This document shows, piece by piece, positions 1-64,000 of a DNA stretch of 64,000 nt. The translations under genes and the position numbers were made by a program. Position 1 is the first letter of the stretch. Each line of letters begins with the position of its first letter. The stretch is from Fervidicoccus fontis Kam940 (lineage in GTDB: Archaea; Thermoproteota; Thermoprotei_A; Sulfolobales; Fervidicoccaceae), in contig NC_017461.1 of assembly GCF_000258425.1 (NCBI RefSeq), positions 1,146,949 through 1,210,948 of the forward strand. The letters are read 5' to 3'. The notes beneath the pieces are model-generated. The model made no database searches. It worked only from the letters and a program-made list of their open reading frames with translations, and was not told the DNA's origin.

Positions 1-1
1 C

Positions 2-409
2 TCTTTTTTAGATATTGCGAGGGAATATGATGCCATATTGAATATACATACCTTAGATGCTTGGGAACTTGTCTATGAGCTAATTACTAAAAAAGAAATA
101 AATAGAGCAATATTTCACTGGTATAACGGTCCCATTGAGTTAATGCAAAAAATACAAGAGACAGGATATTATATTTCAATAAACGTTGCATTAAAAATGC
201 AAAAAAAGCATGAAGAAGTGGCTAGAAAAGCTGATTTGAAAAAATTGCTTACGGAGAGCGACGGTCCCTACATATACAAAGGCACACTCCTTAAAACAGA
301 AATGATTCCTGAAGCGATTAAATACCTTGCGGAAATCAAAGGTGTTGGGGAAAACTACCTTAGAGAAAAAATATATGAAAACTTTTTTGACCTGGTGAAA
401 AAAATTTGA
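2..409 (+). CDS. TatD-family metal-dependent hydrolase, C-terminal part
   Basis: The reading frame is open from the first base, so the 5' end lies outside the window. The visible part is the C-terminal half of a TatD-like amidohydrolase-fold nuclease. IHTLDAW carries a metal-ligand His, IFHWYNGP matches the family HxFxG block, YYISINVAL is the usual strand, and TESDGPY matches the ETDxPY signature holding the catalytic Asp. Family members are metal-dependent DNases or phosphoester hydrolases. Glu-Ser-Asp instead of Glu-Thr-Asp is a mild variation also seen in archaeal members. The stop overlaps the next gene by 4 bp (TTGA), which suggests coupled translation. Confidence 0.8.
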   Translation, partial: SFLDIAREYDAILNIHTLDAWELVYELITKKEINRAIFHWYNGPIELMQKIQETGYYISINVALKMQKKHEEVARKADLKKLLTESDGPYIYKGTLLKTEMIPEAIKYLAEIKGVGENYLREKIYENFFDLVKKI

Positions 410-1149
410 AGTTGTTTTTCACAAGTGATATTCACCTGCCATTGTTTAAAAACGAGTTTTCTCTCTCTATAGAAAGGTTATGCAATAGAGAGGAAGAATT
501 TGAGGTTGCAATGTTTGCAGGAGATATTATAGATAGGGGCAAAATTCAACATTTCAGCGATTTTTTCTCTATAATTAAAAAGTGTAAGTTTAAAAAAATT
601 ATTTCGATTTTTGGAAATGATGAATATGAAGAAGAAAGGGAAAAGGTCAAAAAAGAATATAGCTGGGTTATTTGGCTTGATGATGAAAATGTACAATTAA
701 ATATAGAAAATTACACTGTAACGGTATTGGGGACTACTGGTGTTTTAGACGTGCCTACTAAATGGCAATATAAAAATATTCCGAACATAAGAGAAAAATA
801 TGAAAGAAGACTTGTGCTTATTGAAAAATTCCTAAAAGCTGAAAAGAGAGAAAGAGAATTAAAAATACTATTAACGCACTATCCGCCCACTTTTAAGACA
901 TTGCAAGGTGAACTTCCATTTGCCTGGCCTCAAATGGGCTCAGAAAGGGCTGAAAGACTTATTAAAGATTTAGATACTCTAGATTACGTTATCCACGGTC
1001 ACGCTCATAATGGAAAAATATTAGATACTGAAATAGGAAACACTCGGGTTTTCAATGTAGCTTTTCCGGCGAGGAAAAATATCTTTATATTAGAAATTGC
1101 TAAGAAGGTTTTGTTAACGGACTTTTTTTCTAAGAAATCTTCCAGCTAA
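406..1149 (+). CDS. Calcineurin-like metallophosphoesterase
   Basis: A 247-residue protein with the motif series of two-metal phosphoesterases: SDIH (7-10), AGDIID (38-43), GNDE (70-73), THYPP (157-161) and HGHAH (197-201). The third motif is normally GNHE/D; here Asp replaces the His that usually stabilises the transition state, which could change activity or specificity. No signal peptide is visible, so it is probably cytoplasmic. It starts at TTG inside the stop region of the TatD-like gene, so the two probably form one transcript. The substrate cannot be told from sequence. Confidence 0.85.
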   Translation: MKLFFTSDIHLPLFKNEFSLSIERLCNREEEFEVAMFAGDIIDRGKIQHFSDFFSIIKKCKFKKIISIFGNDEYEEEREKVKKEYSWVIWLDDENVQLNIENYTVTVLGTTGVLDVPTKWQYKNIPNIREKYERRLVLIEKFLKAEKRERELKILLTHYPPTFKTLQGELPFAWPQMGSERAERLIKDLDTLDYVIHGHAHNGKILDTEIGNTRVFNVAFPARKNIFILEIAKKVLLTDFFSKKSSS

Positions 1150-1186
1150 ATCTTTTTATTTTGAAAAAATTTTATTTTATAACTAG

Positions 1187-1198
1187 TTTTTATAAAAT
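1187..1198 (+). promoter_or_regulatory. TATA-like box before gatC
   Basis: An A/T box (tttttataaaat) lies about 30 bp before the gatC ATG, in a spacer after the phosphoesterase gene. Archaeal transcription usually starts about 25 bp downstream of such a box, which would leave almost no leader. Background AT content is high, so this is tentative. Confidence 0.35.
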
Positions 1199-1222
1199 AA
1201 ATCTATATATGATGTGATTAAA

Positions 1223-1513
1223 ATGGAAAAAGAAAACGATATCAATAGAGAAATAATCAACCATCTTTCTTTTCTTTCAAGAATAAAGCTTGATGAAGAT
1301 GAAGTGGAAAAAATGATTGAAGATTTGAAAATGATAAAATCTTACATCGATGAAGTTCTTTCAATTGAAGTGGAGGATGAGGGCGAAATTTATCTCACCA
1401 CTGGAAGGCTTAGAGAAGACGAGGTTACAAATCAAATGATAAATCCAGCAGATTTCATTAAACCAGAATTTATTGAAGATGGTTATGTAAAAGGTCCAAA
1501 AGTTTCTAAATAG
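1223..1513 (+). CDS. gatC: Asp/Glu-tRNA(Asn/Gln) amidotransferase subunit C
   Basis: GatC is the small belt-like subunit that wraps around GatA and GatB and stabilises the amidotransferase. The 96-residue product shows the family pattern: INHLSFLSRIKLDEDE near the N-terminus, a helical middle, then TTGRLREDEV and a C-terminal VKGPKV. The ATG at 1223 is preferred over the upstream GTG at 1214, because that GTG lies in a GTGAT element that looks like the ribosome binding site. gatA begins directly after the stop codon, giving a compact gatC-gatA-gatB operon. Confidence 0.88.
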   Translation: MEKENDINREIINHLSFLSRIKLDEDEVEKMIEDLKMIKSYIDEVLSIEVEDEGEIYLTTGRLREDEVTNQMINPADFIKPEFIEDGYVKGPKVSK

Positions 1514-2956
1514 GTGACTTTTACGAAGAAAGAGACAAAAGTAATTGAACAGGTGCAAATGATCAAAGAAGGTACGCTCGATCCTGAGAAGCCATTTGAA
1601 GATGCTGTTGAACAAGCTATAAAAAATGATCCTAAGTACAATATTTTCATAACGCTCACTTCTAATGAAGATAAAAGCATTTTTAAGAAAGGAAAACTGT
1701 CAGGAATACCTATAGCAGTAAAAGATAACATTTCCACTAAAGGGATAAGGACAACTTGTGCTAGCAAGATCTTAGAAGATTATGTACCAGGATATTCTGC
1801 TACCGTAGTCGAGAGGATAGAAGCAGAGGGGGGTATAATTTTTGGAAAGACGAATATGGATGAATTTGCTATGGGAGCTCTTGGAACGACCAGCGCTTTT
1901 GGACCGACCTTAAACAACTTAAATATCGAACTTTCACCCGGCGGAAGTAGTTCGGGAAGTGCTGTAGCAGTTTCCTCAGGAACAGTTAAGCTTGCTTTGG
2001 GTAGCGATACAGGAGGAAGTATAAGGTTACCTGCGGCGTGGACTGGTATCTATGGTTTTAAGCCAACTTATGGTTTTGTTAGCAGATATGGACTTATATC
2101 TTATGCGGACAGCATGGATCAGATTGGACCTTTGGCTACCAACATTTCAGACTTAATTCTGCTTTTTTCAATAATTTCGGGGTCTGATGAAAGGGATCCT
2201 ACCAGTCAATTTCCAGGAATAAATAAAGAAAAAATGCTTAAGTTAGCATATTCCGAAGCAGATGTCGATATCTTAAAAAAGCTAAAGCTTATTGTGATAA
2301 AAAACTTAATTGAACATCCTCAGGCCGATGAAGGACTTATAAATGAGTTCTGGAAAGATTTAAAAATGCTTGAAAGTTATGGTGCGTCTATCGAATTAAT
2401 AGATGAGCCTCTGATATTGAAAATACCGCAGATTTATTATATAATTGCATTCTCTGAAGCAAGCAGTAACTTGGCAAGATTTGATGGACTTAGATATGGG
2501 AAAAGAATTTCGAATGTAGAAAAAAATGACTACGATTCTTTTTATATGGAAAACAGAACTCTTTTTGGGTGGGAAGTGAAAAGGAGAATCCTTCTTGGAA
2601 CATTTATATTAAGCAAGGGATACTATGAAACTTATTACGTTAAGGCTCTAAAGGCAAGAACTTATTTAAGAAAGAGAATAGATAGAATTCTTAACGAAGA
2701 AACTAAGTTCATAGTAACACCAGGTAGCCTGATAAGACCCCTTCCACTAAAGTATGATGCAAGAGATCTTTCTAAGCTGAATGCAGTCGATGCTCCTCTT
2801 ATGCTTGCTAACTTGATCGGCTCACCTGCCATTGTCATCCCTACGGGTTTTTCTCAGAGCTCTCCAAAATCCTTACAACTCATTGGGAGAGTTTGGAGTG
2901 ACTATACCCTTCTATCAATAGCTAAGGCTATAGAATTGGTGATGAAGCATGAGTAA
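1514..2956 (+). CDS. gatA: Asp/Glu-tRNA amidotransferase subunit A (amidase)
   Basis: GatA releases ammonia from glutamine (or asparagine) and passes it to GatB. The 480-residue protein has the amidase signature with the Ser-cisSer-Lys triad: Lys70 in IAVKDN, Ser145 in PGGSSSGSA and Ser169 in SDTGGSIR. The GTG start directly follows the gatC stop, and the 3' end overlaps gatB by 8 bp. Length is normal for the family. Since gatDE is also in this window, GatCAB in this organism probably makes mainly Asn-tRNA(Asn); that role is inferred from archaeal precedent. Confidence 0.95.
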   Translation: MTFTKKETKVIEQVQMIKEGTLDPEKPFEDAVEQAIKNDPKYNIFITLTSNEDKSIFKKGKLSGIPIAVKDNISTKGIRTTCASKILEDYVPGYSATVVERIEAEGGIIFGKTNMDEFAMGALGTTSAFGPTLNNLNIELSPGGSSSGSAVAVSSGTVKLALGSDTGGSIRLPAAWTGIYGFKPTYGFVSRYGLISYADSMDQIGPLATNISDLILLFSIISGSDERDPTSQFPGINKEKMLKLAYSEADVDILKKLKLIVIKNLIEHPQADEGLINEFWKDLKMLESYGASIELIDEPLILKIPQIYYIIAFSEASSNLARFDGLRYGKRISNVEKNDYDSFYMENRTLFGWEVKRRILLGTFILSKGYYETYYVKALKARTYLRKRIDRILNEETKFIVTPGSLIRPLPLKYDARDLSKLNAVDAPLMLANLIGSPAIVIPTGFSQSSPKSLQLIGRVWSDYTLLSIAKAIELVMKHE

Positions 2957-4418
2957 AAATGATGTAATGATCGGATTAGAAATACATGTCCAGATGACTA
3001 GCTTAAAGACTAAGCTCTTCTGCGGTTGCAGTTCGGACTACAGAAATAGTCCTCCAAATACGAATGTATGTCCAGTATGTCTTGGGCTTCCTGGCTCACT
3101 TCCAATGATTAATAAAAAAGCAGTTGAAAAGGCCATCCAGGTTGCAATAGCGCTTAACATGGAGATATCTAAAACATTATCATGGACGAGGAAGCATTAC
3201 TTCTACCCAGATCTCCCTAAAAATTACCAGATTACACAGTATGACGGAAAAGGCGTATCTACAATTGCTAAAAATGGGTATGTGAGTTATACGGTAAATG
3301 GTAACAGCTATGTTGCGAGGATAAGGAGAATTAATATCGAAGAAGATCCCGGAAAGATCCTCTATCCCTCTGGCTCAATGATTACAAGTGATTATATTCT
3401 AATTGATTACAATAGAAGTGGTATAGCTTTGCTAGAGATCGTTACCGAGCCTGACTTCAAAACACATCAGCAGGTTTCTTCTTTTCTCAAGAAGCTTAGA
3501 AGCATACTTGAGCATTTAGGAATAGCTGATTTCAGTCTCGAAGGATCGATGAGAGTTGATGTCAATATTAGTATAGGCGGGGGAAAAAGAGTTGAACTGA
3601 AAAACATTAGTAGCATAGCAGAAATTGAAAATGCTATAGTATATGAAATAACGAGACAAAGAACTTTGCTCAATTTGGGCAGAGAAGTTGAAATGGAAAC
3701 AAGGCACTGGGATCAGGAGAGAAAAGTGACATTTGCAACTAGGGCAAAAGAAACTGAAGAGGATTACAGATATTTCCCTGATCCAAACTTGCCATCAATT
3801 GAGATAAGCGAAGAATTGGTAAAGAAAATAAGAGAAAGCCTGCCAGAGCTTCCAGACAAAAGGAAGGAGAGATTCATAAAAGACTACAAATTAAGCGAAT
3901 ATATCGCCAGTGTTCTTGTTTCAGATAAAAAGCTATCAGATTACTTTGAAGAGGTCATGAAATCGACTTCTATTGATACGCAAAAAGCCGCGTCTTTTAT
4001 CGTAAACGATGTCTTGGGATGGATCCCGTCAGGAGATACAAATGAGTTAAATAAATACATTCCGCCGCAGAAAATAGCTGAGCTGCTAGAAATGCTGAGG
4101 GAAGGTAAAATTACAATAAAAATGGCAAAGGAATTGATACCAGAACTTATAAATGGAAAAAGCTTGAAGGGAGCAGTTGAAGAAAAGGGATGGTTTGAAG
4201 TTATCTATTCTGAAGAAGAAATTCTAAAGGTTATAGAATCTATCATGAATGAATACCCAGAAGCGGTAAAAGACAGCATTAAAGATAAAAAGGCAGTACA
4301 ATTTTTAGTAGGAAAAGTTTTGGAGGCTACTAATAAAAGAGCAGATCCAAAAAAAGTATATGATCTGATATGCAAAAAAATTGAAAAAATAAGCTCTAAG
4401 CTTCAAGAGGACCTATAA
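2949..4418 (+). CDS. gatB: Asp/Glu-tRNA amidotransferase subunit B
   Basis: GatB activates the mischarged aminoacyl end of the tRNA and performs the amidation. The 489-residue protein starts with the diagnostic GLEIHVQM, followed by zinc ligands in FCGCSS and CPVCLGLPGSLP. The kinase-like core contains RINIEEDPGK and EIVTEPD, and the C-terminal third is the helical YqeY-like tRNA-binding tail. It overlaps gatA by 8 bp and runs 23 bp into the convergent porB gene. Confidence 0.95.
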   Translation: MSKNDVMIGLEIHVQMTSLKTKLFCGCSSDYRNSPPNTNVCPVCLGLPGSLPMINKKAVEKAIQVAIALNMEISKTLSWTRKHYFYPDLPKNYQITQYDGKGVSTIAKNGYVSYTVNGNSYVARIRRINIEEDPGKILYPSGSMITSDYILIDYNRSGIALLEIVTEPDFKTHQQVSSFLKKLRSILEHLGIADFSLEGSMRVDVNISIGGGKRVELKNISSIAEIENAIVYEITRQRTLLNLGREVEMETRHWDQERKVTFATRAKETEEDYRYFPDPNLPSIEISEELVKKIRESLPELPDKRKERFIKDYKLSEYIASVLVSDKKLSDYFEEVMKSTSIDTQKAASFIVNDVLGWIPSGDTNELNKYIPPQKIAELLEMLREGKITIKMAKELIPELINGKSLKGAVEEKGWFEVIYSEEEILKVIESIMNEYPEAVKDSIKDKKAVQFLVGKVLEATNKRADPKKVYDLICKKIEKISSKLQEDL

Positions 4419-5352
4419 CTTCTCTCCCAACTTTTTTGTTAACTTCTTCGACTTTTTTGTTAACTTGTTCTTGTATATATGATATTTCAACATCATTGAG
4501 ATGAGCATATCTTCCTTGCATCTTCAGATACTCTTTAACAGGTTTCCTCTTTTTAACTGGAATCGTTACGTCTAGCTTCCCATTGTCATATTCATAGTTT
4601 ATCCATATAGCAGTTTCTGTAGCAAGTCTTGCGATGGTTATTCCATATTTCGGATCAAATCTCCACCCAGTGGTGCATGGCATTAATACATGCATAAAGG
4701 AAGGTCCTTCCTGTTCAAGTCCTTTTTTGAATTTATTCATCATATCGACTGTATATGCGGGGTTTGCTACCGCTGCGTACTTCACTCCATGCGCAATAAC
4801 TATATCAAAGATGTCTTTTTTATTTCTCCACTCTCCTCTTATTCTTTTAGTTACTGGAGTTGTCGTTGTCCAAGCTCCAAATGGAGTTCCACCGCTTCTC
4901 TGAACACCAGTATTCATATATGCTTCGTTATCATACAATACATACATTACTTTATGACCTCTTTCAAGCATGCCAGATAATGCTTGAAAGCCTATATCAA
5001 ATGTTCCTCCATCGCCAGCGACGGCAATAATATTAATTTCTTCATTCGGATCAAGTATGCCCTTCATCTTCATTGCCTTTATTGCGCTCTCTACTCCTGA
5101 TGCAACCGCACCTGTGTTTTCAAACGCTACATGTATCCAAGGCACTTTCCAAGCAGTATATGGAAATGAAGTTGTTGAGACTTCGAGACATCCTGTTGCA
5201 TTGACTATAATTGTGTTTTTGCCCGCAACTTTTAACAAATGTCTAATTATGATTGGCGCTGTGCATCCAGCGCACATCGAATGCCCGCCGACAAAGAGCT
5301 CTTCCCTTGGTATATCAAATATATTTTTCAGCTGTTTACTTTCAGAACTCAA
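4396..5352 (-). CDS. porB: 2-oxoacid (pyruvate) ferredoxin oxidoreductase, beta subunit
   Basis: The beta subunit holds thiamine diphosphate and the proximal 4Fe-4S cluster. The 318-residue protein shows Cys27/Cys30 in HSMCAGC, Cys55 in NATGC, a fourth Cys in LMPCTTGW, and the TPP-binding block GDGGTFDIG from about 113. It is last in the minus-strand operon porG-porD-porA-porB and overlaps porA by 11 bp. Pyruvate is the best guess from similarity; a related 2-oxoacid such as 2-oxoisovalerate cannot be excluded. Confidence 0.92.
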   Translation of the reverse strand: MSSESKQLKNIFDIPREELFVGGHSMCAGCTAPIIIRHLLKVAGKNTIIVNATGCLEVSTTSFPYTAWKVPWIHVAFENTGAVASGVESAIKAMKMKGILDPNEEINIIAVAGDGGTFDIGFQALSGMLERGHKVMYVLYDNEAYMNTGVQRSGGTPFGAWTTTTPVTKRIRGEWRNKKDIFDIVIAHGVKYAAVANPAYTVDMMNKFKKGLEQEGPSFMHVLMPCTTGWRFDPKYGITIARLATETAIWINYEYDNGKLDVTIPVKKRKPVKEYLKMQGRYAHLNDVEISYIQEQVNKKVEEVNKKVGREVIGPLEA

Positions 5353-6568
5353 TTCCTTTCACCCCGTAGAAGATTGATTCTTCGTAGAATTTTTTCTCAT
5401 TCATATTCTTTACGAGCATTCTATATAGCTTGACGAAATCCTCGATAAGCATCCTTCTTTGTCCAATACCTGCAATTATGCTCTGGATAATAGGCTTGTC
5501 TTTCTTATATTGCAGAGCTGAAGCGATATCATTTGCAATTGGACCGCTTGGCTTTTGTCCAAAAGCTATTGCTCTGTCAATTACGCCCAATACCTGCAAA
5601 TCCTTTATCATTGAATAGAGCTCTTCCCTTGGGAAAGGTCTGAAGACTCTTAGCTTTATAGTACCCACCTTTAGACCCTCTTTCCTTGCAAGATCTGTTG
5701 CAACTTTCAGATTTGTATAATATGAGCTTGTAGCAAGAAGGGCTACTTCAGCATCTTCTATTTTGTAACCTTCTATTATGCCATAGCTTCTTCCATATAA
5801 TCTTTCAAATTCTTCATCTGCACTTTTTATAACACTTAATGATTCTTCAAGCGCCCTTTCTTGAGCATATTTAAATTCGTAGTAGTATTCCGGAGACGTT
5901 ATTGTCCCCATAGTTATAGGGTCTTTTACATCAAGCGTATTCCATGTCACTTTTTTAGGTATATATTCTTCGACTACTGATTTGCCTACAGTTTCAACCC
6001 TTTCAATAGTGTGGCTGAGAACATATCCATCGTAAGAGACCATAACGGGCAGTAAGACCTTCGGATTTTCCGCAATTTTGTACGCCTGTAAAATAGAATC
6101 ATATGCTTCTTGTGCGCTTGAAGCTATTATTGTTATCCATCCAGTATTCCTTTGATTCATTATATCACTTTGGTCATTGAATATGCTAATTGGCGCTGAT
6201 AAAGCTCTCATGGCAACGCTCATTACAACGGGCAATCTCAACCCGCTTGTTATATGAAGAACTTCATGCATTAGCGCTAAACCTTGGCTAGCAGTTGCAG
6301 TGAAAACTCTCGCTCCTACTGCTGATGCACCTATAACTGCGCTTAATGCGCTATGTTCACTTTCAACATGTATCATTTCAGCATTGAGTTCTCCATTTCC
6401 TATCAGCTCGGCCAGAGTCTCCACAACTATAGTCTGTGGGGTTATTGGGTATGCCGCTACAACGTCTACATCAGCATCCTTCACAGCTTCTGCAACAGCT
6501 TCGTTTGAATTTAACGGTTTGACTTCTCCTTTTCTTTGTTTGCTATTTAACTTTTTCTCGGAAATCAT
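5342..6568 (-). CDS. porA: 2-oxoacid (pyruvate) ferredoxin oxidoreductase, alpha subunit
   Basis: The alpha subunit binds the pyrimidine end of thiamine diphosphate and the CoA region. In the 408-residue protein, AYPITPQTIVVETLAEL near residue 40, the SEHSALSA block and TATASQGLALMHE are typical of POR alpha chains. The C-terminal part contains the transketolase-like LRVFRPFP segment. Start and stop overlap the neighbours (ATGA with porD, 11 bp with porB), so the subunits are probably made in a fixed ratio. Confidence 0.93.
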   Translation of the reverse strand: MISEKKLNSKQRKGEVKPLNSNEAVAEAVKDADVDVVAAYPITPQTIVVETLAELIGNGELNAEMIHVESEHSALSAVIGASAVGARVFTATASQGLALMHEVLHITSGLRLPVVMSVAMRALSAPISIFNDQSDIMNQRNTGWITIIASSAQEAYDSILQAYKIAENPKVLLPVMVSYDGYVLSHTIERVETVGKSVVEEYIPKKVTWNTLDVKDPITMGTITSPEYYYEFKYAQERALEESLSVIKSADEEFERLYGRSYGIIEGYKIEDAEVALLATSSYYTNLKVATDLARKEGLKVGTIKLRVFRPFPREELYSMIKDLQVLGVIDRAIAFGQKPSGPIANDIASALQYKKDKPIIQSIIAGIGQRRMLIEDFVKLYRMLVKNMNEKKFYEESIFYGVKGIEF

Positions 6569-6897
6569 TTAATAGACACCTCCTCAGGGACCATTTGTAT
6601 AGCTTTTACCGGACATTCATTTGCGCAGATTCCGCATCCCTTGCAGTGCTGGTAATCTACAGCATATGTCACCTTGTATACTCTCCCAGAAGAAGTTTTG
6701 TACTCTTTATCAAGCTCAAGTATTGCTCCTTCAGGACAATATGTCCAGCAGATCCTACACCTGACACACTTTTCTAAGTCTATTATTGGTCTTTCGCTCC
6801 TCCAACCGCTCATGTCATTTTCTATAGAATTACCAGGGTCTTTAATATTCCCTCCAAGCGGAAAATCGCTCCATTTTTCCAATTTCATATTAGGCAT
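6565..6897 (-). CDS. porD: 2-oxoacid ferredoxin oxidoreductase, delta (2x4Fe-4S) subunit
   Basis: A 110-residue ferredoxin-type subunit with two complete 4Fe-4S motifs, CVRCRICWTYCP and CKGCGICANECP. It passes electrons from the TPP/Fe-S core to external ferredoxin. The N-terminal 40 residues (SDFPLGG and the WRSERP area) are the usual POR-delta extension, which separates it from free ferredoxins. It lies 18 bp after porG and shares ATGA with porA. Confidence 0.92.
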   Translation of the reverse strand: MPNMKLEKWSDFPLGGNIKDPGNSIENDMSGWRSERPIIDLEKCVRCRICWTYCPEGAILELDKEYKTSSGRVYKVTYAVDYQHCKGCGICANECPVKAIQMVPEEVSIK

Positions 6898-6915
6898 AAT
6901 ACTTTTACCTCCAAT

Positions 6916-7533
6916 TTATTTTTTTAAAAAATGCTTATAACCTTCTTCAATAACTTGCGCATTCAGATCTCCTAGCTTTCCCTTAAAAGTCTCTCTTACA
7001 GACTCCAGCACTGTTTCCAGCTTTACAATCGGAACTATTGCTATAAATGCCCCGACCATTACCGTGTTATATATAGGCCTTCCTAGTATCCTCATTACTA
7101 TGCTTTTTGCATCAATGACAAAAAAGTTCTCTTCCTTAACTTTTATTCCCATTACTTTTATGGCCTCATCTTTCGATAGTTGGGTGTTTGCAATCACAAC
7201 TCCATCATCTTTGAGATCAATATAGTTTTTAGCTTTCGATAACAAGCTGGGATCCAGAAGGACGAATATGTCTGGATTAACAATTGGAGTCTTATGTATT
7301 TCTTTCAGCTCTTTAGAAACTCTCGTATAAGCTCTAACTGGAACTCCTCTCCTTTCAGCGCCGAATTCTGGAATCGCTATCGCATTTTTCCCCTCCTTTA
7401 TTGCAGACATAGCGACTAGCTCAGATGCTGTGACTGCTCCTTGTCCTCCCCTTCCTAGCCATGTCACCTCAATTATATCTTTATTTAGAAGCTCCTCTTG
7501 AAAAGGATACATTATTAGTTCGTTTTTACTCAA
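6916..7533 (-). CDS. porG: 2-oxoacid ferredoxin oxidoreductase, gamma subunit
   Basis: The 205-residue gamma subunit is the first gene of the operon. The N-terminal WLGRGGQGAVTASELVA is the nucleotide/CoA-binding signature of POR gamma chains, and GAERRGVPVRAYTRVS follows as expected. No transcript can enter from upstream because htpX diverges, so the operon promoter should lie in the 247 bp spacer 7534-7780. Confidence 0.92.
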   Translation of the reverse strand: MSKNELIMYPFQEELLNKDIIEVTWLGRGGQGAVTASELVAMSAIKEGKNAIAIPEFGAERRGVPVRAYTRVSKELKEIHKTPIVNPDIFVLLDPSLLSKAKNYIDLKDDGVVIANTQLSKDEAIKVMGIKVKEENFFVIDAKSIVMRILGRPIYNTVMVGAFIAIVPIVKLETVLESVRETFKGKLGDLNAQVIEEGYKHFLKK

Positions 7534-7780
7534 TGTTTTTTCACCAGATTAACACTCTCAAACATTTAAAATTTATTGCTAATTTCATTATAAATGTTTA
7601 ATAATTACTAAAAATAAATTGAGATTATAACTGTTTGTATATACTTGTATCCATTATGTTTTCTCTTAATTACTTATTACTTAATAGCCTATTTTTTTGA
7701 GTTTTCAGAAATCTTAAAAGTTAAAACTATAAAATGCCCTAATTCTTTAAATATTAATAGAAGAAGAGGTGAAATAGCAA

Positions 7781-8917
7781 ATGTTGCTATTCTTAATTTC
7801 TCCGTATTTCTTCTTTGGAATGTTGATTGCATCACTACTTACTGCTGGAATTATAGGGATTCTTGCCGTATCAGCAGATAAAATAGTGAGAGGTCCTCCG
7901 AAGTCGTTAACAGGACTGAAGACATCCATGGCAGTTACAGCAATAGTGACATTTTTAGGAAGTATATCTCTAATTTATTTGGTAGGAGTGTACTTTTTGG
8001 GATATGGCTTTTCCTGGCTGTACTTCACTGTAGGACTGGTAGCAATTTTTATGATTTTACAGTGGCTGCTTTCTCCATACATGATTAAAGCTGTATATAG
8101 AGCATCTGAGCCGAAGCCAGAAGAATCATGGGTATCAGAAATGGTTACTAAGATGGCAAAAGATGCAGGTTTAAAAAGCATTCCAAAGGCTGTTATAGCC
8201 GAAGTCCCTGCACCGAATGCATTTGCGTTTGGAAGTCCAATTGCTGGTAATTATGTAGCCATAACCAGAGGTCTTCTCCAGCTATTTCCAAAAGAAGAAA
8301 TCGAGGCGGTTGTCGGACATGAACTAGGACATCTTAAACATAGAGATGTCGCCACTCTTCTCGCAATAAGTTTACTGCCATCAGCAATTTACTTTATAGG
8401 AAGAATGTTGTTGGCTTGGGGCTGGCTTGCAGGGGATAGTAGGGAGAGGGGAGGAGGAGCAATGTTTTACGTGTTGATCGGAGCAATACTTTTCGTAGCT
8501 GGCTTCCTTTTCCAGTTCTTAGTGACACACTTCAGCAGACTAAGGGAGTACTTTGCAGACTATCACAGCGCAAAACTTACAGGAAATCCAAGAATGTTGC
8601 AGAGAGCTTTGGCGAGGTTGACTTTGATCTACGAGTCTAATCCAAATGTGTCAAACCAAATTAACAAATCAGCTGCTATGCTCTTCATTGTCAATTACTT
8701 TGTCAGCATGTCTGGAGGGATGGCCTATGAAAATATAGACTACTGGTTCCCTTACTCAAAGAAGCCATACATTCCGAAGGACATTAATATAGATGAGGCA
8801 GTTGAAAAAATTATGAACAGAAAAGAAAGCGCGTTTCTCGAGCTTTTCAGCACTCATCCATCAACTCCAAAAAGGCTTAGGTTCCTTGAAAATTTGAGAA
8901 ATAAAGTCCCCTATTGA
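7781..8917 (+). CDS. htpX: HtpX-like M48 membrane zinc protease
   Basis: A membrane metalloprotease of the heat-shock HtpX family, expected to cut damaged membrane proteins on the cytoplasmic side. The 378-residue protein has two N-terminal membrane-segment pairs (about 5-32 and 50-102), the zinc motif HELGH at 180-184, two more hydrophobic segments (192-215 and 228-250), and the third ligand Glu256 in REYFAD. AGGTGAAAT lies about 12 bp before the ATG. It is slightly longer than typical bacterial HtpX, as is common in archaea. Confidence 0.9.
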   Translation: MLLFLISPYFFFGMLIASLLTAGIIGILAVSADKIVRGPPKSLTGLKTSMAVTAIVTFLGSISLIYLVGVYFLGYGFSWLYFTVGLVAIFMILQWLLSPYMIKAVYRASEPKPEESWVSEMVTKMAKDAGLKSIPKAVIAEVPAPNAFAFGSPIAGNYVAITRGLLQLFPKEEIEAVVGHELGHLKHRDVATLLAISLLPSAIYFIGRMLLAWGWLAGDSRERGGGAMFYVLIGAILFVAGFLFQFLVTHFSRLREYFADYHSAKLTGNPRMLQRALARLTLIYESNPNVSNQINKSAAMLFIVNYFVSMSGGMAYENIDYWFPYSKKPYIPKDINIDEAVEKIMNRKESAFLELFSTHPSTPKRLRFLENLRNKVPY

Positions 8918-8925
8918 GTTAAGGT

Positions 8926-9738
8926 TCAAGAGTTCTGCATGCATTTTTTGTATATTTTCAGCTTTCCCTTTAAATAATCAATAATAATAGTTCTGGCAGC
9001 TTCATCAATTATCGGTTCTTTACTTTTTCTCTCTATCCATCCCCTCTTTTTAGCAAGGGCTTCTAAGAAGGAATAGGGATCTCCGCTCCATTCGATCTTA
9101 TAAATTTTTGATAGTGCATTCTTAGAGATATTACTGGCTTTTTGTATTAACTCAACAGCTATAGATACAGGATCTTTTAACTTCTCAGGTGGGCTTGATC
9201 GTATTGTTTTTTCTATATAATCTCTCGCATCAGGAAAGACACCTGGCGTGTCATATATGTAAATCCCTGAAGATATCTTATATATAGAAGTGGATTTTGT
9301 ATAGCCGGGCTTTCCCGGCAATGGGCTTATATTGGCGGAGTCCTTCTTTTTCAGCATATTGATAACGCTAGACTTTCCAGTTTTAGGTACCCCTGCTATC
9401 ATTCCAACAATTTTTTCCTTTCCAAGTTTTTCTTTAATTTCTAAAAGAAAATTGACTACTTCTCCCCTTCCTATGTTCTTTTCTGCGGAAATTGGTATCA
9501 CAATAATACCTTTGTCTTTAAAGTACTTAATGCATTCGGCGACAACTTCCGCTGGAACTATGTCTATTTTATTGAGTAAGATGGCAAACTGCTTATTCAA
9601 TTGAAATGCAAGCTTTTCTAACTTAATCGACCTTGTCCCTAGAGAGTTTCTAGCATCTACAGTCTCTAAAACAAAGTCGCTTTCTCTGATCATTTCGAGC
9701 ATTTTCTCCTTTCTTAGGAACTTCATTGAATCTTTCAT
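8926..9738 (-). CDS. Circularly permuted YlqF/RbgA-type GTPase
   Basis: The GTP-binding motifs run in permuted order G4-G5-G1-G3, typical of ribosome-assembly GTPases. Counting from the ATG at 9738: NKID at about 56-59, PISAEK, GVPKTGKSS at about 116-124, then DTPG at about 163-166. YlqF/RbgA proteins act in late large-subunit maturation; the archaeal role is inferred. A GTG nine bases upstream is possible, but it lies in a GTGGTAAAT stretch that looks like the ribosome binding site. The gene converges with htpX, leaving 8 bp. Confidence 0.85.
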   Translation of the reverse strand: MKDSMKFLRKEKMLEMIRESDFVLETVDARNSLGTRSIKLEKLAFQLNKQFAILLNKIDIVPAEVVAECIKYFKDKGIIVIPISAEKNIGRGEVVNFLLEIKEKLGKEKIVGMIAGVPKTGKSSVINMLKKKDSANISPLPGKPGYTKSTSIYKISSGIYIYDTPGVFPDARDYIEKTIRSSPPEKLKDPVSIAVELIQKASNISKNALSKIYKIEWSGDPYSFLEALAKKRGWIERKSKEPIIDEAARTIIIDYLKGKLKIYKKCMQNS

Positions 9739-9838
9739 ATTTACCACAAACTATTATGTATTATTTTTTCTTTTTATGAAAAATTTTTATCATCAAATAA
9801 AAAAATCATGATAGAAAAATCCTTCTTTATAATTTTCT

Positions 9839-9850
9839 TGTATATATTAT
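9839..9850 (+). promoter_or_regulatory. TATA box for the GC-rich RNA unit
   Basis: The A/T box tgtatatattat lies about 25-30 bp before a sharp rise in GC at 9868, the usual archaeal TATA-to-start spacing. No coding gene begins within the next 200 bp, so it fits an RNA gene. Confidence 0.45.
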
Positions 9851-9867
9851 TTAGTGAATAAATTTGA

Positions 9868-10010
9868 AAGGTCCTTATTCGACTATACCTTTCACCTCTC
9901 TTGGTGGTGGAAGGGACAGGCTCAAGGATAAAAGGTTGGTCCATAAATTGGAGGGGGGAAAAGAGATGCTCAATTGGGAAAGAGATGATTATACTTTCTG
10001 AATTTAAAGA
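9868..10010 (+). ncRNA. Putative structured noncoding RNA
   Basis: This island in the 360 bp spacer 9739-10098 is clearly richer in G+C than the surrounding AT-rich DNA, a recognised sign of structured RNA in AT-rich thermophiles. It has no useful ORF. Visible pairings are GTCC (about 9871) with GGAC (about 9913), an internal hairpin CACC/GGTG around 9891-9906, AATTG(G)AG with CTCAATT (about 9947-9976), and a terminal AAAG/CTTT hairpin. A T-rich run near 10018-10036 could end the transcript. I do not find RNase P, SRP, 5S or clear C/D signatures, so the class is unknown. Confidence 0.5.
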
Positions 10011-10098
10011 TATAAATTTTTCTTTTTCTTTTAATTGAACAAAGCCAAATAATTTTTATATATGTAATTATTATATTTTTAAATTGAGTAGATAAAAT

Positions 10099-11226
10099 AT
10101 GCGAGTAATAGATGAGGCTTTTTTCTTAAAACGTTATGACGTTAATTTGTTAATTGAGCAGATAATGAGGACAGATCCTCCTATAAGGATTTCAAAGATA
10201 GCTGAGGATTTGAATGAACCAATTTCTCAAATTCGAAGAAAAATTTCAAAGTTATACAATTTAGGATATGGATTTAAAGGTGATTTTGATTTAAGAAGAA
10301 TAGGGCTTTCCACGCTTGTATTGGGTTTTAATGAACCAATTGATGATGTTATTAAAAAATTACCGAGAAATTTTTCACAATATCTACCTTTTCTTAGAAG
10401 ATGGCAGGGAGAAACTTTTTCTCCTAAGCATCTTAGTATTGCTTTAATGTATATTCCATATAATTACGATGTTTTAGCTAATGCTTATGGAATTTTGGAA
10501 AAAGCAAATATATCTTTAGAAATTAAACCATTTATAGCTGACATTTCTATTATAGGCAAACCAAGAACAAAGTATTTTGGTTTACCTGACTATTTAACAA
10601 ATTGGGAACTTCTTTATAATGACCTCAAAAAAGAAGAAGACGAAGAGAATATTAAAGAAATTTTAAAAATAGATCCTATAAATCTTGACCTTATAGATGT
10701 TCTGATTTTAGCATCTTACCAAAAAGATGCTTTTACGCCAGTTAGCAAGATCGCATCAGATCTAAAACTCTCTATATCAAAAATAAATAGACACCTTAAA
10801 ACACATATAGAAAAAAGAAAAATATTTAATGGTTGCTCAATTAAACAACTGATTTCAAAATTAGATATTCAAAATAGAATTATGATGTTGCTTATTGGAA
10901 AAAATGAAGATTTAAGCACTCTGCTCAAATTTATATCTATTGTGAAAAATTCGCCTGAATTTTATTCGGCACTGGTTGACAGCAACAACAATATGTATAT
11001 GATGTTATTTAGCATAATGTTTTCCGAAATAGACCTATTTTCAAAATTCATCAAAAATGTGAAAGAATATTTAGGCGAATATAACATATTTATTTTAAAT
11101 CCTTCTACTATAAAATCCTATACTATTCCGTTTTTAGCATACAATAGAGAAATTAAAAATTGGGACTTTAAAATTTCTGTAATCGATATAATGAAAGAAA
11201 AACTTGAAGCCTTGCTAAAAGCCTAA
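10099..11226 (+). CDS. Protein with two winged-helix-like HTH domains
   Basis: Not a family I can name. The 375-residue protein has an N-terminal HTH (about 25-60, with PIRISKIAEDL and SQIRRKISKL) and a second HTH near 200-240 (DLIDVLILASY, then KIASDLKLSISKINRHLK). Each is followed by an alpha/beta stretch of 100 or more residues, so it looks like a duplicated Lrp-like layout. It is probably a DNA-binding regulator. Codon use is very AT-rich and the sequence is lysine/isoleucine-rich, more than its neighbours, consistent with fast divergence. Confidence 0.6.
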   Translation: MRVIDEAFFLKRYDVNLLIEQIMRTDPPIRISKIAEDLNEPISQIRRKISKLYNLGYGFKGDFDLRRIGLSTLVLGFNEPIDDVIKKLPRNFSQYLPFLRRWQGETFSPKHLSIALMYIPYNYDVLANAYGILEKANISLEIKPFIADISIIGKPRTKYFGLPDYLTNWELLYNDLKKEEDEENIKEILKIDPINLDLIDVLILASYQKDAFTPVSKIASDLKLSISKINRHLKTHIEKRKIFNGCSIKQLISKLDIQNRIMMLLIGKNEDLSTLLKFISIVKNSPEFYSALVDSNNNMYMMLFSIMFSEIDLFSKFIKNVKEYLGEYNIFILNPSTIKSYTIPFLAYNREIKNWDFKISVIDIMKEKLEALLKA

Positions 11227-11486
11227 GTTTCTGCTGTCTCCTTTTTTGTTACGATGTTGTCTTCTAGAATAGAGCTTCCTTTTTCGCTCAATTTATAAAC
11301 TTTGTGTGATCCCTTGCTATATATAAGCTCAACGTATCCAAGCTCCTTTAATATCTGAAATGCTGCTAATACATAATATCTCGGCAGTCCAGTTATTGAA
11401 GCTATCTCGCCAGGGTTAGCGGTTCCCTTCTCATCAAGTGTTTTTAACAGCTTTTTTATCGTTCCATCAGCTATACCTTCGCTCAT
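11223..11486 (-). CDS. Small winged-helix DNA-binding protein
   Basis: An 87-residue protein made almost entirely of one winged helix: LLKTLDEKGTANPGEIA, then ITGLPRYYVLAAFQILKELG as the recognition part, then the wing YSKGSHKVYKLSEKG. This resembles single-domain archaeal transcription factors or chromatin-type wHTH proteins. TCAGGTGAAAAA precedes the ATG. It converges with the double-HTH gene, overlapping by 4 bp. The regulatory target is unknown. Confidence 0.7.
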   Translation of the reverse strand: MSEGIADGTIKKLLKTLDEKGTANPGEIASITGLPRYYVLAAFQILKELGYVELIYSKGSHKVYKLSEKGSSILEDNIVTKKETAET

Positions 11487-11662
11487 TTTTTCACCTGATT
11501 ATTTCTTTAATGGAAAATTACCTTTTTAAAAAGAAGAGCACGGGTAAGTCATATTTAAAAAAGCACTTTTAGATAGAAAATTTAAGGGAAAAATATTTAA
11601 TTTGTTAGGATCTAATCATACGTTAAAGTAAAAATTAATTTAATTTTTAAATATTCAATATA

Positions 11663-11676
11663 AGTTTATATAAAAC
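11663..11676 (+). promoter_or_regulatory. TATA box of acdB
   Basis: agtttatataaaac is a near-ideal archaeal TATA box, about 57 bp before the acdB start. It predicts a leader of roughly 30 nt containing the GGAGG ribosome binding site. Confidence 0.55.
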
Positions 11677-11732
11677 AGAAATATCAAAATCAAATAAGAA
11701 AAAGTTAACTAATAATGAATGGAGGGTTAAAG

Positions 11733-12431
11733 ATGTCTGAACAGATTAAAAAAATAGTAGAAAATGCCAAAAGCAGCGGGAGAAAGAAGCTTTTAGAGCA
11801 CGAATCTCTTGCAGTTCTTGAGGCCTATAATATACCAGTCGCGCCATACTTTTTTGCAAAAGATGAAAATGAAGCTCAAAGGAACATCGATAAAATTGGA
11901 TTTCCTGTGGTTGTTAAAATAGTGTCGCCAGATATAGTTCACAAATCAGATGTTGGAGGAGTAATAGTTAACGTAAATTCAAAGGACGAGCTGGTAAATG
12001 CCATAAAAAGTATAAGAGCAAACGTTCAAAAAAATGCACCAAGTGCTGAAGTTACAGGCTTTCTTGTACAAAAGATGATGCCAAAGGGAGGACTTGAGGT
12101 CATAGTTGGAGGTATAAGGGATCCTGTATTTGATGCAACCGTCATGTTCGGTCTTGGCGGTATATTTGTAGAAGTATTAAAAGACGTCTCATTCAGAATT
12201 GCTCCAATTACTAAAGAAGAAGCCTTAGAAATGATAAATGAGATAAAGGCAAGGAAGATTTTAGAAGGATATAGAGGAGAGGCTCCAAGAGATAAAGAAG
12301 CAATAGCTGATATAATAGTTAAGGTCTCAAAACTACTGTATGAAAATCAAGAGCTTAAAGAAATGGACGTAAACCCAGTTATCGTTTATGAAAAGGGAGC
12401 ATATGCCGTTGATGCAAGATTTATCCTCTAG
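11733..12431 (+). CDS. acdB: Acyl/acetyl-CoA synthetase (ADP-forming), beta subunit
   Basis: This is the ATP-grasp subunit of ADP-forming acyl-CoA synthetase, which makes ATP from acyl-CoA, ADP and phosphate, the last step of archaeal peptide or sugar fermentation. The 232-residue protein contains FPVVVKIVSPDIVHKSDVGG, KMMPKGGLEVIVGG, VMFGLGGIFVEVL and a C-terminal DVNPVIV, all typical. The ATG at 11733 is preferred over 11715 because GGAGG lies between them. The alpha subunit is not nearby, so it must be encoded elsewhere. It logically follows POR, also in this window. Confidence 0.9.
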   Translation: MSEQIKKIVENAKSSGRKKLLEHESLAVLEAYNIPVAPYFFAKDENEAQRNIDKIGFPVVVKIVSPDIVHKSDVGGVIVNVNSKDELVNAIKSIRANVQKNAPSAEVTGFLVQKMMPKGGLEVIVGGIRDPVFDATVMFGLGGIFVEVLKDVSFRIAPITKEEALEMINEIKARKILEGYRGEAPRDKEAIADIIVKVSKLLYENQELKEMDVNPVIVYEKGAYAVDARFIL

Positions 12432-12462
12432 CCGATTCAGAAACTGAAGGTGCATAAATTAG

Positions 12463-13347
12463 ATGGGAGATAGTGTAGGGGAGACTCTCGAAAAGATTAG
12501 CGAGGATATATATAATCTTAAGCAGGAAATAGCAACGCTAAAAGAAGAAAGGATAGGACTGATAGAGGATCTCAAAAAAATTAAAGAAGAAAAAAGAAAT
12601 CTGATAGAGAGTAGCAAATCTGTATTTGAGGAGATAAATAAGAAGAAAGATGAAAAGAATGCAATACTTGAGGAGATAAAAAAGCTCAAGAGCGAAAAGG
12701 ATGAAATTGCAAAGAAAATTGAAGAGTTAAAACTAGTCATAAAGAGATATGAGGAACTGATCAATAAAACTCCAAATGGTCAGTCGCTTTCCTCTTTGAA
12801 AAAAAGGATCGAGCAGCTGACTTGGAAGCAACAGACTACACCTATGAGCATAGATGAAGAAAAGAAACTGATGCAGGAAATAGATAGATTGACGCAACTC
12901 TACAATAGATTGAAGGACGCGAGGGATGCAGAGAGCAAATTAATGGAGGTTAAAGCAGAGTATACAAGTCTTAAGATAAAGTTTAAGGATATAAAAAATA
13001 GTATGCAAGAAAAGATCAAAAAGTTTGAATCTATTAAAAAAGAAATAAGCTCTCTAAGGGAGAAGATAAACGGAATATCGCAAAAAATCGATCAGGCAAA
13101 CAAGGAAATTACTGAAATCAGCAATAGACTGAACCAGCTGAAGGCGTCTATCGATGAAAAATACGAGCATCTTAAAAAGCTTCAAGAGGAATCTGCGAAG
13201 ATAAAAGAAGAAGAAAGCAAGAAAAAAGAGAGTGAAATACTCGAAAAGAAGAAGAAAATTGCCGAAGAAAAGCTTAAGAAAAAGGAAAGGCTAACTTTTG
13301 AGGATCTTCTAGCATTATATGGCGAAGAGAAAGATTCTGAAGGATAA
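12463..13347 (+). CDS. Long coiled-coil protein (archaeal COG1340-like)
   Basis: A 294-residue protein that is nearly all charged coiled coil, with heptads of Ile/Leu separated by Lys/Glu from about residue 8 to 270. A break near 105-125 contains TPNGQSLSSLKKRIEQLTWKQQ, the segment I associate with the uncharacterised archaeal coiled-coil family COG1340. No enzymatic motif is visible. It follows acdB by 31 bp and precedes gatD. Function unknown; a structural or scaffolding role is only a guess. Confidence 0.7.
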   Translation: MGDSVGETLEKISEDIYNLKQEIATLKEERIGLIEDLKKIKEEKRNLIESSKSVFEEINKKKDEKNAILEEIKKLKSEKDEIAKKIEELKLVIKRYEELINKTPNGQSLSSLKKRIEQLTWKQQTTPMSIDEEKKLMQEIDRLTQLYNRLKDARDAESKLMEVKAEYTSLKIKFKDIKNSMQEKIKKFESIKKEISSLREKINGISQKIDQANKEITEISNRLNQLKASIDEKYEHLKKLQEESAKIKEEESKKKESEILEKKKKIAEEKLKKKERLTFEDLLALYGEEKDSEG

Positions 13348-13419
13348 AAGTTTTTGATTTTCTTTTTAAACTACTATTTTTAACACATACTTGCTTATTA
13401 TTATCTGAGGGGTCAAGGT

Positions 13420-14751
13420 TTGAGTGAAGAAAATAAACTACTTTCTCCAGGAATCTATGTAAGGATAAAAACAAAAGATGGTGCAATAATAGAAGGCTTA
13501 ATAGTACAGAGATACGAGATTTTCGATCCAGGATTTATAACTTTAAAGCTGAAAAATGGATACAATATTGGTATTTCCATTAAAAAAATTGAGTCGGTTG
13601 AACTTTTAAACAAAGAGATAGAGATGAGGAGAGGAGAAGGCGAAATAGTACCAATATTTGAAAAAACAGAATCGAAAGGAAAAGAAATTCACATCATATC
13701 TACAGGTGGAACTATTGCAAGCAAAATCGATTACCAGACAGGTGGAGTGAAACCGGTTTTAACTGCCGATGAACTAATTGAAATGATACCGGAGCTCAAC
13801 AGCATAGCGAAGTTCAAAAGCGAAATACTTATGAGCATTTTCAGCGAGAACATGAATCCTAAATATTGGGAAAAAATAGCAGAAAGAGTTGCAGAAGTTC
13901 TAGTGAAAGAACCGGATACAGGAGTCATTATAACTCATGGAACAGACACTTTGGCATATACGTCTTCTGCCCTCAGTTTCGCTTTAAGAAATATCGGATC
14001 ACCTATAGCTCTTGTCGGGTCTCAAAGAAGCAGCGATAGACCGAGCAGCGATTCTCCATTCAACCTGATTGCGGCATCAATCTATGCGACAAGCGATATA
14101 TGCGAACCTGCAGTAGTTATGCACGGAGAAACTAGCGACAGCTATGCTTTAGCTCACAGAGGGACAAGGGTAAGAAAAATGCACACAAGCAGGAGAGACG
14201 CCTTTCAAAGTATCTCATCTCTACCATTGGCGAAGATATTTCCAGCTGAGAAAAAGATCGAAGTGATAAGAAAAGATGCAAAAATATGCAGTAAAAGCGG
14301 AAATCTGGAAGCATATACGAAGTTTTCTGAAAATGTATCTTTGCTTAAATACTACCCTGGCATGCCTGGATGGATTTTTGAAATTCTTGCAGAAAAAGGA
14401 ATTAAAGGAATCGTTATAGAAGGAAGTGGGTTAGGACACGTATCTACTGAAATTATAGACAGCATAAAAAATGTGATAGATCGAGGTACGATAGTTGTCA
14501 TGACATCGCAGTGCATCTTTGGGAGGGTCAACATGAATGTTTACAGCACAGGCAGGCTTTTAAAGAAGATCGGCATCATAAGTGGAGAAAATATGCTTTC
14601 TGAAACAGCGTTTGTTAAGCTTTCTTGGCTTTTAGGTAATTTTAAAGATGAAGAGGAGATTACAAGGCTCTTTGCTACAAATATTGCGGGAGAATATGAA
14701 GGAAGAGAACTATTAAACTACTATCCGAGGTGGAATCATGGAGAGCAGTAA
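13420..14751 (+). CDS. gatD: Glu-tRNA(Gln) amidotransferase subunit D
   Basis: GatD is the asparaginase-type subunit that provides ammonia for Gln-tRNA(Gln) formation in archaea. The 443-residue protein has the N-terminal small beta domain (1-80), then the L-asparaginase core with STGGTIAS around 94-101, THGTDTLAY around 172-180, and the downstream HTSRRDAF block. It begins at TTG after GGGGTCAAGG. Its stop overlaps gatE by 14 bp, as usual for archaeal gatDE pairs. AnsA-type free asparaginases lack the N-terminal domain, so gatD is the firm call. Confidence 0.94.
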   Translation: MSEENKLLSPGIYVRIKTKDGAIIEGLIVQRYEIFDPGFITLKLKNGYNIGISIKKIESVELLNKEIEMRRGEGEIVPIFEKTESKGKEIHIISTGGTIASKIDYQTGGVKPVLTADELIEMIPELNSIAKFKSEILMSIFSENMNPKYWEKIAERVAEVLVKEPDTGVIITHGTDTLAYTSSALSFALRNIGSPIALVGSQRSSDRPSSDSPFNLIAASIYATSDICEPAVVMHGETSDSYALAHRGTRVRKMHTSRRDAFQSISSLPLAKIFPAEKKIEVIRKDAKICSKSGNLEAYTKFSENVSLLKYYPGMPGWIFEILAEKGIKGIVIEGSGLGHVSTEIIDSIKNVIDRGTIVVMTSQCIFGRVNMNVYSTGRLLKKIGIISGENMLSETAFVKLSWLLGNFKDEEEITRLFATNIAGEYEGRELLNYYPRWNHGEQ

Positions 14752-16669
14752 TAATGAAATAGACTTTAGGAAAATAGGATTGAAAGTCGGCCTCGAAATT
14801 CACCAGCAGTTAAAAACAGAGAGGAAGCTTTTCTGTAACTGTCCAATAAGTTCAGAAGAAGGAAGAGAAGAACTGTTTGAAAGATCTCTTCGTCCAACAA
14901 CCAGCGAATTTGGAGAAGTCGACATAGCGGCCTATTTTGAATGGAAAAAGGGAAGAAGGTATAGATATCATGCTCCTCATCCTTCAAGCTGTCTAGTTGA
15001 GGCTGATGAGGAACCTCCACATGAAATAAATAGAGAAGCGCTGGAAGTAGTCATAGGTATCTCAAAAGCTTTAGGATCTATTCCAGTTGACGAAGTTCAT
15101 GTGATGAGGAAGATTGTTATAGATGGTTCAAACACATCAGGCTTTCAGAGGACAATGCTTGTATCCATTGGAGGAAGGATTGAAGTTGAGGGAAAAAGCT
15201 ATAGGATACAAACCATTTGCCTAGAGGAAGATGCAGCAAGGAAAGGAGAAGATGAAGGAAACATATCTCATTATATTATAGATAGACTTGGAATACCGCT
15301 TATAGAGATAGCTACAGCACCTGACATCGAAACTCCTGAGGAAGCCCAGAAGGTCGCTTTATATATTGGGCAGCTACTCAGACTCAGCGGAAAAGTGAAA
15401 AGAGGCATAGGTACAATAAGACAGGATCTGAATATTTCAATAGAGGGAGGAGAAAAGGTAGAGATAAAAGGGGTTCAGGAGCTGAAAATACTCGCAAAGA
15501 CAGTTGAGCTCGAAGCTATGAGGCAGTTAAGACTTCTTGAAATTAGGGAGGAGCTCAAGAAAAGAGGGCTTTCAGAACAAGATGTTAAGTTATCTCCTAT
15601 TGATGTCACTGATATACTGAAAAGGAGTCAGAGCAAAATTGTGAGGGCAAATCTGTCAAAGCCAAAAGGAAAGGCATTAGCTCAGATATTGCACAGGTTT
15701 AAAGGGATCTTAGGTACCGAGGTTCAACCGAACAGAAGATTCGGTACAGAACTGGCTGATTATGCAAGGTTTTATGGTGATGTAAGGGGACTATTTCACA
15801 GCGATGAGTTGCCTAATTACGGAATATCAAAAGAAGAAGTTGAAATGATTTACAATGCGCTAGGGGCAGATAGGGAAAAAGATGCATTTGTGTTAATAGT
15901 AGACGAGGAGAGCAAGGCGCTGAAATCTATGGAAGCGGTTATTAATAGAGTGAAATATGCCTTTAAGGGTATTCCAAAAGAAACGAGAGTTGCCATGCCT
16001 GATGGAACTACAAAGTTTTTGAGGCCCCAGCCAGGGGCGGCAAGGATGTACCCAGAGACTGATATACCGCCGATAATAATTACAGAGGAAATTATGAAAA
16101 GCTCTGAAAAGTACACACCCCAGACTCCTGAAAAGAAAAAGGAATACTACATAAAGGAGTTGGGATTAAGCAGAGCTCTAGCAGAACAAATGGTAATGAA
16201 CGAATCCTTCGACTTTTTCGATGAGCTTGTCGAAGAGTTCAAAGGATCAATTGAGCCAACTACAATAGCCTCGATTATGCTAGTAACAATGCCGGCATTA
16301 AAAAGAGAAGGATTAAATGTAGAATTAATACCTGAACGAAGCATCAGAGAGATATTCTCGTTATTTGCAAGAAGGATGATTACTAGAGAAGGGATTGAGG
16401 AGCTTTTGAAGCAACTGAGCAAAAAACCTGAGGAAAAGCCGGAAAAAATCGCAAAAGAGCTTGGTCTTCTTTCGCTAGGAGAGGAAGAGGTAAGAAAAAT
16501 AATAGAAAAAGTCGTTGAAGAAAACATGAATGTGATAAGAGAAAAAGGAGAAAAGGCTGAAGGAATTTTAATGGGTAAGGCAATGCAAATACTTAGGGGA
16601 AAAGCTCCTGGTAGCTTAGTATCAAAATTAATAAGAGAAAAGCTCAGCGAGATTCTTTCGAAAAGCTAG
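14738..16669 (+). CDS. gatE: Glu-tRNA(Gln) amidotransferase subunit E
   Basis: GatE is the archaeal GatB relative that binds mischarged Glu-tRNA(Gln). The 643-residue protein begins like GatB (VGLEIHQQL, FCNCP) and has the core ICLEEDAAR. It then carries the inserted AspRS-like GAD domain (about 280-420, with RFGTELADYA and SDELPNY) and PGAARMYPETD, ending in a helical YqeY-like tail. Length and insert separate it from GatB at 2949. It forms one operon with gatD. Confidence 0.94.
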   Translation: MESSNNEIDFRKIGLKVGLEIHQQLKTERKLFCNCPISSEEGREELFERSLRPTTSEFGEVDIAAYFEWKKGRRYRYHAPHPSSCLVEADEEPPHEINREALEVVIGISKALGSIPVDEVHVMRKIVIDGSNTSGFQRTMLVSIGGRIEVEGKSYRIQTICLEEDAARKGEDEGNISHYIIDRLGIPLIEIATAPDIETPEEAQKVALYIGQLLRLSGKVKRGIGTIRQDLNISIEGGEKVEIKGVQELKILAKTVELEAMRQLRLLEIREELKKRGLSEQDVKLSPIDVTDILKRSQSKIVRANLSKPKGKALAQILHRFKGILGTEVQPNRRFGTELADYARFYGDVRGLFHSDELPNYGISKEEVEMIYNALGADREKDAFVLIVDEESKALKSMEAVINRVKYAFKGIPKETRVAMPDGTTKFLRPQPGAARMYPETDIPPIIITEEIMKSSEKYTPQTPEKKKEYYIKELGLSRALAEQMVMNESFDFFDELVEEFKGSIEPTTIASIMLVTMPALKREGLNVELIPERSIREIFSLFARRMITREGIEELLKQLSKKPEEKPEKIAKELGLLSLGEEEVRKIIEKVVEENMNVIREKGEKAEGILMGKAMQILRGKAPGSLVSKLIREKLSEILSKS

Positions 16670-16730
16670 AGTGTCAGATAAATGCCTTTTCTTCATTTTT
16701 AGTTCCGTATACGGATCGTCATCATCCATA
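16670..16730 (-). ncRNA. Candidate box C/D guide sRNA
   Basis: Read on the minus strand, box C ATGATGA (16719-16725), a C'-like ATGAAGA near the middle, and box D CTGA (16674-16677) have the spacing of an archaeal C/D sRNA of about 60 nt. A D'-like CTAA lies before C'. Guide segments would be about 12-14 nt before D' and D. It fills the spacer between gatE and nop5, whose product binds C/D RNAs. Only the box pattern supports it; guide targets were not checked. Confidence 0.55.
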
Positions 16731-16820
16731 TATAATTTTGTCAGAAAGATAAATATAAGTTAATATACTCACTTTTTAAAAATATCAATTAGTTTACGGA
16801 AAAGTATTGAAGGCTGATAT

Positions 16821-18095
16821 ATGATGAAGAAATATTTAACACAGCATATAGTAGGTGCCTTTCTGATTGATGAGAAAGGAGAGGTCATAAAGAAAAGCTT
16901 TTCAAATAAGGATATTGATGAAAACGTAGAGGAAATGCTCCAATTTGAAAGTGGCAATCTTACAAAGCAAATCATAGGCTTGATAGAAGACATTTCCAGC
17001 GGAGATACCGTAGTTGTAGAAACAGATGCTCTGTCTAGAGCCCTTCTCAAGCAGAAGCCCTCTCTCAATGTGGTAGTTGAGAAAAATGCCGAAGTTTTCA
17101 GGACATTTAGAGGAAAAATAAGAGAAATAGCAATAAGCGGAGGATTCTTTAAAGGAGAAGACGAATTTCAAATGTATATTCATCAGTTCAATATGGAGTA
17201 TACTAGGAGAAAACTAAGAAAGGCTGCTCAAAAGAGGGATCAGTTAGCTGCCCAGGCTATAAGAGCTATCGATGACCTTGATAAGACTTATAACCTATTT
17301 GTGATTAGATTGAGAGAGTGGTACAGTGTTCATTTTCCAGAATTGGACAATTTGGTTCCTAATCATGAGCAGTATGTAAGATTAGTAGCAGAGCTTGGAC
17401 ACAGAGACAATTTTGAAGTTTCATCTATTGTGAATTTAGGATTTTCTCAGGATAAAGCTGAAAAGCTGACTGATGCTGCAAAGAAAAGCATAGGGGCAGA
17501 TCTAAGCGATTTTGACATTAAGCCAATTCAAACGCTAGCTAGAATGGCTTGGGATACTTATGTTTTGAGGGAAGACTTGGCAGGATATATCGAGAGCGTC
17601 ATGAAAGAGGTGGCGCCTAATATAACCGCACTTGTTGGAAGCCTACTTGGTGCGAGGCTTATTAGCCTTGCAGGAAGCTTAGAAAATCTTGCAAAGTTGC
17701 CGGCAAGCACTATACAAGTTTTAGGTGCAGAAAAAGCCTTATTTAGGGCATTGAAAACAGGAAGCAGACCTCCAAAGCATGGTATAATCTTTCAGTACCC
17801 CGAAATTCATAAGGCTCCAAGATGGCAAAGAGGCAAAATGGCAAGAACTCTCGCTGCAAAATTGGCAATTGCAGCAAAAGTAGATGCATTTACTGGAAGA
17901 TGGATTGGCGATAAGTTGGTAGAAGACTTGCAGAAGAGGTTAGAAGAAATTAAAAAGATATATGCGAAGCCCCCTGCAAGAAAGCCTACTGAAGCCGTTC
18001 AACAGCAGACAAGACCTGAAGCGAAGAGGAGGGAATTTCCAAAGCAAAAAAAGATGAAAGGAAAGAAAAGAGGATTTGGAGGTAAGAGAGAATGA
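16821..18095 (+). CDS. nop5: C/D box RNP core protein Nop5 (Nop56/58)
   Basis: Nop5 links L7Ae-bound C/D guide RNA to fibrillarin for 2'-O-methylation. The 424-residue protein has the variable N-terminal domain (1-120), the coiled-coil/NOSIC region (120-250), and the Nop domain with APNITALVGSLLGARLI and GSRPPKHGIIFQYPE. The lysine-rich tail (KKMKGKKRGFGGKRE) is normal. Its last 4 bases overlap flpA, forming the conserved nop5-flpA operon. Confidence 0.95.
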   Translation: MMKKYLTQHIVGAFLIDEKGEVIKKSFSNKDIDENVEEMLQFESGNLTKQIIGLIEDISSGDTVVVETDALSRALLKQKPSLNVVVEKNAEVFRTFRGKIREIAISGGFFKGEDEFQMYIHQFNMEYTRRKLRKAAQKRDQLAAQAIRAIDDLDKTYNLFVIRLREWYSVHFPELDNLVPNHEQYVRLVAELGHRDNFEVSSIVNLGFSQDKAEKLTDAAKKSIGADLSDFDIKPIQTLARMAWDTYVLREDLAGYIESVMKEVAPNITALVGSLLGARLISLAGSLENLAKLPASTIQVLGAEKALFRALKTGSRPPKHGIIFQYPEIHKAPRWQRGKMARTLAAKLAIAAKVDAFTGRWIGDKLVEDLQKRLEEIKKIYAKPPARKPTEAVQQQTRPEAKRREFPKQKKMKGKKRGFGGKRE

Positions 18096-18799
18096 GTGAA
18101 CCTATTAAAGTAAAACCACTAGAGTTGAATGAAAGGATATTTGAAATAGAATTTGATGACGGTTCAAAAAAGCTTGCAACTATAAATTTAGTCCCAGGCA
18201 AAAAAGTCTATGGAGAAAGGCTTTACAGGATAGCAGGTACGGAATATAGAGAGTGGATCCCATATAGAAGCAAATTGGCAGGAGCAATTATGAAAGGAAT
18301 AAAAGCTGTTCCTATTAAAGAGGGAGAAAAGGTCCTATATTTAGGAGCTGCATCAGGAACTACTCCGAGCCATATAAGTGATATTGTAGGAGAAAAAGGG
18401 ATTATTTATTCTGTAGAATTTGCGCCAAGAGTAATGAGAGAATTTTTGCTAGTCGCCTCAGATAGGAAGAACCTCATACCGATAATGTCTGATGCTAGAA
18501 AGCCTCAGCTATACTCTCATATTGTAGAGCTCGTAGACATTATCTATGCTGATGTTGCTCAACCAGAACAAGCATCAATTGTTGTTGAAAATGCTAAGTG
18601 GTTCTTAAAGTCAAGAGGTAAGATATTCCTTGCTATAAAAGCTAGGAGCATAGATGTGACAAAAGAGCCGACAGAGGTATATAAAAAGGAAATATCGATA
18701 CTTCAGGAGAATAGATTTGAAATAATAGATGTGGTTCATCTAGACCCATATGATAAAGATCATGCGATGGTCTTAGCGAGCTATGAGCCAGGAAAATAA
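18092..18799 (+). CDS. flpA: Fibrillarin-like rRNA/tRNA 2'-O-methyltransferase
   Basis: The 235-residue methyltransferase of C/D RNPs. The SAM-binding strand VLYLGAASGTTPSH, EFAPRVMREFL, IMSDARKPQLY, the DIIYADVAQPEQ motif and the catalytic-region FLAIKARSID are all fibrillarin features. The usual short archaeal form begins at once with the small N-terminal domain and lacks the GAR tail of eukaryotes. The ATG overlaps the nop5 stop. Confidence 0.96.
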   Translation: MSEPIKVKPLELNERIFEIEFDDGSKKLATINLVPGKKVYGERLYRIAGTEYREWIPYRSKLAGAIMKGIKAVPIKEGEKVLYLGAASGTTPSHISDIVGEKGIIYSVEFAPRVMREFLLVASDRKNLIPIMSDARKPQLYSHIVELVDIIYADVAQPEQASIVVENAKWFLKSRGKIFLAIKARSIDVTKEPTEVYKKEISILQENRFEIIDVVHLDPYDKDHAMVLASYEPGK

Positions 18800-19208
18800 T
18801 ATTGCAGAGACTCTAAGAAAAAAAGTCATCCTTGACTTGTCGGCTATAAATGACCCTGTAGAGGAATATGTTAGACTGAACGAAGTTGGAAACGAAGACG
18901 TGCTTTTAAAAACAAAAAGTAAGAGCTTTTTTATTTTAAAAAAAGATGACATCGCAAAGTTGAAAGAAAATCTTCCGAGTTACTTTCATGAAATGCTCGC
19001 TCTTCCAATAGAGATAAATATCTTAGTAACGCCAAACAATAAAATTTATATGCTGAATGAAGATTTATGGCAGAGAAGGGCTGTTAGATATATACTCAAT
19101 AAAAAGCTTGAGTATGAGCCTAAAAAGTATATAACCAATGATGAATTAAATACGCTGATTTCGCTGATGCCTAGTGTATTTAAACTAAAAATTAAAGTAG
19201 AGTGGTAA
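18783..19208 (+). CDS. Hypothetical protein, possibly DUF61/UPF0216-like
   Basis: A 141-residue protein starting inside the end of flpA (17 bp overlap), so translation is probably coupled. I see weak resemblance to the archaeal DUF61 family: FILKKDDIAKLKENLP, then LALPIEINI, then a basic segment with AVRYILNKK. No catalytic motif is obvious. The position after nop5-flpA suggests RNA metabolism, but that is inference. Confidence 0.5.
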   Translation: MSQENNIAETLRKKVILDLSAINDPVEEYVRLNEVGNEDVLLKTKSKSFFILKKDDIAKLKENLPSYFHEMLALPIEINILVTPNNKIYMLNEDLWQRRAVRYILNKKLEYEPKKYITNDELNTLISLMPSVFKLKIKVEW

Positions 19209-19210
19209 GT

Positions 19211-20200
19211 ATGAAGAACGAGAGCTCTTGGGTAAATGATTACCTACAAGAGCTTTTAGAGTCCACAGTAAAAAACATCATAAAAAGCGGATTTGAGTTT
19301 GTAAAAATAGATAGGCCAGATAATTTTAACGAAAGAAGCATTGATATATTAGCATGGTCAAAAGATGAAAAGAAAAAGAAGATACATCTGAAAATCACTC
19401 TAGATACAAGCTTTTTGAGCAAAGAAGAAATAAGGGATCTTATAGGTATTACAAAAAGCGCATCGTCCAGACCAATAATAGTAAGCGAATACGATAAAAA
19501 AATAGATATTCAGGATGAGGTAATTTATCTAAAGGAAAATGTCCCTACAGTAAATGTTACTACACTACCTAAGCTTCTTTCATGCTCTAAAGATTTATAC
19601 ATCTTTCTAAAAAAGGGAGAATTTGTTGTTAGAATTTCAGGAGAGAAAATGAGAGAAAGAAGGGAAAAGCTGGGATTAAGCCTTGGAGAGCTAGCAAACA
19701 GACTTGGCGTGACAAGGAAATCCATATATGAATATGAAAAGAATACTTTTGACGTAAGAATAGATTATGCTGATAAGCTTTTTGACACTTTGGGAGAAGA
19801 AATAGTCTCTCCATATAATATATTTTCGGACGAAGTAGTTGAAATGGTTAAGATGAAAAAAGAAGAAATCCCAGACAACCTATTCGAGGAAAAAATCTTC
19901 AATATTTTAAATGAGAAGAATATGTTCTTCTATCATGCTAGGAAGACATTTGTAGATATAATTGCAAAAAAAGGAGAAGAAATATTTTTTATTGCTATAG
20001 ATCATGAGCATATGCCACTTACTTTGGAAGAAAAAGCAGAACAGCTTTCAAAAATCAAGAAGCTTAAAGATGTTGAGAAAATGATAGTCGCCAAAAAGGA
20101 GAAGGCCAAAGAATTAAAAAAGGAATATAGCGATGAGATAAGAATAATTCCCGATGACAAGATAAACACCATAAGCAGGATTTTAGATGAAAGAAAATAG
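19211..20200 (+). CDS. XRE-type HTH protein of the COG1395 kind
   Basis: A protein of about 329 residues. The N-terminal part (1-135) resembles a nuclease-fold or restriction-like alpha/beta domain (SIDILAWSKD and IHLKITLD). It is followed by a Cro/cI-type HTH near 150-205 (MRERREKLGLSLGELANRL, VTRKSIYEYEKN), then a second alpha/beta domain. This layout matches the conserved archaeal HTH family COG1395. The ATG at 19211 follows GTGGTAAGT and is favoured over GTG at 19202. It overlaps the NTPase gene by 14 bp. Confidence 0.8.
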   Translation: MKNESSWVNDYLQELLESTVKNIIKSGFEFVKIDRPDNFNERSIDILAWSKDEKKKKIHLKITLDTSFLSKEEIRDLIGITKSASSRPIIVSEYDKKIDIQDEVIYLKENVPTVNVTTLPKLLSCSKDLYIFLKKGEFVVRISGEKMRERREKLGLSLGELANRLGVTRKSIYEYEKNTFDVRIDYADKLFDTLGEEIVSPYNIFSDEVVEMVKMKKEEIPDNLFEEKIFNILNEKNMFFYHARKTFVDIIAKKGEEIFFIAIDHEHMPLTLEEKAEQLSKIKKLKDVEKMIVAKKEKAKELKKEYSDEIRIIPDDKINTISRILDERK

Positions 20201-20753
20201 GGAATCTGTTAGGATTTTCCTTACTGGTCATCCTGGCATAGGGAAAACAACTCTAGTATTAAAACTAGCAAGTATTCTTACTTTAGAAAAGGTAAAGTTT
20301 GCCGGATTTGCAACTCCTGAGAAAAGAGGAAAAAGCGGAAGAGAGGGGTTTGAATTAATTATTTTTCCTTCTAATGAGGTCCATGAGCTTGCATCAAAAA
20401 GCATAGAAAAAGGATACAAAATGAAGCTTGGAAGCTATTATGTTAATGAGAACATGGGAGCTATTATCTTAAAAATTATAAATGAATATCTCAATGATGA
20501 TTCCTTCAAATTTTTTATTGGCGATGAAGTAGGACCTATGGAGTTGATGATACCTGGTATACGTGAAGGAATTTTGAAGTTGCTCAAAGCGGAAGAAAAA
20601 AGCATGCTAATGTCCTTCCACATCAACCTGAAACAAAAAGACCCAGAAATTTACGATTTGATTTCAAAAGGAGATGTGTACGTTTTAAGCACTGAGAATA
20701 GAAATCAGATATTAAATGATATTATTAACAAGATAAGAAGGAAAATAATCTGA
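20187..20753 (+). CDS. THEP1-type nucleoside-triphosphatase
   Basis: A 188-residue P-loop NTPase. Walker A is GHPGIGKTT (about 14-22) and Walker B is FIGDEVGPMEL (about 109-119), both diagnostic of the THEP1/DUF265 family, which hydrolyses many NTPs and has an unclear physiological role. The MSFHINLK stretch is a late conserved block. It overlaps the HTH gene upstream by 14 bp, and the Trm1 gene follows after 2 bp. Confidence 0.87.
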   Translation: MKENRESVRIFLTGHPGIGKTTLVLKLASILTLEKVKFAGFATPEKRGKSGREGFELIIFPSNEVHELASKSIEKGYKMKLGSYYVNENMGAIILKIINEYLNDDSFKFFIGDEVGPMELMIPGIREGILKLLKAEEKSMLMSFHINLKQKDPEIYDLISKGDVYVLSTENRNQILNDIINKIRRKII

Positions 20754-20755
20754 AG

Positions 20756-21925
20756 GTGGATAGCGTATTGGAAAATATTGAGCTAAAAGAAGGCAGGGCA
20801 AAATTTTTCTTGCCAATGTCTAATGAATTTTTTAGGTCTGATGGAAAGCTAGAGCCTGCATGGCTACCTATCTTTTACAATCCTTATTCATCAATTAATA
20901 GAGATTTAACTGTTTTAGGGATTAAAGCCTTTTCTTCTTTGTTTAGAAAAATTGAAAATTTTATAGAACCTTTGGCGGGAAGTTGCGTACGCACAATTAG
21001 AGTCGTCTTGGAAAATGACGATATTGAAATAAACGGATACGCTAATGATATAAGCAAAGATGCCGTTGAATATTGCGTAAAAAACATTTCTTTAAATGGG
21101 TTAGAGGAAAAAATAAAGGTAATGAATGAAGAGGCTAACTTCTTTCTGCATTTTCTACTAAAAAAAGGCATAAAACAGGATGCTGTGGATATTGATCCTT
21201 ATGGGAGTCCGATAAATTTTCTTGATTCCGCATCCAAAGCGATTTCAAATAATGGTTTATTGTTTGTTACGGCTACGGATATAGGAACTCTTATGGGAAA
21301 GTACAAGGATACTTCTTTGAGGAGATACGGCTCACATGTATATAAAACAGATTACGGTAGGGAGATCGCAGCTAGAGTATTAATATACTCTGTCATAAGA
21401 GCTTTTTCATCGAATGAGAAGAACGCTTATCCTCTATTCACCTATTATCATGAACATTTCTTAAAAACAGGATTTTTAATAAAAAAAGAGAAACAAGCGA
21501 ACAAAATAGGTTTTTTATGCATTGATTCAAATAGCGGTTATCCTTTTGACAAAGTAATTCTAGGTAAAGATGGCTTTAAAAGTGAATGTAGCAACTATAT
21601 CGGCCCTATATGGCTTGGCGAGCTTTGGAATAGAGATTTTCTTCTAAAGGTTGAAGATTTCTATAGAAAAGGAAAAGAAAATTATAGCATTAAGCTTGAG
21701 AAAGATATTAATACTATGCTTGCAGAGTCAGAAATAGAAAATCCCTTTTACTACCATATAGATAAGATAGCGAGCAAGTTAAAAAAGAATGTGCCAAAGT
21801 TTGAAAAAATTGAGGAAGAATTAAAAAAACTAGGTTATGCCTCGTCTAGAACTCACTTTGATGCTAAAGGAATAAAAACAAATGCTCCTTATGATATAGT
21901 ATTCAATGTAATAAAATCACTTTGA
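20756..21925 (+). CDS. trm1: tRNA (guanine26-N2)-dimethyltransferase Trm1
   Basis: Trm1 dimethylates G26 of tRNAs. The 389-residue protein carries the family N-terminal stretch (SNEFFRSDGKLEPAWLPIFYNP is partly typical), the SAM pocket EPLAGSCVRTIR, NGYANDIS, and the catalytic DIDPYGSP. KYKDTSLRRYGS and the C-terminal HFDAKGIKTNAP also match. DPYG replaces the more common DPFG. It begins at GTG two bases after the NTPase stop, so it belongs to the same operon. Confidence 0.92.
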   Translation: MDSVLENIELKEGRAKFFLPMSNEFFRSDGKLEPAWLPIFYNPYSSINRDLTVLGIKAFSSLFRKIENFIEPLAGSCVRTIRVVLENDDIEINGYANDISKDAVEYCVKNISLNGLEEKIKVMNEEANFFLHFLLKKGIKQDAVDIDPYGSPINFLDSASKAISNNGLLFVTATDIGTLMGKYKDTSLRRYGSHVYKTDYGREIAARVLIYSVIRAFSSNEKNAYPLFTYYHEHFLKTGFLIKKEKQANKIGFLCIDSNSGYPFDKVILGKDGFKSECSNYIGPIWLGELWNRDFLLKVEDFYRKGKENYSIKLEKDINTMLAESEIENPFYYHIDKIASKLKKNVPKFEKIEEELKKLGYASSRTHFDAKGIKTNAPYDIVFNVIKSL

Positions 21926-22336
21926 AGCCTGTTCAATCTTATTAGTTTCACTTTCTAGCCAATTTTTAAGAATTTCGCAATTAGCCGGAGACCATTCCCT
22001 TCCTATGCCGCACTCTTTAATATATTTGCATGTAAAGCAAGGGATTTTTATAACGGTCGAAAGCTCTATTTTTAATTCTACTGGCTTTATAGTAGATAGC
22101 TGTATTTTATAATCTATTTTTCCATCTTCTTTTTTGATCTTTTCTTTTTTAACTATTCCCTTTCTGCTTAGTCTAGCAACTACTAATTTTAGTTTATCTT
22201 CCTTTATCTTCAATATCTTTTGCAATTCGCTTAAATTCATGCCACTATTTCCTGAAGATTCTAAAATTTTTATTATAGTGTTTTCAATATCTTTTGGTAG
22301 AGTTGTATTCTTAGACTTCAATAAATTCACCAGCAA
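21917..22336 (-). CDS. tfeB: Transcription factor TFE beta (RPC39/RPC34-like)
   Basis: A 139-residue protein with one winged helix (about 15-80: MNLSELQKILKIKEDKL, VVARLSRKGIV) and a C-terminal Fe-S domain. The four cysteines are C100-x2-C103-x5-C109-x10-C120, followed by EILKNWLES. The GREWSPANC segment closely matches the end of human RPC39 as I recall it. Crenarchaeal TFE-beta pairs with TFE-alpha and helps RNA polymerase open promoters. The gene converges with trm1 (9 bp overlap). The alternative is a generic wHTH Fe-S regulator. Confidence 0.8.
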   Translation of the reverse strand: MLVNLLKSKNTTLPKDIENTIIKILESSGNSGMNLSELQKILKIKEDKLKLVVARLSRKGIVKKEKIKKEDGKIDYKIQLSTIKPVELKIELSTVIKIPCFTCKYIKECGIGREWSPANCEILKNWLESETNKIEQASK

Positions 22337-22489
22337 TTATTGCAAGTATCCTGAGGGATATCAAAAACCTTCTAATAATTTATTTGTTTTACTAGGATAT
22401 TAAATTTAACAGAGAGCTCTCTACAAAGCTATCTTTCCAATAAAAAATTTAACAAAAAGTGAAAATTTATTTTTCAACTAATAATACTT

Positions 22490-22516
22490 GAGACCTCGTC
22501 CGTTAGGACGAGGACT
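22490..22516 (+). repeat. Perfect hairpin resembling an IS200/IS605 end
   Basis: CCTCGTCC (22494-22501), loop GTTA, GGACGAGG (22506-22513): an 8 bp perfect stem in AT-rich spacer, preceded by ACTTGAG. A similar ACTTGAG plus hairpin occurs at 27946. Such stems are common at the right end of IS200/IS605 elements; no transposase gene is present, so this would be a remnant. A simple transcription terminator is the alternative. Confidence 0.45.
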
Positions 22517-22546
22517 TATGTATAAATAACAGAGAAAGAATAAAAA

Positions 22547-22601
22547 CTTGAGGAATGTTCCCTGAAAGCAGAAGTCTGCCCTTACGGACAGGGAAGTTTA
22601 C
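22547..22601 (+). mobile_element. Possible right-end remnant of an IS605/TnpB element
   Basis: The segment reads cttgaggaatgttccc, then tgaaagcagaag, then a GTCTG/CGGAC hairpin with loop CCCTTA, then gggaagtttactcac. From memory, this order (GGAATGTTCCCTGAAAGCAGAAG, here split in the text, plus a short GC hairpin) is that of the 3' end of archaeal tnpB genes, where the omega/re-RNA lies. No tnpB ORF is nearby. The uppS stop abuts it. Confidence 0.45.
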
Positions 22602-23405
22602 TCACTTTCCAAAATTTCTTCTTCTTTTTTGAAATGACCTAATAGCTCTCCAGAGATCGATTTTTCTAAATTCAGGCCAATATACATCAGTGAAGAAGAG
22701 TTCTGAATAAGCACTCTGCCATAAAAGAAAATTGCTTATCCTTTCTTCTCCACTAGTCCTTATTATAAGGTCCGGATCTGGAGAGTCCGAGGTAAACAAA
22801 TAACTGCTCACTTTATTTTCGTCTATTTCGTTTAAAGATATTACGCCCTTTTTATAGTCAGATGCTATCTTTTTTATCGCTTCAATTATTTCATGTCTGC
22901 CTCCGTAACATACAGCTATATTTAGAATTCTTAACTCATTCTTTTCGGTTTTTTCTTCTACTTCTTTAGCTTTTTTGATTATCCAGTCAGGAATGAGCTC
23001 AAAATTGCCAATAATTTTTACTTTTACCTTTGAATCATATATTCTTCTATCATTTTCTAGCTGTTCCAGTCCCATATAAAGAAGTTGAAATATGTTTTGC
23101 TTTTCCTCCTCACTCCTCTTTAGACAATTCTCGGTTGAAAGTACATAAAGAGTTACAGCTTTAACATTTAAATTCCAAATCCAATCCAAAACTTGGCTGA
23201 CTTTTTCATATCCCATTTTATGTCCAAAGGTATATTCATACCCATGTCTTTTCGCCCATCTTCTATTTCCGTCTGGAATTATTCCTATATGTTGTGGCAT
23301 CTGATTATCTTTTATCTGATTCCATAAATAATGCTCATATAGCTTATATACTGGCTTCAGTATTTCTTCTTCGAATCTTTCAAATACTTTTGTCAAAAAT
23401 TGCAT
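22602..23405 (-). CDS. uppS: Cis-prenyltransferase (polyprenyl diphosphate synthase)
   Basis: This enzyme makes long cis-polyprenyl diphosphates used as lipid carriers for glycans. It has the complete signature: HIGIIPDGNRRWAKRHGY with the catalytic Asp, GHKMGYEKV, TLYVLSTENCLKRS, IAVCYGGRHEI, and the C-terminal SPDPDLIIRTSGEERISNF plus SELFFTDVYWPEF. A longer frame opens to 23468, but an AAGGAGG motif lies immediately before the ATG at 23405, which I prefer. A TTG three codons further in would have better spacing. Confidence 0.92.
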   Translation of the reverse strand: MQFLTKVFERFEEEILKPVYKLYEHYLWNQIKDNQMPQHIGIIPDGNRRWAKRHGYEYTFGHKMGYEKVSQVLDWIWNLNVKAVTLYVLSTENCLKRSEEEKQNIFQLLYMGLEQLENDRRIYDSKVKVKIIGNFELIPDWIIKKAKEVEEKTEKNELRILNIAVCYGGRHEIIEAIKKIASDYKKGVISLNEIDENKVSSYLFTSDSPDPDLIIRTSGEERISNFLLWQSAYSELFFTDVYWPEFRKIDLWRAIRSFQKRRRNFGK

Positions 23406-23666
23406 CCTCCTTATAGTATAAGCTATAAGCCTATGGTTTAAAATATGTTGTTGTTTATTTAGAATCAATTTAAATAAAAATCTTCAAAATATAAAAATTT
23501 TTAATAAAGCAGTCAATTTATGAAACAACATATTTTTGGGAAATTAATTCTTTCTTTGGGAATAATAAAACATATAAACACTGATGATAATAACAAGAAT
23601 AAAGAATGACAATTAATAACACCCTTTTAGTAAAGAAATTTTATGCAATACTAAAGGTGATAAAGT

Positions 23667-24056
23667 TTGGGGATATACCAAGAAAATGACTTAAAAAAGT
23701 CAAGCGGTGGAAAGAAAACAAGACCGTATAAGGTAAAAAGAAAAGCTCTCTTTGGAGGATACTTCACTGAAACAAAAGTTCATTCAGAAGATGAGAAGGA
23801 AATAATCAAAGTTAGAGGAGGTAACATAAAAATTAAGCTGAAAAAGGCAAGCAAAGCAGTTATTATGAGTAAAGACGGAAAAACTGTTAAAGTGGAAAAA
23901 ATATCAAGAGTAGTGGAAACGCCTAGCAATAAAGAATTTGCACGAAGAGGCATAATTACAAAAGGAAGCATAATAGAAGTTGAGTCAGGAAAGGCTCTAG
24001 TAGTATCTAGACCTGGGCAGGATGGAGTTATAAACGCAGTTTTAATTGAGAAATAA
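23667..24056 (+). CDS. rps8e: Ribosomal protein S8e
   Basis: The 129-residue archaeal S8e of the small subunit. Key blocks are SGGKKTRPYKVKRKALFGG near the N-terminus, KVRGGNIKIKL, then ETPSNKEFARRGIITKGSIIEVE and VVSRPGQDGVINAVLI. The start is TTG preceded by AAGGTGATAAAG, a strong binding site. SRP19 follows after 18 bp on the same strand, a frequent archaeal pairing. Confidence 0.95.
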   Translation: MGIYQENDLKKSSGGKKTRPYKVKRKALFGGYFTETKVHSEDEKEIIKVRGGNIKIKLKKASKAVIMSKDGKTVKVEKISRVVETPSNKEFARRGIITKGSIIEVESGKALVVSRPGQDGVINAVLIEK

Positions 24057-24074
24057 AATTGCTGGTATATAGAG

Positions 24075-24383
24075 TTGAGCTCGAGAGGATTTAAGGGTAA
24101 AAAAATAGTAATTTATCCTTCTTATCTCGATTGTACTTCTTCTAGAACACATGGAAGAAAGATCCCAAAATCCTTATGCGTCCAGAAGCCCAGTATTAGT
24201 GAAATTTTAGAAGTTGCAAAAGGGTTAAGTTTGAATCCAATTTTGGAGGACAAGAAATTTCCTAAAAAATGGTGGGAAATAAAACAGAGAGTAATTGTTG
24301 ATAAAAGATGGGGAAAAATTGAGACTTTAAAGAGAATTTGCATTGCAATAAATGATATGAGAAAGAAAGGGAAAAAAGAATAA
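24075..24383 (+). CDS. srp19: Signal recognition particle protein SRP19
   Basis: SRP19 binds the tips of helices 6 and 8 of SRP RNA so that SRP54 can load. The 102-residue protein shows VIYPSYLDCTSSRTHGRKIPK, the VAKGLSLNPILEDKKFP block, and KRWGKIETLKRI. The start appears to be TTG. FtsY, the SRP receptor, is also in this window (58806), but the SRP RNA and SRP54 genes are not. Confidence 0.93.
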   Translation: MSSRGFKGKKIVIYPSYLDCTSSRTHGRKIPKSLCVQKPSISEILEVAKGLSLNPILEDKKFPKKWWEIKQRVIVDKRWGKIETLKRICIAINDMRKKGKKE

Positions 24384-24390
24384 GAAAAAT

Positions 24391-25206
24391 TTACTTCGTC
24401 ATAAGAACAAAAATTTCCTCCTCAGTATCTAAAATTTCAAAGTCAGATATTGTACCATTTGCCTTTAATTTATTTGAAAGCCTTAAAAGGAAAGCTTTTT
24501 CTTTTTTAGAAATATCGTTCTTTTTTACAAGGCTGAATTTTGGTTCAGATATTAGTAAATATTTTGAACCTATTTTTTCAACAAACTCCACTAGGTTCAA
24601 TCTCTTAGTTCTATATAACGTATGGAGAATTCTCAATAGTAGTGTTAATGATTTATCGTAATTATTTATATTCTTATAAATCTCTTCGAGAGAATCAGTG
24701 TCAGCATCTGCTAATATTGGAGTCAAAAGCATTTTACTCTTTTTGCTATATATCAAGAGCGATTCGTATATTTTTTTGTTTTTTTCTATAGCATAATATC
24801 TGAGCTTGGGAGATGCCTCACCCAAAAAGGCGTCAAAATAAATAGGAAACGTTCCTGAACCTATGTCAACAATTGTATTTATATTTTTTTCTATCATTAG
24901 CTTTTTCAGAAACTCTAAAATAGCAGTGAGGTTTTTTCCTCTTTCTAATATACTAACATGTTCACCTTCAGCACTATAAAAAACTCTTGAGGAGTAGTAA
25001 ATCCTCTTTTTGATTTTTTTAATCAATTTTTTAACTTCTGAAGCATCATCAAGCTTCCCTTTTCTTTCAAGCGATTCCGCAATTTTTTTATTTAAAAGAG
25101 CTTTATTGATTTCTTCAGATATAATGTCAGAAAACCTTTCATATGAATTTTGTCCTATCTTTTTCTTTACTAACTCTGCCAACTTTTGCTTAAGTTCTTC
25201 ACTCAT
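24391..25206 (-). CDS. SAM-dependent methyltransferase, Rmt/FmrO-like
   Basis: A 271-residue protein with an all-helical N-terminal domain (1-95) and a Rossmann methyltransferase domain. The SAM motif is TIVDIGSGTFPIYF at about 111-124, followed by YYAIEKNKKIYE (acidic residue after strand 2), ILADADTDS and LLLRILHTL. The layout resembles the FmrO/Rmt group of 16S rRNA G1405 N7-methyltransferases, but the similarity is from memory and an rRNA substrate is inference. It converges with SRP19 and has a private promoter side. Confidence 0.55.
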   Translation of the reverse strand: MSEELKQKLAELVKKKIGQNSYERFSDIISEEINKALLNKKIAESLERKGKLDDASEVKKLIKKIKKRIYYSSRVFYSAEGEHVSILERGKNLTAILEFLKKLMIEKNINTIVDIGSGTFPIYFDAFLGEASPKLRYYAIEKNKKIYESLLIYSKKSKMLLTPILADADTDSLEEIYKNINNYDKSLTLLLRILHTLYRTKRLNLVEFVEKIGSKYLLISEPKFSLVKKNDISKKEKAFLLRLSNKLKANGTISDFEILDTEEEIFVLMTK

Positions 25207-25378
25207 TTTTTCTCAATTAAAAAATATTCTTATTGTCGTTATAAATTCATAGCATTTTTTGGACAAGATTTTATCTTTTTTCCATTCTTTATATAAAAAA
25301 TTTACAAAATTTTGAGAAAAATTTATATGTTTTTTATTATAATTATTTCTTCATTAAAATTTTTTTAAAGTGATAACA

Positions 25379-26776
25379 ATGAAGATTGAAGAGTTGAAAA
25401 ATATTATTGAAGATAATAAGTTGAAATGGATAAACTTACAACTAACCGATCTCCTCGGAATTTTCAGGCAAGTGGTAATTTCGAGCAAAATGTTTGATGA
25501 AGATGCTATTAATTTAGGGATAGGCAAGTTGGATGGAAGTAGCGTCTATGGTTTTAAGGAAATATATGAAAGCGATTTAACACTTAGACCAGTTTTAGAT
25601 ACTTTGAGGACAAATCCCTTTGAAATCAATACCGCTGATATCATTACAGAAGTTTTTGATACATTTGGAACGAAAAGGTTGGAAACCGATCCTAGATATG
25701 TAGCACAAAAAACAATCGCCTATACTTCAAGCTTTGGCTATAATTCACTTACAGCTGCTGAACTTGAATTTTACATTTTTGATGAAATAAGGTCTTGGTT
25801 GCGACCCCTCTTTTCAGGTTTCGAGATAAAGTCAGGTTCAGCAGGATATGATGAAAAAACAAATCATTCTCTAACAATAAAAGGCGGGTATTATGTTCCT
25901 CCTCCGTTCGATGAATCAATAAAAATTAGAAGCGAAATAAGTGACTTGCTACAAGATTTTTACAAGATAACCATAGAATCTCATCATCATGAAGTGGGGG
26001 GTGCAGGTCAAGGAGAAATTAATATGCAAGCTCTTGACCCTGTTTCTACGTCTGACAATATTCAAAGGATAAAATACGTCTCAAGATTTGTTGCTCATAA
26101 ATATGGAAAAATCATTACTTTTATGCCTAAACCTATAAGTGATGATGCAGGTAATGGAATGCACGTGCATGTAAGTTTATGGAATAATGGTAAGAACGCC
26201 TTTTACGATATAAATGATGATTATGCTGGGATAAGTCAAGAAGCAAGATATTTTATCGGGGGGCTTCTTTCACATGGAAAGGCTCTTTCAGCCATAGTTT
26301 CTCCAACAGTAAATAGTTATAAGAGGCTTTTACCACATTATGAAGCTCCAATCTTTCTTACTTGGAGTAAAGGTAATAGAAGCGCAGCGGTTAGGATACC
26401 TTCATACCATAAGAACTATGAAAGAAGGAAAAGGGTTGAGTATAGACCACCAGATCCTTCATGCAATCCCTATTTGGCAATATCGGCTATAATTTTAGCT
26501 GGAATTGATGGTATAGTTAAAAAGATAGACCCAGGCGATCCTATTGACGAGAATATATATAAAATGGCAGAAAGTAAATTGAGGGAGTTAAAAATAGAAA
26601 GGCTTCCAAGTTCACTAGACAAAGCTCTAGATGAGCTGTTAAATGATAATGAATTTCTAAGACCAGCTTTTTCTCAATCATTAATCGAACTTTATATTGA
26701 GTTGAAAAGAAAAGAAATAGAAAAAATAAATAGGACAATATCTCCGGCTGAATTTTATTATTATGCAAATATCTAA
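25379..26776 (+). CDS. glnA: Glutamine synthetase (type I family)
   Basis: It makes glutamine from glutamate, ammonia and ATP. The 465-residue protein keeps the GS blocks: LDGSSVYGFKEI (P-loop-like latch region), GGAGQGEINMQ, GNGMHVHVSLW, KGNRSAAVRIP and RVEYRPPDPSCNPY. The ATG at 25379 is preferred to GTG at 25370, which lies in a GTGATAACA binding site. GAGQGEI differs from the common GxGQHEI, so a GS-like gamma-glutamyl ligase remains possible. A TATA-like atttatatg lies near 25321. Confidence 0.85.
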   Translation: MKIEELKNIIEDNKLKWINLQLTDLLGIFRQVVISSKMFDEDAINLGIGKLDGSSVYGFKEIYESDLTLRPVLDTLRTNPFEINTADIITEVFDTFGTKRLETDPRYVAQKTIAYTSSFGYNSLTAAELEFYIFDEIRSWLRPLFSGFEIKSGSAGYDEKTNHSLTIKGGYYVPPPFDESIKIRSEISDLLQDFYKITIESHHHEVGGAGQGEINMQALDPVSTSDNIQRIKYVSRFVAHKYGKIITFMPKPISDDAGNGMHVHVSLWNNGKNAFYDINDDYAGISQEARYFIGGLLSHGKALSAIVSPTVNSYKRLLPHYEAPIFLTWSKGNRSAAVRIPSYHKNYERRKRVEYRPPDPSCNPYLAISAIILAGIDGIVKKIDPGDPIDENIYKMAESKLRELKIERLPSSLDKALDELLNDNEFLRPAFSQSLIELYIELKRKEIEKINRTISPAEFYYYANI

Positions 26777-26778
26777 AA

Positions 26779-27759
26779 TCAAATATTTATATGTGCATCT
26801 TTTAAATGTATATAGCAGGTACTATCGTTTATTACAGTTTTTACATATGACAAAGAATAAACAATAGCTGATGCCATTTTTAGAGAGAGAGAGCTTAAAG
26901 ATCCATTTGCAAGGAATTCCGATATATTGTTGCTAATGTTAGTAAAAAGCTTATTTGCATACTCTATTCTTTTGAGACTTTCGTTGGTAATAGCTCCAGC
27001 AACTTCCCAAATTAGAGATAGGTATAAACCGAAGATATTTTTAAAATATTCAACTTCATTTTTGCTTATATCTTCCTCTCCTATTTCTATTAGCACTAAT
27101 AACGTATCCAATAGGTTTCTTAATATATTGTAAATTGAGTAGTAAATAGTCATTTTCAGTTTAGCCTTTTTCTCTAAGATCGGATCTTCAGCACTAAGGT
27201 CACCTATATTAAAAAAATGCTTTATATTTGAAGCTCGTAATTCAAAAGCTTCTTTAACTTTTTTCAATTCATCGAAACTCTTTTCATTAAACGATGTCAA
27301 AGATTCTAGCAATTTATTAATAGCGCCTTCAAACGATATTAAACTCTCTCTTAGAATTGCATCAATATCTTCATCGGTCATTTTGCTAACTAATTTGAAT
27401 GAAATACCAAAAGGATCGACCTTTTTTATTTCGTAATCCTTATTTTCATCTTTTACTGACATGACTTCTCTTGCTATATCATCAGTTATAAGCTCGTTGC
27501 TCTTTAATATAAAATAAGGGATCCCAGCGTACATTAAACATTTTGCTTTATTTTTTATTTCTTCTATTAGCTGATTTTTCTCAAATTCTACAACTGCATA
27601 GACTTCTTCATTTTCAAAAGCAATTATTCTAAGTTCCTTCTCTCTTTCAATTATATAAACAGAATCGCCGGCTTTTATTCCAACCTTATTGACCCATGAT
27701 TTCGGAAGAGTAATAATGAGGGAGGAGCTACCAAGCCTCTGAACTTTTCTGACTTCCAA
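26779..27759 (-). CDS. AbrB-PhoU domain regulator (phosphate-type)
   Basis: A 326-residue protein with an N-terminal SpoVT/AbrB DNA-binding fold (about 1-50: VQRLGSSSLIITLPKSWVNK, GIKAGDSVYI) and two PhoU-like helical bundles from about 115 onward. Archaeal AbrB-PhoU proteins are thought to regulate phosphate uptake. No pst genes are nearby. The start is TTG. It converges with glnA, with only 2 bp between the stops. Confidence 0.82.
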   Translation of the reverse strand: MEVRKVQRLGSSSLIITLPKSWVNKVGIKAGDSVYIIEREKELRIIAFENEEVYAVVEFEKNQLIEEIKNKAKCLMYAGIPYFILKSNELITDDIAREVMSVKDENKDYEIKKVDPFGISFKLVSKMTDEDIDAILRESLISFEGAINKLLESLTSFNEKSFDELKKVKEAFELRASNIKHFFNIGDLSAEDPILEKKAKLKMTIYYSIYNILRNLLDTLLVLIEIGEEDISKNEVEYFKNIFGLYLSLIWEVAGAITNESLKRIEYANKLFTNISNNISEFLANGSLSSLSLKMASAIVYSLSYVKTVINDSTCYIHLKDAHINI

Positions 27760-27942
27760 ATTTTCGCACCAAATTTTTATTTGTTAAAATATGAATATTA
27801 ATTTTCAAATTGATCTATTTATCAGTTTTCAATTCCTATATCAATTTTCTTTTTTAGTATTAGTTTGATGTACTAAAAGTTTTTTATTTATTGTTGGAAT
27901 AAAGGTTCAAACATATTTTTAGAGTTTCATTTAATAACACTT

Positions 27943-27977
27943 GAGCTCCCATCCTTTAGGACGAGAAGGAGGTCAGT
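27943..27977 (+). repeat. Hairpin resembling an IS200/IS605 right end
   Basis: acttgagctccc, then atcctttaggac, then gagaaggaggtca: CTCC pairs with GGAG and ATCC-type bases fold back around TTTA. The same ACTTGAG lead-in occurs at 22486. The GGAGGTCA ending also recurs at 57930. There is no tnpB here, so this is at most a remnant; it may act only as a terminator in the tfb/abrB-phoU spacer. Confidence 0.4.
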
Positions 27978-28011
27978 CTAAGGAGTGAAATCATTATCAA
28001 GAGATTTCAAA

Positions 28012-28911
28012 TCATAAATTAACTTCTATATATAATTTGTCAATAATTTCTCTATATCTGTTTCTGATCGCAACATCAGTAAAATTACCTAAAGCTGATG
28101 CAATATCTTTTTGGTTCTTTTTTTCGCCAAAGATAGATGAAGCGATATATGCTGTAGCAGCTGCAAGGGCTATTGGGGACTTTCCGTGATCCATGTTAAG
28201 CTTTTCTATAGCATTCGCGAGTCTGTACATTAGGTTTTCAGACTGCATTGATAGTCCTAACTTGGAAGTTATCATTGGAATATAATCTTTTGGCTTAGTG
28301 ACTTTTGCATTAATTTTTCCTCCCTGTATTTCAACTATTTTTCTCTGTGCGTACCTTACTTTTTCTTCATCAGCCCCTACGCTGATAATTACAGAATAAA
28401 ACGTTCTCGGTACCTTCATAAGTCTACATGCCATAAACAACGAAGCTGCAACATATGCTCTTATCATCTCTCCTCTTCCAAGACCCTTTTCCACAACTTT
28501 TTTTATGTAATAGGCTGCAGTTTCTGTTACTTTTTGAGGAAGCCCCAACTTTCTAGCTTCATCATTCAAAATTTGAAGCGCCTTTACCATTCGTTTATTT
28601 TTACTCATCCTTATCGCTGTATTTTTCCTTTTCAACTCAATAAATTTCCTTCTTTTTCTGAATGGTAGCTTTTTTATGTCACTTTCGCTAGTGTAAGTAG
28701 TTAGTCCGTGATCGTGCATCCTAAATGTTAATGGTGTGCCTGCTCTTGACCTAGATCTTTCTGCTTGAGAGCTGAAATCCCTCCATTCTGGTCCAGAATC
28801 AATTATAGTACTTATCACTTCACCTGTATCAAGACAAATTAATTCTCCTCTTTCCATATCAGCTATTGTATGTTGACAGTTTATTTTATTCTCGCTACTT
28901 TCGTCTGACAT
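28012..28911 (-). CDS. tfb: Transcription initiation factor TFB with altered zinc ribbon
   Basis: TFB recruits RNA polymerase and binds TBP-DNA. The 299-residue protein has an intact B-reader/linker (GPEWRDFSSQAERSRSRAG, GTPLTFRMHDHGL is continuous with it) and two cyclin folds (about 105-195 and 200-299, with GRGEMIRAYVAASLF and SPIALAAATAYIAS). The zinc ribbon is degenerate: C12-x2-T15 and C26-x2-T29 replace the usual pairs of CxxC, so only two of four zinc ligands remain (His14 could help). It lies 12 bp downstream of gar1. Confidence 0.93.
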   Translation of the reverse strand: MSDESSENKINCQHTIADMERGELICLDTGEVISTIIDSGPEWRDFSSQAERSRSRAGTPLTFRMHDHGLTTYTSESDIKKLPFRKRRKFIELKRKNTAIRMSKNKRMVKALQILNDEARKLGLPQKVTETAAYYIKKVVEKGLGRGEMIRAYVAASLFMACRLMKVPRTFYSVIISVGADEEKVRYAQRKIVEIQGGKINAKVTKPKDYIPMITSKLGLSMQSENLMYRLANAIEKLNMDHGKSPIALAAATAYIASSIFGEKKNQKDIASALGNFTDVAIRNRYREIIDKLYIEVNL

Positions 28912-28923
28912 CTTTCTTACTCC

Positions 28924-29205
28924 CTATTTTTTCTTTCTAGAAGTGAAGGTCCGTTCATCTACTAGAAGAACTTGTCCTATGTATTTGGAAAGATCTTCCT
29001 CTTTTTTGAAAGGTTTTATAACAGCATATGGATTATTTACATTTCCTATAACATCCATAACTTTTCCAAATCCTCTAAAGTCCGGTAAAAGGACTCTATT
29101 TCCTATATTAGGAATATTTTTGCTATCTGTGATTTTTACTAGTAATAAATTATTAGTAGCAACTTTTTCAATAACTCCAAGTTTTTTCAATAGAACCTTC
29201 ACCAT
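28924..29205 (-). CDS. gar1: H/ACA RNP protein Gar1
   Basis: A 93-residue beta-barrel protein of the pseudouridylation RNP, where it binds the Cbf5 catalytic domain. Visible Gar1 features are LGVIEKVATNNLLLVK, PNIGNRVLLPDF, FGKVMDVIGNVNNPYAVIKP and KYIGQVLLVDE, with a basic tail. It is first in a gar1-tfb operon, a common archaeal order. GGTGAAGGTT near the start may serve as binding site or start region. Confidence 0.88.
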   Translation of the reverse strand: MVKVLLKKLGVIEKVATNNLLLVKITDSKNIPNIGNRVLLPDFRGFGKVMDVIGNVNNPYAVIKPFKKEEDLSKYIGQVLLVDERTFTSRKKK

Positions 29206-29347
29206 TGTAATATATTTTTAAACAGAAATTCTTATTTAAATGGCATTACTTGTATTACCGATAAAAATACTGCTTTAATTTTAAAAATAATCATGCTAAA
29301 AACAATTTTTCATATTTAAAGTATTATCGTATTACCCAAATATATTT

Positions 29348-32311
29348 TTAAAAAGAAAAAAGTATTACTGGCTTCATAGGTATTGGTCTTTTCCCCCTCG
29401 TCACTAATCCTTCCTCATATTCGGAAAATTTTACTTTTAATGAAAGTTTGTTTTGTAATAAAGGAATAATGCTAAGCATCAATTCCCGCTCGTTGATATC
29501 TTCGCTCTTCAAAATGAAATCTGAAATGTCTTCAGGAATCGATTGATAAAATTCATTAAATTGCTCTGCAACCTGGTAAGGATTAGCATATCCGCCTATT
29601 TCTTTGGAAATAGCAGATGTAAGTTCTTTTACAGAATGCCCCTCTTTTAGTATTAATAGTGCATTCTTAAACAATTTCCACAGCTTTTCGTTTGAAATTA
29701 TAATGTGTATTTCATTCGGAGTCTTTTTTAAAGCCTTCTTTATTCCCTCAATATCACTTATTATCCTTTCCATGTATATAATTGCAAGTTCTTCAAACGA
29801 ATATGACGAAATTTCATTGTAGTCAGGCCATTTATTATTGAAAACGCTCTTTTCTATAGGGTCTTTAGTTACTAGATGCCAGAGATCTTCTGCAAATGAA
29901 GGAACAAAAGGACTCATCATTATGATCCACTCGTGAATGATCTCATTTAGTATTTTCGAATTGGGATTCTGCTTTATTGAAATATATTCTTCAATGCTTT
30001 GCTCTGTTTCAAAAAATATTTGGACCACAGCGTCTCTGAGAACATATCCTTCTAAATCATCGGTAACCCTTTTTACGATCCGTTTGAATTTGCTTATGAA
30101 CCATTTGTCGATAATGTCTAGCTCCGCAGCACTTCCTTCTTGAGGAGTTTTTAAATATTTATCAGAAATTTCTGCAATTAAGCTATAAATTCTAGCAAGC
30201 TTATCCTGAACAACTCTAACTAACTCTTTGCTATAATTCGCATCATTACCTATTTCTGCGGAATACAAGAGCGAAACTCTTAGTGTGTTTGGACCTACAT
30301 CTCTTATTGCCTTAAACATAGGAATAAAGTTTCCCAGGCTTTTACTCATTTTTACTCCTTCAACCATGATATGCCCGTTAACTACTATTCTCTTAGGCCA
30401 TAAATTTTCTGGAAATATAGCAATGTGGTTGAAAAGCATAAATGAGAGGTGATTGGGTACGAGATCCTTTCCACTATGTCTGTTGTCAAGTGGGTACCAA
30501 TATAGAAACTCATTTCTGATGCTCTTTAATACTTCTGTATCAATTTTTAATTTTTCAGATATCTCTTTTTCGTCACCATAGCCTAAAAAAACGTAATCCC
30601 AGAACTCTTCAGTCAGCTTTTCAGAGGTTATCTTATAATCTCTAATCTTTTTGATAACTGTATAAAAAGCCATATAAATTGTTGAATCACTGAGGCTTTC
30701 TATTATCCAGTTTTTGTCCCATGGAAGGGAAGTTCCTAAACCTCTACTTCTAGCACAAGCTCTTTTTTTCAGCCATTCTATTGTATTAAAGAACCACTCT
30801 TTATACTCTTCCGGTACAATTTCAATTCTATTTTCTAGCGCCTTTCTAACTTTATCTTTCCACTTTTGATTTTCATAGTCTATGAACCACTGATTCTCCA
30901 AAAGCTTTACAACGATCTCTGTTCCGCATCTGCAATATACAGGCTTGTTTGCAATTTCATAAAACATATCGCCGATTTTGTTCGATAGTAAAAACGATAT
31001 CACATTCTTTTTAACATCTTTAACGTTTTTCCCTCTAATTCCCTCTATGAGCTCAATAACTTTCCTATCTGCAACATCTACGGCTATCGTTTTTATGAGG
31101 TCTTCTCTAATTACACCGTTAGAAAACTCTTCTAAGTAAAGTTCTTTTGTAGCCTTGTCTAAATTCTCCTTCTCTTTAACAGATTTTATTTTGTACTTCT
31201 GAACTACGTCTTCTGCAGGATTGGGAGAATATCCTTTAAGGTAAATTACAGGTACCGGTTTTAATTTTTCTTCATCTAGACCAAATTTCTTCACTTCGTT
31301 GCTAGATATAATTTCTTTTAATGCTACATAATCATATGGGGCATGAGAAGGTACACTCATTACTACTCCAGTGCCTGTAGAAGGATCAACAAAGCTTGAA
31401 GGGAGTATGCTAACAACTTTTCCAGTTATGGGATTTCTGACTTTTTTCCCTAAGACGTTTACTCCTTTTCCTGCATCTTTAATCAGTTGCACATTCTTTT
31501 TCTGAAAGGTGATTTTGTAGAATGCCTGTTTTGAAAGGAAGTACTTTTTTCCGTCAATATTTGCAATCACGTATTCTGCATCTTCATTAACCCATAGATT
31601 CGTAACGCCAAATATCGTTTCAGGTCTTAATGTCGCAGTGGGGTAGATCGTACCATCTTCTCCTTCAAACAGTATTAAAGTATACTCTTGAATCTCGGGC
31701 TCCACATCTCCCTTTGTATCATGCATCCCTACAGGCATTTGGTGATACGGACACCATCCAACTGGATGCGTGCCTTGAACTATATACCCTCTCTCTTTTA
31801 GCTTTAAAAACTGCCATGTAATGAAAGAGCTATATTCCGGATCTATTGTTGTAAATTCTCTCCTCCAGTCAATAGAAAGCATATAATCTTTCATGTCTTT
31901 TTTAGCCCTTTCTTTGAAGTAATTTGCCATGCCAAGAGGAGTCTTTAATTTTTCAAGATCTTCCTCAGAAACTTCATAAAGTTCTCTAAATTCTTTTATT
32001 AAATGCTCTTCACCCCTTGCTATTGCTTCTGAAGAGCTGAGGATAGGAGTACCGGTAAAATGAAATGCCATTGGAAATAGAACATTGTATCCCTGAAGCC
32101 TTTTATATCTTGCAATGACATCTGGTATTAAATACGTTCTTGCATGCCCTAAATGAAGAGGTCCGTTAGGATAGGGATATGCCGCCGTTAGGTAAAACTT
32201 TTTTCTGGAAGGTTCGGGATCAGCTTCATTTATTTTTATCTTTTCCCATACTTCATTCCATTTTTTTGATATGCTTTTATCGAATTCGGTAAAGTTGGCA
32301 AATTTTTCCAA
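29348..32311 (-). CDS. leuS: Leucyl-tRNA synthetase
   Basis: A 987-residue class I synthetase. The HIGH motif is HLGHARTY at about 53-60, preceded by AAYPYPNGPL, and KMSKS lies in EGVKMSKSLGNF at about 655. The CP1 editing domain contains TLRPETIFGVTNLWVN and GTGVVMSVPSHAPYDY, the Thr-rich and Asp-containing editing sites. The zinc-like CRCGTE knuckle near 470 is typical of archaeal LeuRS, as is the C-terminal domain ending in KRPIPMKPVIL. It is a single-gene unit with its own spacer. Confidence 0.97.
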   Translation of the reverse strand: MEKFANFTEFDKSISKKWNEVWEKIKINEADPEPSRKKFYLTAAYPYPNGPLHLGHARTYLIPDVIARYKRLQGYNVLFPMAFHFTGTPILSSSEAIARGEEHLIKEFRELYEVSEEDLEKLKTPLGMANYFKERAKKDMKDYMLSIDWRREFTTIDPEYSSFITWQFLKLKERGYIVQGTHPVGWCPYHQMPVGMHDTKGDVEPEIQEYTLILFEGEDGTIYPTATLRPETIFGVTNLWVNEDAEYVIANIDGKKYFLSKQAFYKITFQKKNVQLIKDAGKGVNVLGKKVRNPITGKVVSILPSSFVDPSTGTGVVMSVPSHAPYDYVALKEIISSNEVKKFGLDEEKLKPVPVIYLKGYSPNPAEDVVQKYKIKSVKEKENLDKATKELYLEEFSNGVIREDLIKTIAVDVADRKVIELIEGIRGKNVKDVKKNVISFLLSNKIGDMFYEIANKPVYCRCGTEIVVKLLENQWFIDYENQKWKDKVRKALENRIEIVPEEYKEWFFNTIEWLKKRACARSRGLGTSLPWDKNWIIESLSDSTIYMAFYTVIKKIRDYKITSEKLTEEFWDYVFLGYGDEKEISEKLKIDTEVLKSIRNEFLYWYPLDNRHSGKDLVPNHLSFMLFNHIAIFPENLWPKRIVVNGHIMVEGVKMSKSLGNFIPMFKAIRDVGPNTLRVSLLYSAEIGNDANYSKELVRVVQDKLARIYSLIAEISDKYLKTPQEGSAAELDIIDKWFISKFKRIVKRVTDDLEGYVLRDAVVQIFFETEQSIEEYISIKQNPNSKILNEIIHEWIIMMSPFVPSFAEDLWHLVTKDPIEKSVFNNKWPDYNEISSYSFEELAIIYMERIISDIEGIKKALKKTPNEIHIIISNEKLWKLFKNALLILKEGHSVKELTSAISKEIGGYANPYQVAEQFNEFYQSIPEDISDFILKSEDINERELMLSIIPLLQNKLSLKVKFSEYEEGLVTRGKRPIPMKPVILFSF

Positions 32312-32497
32312 ATTTCTACACCTTTACGTTAAATTCAAAAAGCCTCAATTATAAAATGTTTGCAAAAACTAATTTTTAAACTTAAATTTTTTATTGCAAA
32401 AATCTAATTATTTAGAGTTTGTTCTCTATTTAATTATAAGTTAAAATAGGTATAATGCTAAGAGAAATTTATAGATCGGAGGGAGGCAATAGGTACG

Positions 32498-33730
32498 ATA
32501 AAGGTTGAGGGAACTTATTTATATATAGGAAAAATTACGGCAAAGCAACTAGCGGATCAGTATGGAACCCCGATTTATGTATATGATAAAGAAGTGCTTC
32601 TTAACAATTATGAAAGGCTCAAGAAATCAATTAAGTACAGAGATTTAGAAGTTCTTTATTCATGTAAAGCCAATAATAATATTGATATTCTGAAAGTGTT
32701 AAAGGAGGAAGGTAGCGGATTAGATGTTGTATCGCCGTTTGAAGCGCTTTTAGGTGTAAAGCTAGGTTTTCAGAAAGATAAAATTTTGTTCACCGGCAAC
32801 AATGTTTCTAATGAGGAAATGAAGTTTCTAAAAGAGCTAGGTATATTGATTAATATAGATTCCATTTCTCAATTGAAGAGATATGGTATTATGTTTCCAG
32901 GCACTGATATATCTATTAGAATAAATCCTGGCATAGGATACGGACATCACGAATATGCGAAAACTGGCGGATTAACTAAATTTGGAATATATCTGAATGA
33001 AATAGAAGCAGCGAAAGAATATGTAATGAAATACAATTTAAGAATAAGAGGCATTCATATTCATATAGGTTCTGGCATCTTGCAGACAGATCCTTATATT
33101 TCAGCACTGAACATTTTATTAAAAATAGCGAACGAATTTAAGGATTTAGAATTTATAGATTTAGGCGGAGGATTAGGAATACCATACAGACCTGGAGAAG
33201 AAAAATTTGATCTTGGAGATTTCGGTGAAAAAGTGTCTTCCATCCTTGAAGATTTTTCTAGAAAGCACGGTCATGTAAAGCTTCGAATTGAGCCTGGAAG
33301 GTATATAGTTGGAAGTTGCGGGGTTCTCTTAGTGAGGGTAGTTAGCATTAAAGATGTTTCTTTAAATGGAAAAAGAAAAATATTCATTGGCGTAGATTCA
33401 GGAATGAACCATCTGATAAGACCTTCACTTTACGGTTCATATCATGAAATTATCGATGTTACAAAAGCTTCAGACGAAAAGGAGATTGTTGCAGATATAG
33501 TTGGGAATATATGCGAAACTGGCGACTTTTTAGCTTTGGACAGACCAATGCCGAAAGTCGAAGAAGGAGATGTTTTGGCTGTGATGGACGCTGGTGCTTA
33601 TGGCTATTCTATGAGCTCAAATTATAATCTAAGACCCAGACCTGCTGAAATTTTTGTTGACGGAAGTACTGCTAAAGTATCAAGAAGAAGAGAAACATTT
33701 GAAGATTTGTTAAGCACCTTCGCAGTTTAA
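32498..33730 (+). CDS. lysA: Diaminopimelate decarboxylase, start codon not canonical
   Basis: A PLP enzyme giving lysine from meso-DAP. PLP Lys lies in YSCKANNN; GGGLGIPYRPGE, RIEPGRYIVG and the C-terminal GAYGYSMSSNYNLRPRP are family blocks. The first ATG/GTG/TTG in frame is GTG at 32594, but about 30 conserved residues precede it (KITAKQLADQYGTPIYVYD). The frame opens after a stop at 32459 with no usual start. GGAGGGAGG (32479-32487) precedes in-frame ATA 32489, ACG 32495 and ATA 32498; 32498 gives normal length. A related arginine or ornithine decarboxylase is less likely. Confidence 0.85.
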   Translation: MKVEGTYLYIGKITAKQLADQYGTPIYVYDKEVLLNNYERLKKSIKYRDLEVLYSCKANNNIDILKVLKEEGSGLDVVSPFEALLGVKLGFQKDKILFTGNNVSNEEMKFLKELGILINIDSISQLKRYGIMFPGTDISIRINPGIGYGHHEYAKTGGLTKFGIYLNEIEAAKEYVMKYNLRIRGIHIHIGSGILQTDPYISALNILLKIANEFKDLEFIDLGGGLGIPYRPGEEKFDLGDFGEKVSSILEDFSRKHGHVKLRIEPGRYIVGSCGVLLVRVVSIKDVSLNGKRKIFIGVDSGMNHLIRPSLYGSYHEIIDVTKASDEKEIVADIVGNICETGDFLALDRPMPKVEEGDVLAVMDAGAYGYSMSSNYNLRPRPAEIFVDGSTAKVSRRRETFEDLLSTFAV

Positions 33731-33781
33731 TTTTTCTAATGGTTTTATGAGGAAGAATCTTAGGATTCCACATTGTATACA

Positions 33782-34225
33782 TTATTTAAATATATCTAAC
33801 ATGTTAGGATTTAGATAGCTAATGAGATCGCTAGTTTTTACCTTATATAGCTTATTCTTGCTTCCTCCGCCACAAAGTATATACTCTTCTTCTAAAATCT
33901 TCGGGTCTAGAAAAATTTTCAGTTTTTTAATTTGTCTGTCTATAGGACTCACAGCACCCGGTTCAGTGCCGAGAATTCTTTTCACATCTTCTGGAGAAGC
34001 AAGCTGAGGCTTTGTACCAAGAATATCATTAGCCTTTATATAGTCTACTTTTCTATCACCTCTAACTATGAAAACAACATATTCATTATTGAGCTTGAAA
34101 AGTAACGTTTTTGCTATCTTTTCTCTCGGTTCACCGCTCAACAAAGACGCCTTTTCAACAGTCTCAACAGTTCCTGAGAACTCTAAAACTTCTACTTTTA
34201 AGTTATCAATTACTTCATAGTTCAT
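33782..34225 (-). CDS. YbaK/ProX-type aminoacyl-tRNA deacylase
   Basis: A 147-residue editing-domain protein expected to hydrolyse mischarged tRNA (Cys- or Ala-tRNA(Pro) in studied relatives). Markers are KIAKTLLFK, the Lys-containing VFIVRGDRKVD, GTEPGAVSPI, and the C-terminal CGGGSKNKLYKV. It is a free-standing domain. It converges with lysA; a GAATC/GGATTC-type hairpin near 33752-33766 lies between them and could terminate both. Confidence 0.88.
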   Translation of the reverse strand: MNYEVIDNLKVEVLEFSGTVETVEKASLLSGEPREKIAKTLLFKLNNEYVVFIVRGDRKVDYIKANDILGTKPQLASPEDVKRILGTEPGAVSPIDRQIKKLKIFLDPKILEEEYILCGGGSKNKLYKVKTSDLISYLNPNMLDIFK

Positions 34226-34254
34226 TGCTAGTATCCTATTAATAATTATTGTAC

Positions 34255-34782
34255 TTATATTTTTATTAAGTTATCTATGTCTATTATTCTATGTGCAGAA
34301 TATTCCTTTTTAAATATCTCCCTGTTCCAACCTTTTTTCTTAGCTTCCCGATCGTACTTAATGATCAGTTCAAAGACTTTCATCGCATGAGGATATTCAG
34401 CTGGAAATGATGACTTCGGATCGCTGGTTTCTAAATCATTAATATGATTTTTAACGACTTCGCAATCAGCACTCACTCGCAAAGTGAAATCATCCAATCC
34501 TATTATCAATGGAAACATCTTACAAGAAAGAGGCTTTGAATTATGTATTGTACATCTGCCTTCTCTATTTAAAAAAAGGCATCTTCCTTCAATTTTCCAT
34601 CTGTACATTAAAACCCCAATTTCCTCATTGTTAATTTTATAAATGATGTAAGGCTCAAACATGCTAGATTTGTTAAGTCTTTCTAACCTCCTTTTCTCCC
34701 ACGGAAAGACCAGAGGAGATTCCTCCTCGCTTTTAAATGTGCAGCAAACAGCTCCGCATAATAAACAATTAAATTTAAACAT
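34255..34782 (-). CDS. YkgJ-family cysteine-cluster protein
   Basis: A protein of about 175 residues with the Fe/Zn cluster pattern of YkgJ-like proteins: CLLCGAVCC near the N-terminus, then CLFLNREGRCTIHNSKPLSC in the middle and MFPLII after it. The biochemical role of the family is unsettled. I prefer the ATG at 34782, preceded by AGAGGAAATAAT, to the upstream frame start at 34809. It lies 29 bp upstream of the YbaK gene on the same strand, so they may be cotranscribed. Confidence 0.82.
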   Translation of the reverse strand: MFKFNCLLCGAVCCTFKSEEESPLVFPWEKRRLERLNKSSMFEPYIIYKINNEEIGVLMYRWKIEGRCLFLNREGRCTIHNSKPLSCKMFPLIIGLDDFTLRVSADCEVVKNHINDLETSDPKSSFPAEYPHAMKVFELIIKYDREAKKKGWNREIFKKEYSAHRIIDIDNLIKI

Positions 34783-34963
34783 ATTATTTCCTCTTTTTAA
34801 AATAATCAATAAAATTTATTTAAAAAATTTAAAATATTGATAATAGCTTAAGAATAGGATAAGGGATTTTTAATTCCCTAAAATTTAAACTTAAGATATT
34901 TGCAGTATATAATAATTCGTATCTATTATGGATACTTCATAAAAATAAAGGTGAGTCGTAAAA

Positions 34964-36067
34964 ATGGAAGTTAAGATTCCGATTTCAAAGCCTATAATAG
35001 AACAGGATGAAATTGATGCAGTTATAGAAGTTTTAAAAAGCGGCATGCTCACGAGAGGTAAGAATACTGAACTTTTTGAAAAGGAATTTGCATCGTATAT
35101 TGGAACGAAATACGCAGTTACTGTGACCAATGGTACTGTCGCATTGGAAGCAGCTTTAAAAGCTCTTGGCGTCGGAGAAGGGGATGAGGTCATAGTTCCC
35201 GATTTTACTTTTATTGCGACTGCTAACGCTGTAGTTAATGTTGGTGGTAGGCCAGTTTTTGCGGACATAGATGAAAGAACTTACTGTATAGATCCCGAAT
35301 CTGTCAACGAAAAGATAACTAACAGGACAAGGGCAATTATTCCAGTCCACTTATTTGGTCACATGGCTGATATGAATTCAATAAACGAGATAGCTATTGA
35401 TAACAAGTTGGTCGTGCTGGAAGATAGTGCGCAAGCTCATGGTGCTGAAATGAATGGAGTAAAAGCAGGAAGCATAGGGCATGCATCCGCATTTAGCTTC
35501 TATGCAACAAAGAACATGATGACCGGAGAGGGCGGAATGGTAACTACAAATTTAGATGCAGTCTATGAATTTTTAGTAAAATGGAAAAAACATGGAGAAG
35601 CTAAGAGATACTTGAGCGATACTTTAGGAACAAATCTTTCAATGACCGAGATGCAGGCAGCTATCGGTAGAGTTCAACTTAAAAAGCTAGATAGATTTAA
35701 TGAGATAAGAAGGCAGAATGCCGCATACTTCACAAAAGAACTTTCAAAGGTTAAGGAAATAAAAACGCCTGTGGAGTTACCTGGATATAAACATGTCTAT
35801 CATCAATATGTAATTAGAGTTCCAGCTGAGGATAGAGACAAGCTAATAGAACACTTAAATAAACTAGGCATAGGAACCGCAATCCACTATCCTTATCCGC
35901 TTCACATACAACCAATCTATAAAGCAATGGGATATCCGGAAAAACAAAATCCGGTATCGCTTGAAGTATCAAAAGAAGTTCTCAGCATCCCAGTCCATCC
36001 GCTTCTAAGCAAGAGCGATCTCGAGTATATTGTAAAAGGAATACTGAGCTATTTCAACCAAGCTTAA
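34964..36067 (+). CDS. DegT/DnrJ/EryC1-family PLP aminotransferase
   Basis: A 367-residue sugar-type aminotransferase. The start IPISKPIIEQDEIDAVIEVL and KSGMLTRGKNTELFEKEFA are standard, DSAQAHGAE carries the PLP-contact Asp, and the Schiff-base Lys lies in FSFYATKNMMTGEGG. Such enzymes usually aminate nucleotide-linked ketosugars for surface glycans. No other glycan genes are adjacent, so the substrate is open. AAGGTGAGT precedes the ATG. Confidence 0.9.
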   Translation: MEVKIPISKPIIEQDEIDAVIEVLKSGMLTRGKNTELFEKEFASYIGTKYAVTVTNGTVALEAALKALGVGEGDEVIVPDFTFIATANAVVNVGGRPVFADIDERTYCIDPESVNEKITNRTRAIIPVHLFGHMADMNSINEIAIDNKLVVLEDSAQAHGAEMNGVKAGSIGHASAFSFYATKNMMTGEGGMVTTNLDAVYEFLVKWKKHGEAKRYLSDTLGTNLSMTEMQAAIGRVQLKKLDRFNEIRRQNAAYFTKELSKVKEIKTPVELPGYKHVYHQYVIRVPAEDRDKLIEHLNKLGIGTAIHYPYPLHIQPIYKAMGYPEKQNPVSLEVSKEVLSIPVHPLLSKSDLEYIVKGILSYFNQA

Positions 36068-36247
36068 TTTTTATTCAATTACTTAATAATGAAAATACTT
36101 TCAAAACATTTTATCATATCTTTTTCTAATTAGAATTAAAGACCAAAGCGATGATCTCTTACAATAAAATTCTTATATATAAGAAGGATAAATGTTAGCA
36201 TACAATATAAAATTATTTTCAAATATTTTAGGAGGAAGGAGCAATTA

Positions 36248-37762
36248 ATGAGCAATGAAAAATCATTTTCTTTATTTGAAAAAGAAACAATTCCAGTTGC
36301 CTCCAGCCCGAAATTCAAAAGACCAAGAGCTCCCTTTTATATGGAAAGCTGGTGCCCATGGATAAGAGTTCATGCTCAGCCGGTATTTTACTTGTACGAT
36401 CCAAGAATCTCTCAATCTCCCTCGCCGAAAATAGGTAGCAGTTTGTCCACGAAAATTAGGAAAAAATTAGGTCAGGCAGGATTCTATCACAGCTTTTTAG
36501 TTAGAAGTATATGGAGTCAAGCTTGGAAAAAAATTGTGTCATATAGTGAAAATCCCGAATTACCAAATATAGATTCTGAATATGAAAATACGGAGATCGA
36601 AGAAGTAAAAAAGGATTTTCTTATTCTGGGAGATGAGGGAGATGCGATAACTTTTGCAAACTTTTTGTATGATGAAGCTAAAGGTAGCATTCTCATGATT
36701 TCTTCTAAAAGTAGAAAAGAGCTAGAAAATGAGTCTAAAGAGACATTAAACGATTCAGTTGAATTTTACACTGGGCTCTATTTAGGTAAGTTCGATGACG
36801 GGTTTGTATTTTTAAACAAAGAGAAGAAAAAGATACTCAAAATAGATGCAAAGAGCTTTGTAATTTATCCCGGATTTAGGGATTCATTCCCGATTTTTGA
36901 GAACAATGACCTTCCAGGAATAATAGGCTCTTCATTAGCAATAAAGCTTTTAGTGAATAAAGGTCTATTGAAAGAGATAAAGAAGGTAACGGTTTTAATT
37001 GGCAATGATGAAAGAGGATATGAAGTTGCTAATGAAATATCAAAATATAAAGATACTACTATCGTTGATGTAAAAAATAACGTTAAAGAAATAAAAGCTT
37101 TTGGTTATCCAAAAATAGAAGGAATAATTGTTGATTTGCCATCTGGAATAGAAAAAATTAATACAGATCTTCTCGTTTCAGCTGTTTCATTTATACCCAA
37201 TATAGAACCAGCCTTGCAGTTAGGCGGGAATATCGTTTATTCTTCGAATCTAAATACAATTACTGTGCATACAAAAAACGGAGAAATTGTAGGTAATAAT
37301 AATATGTATTTTCTTGGACAGGCGTCCGGAACTCCAAAAAATTTGGTAAAGGAAGAGGCTGAAATTGCCGCAAAGTTAGCTTCGGGAAAGAGTTTATCGA
37401 CCACAGAGTCGTCTAAATTGGCTGAAATTCAAAAAGAGAAGAATCTTATTGATCCAAATGAAGTTATTGTAAAGGAAAGACCAGTGTTCATCTTAACTAG
37501 CAATACAAAAGGAATGAAATTTGTATGTCCATGCCAAGATGTTACTCTAGAAGATTTAATAAAAGCTTTCGATATGGGATTTTCAAACCTAGAAGAAATT
37601 AAAAGGTTTACAGCGCTGGGAACAGGAACCTGCCAAGGAAGAATATGCAGAATTGCTGCATTGCATGCTCTCTCATACTTCAGGAATGTACCTATAGGAT
37701 CCATTGGCAACTTTAGACAAAGGGCTCCTTTGGTCCCTGTTGAAATAGAATATTTGAGGTGA
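36248..37762 (+). CDS. Sarcosine oxidase alpha-like subunit with [2Fe-2S] domain
   Basis: A 504-residue protein. The N-terminal part (FKRPRAPFYMESWCPW) and degenerate central nucleotide-binding region resemble the alpha chain of heterotetrameric sarcosine oxidase or dye-linked proline dehydrogenases. The C-terminus has a BFD-like cluster domain: VCPCQDVTLEDL and FTALGTGTCQGRICR supply four Cys. The FAD/NAD motif near 113-118 (ILGDEG) is eroded, so it may not bind cofactor normally. GGAGGAAGG precedes the ATG. The partner beta gene follows after 5 bp. Confidence 0.78.
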   Translation: MSNEKSFSLFEKETIPVASSPKFKRPRAPFYMESWCPWIRVHAQPVFYLYDPRISQSPSPKIGSSLSTKIRKKLGQAGFYHSFLVRSIWSQAWKKIVSYSENPELPNIDSEYENTEIEEVKKDFLILGDEGDAITFANFLYDEAKGSILMISSKSRKELENESKETLNDSVEFYTGLYLGKFDDGFVFLNKEKKKILKIDAKSFVIYPGFRDSFPIFENNDLPGIIGSSLAIKLLVNKGLLKEIKKVTVLIGNDERGYEVANEISKYKDTTIVDVKNNVKEIKAFGYPKIEGIIVDLPSGIEKINTDLLVSAVSFIPNIEPALQLGGNIVYSSNLNTITVHTKNGEIVGNNNMYFLGQASGTPKNLVKEEAEIAAKLASGKSLSTTESSKLAEIQKEKNLIDPNEVIVKERPVFILTSNTKGMKFVCPCQDVTLEDLIKAFDMGFSNLEEIKRFTALGTGTCQGRICRIAALHALSYFRNVPIGSIGNFRQRAPLVPVEIEYLR

Positions 37763-37767
37763 TATAT

Positions 37768-38922
37768 TTGAATTGCAAAAATTCAATAATAGGCGGGGGA
37801 GTTGTAGGACTTTCGGTCGCTATGAATCTAGCAATAGCTAATGGAAAAGGAAATGATATATGCCTGTTCGAATCGAAGTATCTCGGTTATGGATCTTCGC
37901 TTAGAAACGCGGGAAGGTTCAGAGTTCATTTCGGCGATGAAAACAATTTAGAATTTGCCGTAGAATCTTCGAAATATTTAAACTCGCTATCGAAAATTAC
38001 AGGCATGAATGTCCTATTTGCAAAAACAGGCTATTTGTGGATAGCTTCTGATGAAGCTTCTTATAATATATTGAAAAATGCTAACTCTACCTTCAAGAAG
38101 TGGGGAGTTCCTTTAACAGAAATCCCTTCTGAAGAATTGTATAAAAAGTATAAATTCTTGAGGAAAAGAAATGAGATAATTTCAGGTTTTCTCGGAAAAG
38201 AGGACGGAACAATACACCCAGATTCTGTAATTTTCGGCATGGCTAGAAAGTGCAAATCTTTGAAAGTGAACATATTTGAGCATAGCAATGTAGAAGATAT
38301 AAGCATAAGATCCGGAAAGGTTGAATCAATTAAGGTTAATGGATCCAAGGTTGAAACAGAACGAGTAATTATAGCGAATGGTGCTTGGATGACTTTTTTC
38401 TCAGAAAAATTAGGACTGAATTTGCCTATAGAGCCTGTGAGAAAAGAAATATCAGTTACTGAGCCTTTCGCGTATAGGATAGAACCCTTTATTGTTGATT
38501 CATCTTTGCATACATATGTTTCCCAAACATTAAAAGGAGAAATAATAGGTTCCACATCAACTGGTGCTGAGCCTAAAGGACTAGTAGAATTAGGGAACTC
38601 ATTTTTGTGGCTTAAAAAATATGCAGAAAGACTATCGAGAATCCTGGCAGGAGCAGAGAGGATAAGAATAATACGTGCATGGAGTGGCTATTATGAGATG
38701 ACACCTGATAGATCGCACGTTGTTGGAAGAAGTAATGATTGGCCTGAAGAGCTTTATGTAATTGGAGGGTTCAGCGGCCATGGTTTTATGCTTGGACCAT
38801 TGGCTGGAAAACTTATGGCTGAATATATATTTACTGGAACAATGCCAAGATTACTTAGGCCATATTCTCCAGAGAGATTCAAAACTGGAAAGCTGATAAA
38901 TGAAACTTTTGTTATCGGCTGA
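37768..38922 (+). CDS. FAD-dependent amine oxidoreductase (SoxB/DAO family)
   Basis: A protein of about 384 residues with the dinucleotide-binding start SIIGGGVVGLSVAMNLA and ESKYLGYGSSLRNAGRFRV, the FAD contact region of DAO-family enzymes. The C-terminal GFSGHGFMLGPLAGKLMAEYI is diagnostic for sarcosine, proline or glycine oxidases. TTG at 37768 follows GGTGATATA and is favoured over GTG at 37759. With the alpha-like gene it probably forms one amine or proline dehydrogenase that donates electrons to a carrier rather than to oxygen; the substrate is unknown. Confidence 0.85.
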   Translation: MNCKNSIIGGGVVGLSVAMNLAIANGKGNDICLFESKYLGYGSSLRNAGRFRVHFGDENNLEFAVESSKYLNSLSKITGMNVLFAKTGYLWIASDEASYNILKNANSTFKKWGVPLTEIPSEELYKKYKFLRKRNEIISGFLGKEDGTIHPDSVIFGMARKCKSLKVNIFEHSNVEDISIRSGKVESIKVNGSKVETERVIIANGAWMTFFSEKLGLNLPIEPVRKEISVTEPFAYRIEPFIVDSSLHTYVSQTLKGEIIGSTSTGAEPKGLVELGNSFLWLKKYAERLSRILAGAERIRIIRAWSGYYEMTPDRSHVVGRSNDWPEELYVIGGFSGHGFMLGPLAGKLMAEYIFTGTMPRLLRPYSPERFKTGKLINETFVIG

Positions 38923-38939
38923 GAGGTCCTGTTACAATG

Positions 38940-40622
38940 TTAAGGTTTTTTATCGGAAAATTTTGATAATAGGAATAAAATTTCCCCGCATAATTTCCTT
39001 GGATGAGAATTTTTCAGAAGTAACTTTTTCATTTTTTCTTCTAGAACAGAATCGTTGACTTTTAAACCTTCGATTCCTTCACACTTAACTCCTTTAACGA
39101 TCAATTCTCCGTCGTATGTTAATCCATAATACCTGTTAGGAGCAGCACTTTTAATTGGGTTCAGTGCTTTAGGAAAAATTATCCATTTGTATCTTTGCTC
39201 TTCTTTTATTTTCAGTCCTGTACCTTTTTCTATTTCGCCAAGTAATCTATTTGCATCCATATCGTTTATCAATTCTTTAGAGAATTTTTGAAGAAATAGA
39301 CTGTCTACTATATAATGAAGAACATTAAAACCGTTTTTCAGAGAGATTTCTATTGCTTTGTTCATAACTTTTTTAGAGATAAATATGACCAGTTCATAAG
39401 CACCAACATTTCCAAATCTTGCATTTCTGTAACCGAGGTATCCAAAGCTAGCTACCATTATCCATTTTACCGCTTTTTCCATCGTCTTGCTAAATGGTCC
39501 GTTTATTTCTTTTATTTTACTTCTAAGATCAATTAGTTTTTTCAGTGTGGATGAAACTAAACCATCGAAGTCTACACATACTTCGTGCGGTGCATCATTT
39601 AAGTGAAGTCTGTTTCTACAATTCGGTCTATCAATAGTTTCGGGAGAGATGTTAAATTTAGAGATTATTGATGGATAGAGACTTGAAAAATCGATCTGTA
39701 AGACATTTTCATATACTCCAGCTTCCGGAATGCCTATTAGTCCACCTGAGTCATACGTCAGTAACTCATCGACATTTCTCCAACCCTCATTGTATATCCT
39801 TATATTAGGAACCACCATTTTTCTTCTGTACGCCTCTATGGCTTCTATTTCTGTTAAAAGTTTCCCTATACTACTTGAAGCTACTTCATTAAGGTTAGTA
39901 AAGGAAATCCTTCCTATAATCATCCATCCAGGTATGCTGTCAATAGGATTTCTGACGTCAATTATTAAAATCTTGTTGCGCATATTCTTAGCATTGTCGA
40001 TGATCATTTCACTTAGGTTTTTTGGAAGAATGATTATGTTGCACTCATTTAGGTATCCTACAAGATCGCGCTCATCATGGAGCTCCATCTCAATAAAGTT
40101 TGTTGCTCTATTTCTACTACAGCTTAGTGCATAAAAATTCAGTTTAACCCTTTTTTCATCGTATGTTATGCTTGCAATTTTTAGCTCTGGAAATGAGAGA
40201 CGCGGAGACCAAGGATCGCTGACTTCACTATCCCATTCAAAAAGAACGACGCCATTTTCTATTAATGAGATGGTTTTAGAAGAAGGCTGAACATTGACTC
40301 TTTCTAAATATCCTTCAAGCTCCCAGCGCTTCAGAAGAGGATTTAGAGCTAAATAGTACTCCAGCTCTACTCTAATTATATCCGCTTTTTTATCATACCA
40401 TGGCGGTAATGACCAGCTTTCTACCTTAATGTCAGAGACTTTCGGATCTCTTTTGATATTGTCTATAACTTCATCTGTGCTTAGCTTTTTAGCGATAAGA
40501 TACATTGGATATTTAGTGTAGACTTCTTTAACCCTTTCTTCTCCATATTCATTTATCTGTACCAACTCAATTTGATTTGGGAAAAAATTAGCTTTTATGT
40601 TCCACCATCTGCTCAATTTCAT
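38940..40622 (-). CDS. polB2: PolB2-type B-family DNA polymerase with altered active site
   Basis: A 560-residue B-family polymerase, shorter than replicative PolB (about 750-900). Motif A is intact (DFSSLYPSII, 311-320), motif B is KWIMVASFGYLGY (about 386-398), and motif C is HYIVDS (436-441) where YxDTDS is expected, so the first catalytic Asp is gone. The 3'-5' exonuclease domain has no recognisable DxE motif. This matches archaeal PolB2, which is linked to damage response and translesion work in Sulfolobus. Its start overlaps the small upstream gene by 35 bp. Confidence 0.88.
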   Translation of the reverse strand: MKLSRWWNIKANFFPNQIELVQINEYGEERVKEVYTKYPMYLIAKKLSTDEVIDNIKRDPKVSDIKVESWSLPPWYDKKADIIRVELEYYLALNPLLKRWELEGYLERVNVQPSSKTISLIENGVVLFEWDSEVSDPWSPRLSFPELKIASITYDEKRVKLNFYALSCSRNRATNFIEMELHDERDLVGYLNECNIIILPKNLSEMIIDNAKNMRNKILIIDVRNPIDSIPGWMIIGRISFTNLNEVASSSIGKLLTEIEAIEAYRRKMVVPNIRIYNEGWRNVDELLTYDSGGLIGIPEAGVYENVLQIDFSSLYPSIISKFNISPETIDRPNCRNRLHLNDAPHEVCVDFDGLVSSTLKKLIDLRSKIKEINGPFSKTMEKAVKWIMVASFGYLGYRNARFGNVGAYELVIFISKKVMNKAIEISLKNGFNVLHYIVDSLFLQKFSKELINDMDANRLLGEIEKGTGLKIKEEQRYKWIIFPKALNPIKSAAPNRYYGLTYDGELIVKGVKCEGIEGLKVNDSVLEEKMKKLLLKNSHPRKLCGEILFLLSKFSDKKP

Positions 40623-40842
40623 CTATCCTCTTCAAAGCCTTTATTAATCCTGAAAGCAGTATAGCATAGGGATAGTCGTAGGGTGGAACAGCCTTAAATA
40701 CAGGCGCGAGCTCCTTATAGCTTGCAATAATTTCATTCATAACTTTTCTGATTTCCGGGTCATGTATATATTCCATCATCTTCTCCAGTCGCTTAATTTC
40801 GTAATCTACAACCATTCTAACAGAGGGAGTTGTCCTTCCCAT
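40588..40842 (-). CDS. Small helical protein of the PolB2 operon
   Basis: An 84-residue, mostly helical protein (KRLEKMMEYIHDPEIRKVM and ALKRIDEIEQMVEH regions) with no known catalytic motif. It overlaps the RadA-like gene by 37 bp at its start and polB2 by 35 bp at its end. Such deep overlaps on both sides imply translational coupling and a shared complex. A small protein between a RadA paralog and PolB2 is, as I recall, also seen in Sulfolobus. A possible role is a bridge or adaptor. Confidence 0.7.
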   Translation of the reverse strand: MGRTTPSVRMVVDYEIKRLEKMMEYIHDPEIRKVMNEIIASYKELAPVFKAVPPYDYPYAILLSGLIKALKRIDEIEQMVEHKS

Positions 40843-41522
40843 TTATCTCTCACCGATAGAATTTCATTTATACTTCTTACTAGGCTTTTTTCAGGCCTTG
40901 AAGGGTGTTTAATTAGCGTAGCTCTATAACTCCTTCTATCAACAATTTCTAATCTAACAATCATGTATGCGCTATGGTGGCTTAGATTTCCCCCTTCAGG
41001 AAGGAATCTGCCAAACTTACTTACTCTGTTGAATAAAAGAACTCTCTTGCCTTCAGCTGAAAGTGCCCTCATCATTGCAATTAGCCTAGCAAGTTTCCAA
41101 TAATTTCTTGGCTCTGAAGGAGAATGAATATACGGATCGATGATTGCAATGTTTTCTGCATCAATATTGCTTGCGCTCTTAAGCATATTTATGGCATCTT
41201 CTAATCTAAATGCCCTTGAAACTAGCATGTCGTTTGTATTGCAACCAAAGCTTCTTGCATACATTCTCAGCATATAGAAGTCGTAATTTATGAGCTCATT
41301 CTGCATAATGCCTACGGCTGTTCCATCTATGCAGTGAAAGTTTGCTATTACCTTATAAGAGGTTTGAAGAACAAGCTGAAAATCTCCGTAAAACTCTGCA
41401 ATGATGCCTTTCGGAATACATCCTACTAATTCATCAATACCTTCTATTCCGCTCTTTTCGCATTGCTTCACATCATATGAACGACTATCCTTGGAAGAAA
41501 CCTGAATACTAAAAGACTTCAT
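40806..41522 (-). CDS. RadA/RecA paralog lacking a functional Walker A
   Basis: A 238-residue protein aligned by eye to RadA: GIEGIDELVGCIPKGIIAEFYGDF corresponds to the RadA region entering the P-loop (written here in two parts, GIEGIDELVGC and IPKGIIAEFYGDF). Where RadA has GxxxxGKT, this has GDFQLVLQT, so ATP binding is probably lost. The second half keeps VLLFNRVSKFGRF and GGNLSHHSAYMIVRLE, matching the L2 and late strands. ATG at 41522 follows GTGATATGATA. It is first in an operon with a small helical gene and polB2. Confidence 0.8.
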   Translation of the reverse strand: MKSFSIQVSSKDSRSYDVKQCEKSGIEGIDELVGCIPKGIIAEFYGDFQLVLQTSYKVIANFHCIDGTAVGIMQNELINYDFYMLRMYARSFGCNTNDMLVSRAFRLEDAINMLKSASNIDAENIAIIDPYIHSPSEPRNYWKLARLIAMMRALSAEGKRVLLFNRVSKFGRFLPEGGNLSHHSAYMIVRLEIVDRRSYRATLIKHPSRPEKSLVRSINEILSVRDKWEGQLPLLEWL

Positions 41523-41693
41523 TATCATATCACTTTGTTCAATATGTTTTTGTTTCCTTTGAGATCCTTCTATTTCGATAATATAGAAAAGAACATATGT
41601 ACCAGGAATAGGTAGAGAGTGAAAACCGAAAGTAATCTATCTTATAAAAATGATAAGATGTTTTAAAGATAGGAGCCCTTTTTCCCTTTTATG

Positions 41694-41915
41694 TGGTGGG
41701 CCCGGGGGGATTTGAACCCCCGACCTTCGGGTCTCTCCCTATTTCACATTTCCAGTCACATTTCATCGCCTTCGGGGCTCATCAGACCCGTAAGCATTGT
41801 GCATATTACGGAGTCTGCCAGCCGGAGAGCCAGCAACGTTCGCTGACTGGAGCTTCAGCCTTTGGGTCATTTTCTACCCAAAGACCGCTGCTCTGCCTGG
41901 CTGAGCTACGGGCCC
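41694..41915 (-). tRNA. Interrupted tRNA gene, probably tRNA-Ile(GAT), with intron(s)
   Basis: On the minus strand, acceptor strand GGGCCCG (from 41915), TA, D-arm GCTC...GAGC, T-arm GGGGG-TTCAAAT-CCCCC, CGGGCCC, then A and an encoded CCA (41694-41696). The T-arm and GGGCCCG acceptor with A73 fit tRNA-Ile. About 140 nt of extra sequence lies between the D-arm and T-arm. Within it, CGGGT-CTGATG followed later by ACCCG would give a GAT anticodon stem-loop, implying two introns. I could not place the splice sites with confidence. Inner hairpins include CTTTGGGT/ACCCAAAG and CCGTAA/TTACGG. Confidence 0.75.
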
Positions 41916-42042
41916 TCCAACGTTCATCTATTTATTTATTAAAAATACTGCCTATTTTTATTTTTTCTTTTTGTTTTGAGATCAATTTTTATAAGAGAAT
42001 GCTTTATAATATTATTTGAAAGTTTCTTAATCGGTGAATGGA

Positions 42043-42789
42043 TTGGCAAGCGTAAAAATTGTCTACCCAGATGCAAAAATATTCAAAAGTTTATTTGAAT
42101 CGATGTCAAAGCTTATCGATGAAATTAGGCTTGAAATAAATGAAAATGGATTGGAAATAAGAGCAATAGATTCAGCAAACGTCGCTCTCATGAGCGTTTC
42201 ATTTCCTAAGGAATCATTTTCAGAGTTCATAATCAACGAGAAAAAAAGCGTCGGTCTAAATCTGAGCACGTTAGTCAAAATGATGAAGAGAGTGAGAAAG
42301 GAAGATAGATTCGAAATTGAAATTAATGAAGATGAAATCTCATTAAGGCTCATCGGGACAACGAAAAGAGAGTTTAAGGTAAATAACTTAGAGGTTGCAA
42401 TCCCTGAAATTCCTGAAGGAGGGATAGAATTTTCCACTAGGCTGAAAGTAATAAGTGAGACACTGAAGCATGCCCTAAAGGATTTGGAACTTGTAGGTAA
42501 TCAAGCAATTTTTGAATTTGATGGTAATGAAAAACTAATGATATCTTCAGTAGGCGAGGGAAAATATGAAATGCAATTGACCAAAAGTAGCGGGTCAATT
42601 ATAGAAGTAATTTCCGGTAATCCCGCAAAAAGCACATATAGTGTGGAGTACCTCTTGAATTTACTATCATTAACGAAAATCGCCGACACAATTTCAATAT
42701 CCTTTTCCTCGCAGATGCCCATAAAGCTTGAGATAGATCTTCCGACTGGAGGAAATATATCCTATCTTTTAGCTCCTGCAATTGTTTGA
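42043..42789 (+). CDS. pcn: DNA polymerase sliding clamp PCNA
   Basis: A clamp subunit of about 248 residues. PDAKIFKSLFESMSKLIDE and the ENGLEIRAIDSANVALMS strand are typical of domain 1, VNNLEVAIPEIPE is the interdomain connector, and IKLEIDLPTGGNISYLLAPAI is the C-terminal domain (shown in part). TTG at 42043, five bases after GGTGA, is favoured over GTG at 42034. Crenarchaea often have several PCNA paralogs forming heterotrimers; only one is in this window. Confidence 0.94.
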   Translation: MASVKIVYPDAKIFKSLFESMSKLIDEIRLEINENGLEIRAIDSANVALMSVSFPKESFSEFIINEKKSVGLNLSTLVKMMKRVRKEDRFEIEINEDEISLRLIGTTKREFKVNNLEVAIPEIPEGGIEFSTRLKVISETLKHALKDLELVGNQAIFEFDGNEKLMISSVGEGKYEMQLTKSSGSIIEVISGNPAKSTYSVEYLLNLLSLTKIADTISISFSSQMPIKLEIDLPTGGNISYLLAPAIV

Positions 42790-42876
42790 ATTAGTGAAAT
42801 TAAAAATTAGCAATCTTCCTTAAAACCTTACAATTTAGTTTATTATTTATTGTAAAACTTTTGTGGTGCCTGTTAA

Positions 42877-43938
42877 ATGCTAACCAAAGCAGGCGATGAA
42901 ATTAAGGAAATGAGCTCTGAGCAGGCTGCAGAATACTTCCTTTCACTGCTTTCTGCTTCAGGACTAAGCGAAAAAACCATAAGAAGCTATAGAGCTGCTA
43001 TATATGATTTTCTAAATTTTTCAAAAGTGAAAAGATTAAATGAAATATCTCAAAATCTAATTTTGAACTGGATAAATTACAGGCTTAAAAACGGATTTGA
43101 AAAAAGGGGAGGTAAAGAAGAAAAAAGGAAAATTCAATCAACCATGCATTATTACACTTTATTTTTAAGAAAATGGCTAACTTGGGCTGGATTCGACAGC
43201 AAGATCGTTCCTATAGTTAAAAAACCTCAGAGCGGAGAAATTTCAGCGCTTACCAAAGAGGAAATAGACAAACTTTTCAGCTCAAGCAGAGACCTTCTTG
43301 ACATGTTAATAATATCCCTTTTATTTGAAACTGGAATGCGAGCCAATGAATTGCTTTCTATAACTGCTGATGATGTTGATTTAACAGATGGGGAAATAAG
43401 TGTAAAAAACGCTAAATACGGAAAAGTGAGGACTGTTTTCTTAGGAGAAAATTCGAAGTTCTTGCTTGCTGAAAGAGTGAAAAATATAAGCTCAGGAGAA
43501 AGGGTTATACCGCTTTCATATAACGGACTATATAAAAGAATAAAATCATTGGCAAAAAGAGCTGGTATTCCATTAGAAAAAGTTAGACCTCATATATTGA
43601 GGCACACTTTTGCAACTGAAGCTGTCAGAAGCGGAATGAGCCTTCCTGCACTTCAAAAAATATTGGGCCATTCTGATATTAAGGTTACGCAAATATATAC
43701 GCATTTACTAAAAGACGATCTTAAGAAAGAGTATTACTCGAAGTTCACTTCGTCGAGAGAAAAAACAATGTCAAAGAACGACGAGAGTTCCGCATTCAAT
43801 GATGAAAACATTCACGAAGACATAAAATTTTGTCCAAATTGTGGAAAAAAATTGCCGCCAGGATCAAAATTTTGTCCTTTCTGCGGCTATAGACTTCCTT
43901 TAGTTGGTTCAGATGGAAGTAATCAAATAGAAACTTAA
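42877..43938 (+). CDS. xerA: XerA-type tyrosine recombinase with C-terminal zinc ribbon
   Basis: A 353-residue recombinase probably resolving chromosome dimers at dif. The N-terminal SAM-like domain covers 15-110. The catalytic set is Arg155 (TGMRANE), His239 and Arg242 (HILRHTF), His265 (LGHSDI) and Tyr274 (TQIYTHL). After residue 300 there is an added zinc ribbon, C319-x2-C322 and C333-x2-C336 (FCPNCGKK, FCPFCGYR). There is no phage or integrase context and no adjacent tRNA attachment site in the right place, so a housekeeping role is favoured. Confidence 0.9.
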   Translation: MLTKAGDEIKEMSSEQAAEYFLSLLSASGLSEKTIRSYRAAIYDFLNFSKVKRLNEISQNLILNWINYRLKNGFEKRGGKEEKRKIQSTMHYYTLFLRKWLTWAGFDSKIVPIVKKPQSGEISALTKEEIDKLFSSSRDLLDMLIISLLFETGMRANELLSITADDVDLTDGEISVKNAKYGKVRTVFLGENSKFLLAERVKNISSGERVIPLSYNGLYKRIKSLAKRAGIPLEKVRPHILRHTFATEAVRSGMSLPALQKILGHSDIKVTQIYTHLLKDDLKKEYYSKFTSSREKTMSKNDESSAFNDENIHEDIKFCPNCGKKLPPGSKFCPFCGYRLPLVGSDGSNQIET

Positions 43939-44036
43939 ATTTTAGAAATGCATAACTTTTATAAACAATATTGAAAAAGCTAATTGTATGTTTTTTGTAT
44001 AAAAGTTTTGATTTATATGTTTTGAGAGTGAGAAAA

Positions 44037-44849
44037 ATGTTGATAGGTATATATCCACCGCGGTATACGGTAAAGCTTGATATGACTTTTAAAGACGCAA
44101 TTTTTGGATTAAATTTTAGAAGAATACGTTATCCTCCTGTAATTGAAGAGGACGGAAGATATATGGGTCTGCTTAGACTTCAAAATATTATTGAAAAGAC
44201 ATATGAATATTACGAAAAAAATACCTTCGCTGAGCTTCAAAATATTAAAGCATTAGAGTTAAGCGACAATACTGTACCTCCGGTAACGTTGATGAAACCT
44301 AGCATTGATGAATTAATAGATCTCATGACTTCGCATAAGGTTGGCGCTTTAGCGGTAGTAAATAAGAATGAAGAAGTGATAGGAGAGATAACCGAAAAAA
44401 ACTTGATAGATACTATTGACATTAGAAAGCCATTCGGAATTTTGATAGGAGACATCATATCTGGAAAAGAAATTATAAAAGTTGAAGCTACGGACATTCT
44501 GATAAGTGCCGTAGAGCTTATGAGAAAACATAAGGTAAAGAGGCTTCCTGTGGTTTTTCAAGGAGAGCTTATTGGAATCATAACCATTAGAGATGTTTTA
44601 AAATATTTTGCACTCCAACTTAGAAGCTATGGAAGCATTCGTGAAGACTCTCTGAAGGTACCAATTTGGAGTATCTCGACGCCTAAGCCGATAACAATAG
44701 GCATCGACGATGACATCGTAAAAGCAATTGAACTTTTTAAAACGGAAGATGTCGGCTCTTTAATAGTCGTAGATGAGAATTACAACTTACGCGGCATGCT
44801 TACGGAGATTGATATATTAAGGCACTACGATCTGCTTTCAAAAAACTAA
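44037..44849 (+). CDS. Protein of four CBS domains
   Basis: A protein of about 270 residues made only of CBS repeats: PPRYTVKLDMTF/RYPPVIEEDGRYMGLL, LMKPSIDELIDLMTSHKVGAL, GKEIIKVEATDILISAVELM with KVKRLPVVFQGELIGIIT, and TIGIDDDIVKAIELF with GSLIVVDENYNLRGMLTEID. CBS pairs bind adenosyl ligands and sense energy or SAM state. The ATG at 44037 follows GAGTGAG and begins at the first domain, so the longer TTG frame from 43971 is not needed. No effector domain is attached. Confidence 0.87.
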   Translation: MLIGIYPPRYTVKLDMTFKDAIFGLNFRRIRYPPVIEEDGRYMGLLRLQNIIEKTYEYYEKNTFAELQNIKALELSDNTVPPVTLMKPSIDELIDLMTSHKVGALAVVNKNEEVIGEITEKNLIDTIDIRKPFGILIGDIISGKEIIKVEATDILISAVELMRKHKVKRLPVVFQGELIGIITIRDVLKYFALQLRSYGSIREDSLKVPIWSISTPKPITIGIDDDIVKAIELFKTEDVGSLIVVDENYNLRGMLTEIDILRHYDLLSKN

Positions 44850-44901
44850 AATTTGTTTATTTATAAATTGTAGATTTAATGATAACAAAGAGGAGGGTTC
44901 T

Positions 44902-45567
44902 ACGTTCAGTTTAAAAACGCGAGGCAAGCAGAGCTTTTTCGTTTTTATTTTAGATACCAGCTGTGTTACCGACCCAAGATATAGAAAAGAGTTCTCTACA
45001 GATTCTTTGAATGATGTTATTATCAAGCTCACGCAGCTGATTTCCAAGCTTAAATTAAGTCTTGGAGTATCTTTTTTCGTTACCAACTCCATTGCGAAAG
45101 AAATGAAAAATTACATGTTAGCTAACGGAGTGGAGGAAAGTACAATAAATGAATTCTTTATGTGGGTTACAGTTAAAATGCCGGAAAAGCTTTCTATCAA
45201 AATTCCAGCAGTAATTTTTAGCGAGTACTTAAAAGAAATGAGAATGAGAGAAATAAAAGCATTAAAAATTTCGGAAGACTTTATAAAAAAAGCATATGAT
45301 TTAAATTATGATGAAAAAAACATATCCGAGTTAATTCATGATTTGCGAGAAAAGTTTAGAGAAGCAATGAGAAAGGGTATAATTGATAGTCCTGAGGATT
45401 TCGATGCTGTCCTTTTATCTTATGAGTTAAAGGGTGTTCTCGTTACGAATGATGAAGGGATGAGGAAAGTTAGCGAGATTATGGGCGTGATAACTATTGA
45501 TCCTTTGGCATTTTTAGAAAATCTCAGAAGGTTGATGATATATTTAAATAACGAGGAAAAGACGTAA
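44902..45567 (+). CDS. PIN-domain protein, start codon not canonical
   Basis: A PIN-like nuclease fold protein: strand 1 FFVFILDTSCVTD supplies the first Asp, a helical middle follows, then DSPEDFDAVLLSYELKG and LVTNDEGMRKV supply later acidic residues. The first ATG/GTG/TTG in frame is TTG at 45007, but that would remove strand 1 and its Asp. Upstream codons hold no usual start; GGAGGG (44892-44897) is followed after 4 bases by in-frame ACG at 44902. No antitoxin partner is adjacent, so it may be an rRNA/tRNA-processing PIN rather than a toxin. Confidence 0.7.
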   Translation, partial: TFSLKTRGKQSFFVFILDTSCVTDPRYRKEFSTDSLNDVIIKLTQLISKLKLSLGVSFFVTNSIAKEMKNYMLANGVEESTINEFFMWVTVKMPEKLSIKIPAVIFSEYLKEMRMREIKALKISEDFIKKAYDLNYDEKNISELIHDLREKFREAMRKGIIDSPEDFDAVLLSYELKGVLVTNDEGMRKVSEIMGVITIDPLAFLENLRRLMIYLNNEEKT

Positions 45568-45569
45568 AA

Positions 45570-45636
45570 TAATGAATGATGAAACGATGGTGAACCGAAC
45601 GAAAGTAATGAGGAAAAATCCCCTAACTGAGCAGTT
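45570..45636 (+). ncRNA. Candidate box C/D guide sRNA
   Basis: Box C ATGATGA (45576-45582), D' CCGA (45595-45598), C' GTAATGA (45605-45611) and box D CTGA (45627-45630), with 12 nt and 15 nt guide segments and a short D'-C' spacer: the full architecture of an archaeal dual-guide C/D sRNA. It follows the PIN gene stop directly. Possible 2'-O-methylation targets were not searched. Confidence 0.6.
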
Positions 45637-45936
45637 TTTTGAAAAATGTTCAGCTTTATAGAAATTATCTAAATTTATTAACATAAATACGTTTATCGTT
45701 TAAAACAAGTTTTGATCTATAGCTTATTTGGCATTCTTTCCTCTATTCAGATATATTTTTAAAGTGATCGCAATTTTTTGTATCTATTCCGGCTTACATC
45801 TTTTAGCTACGGAAAAGACAGAAATATCAAAAACCTCTTTCTTGCTTTTATCGGTGATGCCTATTCCTTGCAACTGAAAGTCCAGCCATTTATAGTGGGG
45901 ATGAAAAACTATATATTTCTTAAGGTATTATATCAT

Positions 45937-46150
45937 ATTTAAGCTTAGTGATCGGCTTGCAAGGTAATTAAGGATTTACAACCTTAACCATTGAAGTAGA
46001 ATTAGCCCTGAGACCAAAACAATAGAGCTCTTTCAGTGATCAAGGGGTGATCTATGAACACCTAACTCCCCTGCAAATGTAAAAACGAATAGATGCAGAG
46101 GACCTATCGCACTTTAGGCATGGAGAAAGCTAGAAATAAGAGCTATATAA
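45937..46150 (+). ncRNA. Possible structured RNA in a 616 bp gene-free spacer
   Basis: The spacer 45568-46183 has no credible ORF. A TATA-like actatatatttc lies at about 45909-45920. From about 45940 the DNA becomes G+C-richer and shows consecutive stems: TTAAGG/CCTTAA (about 45968-45987), GATCA/TGATC with loop AGGGG, GGTG/CACC nested in GGGG/CCCC, CTGCA/TGCAG, CCTA/TAGG and AGCT/AGCT. I recognise no RNase P or SRP core. A decayed gene or a long leader of the RNA ligase gene is the alternative. Confidence 0.4.
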
Positions 46151-46198
46151 ATTTTCATACCTTAGTGGGAATATGTATCCAAGGTGGAATCTTATAAA

Positions 46199-47347
46199 AT
46201 GGGGAACTTCATGATAAGCTCAAGTCTAATGGCGGATGTGCTCAATATTTCCGAAAATGAGGCAAGAAAAATCTTAAACTCAAAAAATGTGAGATTTTTA
46301 AATTATAATGACATAGAGTACTTGACTTTTAGAAGGACGATAGGGAGAATACCTGAAGGCAGTGTGATCATCTATTCAAAAAACAAAAAAGCTCTTTTCG
46401 TTCCAGGCTATCCTCAGATTAAGAGAGCTTTGATTCTTAGCACCGCAATTTCGAGACATTTCTTAGATTATATAGTTGTCGAAGAGAAGCTAAATGGATA
46501 TAACGTAAGGATAGTTAGATATTACGGAAAGATTTTAACGATAACAAGGGGCGGATATATTTGTCCTTATACAACGCAGAAAATAAAGGAATTGCTTGAA
46601 AAACTTGGTGGAAAAATTAACAAAGGAGAAGTAGTTTTTGTTGAAGTGGTTGGCGACGAAAACCCTTATACTAGATACAAATATCCAAATTGTAATGGAT
46701 TTTGCTTCTTTGTAATAGATGTGTTAAAGGGTAAGAAATGGCTTGATGTAAAACAAAAGGAAAGATTCTGTAGAGAAAGAAATCTCCCGTGTGTTAAGCA
46801 ATATGGAATAGTAAAAAAAGATGAGACAGCCAAGTTATGGGAAATTATAAGAAAATTGGAAAAAGATGAGAGAGAAGGAATAGTGCTTAAGGATATAAAA
46901 AATAGAGTTTCCCCGCTTAAATATACCACATCTTATTGCAATATAGGAGATATTAGAGATGGGATGAAGTTTTTCTTCGATGAAGGTAAAGGTTATATTT
47001 TTCCAAGAATTTTAAGGGAGATGTTTAAAATTGAGGAAGAAAATCTCGATAAGAGTGAATTAGAAAAGAGAGAGATTGAACTTGGAAAGGCTTTATTAGA
47101 AAGTGCAATAGAGTCCATTAATTCTTTCAAGAAGAACGGTTATTTAGGTGAAGAATTTTCTTTGAGGTTTAAAAATATTAATGAGATGAATGAGTTTGTA
47201 AGCTTTATGAAAAAGCAGGGAGGATTAATTGAGATTCGAGAAGTAAAAAAAGAAAACGGAGAAATAATAGCAAAATTCTTGAAGAGAAAAAGAACTGAAA
47301 AAATTATAGAAGATATCATAAAAAGGGGTATATCTCCTTTAGATTAG
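46199..47347 (+). CDS. ATP-dependent RNA ligase (Rnl3 family)
   Basis: A protein of about 382 residues resembling archaeal Rnl3 ligases such as the Pyrococcus and Methanothermobacter enzymes. The nucleotidyl-transfer motif is EEKLNGYNVRI, with the AMP-accepting Lys in KLNG, followed by VFVEVVGDENPYTRYKYP, EREGIVLKDIKNR and SPLKYTTSYCN. The C-terminal helical dimerisation domain is present. ATG at 46199 is chosen; GTG at 46184 (in AGGTGG, the probable binding site) is possible. Archease at 62152 also serves RNA ligation, but with RtcB. Confidence 0.88.
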   Translation: MGNFMISSSLMADVLNISENEARKILNSKNVRFLNYNDIEYLTFRRTIGRIPEGSVIIYSKNKKALFVPGYPQIKRALILSTAISRHFLDYIVVEEKLNGYNVRIVRYYGKILTITRGGYICPYTTQKIKELLEKLGGKINKGEVVFVEVVGDENPYTRYKYPNCNGFCFFVIDVLKGKKWLDVKQKERFCRERNLPCVKQYGIVKKDETAKLWEIIRKLEKDEREGIVLKDIKNRVSPLKYTTSYCNIGDIRDGMKFFFDEGKGYIFPRILREMFKIEEENLDKSELEKREIELGKALLESAIESINSFKKNGYLGEEFSLRFKNINEMNEFVSFMKKQGGLIEIREVKKENGEIIAKFLKRKRTEKIIEDIIKRGISPLD

Positions 47348-47907
47348 ACTTGTTGCGTAGGAGTTTGTGCTTGTTCAGGAAGCTTATCAGGTAGAGAGAA
47401 AAATGCGACTACCATGAAAATTATTCCGATCAGTAGGATTATGAAGCCTACAAGAATTATAGTTAGTAGCGCTCCCCAAAAATAAAATTTCCCTGCGGTA
47501 GAAAAGAGATTTACATTTGTTTTTTCTTTTATTTGTTCAAAGCTTCTCCTCAAATAAGTGCTGGCTATAGTAAAAGTCACCCAAACGATTATTAATGCGA
47601 CTATAAAAGTGAGAATAGCGGAAAAGAACATTCTTCTTATTGTTATAGCTCCAAGTAAAAATGTTCCCAGTCCTAAAATGATCGCAACTATACTACCAAT
47701 TATCGTTATCAATATAAAATACATGAAGTTATTAAATATGGTGCTGTCTTTGGTCTCATCCGAAATGTATTTTACTGCTACTCCTATGAGGACCAAACCA
47801 ATCAATAATAAAATTGATCCTGTGAAATGAAATCCTGTAAAGAAAGATGCTAGATAAAAGAGAGATCCGATACCTCCAATAAGTCTAGCATCGTTGAGTC
47901 TGGTCAT
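47344..47907 (-). CDS. DUF996-family membrane protein
   Basis: A small integral membrane protein with the DUF996 start ARLIGGIGSLFYL and four to five hydrophobic segments (about 10-30, 35-50, 65-85, 95-115, 145-170 from this start), then a polar tail (LPEQAQTPTQQV). A frame extends to 47973, but an internal ATG with a TATA-like ttttataattt upstream fits the conserved start better. It overlaps the RNA ligase stop by 4 bp. Function of the family is unknown. Confidence 0.75.
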   Translation of the reverse strand: MTRLNDARLIGGIGSLFYLASFFTGFHFTGSILLLIGLVLIGVAVKYISDETKDSTIFNNFMYFILITIIGSIVAIILGLGTFLLGAITIRRMFFSAILTFIVALIIVWVTFTIASTYLRRSFEQIKEKTNVNLFSTAGKFYFWGALLTIILVGFIILLIGIIFMVVAFFSLPDKLPEQAQTPTQQV

Positions 47908-47966
47908 AAATGTTACCATATCTAAATTATAAAAACTGAAAATAATAAATATTCCGAAAATAATTT

Positions 47967-48941
47967 TTAGCATCTGTTTACAACTGTTTTCGGCAACTTT
48001 CCCTCCTTGGCAAATTCAACAATAGATCTTGCGACATATTCTGAAGTTTCTTTCGTTGCCTCCCAAGAATATCCGCCTATATGCGGAGTGAGTATGACGT
48101 TTTTCATGCTTAACAATGGGCTACTAGTAGGTAATGGTTCTGTTTCGTAAACATCTAGTGCCGCATAAATTTCCCCGCTTTTTAGCCTTTCTATTAAAGC
48201 CTGCTCATCAATAATGCTCCCTCGCGACGTATTAACAATTAATGCGCCTTTCTTAACTTTGAGTATTCTTTCTTTATTTAAAAGATGCTTTGTTTCTGGA
48301 GTTAATGCGATAGTAACGGCTATAATATCGCTTTCTTCTAAAAGCTTATCAAGTTCAATCCTGTTAATATTTATAAGATGCTCTACTTCCGGTTTCACTT
48401 TTCTGTCCCAGTAAGATACCTCAGCACCAAAAGCTATCATTCTTTTTGCAAGTTCAGCACCAATCCTTCCCATTCCGATAATCCCAATTTTTTTGCCATG
48501 TATCGTGTGACCGATAAGTTCTGAAGGTATCCTGCCTACCCATTTACCGCTTCTTAAGTACTCTTCACCTTTAATTATATTCCTATAATGTGCTAAAATT
48601 AAAGCAATTATGTGATCTGCAACAGCTTCGGCTATTGAATCAGGAGCATTGGCAACATATATTCCTCTCTTGCTTGCTTCTTCGATGTCAATCTTATCTA
48701 ATCCAGAACCGCTAACCATAATAAGCTTCAAGTTTTTTGCTTTTCCTATAAATTCTTTTCCAAATGGATGAGCTGGAGGCACAACTATGATGTCAGCATT
48801 AATAATTTCTTTTTCGAGCCATTCTTCATAAGTTTGCTGAGGATGTTGATGGAATGAAACTTCTAAACCCTCTTTTTTTAGAAATTCTAACTCTACTTCA
48901 TTCGGTTTGTGGATATAGAGGACCTTTATTTGGATCACCAT
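47967..48941 (-). CDS. D-2-hydroxyacid dehydrogenase (SerA-like)
   Basis: A 324-residue NAD-dependent dehydrogenase. The Rossmann motif is IGIIGMGRIGAELAKRM; the catalytic Arg lies in VNTSRGSIID, Glu in DVYETEPLP and His in LTPHIGGYSWEA. It could be phosphoglycerate dehydrogenase for serine synthesis, but the ACT regulatory domain is absent and glyoxylate or hydroxypyruvate reductase is equally possible. GGTGAT lies just inside the ATG start, which is unusual for a binding site. Confidence 0.87.
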   Translation of the reverse strand: MVIQIKVLYIHKPNEVELEFLKKEGLEVSFHQHPQQTYEEWLEKEIINADIIVVPPAHPFGKEFIGKAKNLKLIMVSGSGLDKIDIEEASKRGIYVANAPDSIAEAVADHIIALILAHYRNIIKGEEYLRSGKWVGRIPSELIGHTIHGKKIGIIGMGRIGAELAKRMIAFGAEVSYWDRKVKPEVEHLININRIELDKLLEESDIIAVTIALTPETKHLLNKERILKVKKGALIVNTSRGSIIDEQALIERLKSGEIYAALDVYETEPLPTSSPLLSMKNVILTPHIGGYSWEATKETSEYVARSIVEFAKEGKLPKTVVNRC

Positions 48942-49027
48942 AATTTTTCGAAAAATTTTTAAAAATAAATATCTATCGTATTTATTAAAACTTTTATAAT
49001 TATAAAAAATAACCTTTGGTGATTTTT

Positions 49028-50176
49028 ATGAATAACAATTCTTATTATGAGCTTTACGAAAAAGAAACACCCAAATCTTCTGGTGAGTATGTAAGGATAA
49101 AAGAAGAAGAGCTAAGGGCTTTAGTTGAGAACATTTTTGAGAATAATGGTCTCTCCAAGGAGCACTCAAAAATTGTAACAGATGTTTTGGTATCTGCAGA
49201 TCTTATGGGGATTTCAAGTCATGGAGTTCAGAGAGTTAATAGGTACATTATGGGGTTGAAAAAATGTTGTGTAAATCCGAGACCCGAAATAAAGGTTGTT
49301 AGAGAAATAGGCGCAACAGCAGTGATAGATGCAGATGCTGGCTTAGGACATATTGCTGGATTAAAAGCGATGGACTTGGCAATTGAAAAGGCAAAGACTT
49401 ACGGAACTTCACTTGTATTAGTTAAAAATAGCCAGCACTTTGGAATTGCAGGATATTATGCCTTAAAGGCAATAGAAAAGAAATTGATCGGCGTAGCCAT
49501 GACTAACTCTGAGAGCCTGGTTTCATATGTTAATACTGTTGGAAAAACACTAGGTACAAATCCTATCGCAATTGCTATTCCTAAAGCTTCCTTACCACCT
49601 ATCTTGTTCGATGCTGCCACTTCTATTATCCCAGTTGGAAAGGTCGAGATATATGCCAAAGAGGAAAAGGAATTACCGCATGGATGGGTTCTCGGTGATG
49701 ATGGAAAAGTCATAAGCAAGGACTCAAAAAAAGCTTTAGAAATGATAAAAAATAACAGGGCATCGCTTCTTCCTTTGGGAGGAATAGGAGAGGAATTTGG
49801 AGGACATAAAGGCTCGGGGTTGGCTTTTATAATAGATATCATAACAGGAGTCCTCTCAGGTGCTGCATGGGGAATCCATGTGGGATATACCGTAGGAGAA
49901 AAGCCTGCCAATGTGGGGCATGCTTTTGCGGCAGTAAATATAGAATCTTTCATGGAGTTAGCAGAGTTTGAAAAAAGATTGGAAAAATATATAGAAGAGA
50001 TAAAAAGCTTGAGAAAAATTCCAAATGCAGATAGCATTTGGATCCCTGGGGAAAAAGCATGGTATACCATGCAAACAAGGAAAAAAATTGGAATACCGCT
50101 ACATAAAAATGTTTGCAATGAGTTAAATAAAATAGCTCTAGATTCTGGAATTAATGAGAGGCTGAATTGCTTATAA
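49028..50176 (+). CDS. Malate/L-lactate dehydrogenase, Ldh2 family
   Basis: An NAD(P)-dependent oxidoreductase of the MDH/LDH2 family, unlike the classical LDH fold. Typical blocks are SADLMGISSHGVQRVNRYI, DADAGLGHIAGLKAMDLAI, KNSQHFGIAGYYALKA and GTNPIAIAIP, with GGHKGSGLAFIIDIITGVLSG near the end (in part). ATG at 49028 follows TGGTGATTTTT, so the longer TTG frame is discarded. It diverges from the SerA-like gene and may share ketoacid metabolism with it. Malate, lactate, ureidoglycolate or sulfolactate could be the substrate. Confidence 0.88.
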   Translation: MNNNSYYELYEKETPKSSGEYVRIKEEELRALVENIFENNGLSKEHSKIVTDVLVSADLMGISSHGVQRVNRYIMGLKKCCVNPRPEIKVVREIGATAVIDADAGLGHIAGLKAMDLAIEKAKTYGTSLVLVKNSQHFGIAGYYALKAIEKKLIGVAMTNSESLVSYVNTVGKTLGTNPIAIAIPKASLPPILFDAATSIIPVGKVEIYAKEEKELPHGWVLGDDGKVISKDSKKALEMIKNNRASLLPLGGIGEEFGGHKGSGLAFIIDIITGVLSGAAWGIHVGYTVGEKPANVGHAFAAVNIESFMELAEFEKRLEKYIEEIKSLRKIPNADSIWIPGEKAWYTMQTRKKIGIPLHKNVCNELNKIALDSGINERLNCL

Positions 50177-50201
50177 AGTATCAATGATTGTTGAGCACAT
50201 G

Positions 50202-50231
50202 TTCATATCCAATTATTTCATATCCAATTAT
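50202..50231 (+). repeat. Tandem 15 bp direct repeat (two copies)
   Basis: TTCATATCCAATTAT occurs twice, head to tail, at 50202-50216 and 50217-50231 with no mismatch, in the 299 bp spacer after the Ldh2-type gene. Function unknown; slippage is the simplest origin. Confidence 0.6.
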
Positions 50232-50249
50232 AATATAAGAAGATTAATC

Positions 50250-50281
50250 CTGGATCTCTGCTTAAAATCGAGATCTTCCAG
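50250..50281 (+). terminator. Stable hairpin after the dehydrogenase gene
   Basis: GATCTC (50253-50258) pairs with GAGATC (50270-50275), extended by CTG/CAG after a small bulge. It lies 74 bp past the Ldh2 stop. It may stabilise or end the transcript; no long T run follows immediately. Confidence 0.35.
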
Positions 50282-50475
50282 TATAAGTATGTAGTTTCAG
50301 TTATTAAGGAAGAATTATTTTCTTAATCTAGCTTTTTGGCTCAAATGATAAAAAATTCAGCTGTAAAGATGTTTTTTCCCTTTCAGTAGAAAACATATTG
50401 AATTTTAAATATAAGAATTTAACAAAAAAAACGTTTATTTTTTATAAAGAAAAAATTTAAGTGAGGTTAAATAAA

Positions 50476-51285
50476 ATGGAAGTTAACGTAGAAGTGCCCA
50501 GATTAGTTGTTGGAAAATATGATTTAGAAAAAACATATATATATATTACTTTGGCGCTTGAAGGTCCTATCTCTAACGCATCTTTTGATAAAGAAAATAG
50601 AATTTTAGAGTATGATTGCAGATGTTCGATAAACGAAGATAAAATCTTATCGAGAATTCCAAATGCAAGCGAAAAAACAATAAAATTTATTAAAAAGGTT
50701 TCAGAGGAAGATCCAAGCGCATGTATTTCTTGTGACATAGCTATCGCATCTTCTTTATTGTATGCTTTATACAATGGTGAAAGATTGGACGATATTCCTG
50801 TTGATGCGGAGCTGAAAATTGGAATAAACAGTTTAATATTAGGCGGTTTGCAGGTGCATATGTTAAAAAGCAACAAACCTATACTGCTGGAATACTTCTA
50901 TCCGATTGAAAAACTAAAAGTGATTTACGCGTATACAAATAAAACTGAAAGTGAAGGAAATATAATTTTTCCTAAGGAAGCTTTTTTCCACTTATTAGCT
51001 GGGATAAGGTTAGCCCAGAACGATTTAGTTGACGAAGGGTTAAATTATCTAAGAGATGCGAGCAAATTAGTATTAAAAGCAAACGATATTCATAACTTGT
51101 TAGAACTCAATGAGATTCCTGCATTTCCCGTCTCTGACGGATTTGTCATTTTTTTACCTGTCACCGAAAAATGTTATTCTCCGTTGTATGATTTTAATAC
51201 TAAAGTTTCAGAAACACTTAAGAAAATGTCGCTTGTTCCAATAATTACAAGAATATCTCGCGGAGGTCAGGTTTTTATCGGATAA
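50476..51285 (+). CDS. Protein of unknown function
   Basis: I do not recognise this family. The product is about 269 residues, alpha/beta, without membrane segments. A Cys-containing middle (SACISCDIAIASSLLYALYNG) recalls the helix after the phosphate loop of GHMP kinases, and SDGFVIFLPVTEKC near the C-terminus would suit a late GHMP strand, but a clear GHMP signature is missing. GTGAGGT precedes the ATG at 50476; the longer frame starts at GTG 50461. It converges with the coiled-coil gene at 51287. Confidence 0.6.
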   Translation: MEVNVEVPRLVVGKYDLEKTYIYITLALEGPISNASFDKENRILEYDCRCSINEDKILSRIPNASEKTIKFIKKVSEEDPSACISCDIAIASSLLYALYNGERLDDIPVDAELKIGINSLILGGLQVHMLKSNKPILLEYFYPIEKLKVIYAYTNKTESEGNIIFPKEAFFHLLAGIRLAQNDLVDEGLNYLRDASKLVLKANDIHNLLELNEIPAFPVSDGFVIFLPVTEKCYSPLYDFNTKVSETLKKMSLVPIITRISRGGQVFIG

Positions 51286-51286
51286 T

Positions 51287-52000
51287 TTAGGTACCTTCTT
51301 CTTCTACGACCCATCCTTCATTTTCTACATACATGACTTTCCCTTCTTCAAGAAGTCTTTTGAACAAAATTGCCATTTTTTCGCTCAGCATTTTAGATAC
51401 TTTATCTGCGTTTCTCTCGTTTATTTTTGATAGTTCATTTTTGAAATCCTCCCAAAAAGTTCTGTCTATTGCTACATACTCATTTCCAAGCGTCATCACG
51501 ACAGCTCCATCTTTTCTTAATCTTTCAAAAAAAGCCCTAGGAGTATTCAGCCAAGATAAGTCCTTTTGGAAAACTACTCCTTCGCTTTTTAGCCTTTCAA
51601 TGGCTTTTGGCTTAACTTTTTGAGACTGCGTTTCTTTAGCTTGGAACTTCTGTTTCGGCAATTCTTTACGAGTTTCAACTTCACTGATTTTAGACTCAAT
51701 CCTTTCCATTTCTTCTTTTAGTTCGGCAAAGGATCTGGTAAGTTCGTCGATCTTTGCAGTAAACGGATTTATAAGGTCCTGTATCGTTCGTATTAAGTTT
51801 TGAAACTGATCTCTTTCAAGCTGAATTTTTTCTTGTGCCGTTTTTACTTCTTGTTGCGTCAAAGGGAGCTTAGAAGGTTGGAGATTAAATATGTTTTGCT
51901 TTACAAATTCCCCTACATCAGAATATCCCATAGAATTTGCTAAATTTTGAAGCTTTTTATACTGCTCCTCCGTAAGACTGAAACAAAGCATTGGAGACAT
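51287..52000 (-). CDS. ESCRT-III neighbour: helical N-domain, coiled coil, winged-helix-like C-domain
   Basis: A 237-residue protein that I cannot place in a named family. Residues 5-40 (FSLTEEQYKKLQNLANSMG, VGEFVKQNI) look like a ribbon-helix-helix or similar small helical domain. Residues about 50-115 are coiled coil, and from about 135 there is a compact domain like a winged helix (KAIERLKSEGVVFQKDL, TPRAFFERLRKDGAVVM). It follows the ESCRT-III gene by 10 bp with its own TAGGTGAGTCATT binding site. A role as a DNA- or membrane-anchoring partner of ESCRT-III is inference. Confidence 0.65.
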   Translation of the reverse strand: MSPMLCFSLTEEQYKKLQNLANSMGYSDVGEFVKQNIFNLQPSKLPLTQQEVKTAQEKIQLERDQFQNLIRTIQDLINPFTAKIDELTRSFAELKEEMERIESKISEVETRKELPKQKFQAKETQSQKVKPKAIERLKSEGVVFQKDLSWLNTPRAFFERLRKDGAVVMTLGNEYVAIDRTFWEDFKNELSKINERNADKVSKMLSEKMAILFKRLLEEGKVMYVENEGWVVEEEGT

Positions 52001-52010
52001 AATGACTCAC

Positions 52011-52559
52011 CTATGGCGGCGAAGGAAGCCTGTTCTTCTCTCTTGTTTTTGCAACTTCTTCCGCTTCCTTCAGGATTGCTTCAACATCCTCATTCATTCC
52101 TTCAGACATTGGGATTTGCGGATTGTTTAATAATTCACTGGAGTCAATTTCTAAACCAATCTGATTAAGTTTTTCTTCAAAATCGTTAAACATAATAGAA
52201 AGATCTGGATATGCCTTTACGATGCTCTTCTTAAGATCATTAACTAAGGGCACTACATCTTTAAGCATTTCAACACTGCCGTTAAGATCCATTACAGTTT
52301 CAAACCTAATTCTAACTCTCTCAACAGAGGTTCTCATATTCCTAATATTAAACAGCACTTTCTTCTGTTCTGCGATTTCTCCCGCAATCATTTTTGCCGC
52401 ATCGACTCCATATAATTGGTTGTACTTGAGTAGCTCATTCATTTTGCTGTCTATTGAGTTTTGCAACCTATCTTCTATCATTCTCAGCTTGTTCTCCATT
52501 AACCTCAGTTGCGTTATTGCCTTCGCCATTTTCGTTTTATCAATCTTTTTTCCGAACAA
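52011..52559 (-). CDS. ESCRT-III-like (CdvB family) protein
   Basis: A 182-residue Snf7-type protein. The basic helix-rich core (KMAKAITQLRLMENKLRMIE, SKMNELLKYNQLYGVDAAKM, EIAEQKKVLFNIRNMR, ERVRIRFETVMDL) matches crenarchaeal ESCRT-III, which constricts the membrane in cell division. The C-terminus is short and ends in a proline motif (NRLPSPP) that may bind the MIT domain of CdvC/Vps4. It lacks an obvious winged helix for CdvA, so it looks like a CdvB1/B2/B3-type paralog rather than CdvB. cdvA and cdvC are not adjacent. Confidence 0.85.
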   Translation of the reverse strand: MFGKKIDKTKMAKAITQLRLMENKLRMIEDRLQNSIDSKMNELLKYNQLYGVDAAKMIAGEIAEQKKVLFNIRNMRTSVERVRIRFETVMDLNGSVEMLKDVVPLVNDLKKSIVKAYPDLSIMFNDFEEKLNQIGLEIDSSELLNNPQIPMSEGMNEDVEAILKEAEEVAKTREKNRLPSPP

Positions 52560-52649
52560 AGCTGTAGCACCTTTTTATAATGTAAAAAATATCATTTAAC
52601 AATTATATTTATGCAAAAAGAGTTTTAAAAGGAATTTGATTTGCTTACT

Positions 52650-53939
52650 TCATTTCTTCCTTGAAAGTATTGGCCTTGAAGAAATTATCCTTTCACCACT
52701 GAACCACTTAGTTCCAATATACAGAATAATTGCGATGTAGAGGATGTTTGCAATAAAGCTTGTTAGGAGATAGATATAGTTACCCAGAAACACAGATTTT
52801 ATTGCTATAATCGGCGTAGAAGCTGGCAGAATGGAAACTATAAAAGCTCCAAAGCTTCCAAGCTGAGATATATTTACATAAATGAGCAGTATGTAAGGTA
52901 TCAAGAATGGAAGCCATATGTATGAGGCAATGATCTGTGCTTCTCTTATATTGTTCGCAAGAGATGAAGCGACAATTGAAATTAAGAGAATAACGAAAAT
53001 TGCGAAAAGAAAGCCTAAAGCAAATAAGAATAGCACTGTAGGCGAGATTATTGATGAAGCACTGCTTATATTTAATCCACCCGCTTCAGATATTCCAGTG
53101 CTAGAAAAGATTTTGTATTCGTAATAAAGCATTGCGGTACTCATTCCTATCAGCCCGATCAATGAAACGACAAATGAGCTCAGCACTTTTGATAAGAGTA
53201 TATAGCTTCTTTTTACAGGAAGCGATAGAGTTATTTCAAGAGTTTTTTCCTCTTTTTCAGTACCCATACTGGACGCAGATATGGAAGACGCTATTGAAAA
53301 CATTAGTATCGGAGCTATTATTAAAGCAGTATAAGGCCCGGTGAGAGATTCGATCGTATTAGCAGGTAAGATATTGCCATTTATGAAAACGCTTTCATTT
53401 GCTGAAACCGGATTTAGGAAAAATGTAGCATTCATATTCGGATATGCCTTTGCTAAGTATGAGAGTAAAACCATTCTATTGAAGGAAGAAATAATTAAAT
53501 TGCTCGCAAGTGATACCTGGGAAAGGGAACTGATACTGATCTCTTTAATATATGTATAGCTTTCTATATTAGCACTTACTCCATTTACAATGTTATATGT
53601 AAAATTATTCGGAATGACAAAAACAATGAGATAATTTCCATTCCTCATCAAGTCGTAAACAGTGCCATTAGCGAAGACTTTAACGTTGCTATTTAAATCG
53701 TTCTTTATAAAGTTGATAAAATACTGAGAAAACGTGCCGTTGTCATAATTTATAACAGCAATGTTGACACCAGTCATATTTGATATTTCAGAGGTTTTTG
53801 ATATAGAATATCCCATAACTTCTCCAAGTATAAAAAAGATAACAATAGGCACAACTAGCATCGTAATAATGATCTTCGGATCTCTAAATAAGTCCTTGAC
53901 CTCTTTTTTTGCCAGTGTTAAAAACTCAGACCTGCTCAT
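52650..53939 (-). CDS. ABC-2 type exporter permease
   Basis: A 429-residue membrane protein with one N-terminal membrane segment (about 25-45), a large extracytoplasmic domain (about 55-190, rich in Asn and Ser), and five more segments from about 200 on. FRDPKIIITMLVVPIVIFFI and the EEKTLEITLSLPVKRSYILLSK cytoplasmic helix are typical of NatB-like ABC-2 permeases. It overlaps the ATPase gene by 4 bp. The exported substrate (ion, drug or lipid) is unknown. Confidence 0.87.
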   Translation of the reverse strand: MSRSEFLTLAKKEVKDLFRDPKIIITMLVVPIVIFFILGEVMGYSISKTSEISNMTGVNIAVINYDNGTFSQYFINFIKNDLNSNVKVFANGTVYDLMRNGNYLIVFVIPNNFTYNIVNGVSANIESYTYIKEISISSLSQVSLASNLIISSFNRMVLLSYLAKAYPNMNATFFLNPVSANESVFINGNILPANTIESLTGPYTALIIAPILMFSIASSISASSMGTEKEEKTLEITLSLPVKRSYILLSKVLSSFVVSLIGLIGMSTAMLYYEYKIFSSTGISEAGGLNISSASSIISPTVLFLFALGFLFAIFVILLISIVASSLANNIREAQIIASYIWLPFLIPYILLIYVNISQLGSFGAFIVSILPASTPIIAIKSVFLGNYIYLLTSFIANILYIAIILYIGTKWFSGERIISSRPILSRKK

Positions 53940-54646
53940 ATTCCGACAGCCCTCACAAAAGCTTCTTCTAGATTTTTAGCGTCATATTTCTCCTTTATTT
54001 CTTCAGGGGTTCCTTCGACAATTAACCTTCCATCATACAAAAACGACACTCTGTCACACAAGTTCTCAACTTCCAGCATGTTATGGCTACTTAATATGAT
54101 AGTAATTCTTTTTACTTTTGAAAAGTCTTTAATCGACCTTCTTAATTGAAGCGAGTATAGGACATCTATACCGCTAGTCGGCTCGTCTAGAATTGCCAAC
54201 TTTGGCTTTACCATGAGAGTTCTTGCTACTTGCAACCTTCTTTTCATTCCTTTACTATATGTTTTTATCTTATCTTTAAGTGCATCGCCCAGCCCAGAAA
54301 TTTCTTTCCCGACTTCTATAAAACTTTCATCTACTCCATAAATTTCTGCGATATACTTAAGATATTCTATGCCCGTCATATTCGGGTAAGCTCCAGCTTC
54401 TTCAGGAAGGTAGCTAATGATTTTTCTAACTTTTTCAGGTTCCTCTGCCACATTTATGTTATCTATATAAACTTCACCGCTTGTAGGCTTAAGAAGAGTT
54501 GCTAATATTCTAAGCGTTGTCGACTTTCCAGCCCCATTCGGACCTATTAATCCATATATCTCTCCTTCATCAATATTAAAACTTATTGACTTTAATGCTT
54601 CCTTTTCTCCATAATTCTTTCTTAGATCTCTCACTGTAACTAACAT
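53936..54646 (-). CDS. ABC transporter ATPase (NatA-like)
   Basis: A 236-residue ABC ATPase. Walker A is GPNGAGKST, the Q-loop follows in LPEEAGAYPNMT, the signature is YSKGMKRRLQVA in place of LSGGQ, Walker B is LAILDEPTSGID, and the switch His lies in SSHNML. These features match ABC-2 exporter ATPases. It is first in the operon, with the permease second. Confidence 0.92.
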   Translation of the reverse strand: MLVTVRDLRKNYGEKEALKSISFNIDEGEIYGLIGPNGAGKSTTLRILATLLKPTSGEVYIDNINVAEEPEKVRKIISYLPEEAGAYPNMTGIEYLKYIAEIYGVDESFIEVGKEISGLGDALKDKIKTYSKGMKRRLQVARTLMVKPKLAILDEPTSGIDVLYSLQLRRSIKDFSKVKRITIILSSHNMLEVENLCDRVSFLYDGRLIVEGTPEEIKEKYDAKNLEEAFVRAVGI

Positions 54647-54983
54647 GTTTATTACCTAGAAAAACAGTTTTGCATGTCATAAAAGTTTATGTTTTGATGT
54701 TTATGTTATTTCATGCTATTTATAAATCTCTCTGCAATCATTATGCTTACTCCTTTTTGATGACACCTTCAAACACCTTACTTTTCGTTGAGAATTTAAG
54801 ATCATTGCTGTATGAAGACCCCCATCCTGGCACAAAGGCGTTAAGCTTAAAAACGTTTTTAAATTAAAAAAAGACTAAAGAAAATTGCTTTCAAAGTAGA
54901 ATTTGTCTAATTGGAAAAACGGCGTTCAGCCGTCAAAGACATCTAATATGAGTATAGCTTATAATTATAGAGGGGATTGATGA
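54647..54983 (+). other. 337 bp spacer before rps15 with one hairpin
   Basis: No gene is visible. ACGGC (54919-54923) pairs with GCCGT (54929-54933) around loop GTTCA, about 50 bp before rps15. A TATA-like gcttataattat lies near 54957-54968. The hairpin could belong to an RNA leader if the transcript starts further up, or to a separate element. A CCCCCATCC stretch near 54820 is unexplained. Confidence 0.4.
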
Positions 54984-55442
54984 ATGAATAAGAAAAGAGA
55001 GAAGGGCAAGTCGCATAGTACGAGACCAGTGAGCGTTGGCACGCCTAAGTGGTTAAGACTCGAACCCGAAGAAATTGAAGAGTTGGTAGTAGAATTAGCG
55101 AAAAAAGGATATCCACCGTCAATGATAGGTATAATTTTGAGAGATCAGTATGGTATACCTTTAGTTAAAACCGTTACAAATAAAAAGATAACACAAATAC
55201 TGAAGGAAAGAGGACTATTACCGCAAATACCTGAGGACCTTTACAATTTAATCAGAAGGGCGGTAAACGTTAGAAGGCATCTTTCAGAACATCCGAAAGA
55301 TGAGAATGTAAAGAAAGGTTTGCAAGAAATAGAGTCTAAAATAAGAAGACTTGTCAGATATTATAAGAGGATAGGAAGGTTACCTCCTAATTGGGAATAC
55401 TCTCCTGAGACTGCAAAGCTATTAGCTTCTCAAAGTTCGTAA
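54984..55442 (+). CDS. rps15: Ribosomal protein S15 (uS15, S13e)
   Basis: The 152-residue archaeal S15 with its N-terminal extension ([30 protein letters not shown]) and the S15 core ([41 protein letters not shown]). The protein binds 16S rRNA at an early assembly step. The start is ATG after GGGGATTGATGA. It stands about 200 bp before S19e and may have its own promoter. Confidence 0.96.
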
Positions 55443-55651
55443 TTGTGGAGTATGTATTTGAACCTATCAATTTTTAGAATATTCCGGTTGTTATTTTTAA
55501 CTCCTAAAATTTCAAGATGTTTAAAGATACTGGTTAGCTATAAGTATTTAAATGTTTAAAAATTCATTATATTTAAAAACCGTTGTTAAAAAATAATTCA
55601 ATGGTTAGGAATACAATATAATAATAAAATGATAGCACTGGTGTAAAAATC

Positions 55652-56116
55652 ATGGTTAATGCTATGCAAGTACCCCCTAGTATATTGGTTGAGAGATTGG
55701 CAAAATATTTAAAAGAAAACTACAGCGAAGTTATCAATCCTCCAGAATGGAGTAAATTTTCAAAAACGGGCTCATATAAAGAGTATATTCCTTTGCAGGA
55801 GGATTGGTGGTATTATAGAGCAGCATCAATATTGAGGAAGCTATACAAGGCAAAAGGACCGGTAGGAATAGAAAGGTTCAGAGTTATCTATGGCGGAAAG
55901 AAAAGGTTTGGCTCTTCTCCACCGCACTTTAGAAAGGGTTCTGGTGCAATCGCCAGAAACATTCTAAAACAGCTAGAAAAAGCAGGACTGGTGACAAGAA
56001 TATCTGGTAAAGGAAGAACGCTTACACCTAATGCTGTTTCACTCCTAGATAGAATCTCAAAAGAAATAATGAGTGAATTGGCTGAGCAAACCCCTGAACT
56101 GAAGAGATATTTATGA
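55652..56116 (+). CDS. rps19e: Ribosomal protein S19e
   Basis: The 154-residue S19e of the small-subunit head. VPPSILVERLAKYLKE, PEWSKFSKTGSYKEYIPLQ, DWWYYRAASILRKLY and FGSSPPHFRKGSGAIARNIL are characteristic. It opens the conserved archaeal run S19e-PDCD5-L39e-L31e-aIF6-LX-prefoldin-FtsY. GGTGTAAAAATC precedes the ATG. Confidence 0.96.
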   Translation: MVNAMQVPPSILVERLAKYLKENYSEVINPPEWSKFSKTGSYKEYIPLQEDWWYYRAASILRKLYKAKGPVGIERFRVIYGGKKRFGSSPPHFRKGSGAIARNILKQLEKAGLVTRISGKGRTLTPNAVSLLDRISKEIMSELAEQTPELKRYL

Positions 56117-56202
56117 TCAAAATTTGTATAATTAGAAGTTGTTTTTTAATAAAAGCTAATTAAAGCTTTTTGCAAATTATAAATATAAAGTAGGTGTAAA
56201 AA

Positions 56203-56553
56203 ATGAGCGACGAGTATAACGATGAAGAGCTAGCAGAAATAGAACAGAGAAAGCTTTTGGAGCTTCAGAGAAGAATGGAAATGGAAGAGAGAAGGAGAAG
56301 AGCCACAGAGGCAGAAGCACAGAAACAAGAAATTCTGAGAAAAATCTTAACCCCACAAGCTAGAGACAGACTGAATAATGTGAAGCTAGTGAGGCCAGAG
56401 CTTGCAGAAGCTATAGAAAACCAATTAATTGTGCTTGCGCAGAGCGGGAGAATTACAGAACCCATTACTGAAGAGCAAATTAAAGAGTTATTAGCTGAAA
56501 TAACTACTAGATCAAGAAAGGAATTTAATATAAAAATAAGAGAAAAAGAATAA
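56203..56553 (+). CDS. PDCD5-family DNA-binding protein
   Basis: A 116-residue protein of the PDCD5/TFAR19 group: a very charged N-terminal helix (YNDEELAEIEQRKLLELQRR), then the three-helix core (ILTPQARDRLNNVKLVRPEL, AEAIENQLIVLAQSGRI, ITEEQIKELLAEI). Archaeal members bind double-stranded DNA weakly. It lies between rps19e and rpl39e, as in many archaea. TAGGTGTAAAAA precedes the ATG. Confidence 0.9.
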   Translation: MSDEYNDEELAEIEQRKLLELQRRMEMEERRRRATEAEAQKQEILRKILTPQARDRLNNVKLVRPELAEAIENQLIVLAQSGRITEPITEEQIKELLAEITTRSRKEFNIKIREKE

Positions 56554-56583
56554 AGAAGTATTAAGAAAAATGGTGAAAGTTTT

Positions 56584-56739
56584 ATGGCTCATTACAAGCC
56601 ATTGGCAAGGAAGTTAAGACTTTCAAAAGCTTTAAAATCAAATAGTCCTATTCCTGTATGGGTGGCTGTAAAAACAAAAAGAAAAGTAAGATTCAATTTT
56701 AAGAGGAGATTTTGGAGGAGGAATAAACTAAAAGTATGA
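56584..56739 (+). CDS. rpl39e: Ribosomal protein L39e
   Basis: A 51-residue, highly basic large-subunit protein found by reading the gap between the PDCD5 and L31e genes. [20 protein letters not shown] begins the product, followed by [20 protein letters not shown] and WRRNKLKV at the end, the classic L39e pattern that lines the exit tunnel. GGTGAAAGTTTT precedes the ATG. It is 12 bp before L31e. Confidence 0.95.
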
Positions 56740-56750
56740 GAGTGGTTTAA

Positions 56751-57095
56751 ATGAAGGGTAATGAGCTCGAAGAAGTCATAAACTTGAGAAAAGTTTATTC
56801 TTCCAGGAAGACGAGCAGAGCAGCTAGGGCTATTAGATATATAAAGGATTATATAAGGAGAAGGTTTCACACAGAAGAAATTAAAATAGATGACTCAGTA
56901 AACAAGTTAATATGGAGTAGAGGCATAGAGAAGCCCCCAAGAAAATTAAGAGTTAAAATAATTGCAGAGGAAATGAAGGAAATTAAAACTAAGAGCGGAG
57001 AAGTAAGGAAACATCCTACTAAAGTTAAGGTTGAGTTGCCAAAAGTTGAGAAAGTCGAAAACAAAAATAAGAAAGAAAAGGGGAAGGAGGAGTAA
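56751..57095 (+). CDS. rpl31e: Ribosomal protein L31e
   Basis: A 114-residue L31e near the tunnel exit. VINLRKVYSSRKTSRAARAI, RYIKDYIRRRF, IKIDDSVNKLIWSRGIEKPP and KLRVKIIAEEM are the family blocks. A long Lys/Glu tail (about 90-114) extends beyond the usual end. GAGTGGTTTAA precedes the ATG. L39e-L31e-aIF6 is a conserved archaeal order. Confidence 0.95.
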   Translation: MKGNELEEVINLRKVYSSRKTSRAARAIRYIKDYIRRRFHTEEIKIDDSVNKLIWSRGIEKPPRKLRVKIIAEEMKEIKTKSGEVRKHPTKVKVELPKVEKVENKNKKEKGKEE

Positions 57096-57152
57096 TTTTT
57101 TAATCATACAATACTTATGCTTTAAAACTTTTTGTATTTTTAGGTGCAAAAA

Positions 57153-57830
57153 ATGAATTTTTCCAAGCTCTCTGTATTTAGGAATCATAACATAGGAGTA
57201 TACATATTTAGCAATAACAAATTCGCATTAGTTCCAAATGGGATTTCTCATGGCTCAAAAAAAGTTGTTGAAGAAACATTAGGAGTAGATGCTATAGAAA
57301 CCACTATAATGGATACAAGAATTATAGGAGTCCTTGTCTCAGGTAATGATAGAGCAATCCTTCTTCCATATGCAGTAAAAAGCGAAGAAATTGATCGCTT
57401 AAAAGAAAGCATAGGAGGATCTGTGAAAATAGGAATTATTGATTCCAAGTTTACTGCTTTAGGAAATTATATAACTGCTAACAATAAGTTTGCTTATATC
57501 TCGCCTTTGCTTGAGGACGAAATAGCTAGGAAAATAAGCGACTTGCTAGATGTTAAGGTAAGCAAGAAAAGCTACTTGGGTATTTCCATTATAGGATCAA
57601 TAATAGTATCAAACGATTATGTAGCTTTTGTTCATCCAATGCTAAGCGACTCTGATGCTTCAGAAATAAAAAATGACATGAAAGTTGAAGTAGTTCAGAC
57701 GACAGTAAATGAAGGAGTTCCATTTGTAAAGTCTGGCATAGTGGCGAACAACAATGGAGTTTTAGTAGGTAGTGCAACGACAGGAACCGAAATTCTCAAT
57801 ATTACCTCTCTTTTAAATCAAGAGATCTAG
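57153..57830 (+). CDS. eif6: Translation initiation factor aIF6
   Basis: aIF6 binds the large subunit and prevents joining of subunits until the right time. The protein of about 225 residues folds as five repeats; repeats are visible in NHNIGVYIFSNNKFALVPNG, LVSGNDRAILLP, TALGNYITANNKFAYISPLL, and GIVANNNGVLVGSATTGTE (each strand run ends with a hydrophobic-Pro pattern). ATG at 57153 follows AGGTGCAAAAA, so GTG at 57144 is part of the binding site. Confidence 0.95.
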   Translation: MNFSKLSVFRNHNIGVYIFSNNKFALVPNGISHGSKKVVEETLGVDAIETTIMDTRIIGVLVSGNDRAILLPYAVKSEEIDRLKESIGGSVKIGIIDSKFTALGNYITANNKFAYISPLLEDEIARKISDLLDVKVSKKSYLGISIIGSIIVSNDYVAFVHPMLSDSDASEIKNDMKVEVVQTTVNEGVPFVKSGIVANNNGVLVGSATTGTEILNITSLLNQEI

Positions 57831-57896
57831 CAATCTGCTTATAGTTTTGTAAATAATTTTGACTCTTCTCGAGATAAAGTTCCCTTAAGTTGGATT

Positions 57897-57937
57897 ATAG
57901 ATTCTTTACAGCTGAAAGCCTCTCCGCCCCAAAAGGC
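57897..57937 (+). repeat. Hairpin resembling an IS200/IS605 right end
   Basis: gctgaaag, then a stem of cctctccgcc with ggcaaggagg around ccaaaa, ending ggtca. The GCTGAAAG lead and GGAGGTCA ending resemble 22561 and 27970. A second, inverted hairpin lies 40 bp away at 57976. There is no tnpB here; both may be terminators of eif6. Confidence 0.4.
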
Positions 57938-57975
57938 AAGGAGGTCAGTAATAAAAGATAAAGCTAGAAAAACTA

Positions 57976-58016
57976 TAATTTTCATTCCACCTTGAAAGGT
58001 GAGGTTTTCAACTGAA
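57976..58016 (-). repeat. Inverted partner hairpin in the eif6-LX spacer
   Basis: On the minus strand: ttgaaaacctcacc, then tttcaa, then ggtggaatga. CCTCACC pairs with GGTGG. It faces the hairpin at 57897 in opposite orientation, leaving about 40 bp of AT-rich DNA between, as in a miniature inverted element. Pure coincidence of two stems is possible. Confidence 0.35.
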
Positions 58017-58110
58017 AAAGAAGACTTATTAAGTTTAAAACTTTCTATATTCATGAAATAAAAAATATTAATCTAATATCTAATCAATTCCTTACAGTGG
58101 TGCTTCAATA

Positions 58111-58371
58111 ATGACTCAGGTTAAAGTTTACAGAATTTCAGGAGAAATGCTCATCTCTCATGATCATTTCCCAAAATGGCAGAAGTTTAATTTGGAGCTG
58201 ACAGGAACTAGCGAAAAAGATGCTATTAACAAGACATATTCATTGCTTGGTAGCAAGCACAAACTAAGAAGATTTCACATAAAGATTAATAAAGTAGAAG
58301 AAGTTGCCAATAAAGAAGCCGTTTCGAAGAACATTCAGGATTTGTTAGCTATTGATAGGTGGAATATATGA
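58111..58371 (+). CDS. rplX: Ribosomal protein LX (L18Ae/L20a)
   Basis: The 86-residue archaeal LX. VKVYRISGEMLISHDHFPKW, FNLELTGTSEKDAINKTYSLLGSKHKLRR (read as two parts around KDAINKTYSLLG) and FHIKINKVEEV are diagnostic. The stop overlaps the prefoldin start (ATGA). It is the small partner of eukaryotic L18A found only in some archaea. Confidence 0.94.
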   Translation: MTQVKVYRISGEMLISHDHFPKWQKFNLELTGTSEKDAINKTYSLLGSKHKLRRFHIKINKVEEVANKEAVSKNIQDLLAIDRWNI

Positions 58372-58790
58372 GCAGAACAGTTCAAATAGATGCCGAAGCC
58401 CTTTTACAAACAGTAGCAAATCTTGAGAAGTATTTGGAAAGCCTGAGGAATGCAATAGGTTTGCTAAATGAAAGACTTTTAGAGGTTAAAATCGCTAGAG
58501 AGGCCCTTAAGAGAATTAATAGCGAAAATACAAGTGATATCATTGTAAGCATGGATAAGGATAGCAATCTCATGGTAAAACTGAAGGCAAATATCGATGG
58601 GAACCCTTTAGTTCATTTAGGTCTTGACATATATGCGGAGCTTCCTTACGATAGGGCTGAAAGCGTGCTAGCTGAAAGAGAAAATAGTATTACCGAAGAG
58701 CTAAAAAGAATGAGTAAGGAATATGATGAAAAAAATAAGGAATATCAGAAATTGCAGAGCTTAATATACGCTCTATCTCAACAAAGATAA
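58368..58790 (+). CDS. pfdA: Prefoldin alpha subunit
   Basis: A protein of about 140 residues with two long coiled-coil helices (about 5-55 and 95-140) joined by beta hairpins (SDIIVSMDKDSNLMVKLKAN, GNPLVHLGLDIYAEL), the plan of prefoldin alpha. Prefoldin hexamers hand unfolded proteins to the thermosome. ATG at 58368 overlaps the LX stop; GTG at 58359 sits in AGGTGGAATAT, the likely binding site. The beta subunit is not in this window. Confidence 0.92.
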   Translation: MSRTVQIDAEALLQTVANLEKYLESLRNAIGLLNERLLEVKIAREALKRINSENTSDIIVSMDKDSNLMVKLKANIDGNPLVHLGLDIYAELPYDRAESVLAERENSITEELKRMSKEYDEKNKEYQKLQSLIYALSQQR

Positions 58791-58805
58791 TTTGTGATTT
58801 AAATT

Positions 58806-59729
58806 ATGTTTAGTAGGCTAAAAAAATCTATAGAAAGCTTTTCAAATTCTTTAGCGGAAAAATTTAAAACTAAGGAGATCAAGCCGGAAGACTTTGATGA
58901 AATTGGAAATGATTTCTTGCTGGAGTTAGTGGAGAACGACGTAGCATATTCAGTTGCAGAAGAAATAATTAATACATTGAAAAATACCATTATTGGAAAG
59001 AGAGTGCCAAAAAACAGCGATATAAAAGAAAGCATTAAGGAGGCTCTGGTTGATTTTATAAAGAAAAACATACCGGAACCAGATTTGGATATTATAGAGG
59101 CTATTAAAAATAAACAAGCTAAAGAAAAAAAACCGTTTATTATTATATTTATGGGGATAAATGGAGTAGGAAAGACTACTTCCATTGCAAAGCTGGCAAA
59201 CTACATAAAAAAGAACGGAATGACCCCGTTAATTGTCGCAGCAGATACTTTTAGAGCAGGATCGCAAGAGCAGTTGCAAGTTCACGCAGATAGATTGGGA
59301 GTGCCGATAATAAGGGCTAAGTATAACAGCGATCCGGCTTCCATTGCATTTGACGGAATAGCATATGCGGAAAAGAAAAATATACCGGTTGTTCTTATTG
59401 ATACTGCAGGAAGGATGCATGTAGACAGGGACTTAATAAATGAACTTAAGAAAATTATAGACGTTGTTGGATATGATTTGAGACTGTTAGTAATAGATGC
59501 ATTATCAGGCAATGACTCAGTAGAGCAAGCGATCGCTTATGAGAAAAATGTCGGATATGAGGGCTTCTTCCTAACAAAAAGCGATGCTGATACAAAGGGC
59601 GGTGTCGCTTTAAGTATTTCTGTAGAAACCAAAAAGCCAATTTACTTTTTAGGAACTGGTCAAAATTATGATGATATAGTACCTTTCAATAAAGAATGGC
59701 TGATAAAAACGCTGTTGGGAGAAAAATAG
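58806..59729 (+). CDS. ftsY: Signal recognition particle receptor FtsY
   Basis: A 307-residue SRP GTPase. The helical N domain covers about 1-100. The G domain has GINGVGKTTSIAKLANY (G1), ADTFRAGSQEQLQVHADRL (insert), DTAGRMHVDRDLINEL (G3), TKSDADTKGG (G4 equivalent) and FLGTGQNYDDI at the C-terminus. There is no long acidic A domain, as in most archaea. Starts 15 bp after pfdA. Confidence 0.95.
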   Translation: MFSRLKKSIESFSNSLAEKFKTKEIKPEDFDEIGNDFLLELVENDVAYSVAEEIINTLKNTIIGKRVPKNSDIKESIKEALVDFIKKNIPEPDLDIIEAIKNKQAKEKKPFIIIFMGINGVGKTTSIAKLANYIKKNGMTPLIVAADTFRAGSQEQLQVHADRLGVPIIRAKYNSDPASIAFDGIAYAEKKNIPVVLIDTAGRMHVDRDLINELKKIIDVVGYDLRLLVIDALSGNDSVEQAIAYEKNVGYEGFFLTKSDADTKGGVALSISVETKKPIYFLGTGQNYDDIVPFNKEWLIKTLLGEK

Positions 59730-59733
59730 AAAG

Positions 59734-60300
59734 ATGAATAAACGAAAAAAGTATGTGAGATTAGCTTACAATGAAATGGAGAGAGTTTTTTATAAAGCAA
59801 CATTTCTGTTTTTTGAGTACCGTTCAGTTGATTTTCTGAGATACGGTGGCAGATATATTAAAAGTATTGCTCAAAAAACGAACTTGCCAGTCCGAGATGA
59901 TTTAAAGCATTTCATTTGTAAAAGGTGCGGAGCCATACTTATACCTGGAGTAAACTCCTCTTACAGGATACATTCAAAAAGTGGAAATTCATACTTGAAA
60001 GTGAAATGCTTAAATTGTGGATATTCTAAAAAAATCATATTTAAACCTAGAGATGTGGTGAAAAGCAAAATGGTCAGAGCCGATATCAATATTGGAAAAA
60101 ACGGCATTAATGAGAGAATTATAAAAGAAATAGACACAAGATTAAAGGTAAAAAAGGTTGTCAAAATAAGAATTAATAAAAACTTTATCGAATCAAGTGG
60201 CGAAGAAAGAGAGGAAATCGCAAAAAAAGTTTCTTCTCTTCTTAACGCAGAGTTGGTAGAAATTAGAGGAAACACATTCATTTTAAAAAGAAATTTATAG
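59734..60300 (+). CDS. rnp4: RNase P subunit Rnp4 (Rpp21) fused to a YhbY/CRM RNA-binding domain
   Basis: A 188-residue protein. The first part (about 1-110) is Rnp4, the Rpp21 homolog: YGGRYIKSIAQKTNLPVR, then zinc ligands C62-x2-C65 (ICKRCGAILIPG) and C92-x2-C95 (VKCLNCGYSKK). From about 113 a second domain begins: VRADINIGKNGINERIIKEI with a GxxG turn (121-124), KVVKIRINKNF, and a last strand VEIRGNTFILKR. This is a YhbY/CRS1 (CRM) fold. Rnp4 proteins usually stop before that point. It follows FtsY by 4 bp. Confidence 0.88.
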   Translation: MNKRKKYVRLAYNEMERVFYKATFLFFEYRSVDFLRYGGRYIKSIAQKTNLPVRDDLKHFICKRCGAILIPGVNSSYRIHSKSGNSYLKVKCLNCGYSKKIIFKPRDVVKSKMVRADINIGKNGINERIIKEIDTRLKVKKVVKIRINKNFIESSGEEREEIAKKVSSLLNAELVEIRGNTFILKRNL

Positions 60301-61191
60301 CGGTATACCTCCAACCTCAGGAGATTGCATATCCTCAGTAAATACTCCATATGGGAGCGCTTCTGTGTTAAAAATTCTGCCATAGTTGCCTCTTATATCG
60401 GCCATTATTATTCCAATTGTATTAGTGCTGTACATTCGATTGACATATTCGATTAAATCTTTTCCCACAAAAAGAACGTTTCCAGCTAAAGTTCCCCTTT
60501 CTACAATCCATCTAGTAGCACCTGTCAAAATTATAACTTCCCCTATTCCAGTGGCTGCAGCTGCAGCGAAGTGATTAGCATAATACCCTGCGCCGGGAAT
60601 AGGCGTATCCCCAATTCTTCCTGGCATTTTTCCTCTTATTCCTCCGGTGCTTGCCCCCGCTGCAGTGTCGCAATCCGAACTAATAGCGATTGCTCCTACG
60701 GTATCATGGATCCAATTCGATCTTTTTTCAATGTTAATGCTAATGTCTTTTACATCTTTTTTAACATTGATTCTTTCATCTATTTTAAAACCTTTACTTA
60801 AAGCGAACTTCTGTGCCCCTTCTCCGACTAGAATTACATGTGGGGTTTCTCTCATAACCTTCATGGCGACAAGTATAGGATTTCTAATTCCTCTAATCGC
60901 AGCAACGGCACCTGCATCCATTTTTTTCCCATCCATTATTCCCGCATCCAATTCCATATAGCCTTCAGAGTTTGTTACAGAACCTAATCCGGCATTTAGG
61001 CTTCCTGAATCCTCTAAAATTCTTATAGCTTCAGCTACTGCTTCAACTGCACTTTTTTCGCGTTTTAGGATTTCCATACCAAAAGTTACGGCATCTTTTA
61101 AAGCCTGCTGTGCAGAAATTTTCGTTTCTTTAGGTATTTTACTCCAGCTTCCAGCGCCACCGTGAACCATAATAATTGGTTTACATACCAT
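60295..61191 (-). CDS. Isoaspartyl peptidase / plant-type L-asparaginase
   Basis: An Ntn-hydrolase of about 298 residues. IIMVHGGAGSW starts the alpha part and the catalytic N-terminal Thr after self-cleavage is in HDTVGAIAIS, followed by AAGASTGGIRGKMPGRIGDTP and GAGYYANHFAAAAATGIGE. It removes isoaspartyl damage or hydrolyses asparagine. ATG at 61191 follows AAGGTGTTCAAT, so the longer GTG frame is discarded. It converges with the Rnp4 fusion, overlapping by 6 bp. Confidence 0.9.
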   Translation of the reverse strand: MVCKPIIMVHGGAGSWSKIPKETKISAQQALKDAVTFGMEILKREKSAVEAVAEAIRILEDSGSLNAGLGSVTNSEGYMELDAGIMDGKKMDAGAVAAIRGIRNPILVAMKVMRETPHVILVGEGAQKFALSKGFKIDERINVKKDVKDISINIEKRSNWIHDTVGAIAISSDCDTAAGASTGGIRGKMPGRIGDTPIPGAGYYANHFAAAAATGIGEVIILTGATRWIVERGTLAGNVLFVGKDLIEYVNRMYSTNTIGIIMADIRGNYGRIFNTEALPYGVFTEDMQSPEVGGIPL

Positions 61192-61282
61192 ATTGAACAC
61201 CTTTTAATTTTTTAATAATTTATAATATTTAATTTTTTATTAGTTACCAATCTAAGTTTAATATAAAGGCACATGAAATAAG

Positions 61283-61296
61283 CTTTTTATATATAG
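61283..61296 (+). promoter_or_regulatory. TATA box before nep1
   Basis: ctttttatatatag is a strong TATA match, about 80-90 bp before nep1. It predicts a leader of about 50 nt that includes a CTAG/CTAG hairpin. Confidence 0.45.
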
Positions 61297-61371
61297 CTTG
61301 TGAATGTATATTCGGAACACGATTAATGTTTTCTAGAGAGTAGAGGGCTAGACGAAGAATCATTGAAATAA

Positions 61372-62094
61372 ATGGAGGCGTCATCAATTATAAACAAACA
61401 TGAAGAAAAAAAATTTGGAGGACCATTGTATATAATAGGCTTGGTTGAAAGCTCCTTAGAGCCATTACCAAAAGAGCTCGTTAATTCGAAAAAAGCTGTT
61501 ATTCTATCTAGGAGATTTAATATAGAACCAAAATATCTTATATTAGATAAAAGCCTATTCTATGAAGAGATGAAAGTTTTAAAAGAAAAAGAAAAAAGGG
61601 GAAGACCCGATATAATCCATCAATTTCTTCTAGCAACGCAATATTCTTACTTAAACTTAAAGGGAAAATTGAAGGTGTTCATTCACACAATAAATAATGA
61701 TATTATTGAAGTTAACCCAATAACAAGAATTCCTAAAAACTACTTTCAGTTCGTATCCCTCATCCAAAATCTGTACAAATACAAAAAAGTGCCGAGAAGT
61801 GGAGAGGCATTGCTTATTCTGAGAAAAAATGTTAAGCTTAGTGAATACTTAAAAGAAAAAAATATAGAAAAGCCAATCTTGTTGCATGAAAAAGCTGAAA
61901 AAGTGGAATATAATGAACTAGAAAAGTTTTACTTTCCTCCGTGTTCTTTTTTAATCGGAGGATTTCCCCACGGCGATTTCAGTAAAGATACAAAAATGGT
62001 AGCATGGAGGTCTATTTCATTAAAAAAAGACTTCATCATGGATGCATGGATGGTTGCAGATAGAATAATATGCCATCTAGAGAAATATATTTGA
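61372..62094 (+). CDS. nep1: 16S rRNA pseudouridine N1-methyltransferase Nep1
   Basis: A 240-residue SPOUT methyltransferase (Emg1/Nep1) needed for small-subunit assembly. Family blocks are KRGRPDIIHQFLLATQYSYL, KVFIHTINNDIIEVNP, RIPKNYFQFVSLIQNLY and the SAM-loop FLIGGFPHGDF near 205-215. The C-terminal knot region (AWRSISLKKDFIMDAWMVAD) is complete. ATG follows a weak site. Archease follows on the same strand. Confidence 0.92.
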   Translation: MEASSIINKHEEKKFGGPLYIIGLVESSLEPLPKELVNSKKAVILSRRFNIEPKYLILDKSLFYEEMKVLKEKEKRGRPDIIHQFLLATQYSYLNLKGKLKVFIHTINNDIIEVNPITRIPKNYFQFVSLIQNLYKYKKVPRSGEALLILRKNVKLSEYLKEKNIEKPILLHEKAEKVEYNELEKFYFPPCSFLIGGFPHGDFSKDTKMVAWRSISLKKDFIMDAWMVADRIICHLEKYI

Positions 62095-62151
62095 TAATAA
62101 TGAAAAATTTTTGCATTTTATATTAAAATAAAAATTTAATGCGTGATAAAG

Positions 62152-62586
62152 ATGGAAGGCGAAGGTTATTCCTTTGAGGAGCATACTTCTGATGTGATTA
62201 TTGTCGCGAGAGGGAAAACTCTTGAAAGAGCTTTTGAATATATTGCTAAAGGTTTGATGGAAATAATGACAAATCCGTCGCAAATAGATATAAAAGAAAA
62301 AAAAGAATTAAAAGTAAACGGTTTTGATTTAGAAAACTTACTTTACAGATGGGTCGAAGAATTTCTATATTTGTTTGATGCTGAAGGTTTTTTAGCAAGG
62401 GAAATAAAGGTTGAAAAAATTGAAAAACTTAATGAAGAATATTTAGTAAATGGAGTTGCATATGGAGAACGCTATAATGAAAGGAAACATGAATCAAGAA
62501 CACATGTTAAAGCTCCAACTTATTCGCAAATAAACGTAACAAGAGAATCAGATCTTTGGAAGTTAAAAATAACTGTTGATATATAA
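62152..62586 (+). CDS. Archease
   Basis: A protein of about 144 residues that activates RtcB RNA ligase by speeding formation of the guanylated enzyme. YSFEEHTSDVIIVARGKTLE carries the key Asp, LENLLYRWVEEFLYLFD is the typical helix, and HVKAPTYSQINV and LKITVDI close the fold. ATG at 62152 is preceded by GTGATAAAG, so GTG at 62143 is probably binding site. rtcB itself is not in the window. Confidence 0.92.
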   Translation: MEGEGYSFEEHTSDVIIVARGKTLERAFEYIAKGLMEIMTNPSQIDIKEKKELKVNGFDLENLLYRWVEEFLYLFDAEGFLAREIKVEKIEKLNEEYLVNGVAYGERYNERKHESRTHVKAPTYSQINVTRESDLWKLKITVDI

Positions 62587-62604
62587 ATTATAATTGGCTG
62601 TCTA

Positions 62605-62666
62605 AAGCAATGATGAGAAGAGGGTCTCTCGACAATTATATGAAGAGAGCCGGAAATGCTGAGCTT
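62605..62666 (+). ncRNA. Weak box C/D-like sRNA candidate
   Basis: Box C ATGATGA (62610-62616) and box D CTGA (62659-62662) are 42 nt apart. A C'-like TATGAA occurs around 62638, but D' is unclear. A long near-palindrome (GGGTCTCTC / GAGAGCC) lies inside, which is less usual for a C/D RNA, so the call is weak. Confidence 0.35.
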
Positions 62667-62707
62667 TATGGCATTTTAAATTCGCATTTTTTCAATTTTC
62701 ATGATCA

Positions 62708-62878
62708 ATGAATAACAGTTCACTCTTCTTTTTCTGGTTAATTGCCTTTCTTTTTGGTTTCGCAAATGGTCTGAAAGAGATAAACTTTTTATTCACGCCG
62801 TACTTGACAAGATCTTTGTTTGTAAGATTTAAAAAGGGGATCAAAGAAAAAAAGAAAAGTAGAGCGGCGGTCGTCTAG
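62708..62878 (+). CDS. Possible small membrane protein
   Basis: An ORF of 56 codons, MNNSSLFFFWLIAFLFGFA at the N-terminus as one membrane segment, then NGLKEINFLFTPYLTRSLFV and a lysine-rich tail (KKGIKEKKKS). The hydrophobic-then-basic layout is protein-like. Its last codons run 15 bp into tRNA-Gly, which argues that the true end or the gene itself is doubtful. No family recognised. Confidence 0.35.
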   Translation: MNNSSLFFFWLIAFLFGFANGLKEINFLFTPYLTRSLFVRFKKGIKEKKKSRAAVV

Positions 62879-62939
62879 CCTGGACTAGGACGTCGGCCTC
62901 CCAAGCCGGTGATCCCGGGTTCAAATCCCGGCCGCCGCA
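62864..62939 (+). tRNA. tRNA-Gly (anticodon CCC)
   Basis: Acceptor GCGGCGG pairs with CCGCCGC; the anticodon loop is CTCCCAA between TCGGC and GCCGG; the T-arm is CCGGG-TTCAAAT-CCCGG; the discriminator is A. There is no intron and CCA is not encoded (followed by TTAAC). Confidence 0.95.
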
Positions 62940-62979
62940 TTAACAATGAAACCAATGTAGTTGTAAAAAGGTGAACTGT

Positions 62980-63297
62980 TTGCTGTTTTTACAACCTCTT
63001 ATATTTCTCGTGTTTTTAGCTTTTATATTAGCTATAATATTTCAGCCTTCAGGGCAAAAATACGAGAAAATTTTTCTTACAATAATAACATTATTAGGAA
63101 TCCTCTTCATTCTTCTCAATTATATTTTTATTTTCTCATTTCCTGAAAATATTAAGATTTATCCTTTATTCATCATTGAAACTCACGGAGGATATTCTGT
63201 CATTTCTCTCGACTTCGGTCAAATAGTAGCCGTAGTTGTGATAATTTATTTGCTACTCTATTTTTTAATAAAAAAGAAAAATCGTGTGAAAATATAG
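62980..63297 (+). CDS. Small integral membrane protein
   Basis: A product of about 105 residues with three hydrophobic segments (about 3-20, 32-54, 78-97) separated by short loops (QPSGQKYEK and FPENIKIYP, then ETHGGYSV). TTG at 62980 follows AAAGGTGAACTG and is preferred to GTG at 62971, inside the binding site. It lies between two tRNAs and before secE. I recognise no family; it could act with the Sec or envelope system, which is only a position-based guess. Confidence 0.6.
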   Translation: MLFLQPLIFLVFLAFILAIIFQPSGQKYEKIFLTIITLLGILFILLNYIFIFSFPENIKIYPLFIIETHGGYSVISLDFGQIVAVVVIIYLLLYFLIKKKNRVKI

Positions 63298-63425
63298 GAC
63301 AAAAAATTATCATAAAATGAAAGCTCTCTAAAATTAACTTTTATAAATTGGCACTAGCGAAAGAAATTTTAAGTTTAAAAAAGATGTTAGAGTTATAAAC
63401 CCTCAATTAAAAAAATTTAGAGTGA

Positions 63426-63500
63426 GCCGCGGTAGTATAGCCCGGTCAAGTATGCGGGCCTTTCGAGCCCGTGACCCGGGTTCAAATCCCGGCCGCGGCA
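63426..63500 (+). tRNA. tRNA-Glu (anticodon TTC)
   Basis: Acceptor GCCGCGG pairs with CCGCGGC; the anticodon loop is CTTTCGA between CGGGC and GCCCG; the T-arm is CCGGG-TTCAAAT-CCCGG; the discriminator is A. It is intronless and lacks an encoded CCA. This is a substrate class for the GatDE pathway's parent synthetase (GluRS). Confidence 0.95.
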
Positions 63501-63585
63501 CCTAATAAAAAATCTGTAAATAGGAAAAACGCGCGGGATCTCTGGTTATAGTTTTGTTTTTACTCTATTAGTTTGGTGTAAAAAG

Positions 63586-63786
63586 ATGAAAAGCGAAAGC
63601 AAAGAGGAAAGCAAAATTAAGGAAATGCTGTCAATGTGGCGAAAAATACTGAAACTGTCTAGAAGACCCGATAAAGAAGAATTTAATTTGCTGTTAAAGT
63701 TAAATATAATAGGGTTTACTCTAGTTGGAACCATCGCATACATAATTCACATTATGGTAACTGTTGTTCTTCCAGCGATAAGGTGA
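63586..63786 (+). CDS. secE: Protein translocase subunit SecE (Sec61 gamma)
   Basis: A 66-residue SecE with the expected amphipathic helix (SMWRKILKLSRRPDKEEF) and single membrane segment (LLLKLNIIGFTLVGTIAYII). It clamps SecY. GGTGTAAAAAG precedes the ATG. The next gene is spt5, as in most archaea and bacteria (secE-nusG). Confidence 0.93.
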   Translation: MKSESKEESKIKEMLSMWRKILKLSRRPDKEEFNLLLKLNIIGFTLVGTIAYIIHIMVTVVLPAIR

Positions 63787-63791
63787 AAAAA

Positions 63792-64000
63792 ATGGAAAAT
63801 AACGAAAAAATAAATAATGGTGAGAAGCCAGCCGAGAAGAAAAGTTCATTTTATTTAATCAGAACAGTTTCTAGACAGGAGCTAAATGTAGCATTGCTTC
63901 TTGAGAGGAAAATTGCTCTTTCGCATTCTCCCATTTATTCAATAATTTTGCCTCCAAAGTTAAAGGGGTATTTGGTATTAGAAAGCCAAAAATCGAGTGC
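63792..64000 (+). CDS. spt5: Transcription elongation factor Spt5 (NusG-like), 5' part
   Basis: The gene runs off the right edge. After a polar N-terminus (about 1-18), FYLIRTVSRQELNVALLLER matches the start of the NGN domain, which contacts the RNA polymerase clamp, and ILPPKLKGYLVLE matches the later NGN strand. KOW would follow outside. ATG is 5 bp after the secE stop, with AGGTGAAAAA as binding site. Confidence 0.92.
   Translation, partial: MENNEKINNGEKPAEKKSSFYLIRTVSRQELNVALLLERKIALSHSPIYSIILPPKLKGYLVLESQKSS

Follow-up and report, generated by a model that had tools for sequence, protein, structure and literature searches.

Conserved two-frame overlap of iRadA and PPB2 in the PolB2 cassette of Fervidicoccus fontis Kam940

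Three adjacent genes on the minus strand of the Fervidicoccus fontis Kam940 genome run into one another in the order iRadA, PPB2, PolB2, and the locus raises two questions: what the three products do together, and whether overlaps of this depth are under selection or a by-product. The window, the whole stretch of DNA analyzed, comprises 64,000 nucleotides, and window coordinates are used below unless a contig is given. Genome-wide statements refer to pattern searches of the single contig of 1,319,206 bases. The nearest named relative, identified in a PolB2-based scan of named genomes, was Fervidicoccus sp. ARK-14. The features of the locus are as follows:

40806-41522, minus strand: iRadA, a protein of RadA/Rad51 fold without Walker A (238 aa), assigned from TIGR02237, RecA and fold matches.
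41361-41387, minus strand: degenerate P-loop GDFQLVLQT in iRadA, aligned to GEFGTGKT of the genome's own RadA.
40849-40854, minus strand: Shine-Dalgarno-like GGTGAG inside iRadA, 6 nt 5′ of the PPB2 start.
40809-40832, minus strand: candidate PCNA-binding motif QLPLLEWL at the iRadA C-terminus, assigned by pattern and resembling the tail of the genome's own PolB3.
40806-40842, minus strand: iRadA/PPB2 overlap (37 bp), read as WEGQLPLLEWL-stop in the iRadA frame and as MGRTTPSVRMVV in the PPB2 frame.
40588-40842, minus strand: PPB2 (arCOG07300-type), a small helical protein with an MGRT arm (84 aa; M1-G2-R3-T4 invariant).
40588-40622, minus strand: overlap between the PPB2 end and the PolB2 start (35 bp; 35 nt also in two relatives).
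38940-40622, minus strand: PolB2, with decayed exonuclease domain and shortened C-terminus (560 aa; PF00136, NF004416).
39300-39317, minus strand: PolB2 motif C, HYIVDS (canonical YGDTDS), aligned to the genome's own PolB1 and PolB3.
41625-41634, minus strand: extended DDRE-like site TACTTTCGGT upstream of the operon, recurring in relatives.

The original prediction of three same-strand genes overlapping by 35-37 bp was confirmed by the open reading frame calls (37 bp and 35 bp), and no evidence was seen within the cassette of separate promoters, which it had named as speaking against a joint function. For iRadA a second ATG lies at 41528, and the start at 41522 was favored because GTGAT sits 6 nt before it. 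Invariance of M1-G2-R3-T4 (15 of 15 aligned sequences) makes 40842 a secure start for PPB2; for the same reason a start at M10, which would shorten the overlap to approximately 10 nt, was dropped. The PolB2 start is supported by MKLS/MKLG, conserved in two relatives that both have the same 35-bp overlap. This second overlap is 35 nt in loci L033 and L034 and 29 nt in L035; elsewhere its length is variable, often 1-4 nt or none. iRadA was not found in viral contigs, and no defense-system model matched.

iRadA was identified from weak profile matches (TIGR02237 RadB, E 6e-5; RecA, 3e-4) and from an AF2 model (pLDDT 88.8), the best PDB fold matches of which were RAD51/RadA (E 1e-14, TM 0.72). Orthologs are present in 82 of the 229 genomes of the class. 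Once its intein is taken out, the genome's own active RadA has EFFGEFGTGKT in the Walker A region, where the window iRadA has EFYGDFQLVLQT, confirming the proposed RadA paralog with GDFQLVLQT in place of GxxxxGKT. The P-loop is absent from all 13 aligned iRadA orthologs; the intact Walker A in close relatives that had been named as grounds for rejecting the reading was thus not found. Separately, the active RadA gene (L180, G000:C1:715708-717141) carries an intein of ~171 aa inside its Walker A motif (GEFGTGK / T).

PolB2 matched PF00136 (1.9e-11) and NF004416 (3e-58), and its AF2 model (pLDDT 86.4) gave the KOD, Tgo and 9N family-B polymerases as top fold matches. At motif C the genome's own PolB1 and PolB3 read YGDTDS and the window PolB2 reads HYIVDS; aligned PolB2 proteins read [IVL][IV]DS. 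None of the ExoI-III residues align in the window PolB2 when it is compared with PolB1 and PolB3, so that the predicted polymerase lacking both a recognizable exonuclease motif and one catalytic Asp of motif C was borne out by alignment. Such a PolB2, with lost motif C Asp and missing exonuclease, has been described in Fervidicoccales (PMC7390963), and the lost Asp is typical of PolB2 (PMC8764526, PMC11791011). The C-terminus is shorter in the window protein and its Fervidicoccaceae relatives than in other families. The D(K/R) motif before motif A is absent from the window PolB2, which reads YDSGG; this site is DN or DS in three Fervidicoccaceae relatives and DK in L036. D(K/R) was modeled as contacting MGRT and is conserved, without being stated as required (PMC11791011). 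Because the gene trio and the other motifs are present, its loss is read as within-family variation.

The substituted motif C, the absent exonuclease motifs and the shortened C-terminus could also mean that PolB2 is catalytically dead here and serves a structural purpose or regulates replication, the kind of role initially put forward for these proteins (inactivation was suggested in PMC4104785). This is improbable, since motif A and the remaining motif C Asp are intact, the Sulfolobus islandicus Dpo2 is a robust polymerase with the same kind of motif C substitution (PMC8764526, PMC11791011), and induced mutagenesis depends on Dpo2 (PMC7390963). The enzyme is active and also extends mismatches (PMC8764526, PMC11791011). 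Of the "doubly degenerate" pair originally described, the degenerate motifs stand, but inactivity of the polymerase does not follow from them, given the robust S. islandicus enzyme with the same substitution.

PolB2, arCOG07300 and a dead RadA were linked to one another in 2014 (PMC4104785). A 2025 study modeled a PolB2-PPB2(3)-iRadA mutasome, compared it to Pol V, and described the MGRT arm, a Rad51-like contact and iRadA clamp motifs (PMC11791011). The idea of a damage mutasome was therefore right in kind and not new, and the statement that a dpo2 operon of this type was already known in Sulfolobus agrees with these publications of the trio. The window cassette shares with the modeled family the trio, gene order, dead ATPase, motif C substitution, decayed exonuclease, MGRT arm and, by pattern, a clamp motif at the iRadA end; it differs in the 37-nt two-frame overlap with both docking motifs, in DS for D(K/R) and in the shorter PolB2 C-terminus. 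Part of the family has a clamp motif in iRadA or PolB2. The Sulfolobus Dpo2 operon comprises the same three families and is damage-induced. The likeness to Pol V (UmuC-UmuD′2-RecA) lies in a polymerase, an oligomeric small subunit with N-terminal arm and a Rad51/RecA-fold partner (PMC11791011); Pol V differs in its Y-family polymerase and active RecA ATPase, and the subunits are non-homologous except for the RecA fold.

The cassette had originally been compared with the bacterial ImuA-ImuB-DnaE2 mutasome. The shared logic (a RecA-fold protein without ATPase motif, an adaptor, a specialized polymerase and damage control) holds, but the published analog is Pol V, and direct homology is highly improbable: the polymerase belongs to family B rather than C, PPB2 is helical and 84 aa long, unlike the Y-family-like ImuB, and neither ImuA nor ImuB models matched. 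The profile search of the RadA-like protein against RadA and ImuA, which had been suggested as a check, returned RadB, RecA and Rad51 and no ImuA model. The likeness to ImuA-ImuB-DnaE2 is functional only.

We consider it very likely that the cassette encodes a PolB2 mutasome in which PolB2, a PPB2 trimer and iRadA act as one translesion (mismatch-extension) polymerase that is tethered to PCNA and induced by damage. Complex formation, PCNA contact, lesion bypass and damage induction are proposed here by analogy, the function being transferred from Sulfolobus. By homology, iRadA would have lost ATP binding and serve as a scaffold of Rad51 fold, capping a Rad51-like oligomerization motif on PolB2. 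Of the PPB2 N-terminal arms (MGRT), one would be wedged between PolB2 and iRadA near DNA, and the iRadA C-terminal tail QLPLLEWL would tether the complex to PCNA. Translation of PPB2 is predicted to start inside the end of iRadA from the internal Shine-Dalgarno-like site, coupling the subunits, and this internal start could raise PPB2 output for a 3:1:1 complex.

The deep overlaps, which had been singled out as worth attention, proved the most interesting part of the locus. Seventy-one distinct cassettes that contain iRadA together with PPB2 were collected. In 31 of them iRadA runs into PPB2, by 37 nt (21 loci), 40 nt (2 loci) or 49 nt (8 loci), and always in one register: PPB2 M1 G2 R3 T4 x5 P6 S7 x8 R9 M10 A11 V12 is read against iRadA W x G Q x x L x E W L stop. 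In the 40- and 49-nt overlaps iRadA is merely extended beyond EWL. Among the 31 loci, at least 13 genera from five families of the order are represented, and three loci come from outside the order. A QxxLxx[WFY] tail ends iRadA in 25 of these 31 loci (6 lack it) versus 9 of the 40 other cassettes, and a Shine-Dalgarno-like word precedes PPB2 in 26/31 overlap loci versus 15/37 others. PCNA motifs in iRadA have been reported, as has the MGRT arm of PPB2, which matched no curated family above cut-off (PMC11791011 for both reports). The tail of the genome's own PolB3, QKSLFDYL, resembles QLPLLEWL; the candidate clamp tail ends in WL and not in the canonical FF, which counts against reading it as a PCNA tail. 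The word "overlap" does not occur in the main texts of PMC11791011 and PMC4104785, to which the search was confined. What this locus adds to them is a 37-letter stretch that, from its sequence, would encode in two frames a tail expected to grip the sliding clamp and an arm expected to hold the complex together.

The overlap could be an inherited translational-coupling device only, with the clamp-like iRadA tail arising as a by-product of the codons for the MGRT arm. Coupling would fit a 3:1:1 complex and the Shine-Dalgarno-like words before PPB2, all overlap loci are related, and the first Trp of the tail is always forced by NTG-G and is uninformative. Coupling, however, requires no specific motif. 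In a codon null test, PPB2 codons were redrawn synonymously using the codon use of the same loci; the tail W..Q..L.[EDN][WFY] was expected in 0.49 of the 31 loci and observed in 25, counts that are not independent and carry no formal probabilities, as the loci are related and independent pairs too few (overlap versus tail, codon choice). Under the same test and with the same reading, codon choice was biased at positions that keep both motifs: T4 was ACA in 23/27 (8.4 expected), S7 was TCT in 20/21 (3.6 expected) and R9 was AGA in 28/31 (8.6 expected). The overlap state requires approximately six changes on the tree.

Cassettes in which the two readings are separated also bear on this alternative. 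In L086 and L087 the PPB2 start at the overlap position is dead (ATG GGG TGA) and PPB2 lies 300 nt downstream, and the iRadA tail WGEQRCLSEWL/F is kept; these cassettes are apparently a relic of the overlap. Chloroflexi iRadA proteins mostly end in the clamp motif QPxLF directly before a separate, non-overlapping PPB2. Sulfolobaceae keep MGRT and not the Gln-Trp tail; the gene order there is PPB2-PolB2-iRadA, which accounts for the absence of both overlap and tail. From these three comparisons, either motif can be retained when its partner is absent; the overlap accommodates the two together. A coupling device alone is accordingly unlikely. We rather favor the reading of the ~37-nt overlap as a long-lived, selected overprint in which two frames and a start signal specify a clamp-docking tail of one subunit and an assembly arm of the next, such that a single mutation can alter both. 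On this account, one register was held across the genera and families given above, some lineages resolved it by gene separation keeping one or both motifs, and the operon belongs to a minimal Orc1-2 damage regulon outside Sulfolobaceae. To our knowledge, it is unusual in cellular genomes for a conserved deep overlap to encode two interaction motifs of the same complex. The PolB2 mutasome has so far come from models only, and because evolution kept both readings, the overprint offers a natural, testable handle on two predicted contacts, the PCNA tail and the MGRT arm.

Transcriptional control was considered from the upstream region. A single ANTTTC hexamer had been noted there, and its position (ACTTTC, 41628-41633, minus strand) was confirmed; with 0.99 matches to bare ANTTTC expected by chance in that 170-bp region, the hexamer alone is no evidence. 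Of the four family members with the operon, three (L033, L035 and L036) conserve the extended form TACTTTCGRT at a similar position upstream of iRadA. The genome contains three copies of TACTTTCGGT, all in sense orientation and a short distance ahead of a gene: the operon, an Orc1/Cdc6 gene and the gene of an uncharacterized 456-aa protein. The placements before the PolB2 operon and before the Orc1-2 ortholog both recur in relatives. Remaining genome matches to the looser pattern ATASTTTCGR lie inside open reading frames. The strict motif was found upstream of the operon in 12/31 overlap loci (reversed control, 0/31), and most overlap loci of one family (f6) yielded no DDRE-like site.

The genome has two Orc1/Cdc6 genes, and the one preceded by TACTTTCGGT is orthologous to the Sulfolobaceae paralog that is neither Cdc6-1 nor Cdc6-3, by elimination Orc1-2. 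Its promoter contains ATA[CG]TTTCG in 8/8 genomes checked from the family to which the window belongs, and three Sulfolobaceae have AAAGTTTCGG there; an extended motif of similar form occurs in the operon and orc1-2 promoters of some Sulfolobaceae. In S. islandicus, footprinting has placed Orc1-2 on ANTTTC in the promoter of its own gene (PMC9738581). The window genome thus shares with the Orc1-2/DDRE (ANTTTC) damage regulon a motif before the orc1-2 ortholog and the polymerase operon, and differs in lying outside Sulfolobaceae, in the longer form of the motif and in a third target gene. By analogy, the Orc1-2 ortholog probably acts at TACTTTCGGT to raise operon transcription after DNA damage. 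The extended motif at three genes, two of its placements recurring in relatives, goes beyond the publications examined; it predicts a small damage regulon in a lineage for which no damage response was found described, and this regulon gains one further gene, that of the 456-aa protein.

TACTTTCGGT lies 37 nt upstream of the start of the gene for the 456-aa protein (L188, G000:C1:1251954-1253321). The protein matched nothing in Pfam or PADLOC and nothing significantly in NCBIfam, and homologs were seen in only three other genomes, all of the same family; TACTTTCGAT lies just upstream of the homologs in G003 and G006 and is absent in G004.

A PCNA gene (42034-42789, plus strand) is the divergent neighbor of the cassette, followed by a Xer-type integrase with zinc ribbon. 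PCNA was dropped as a cassette member, as it is adjacent in none of the fetched relatives. At 41694-41915 (minus strand) lies a tRNA-like gene (GGGCCCG...CGGGCCCACCA) that was missed by ARAGORN and contains one or more long inserts, probably introns; the Rfam search of the upstream region returned a weak, sub-threshold tmRNA match overlapping the tRNA-like end.
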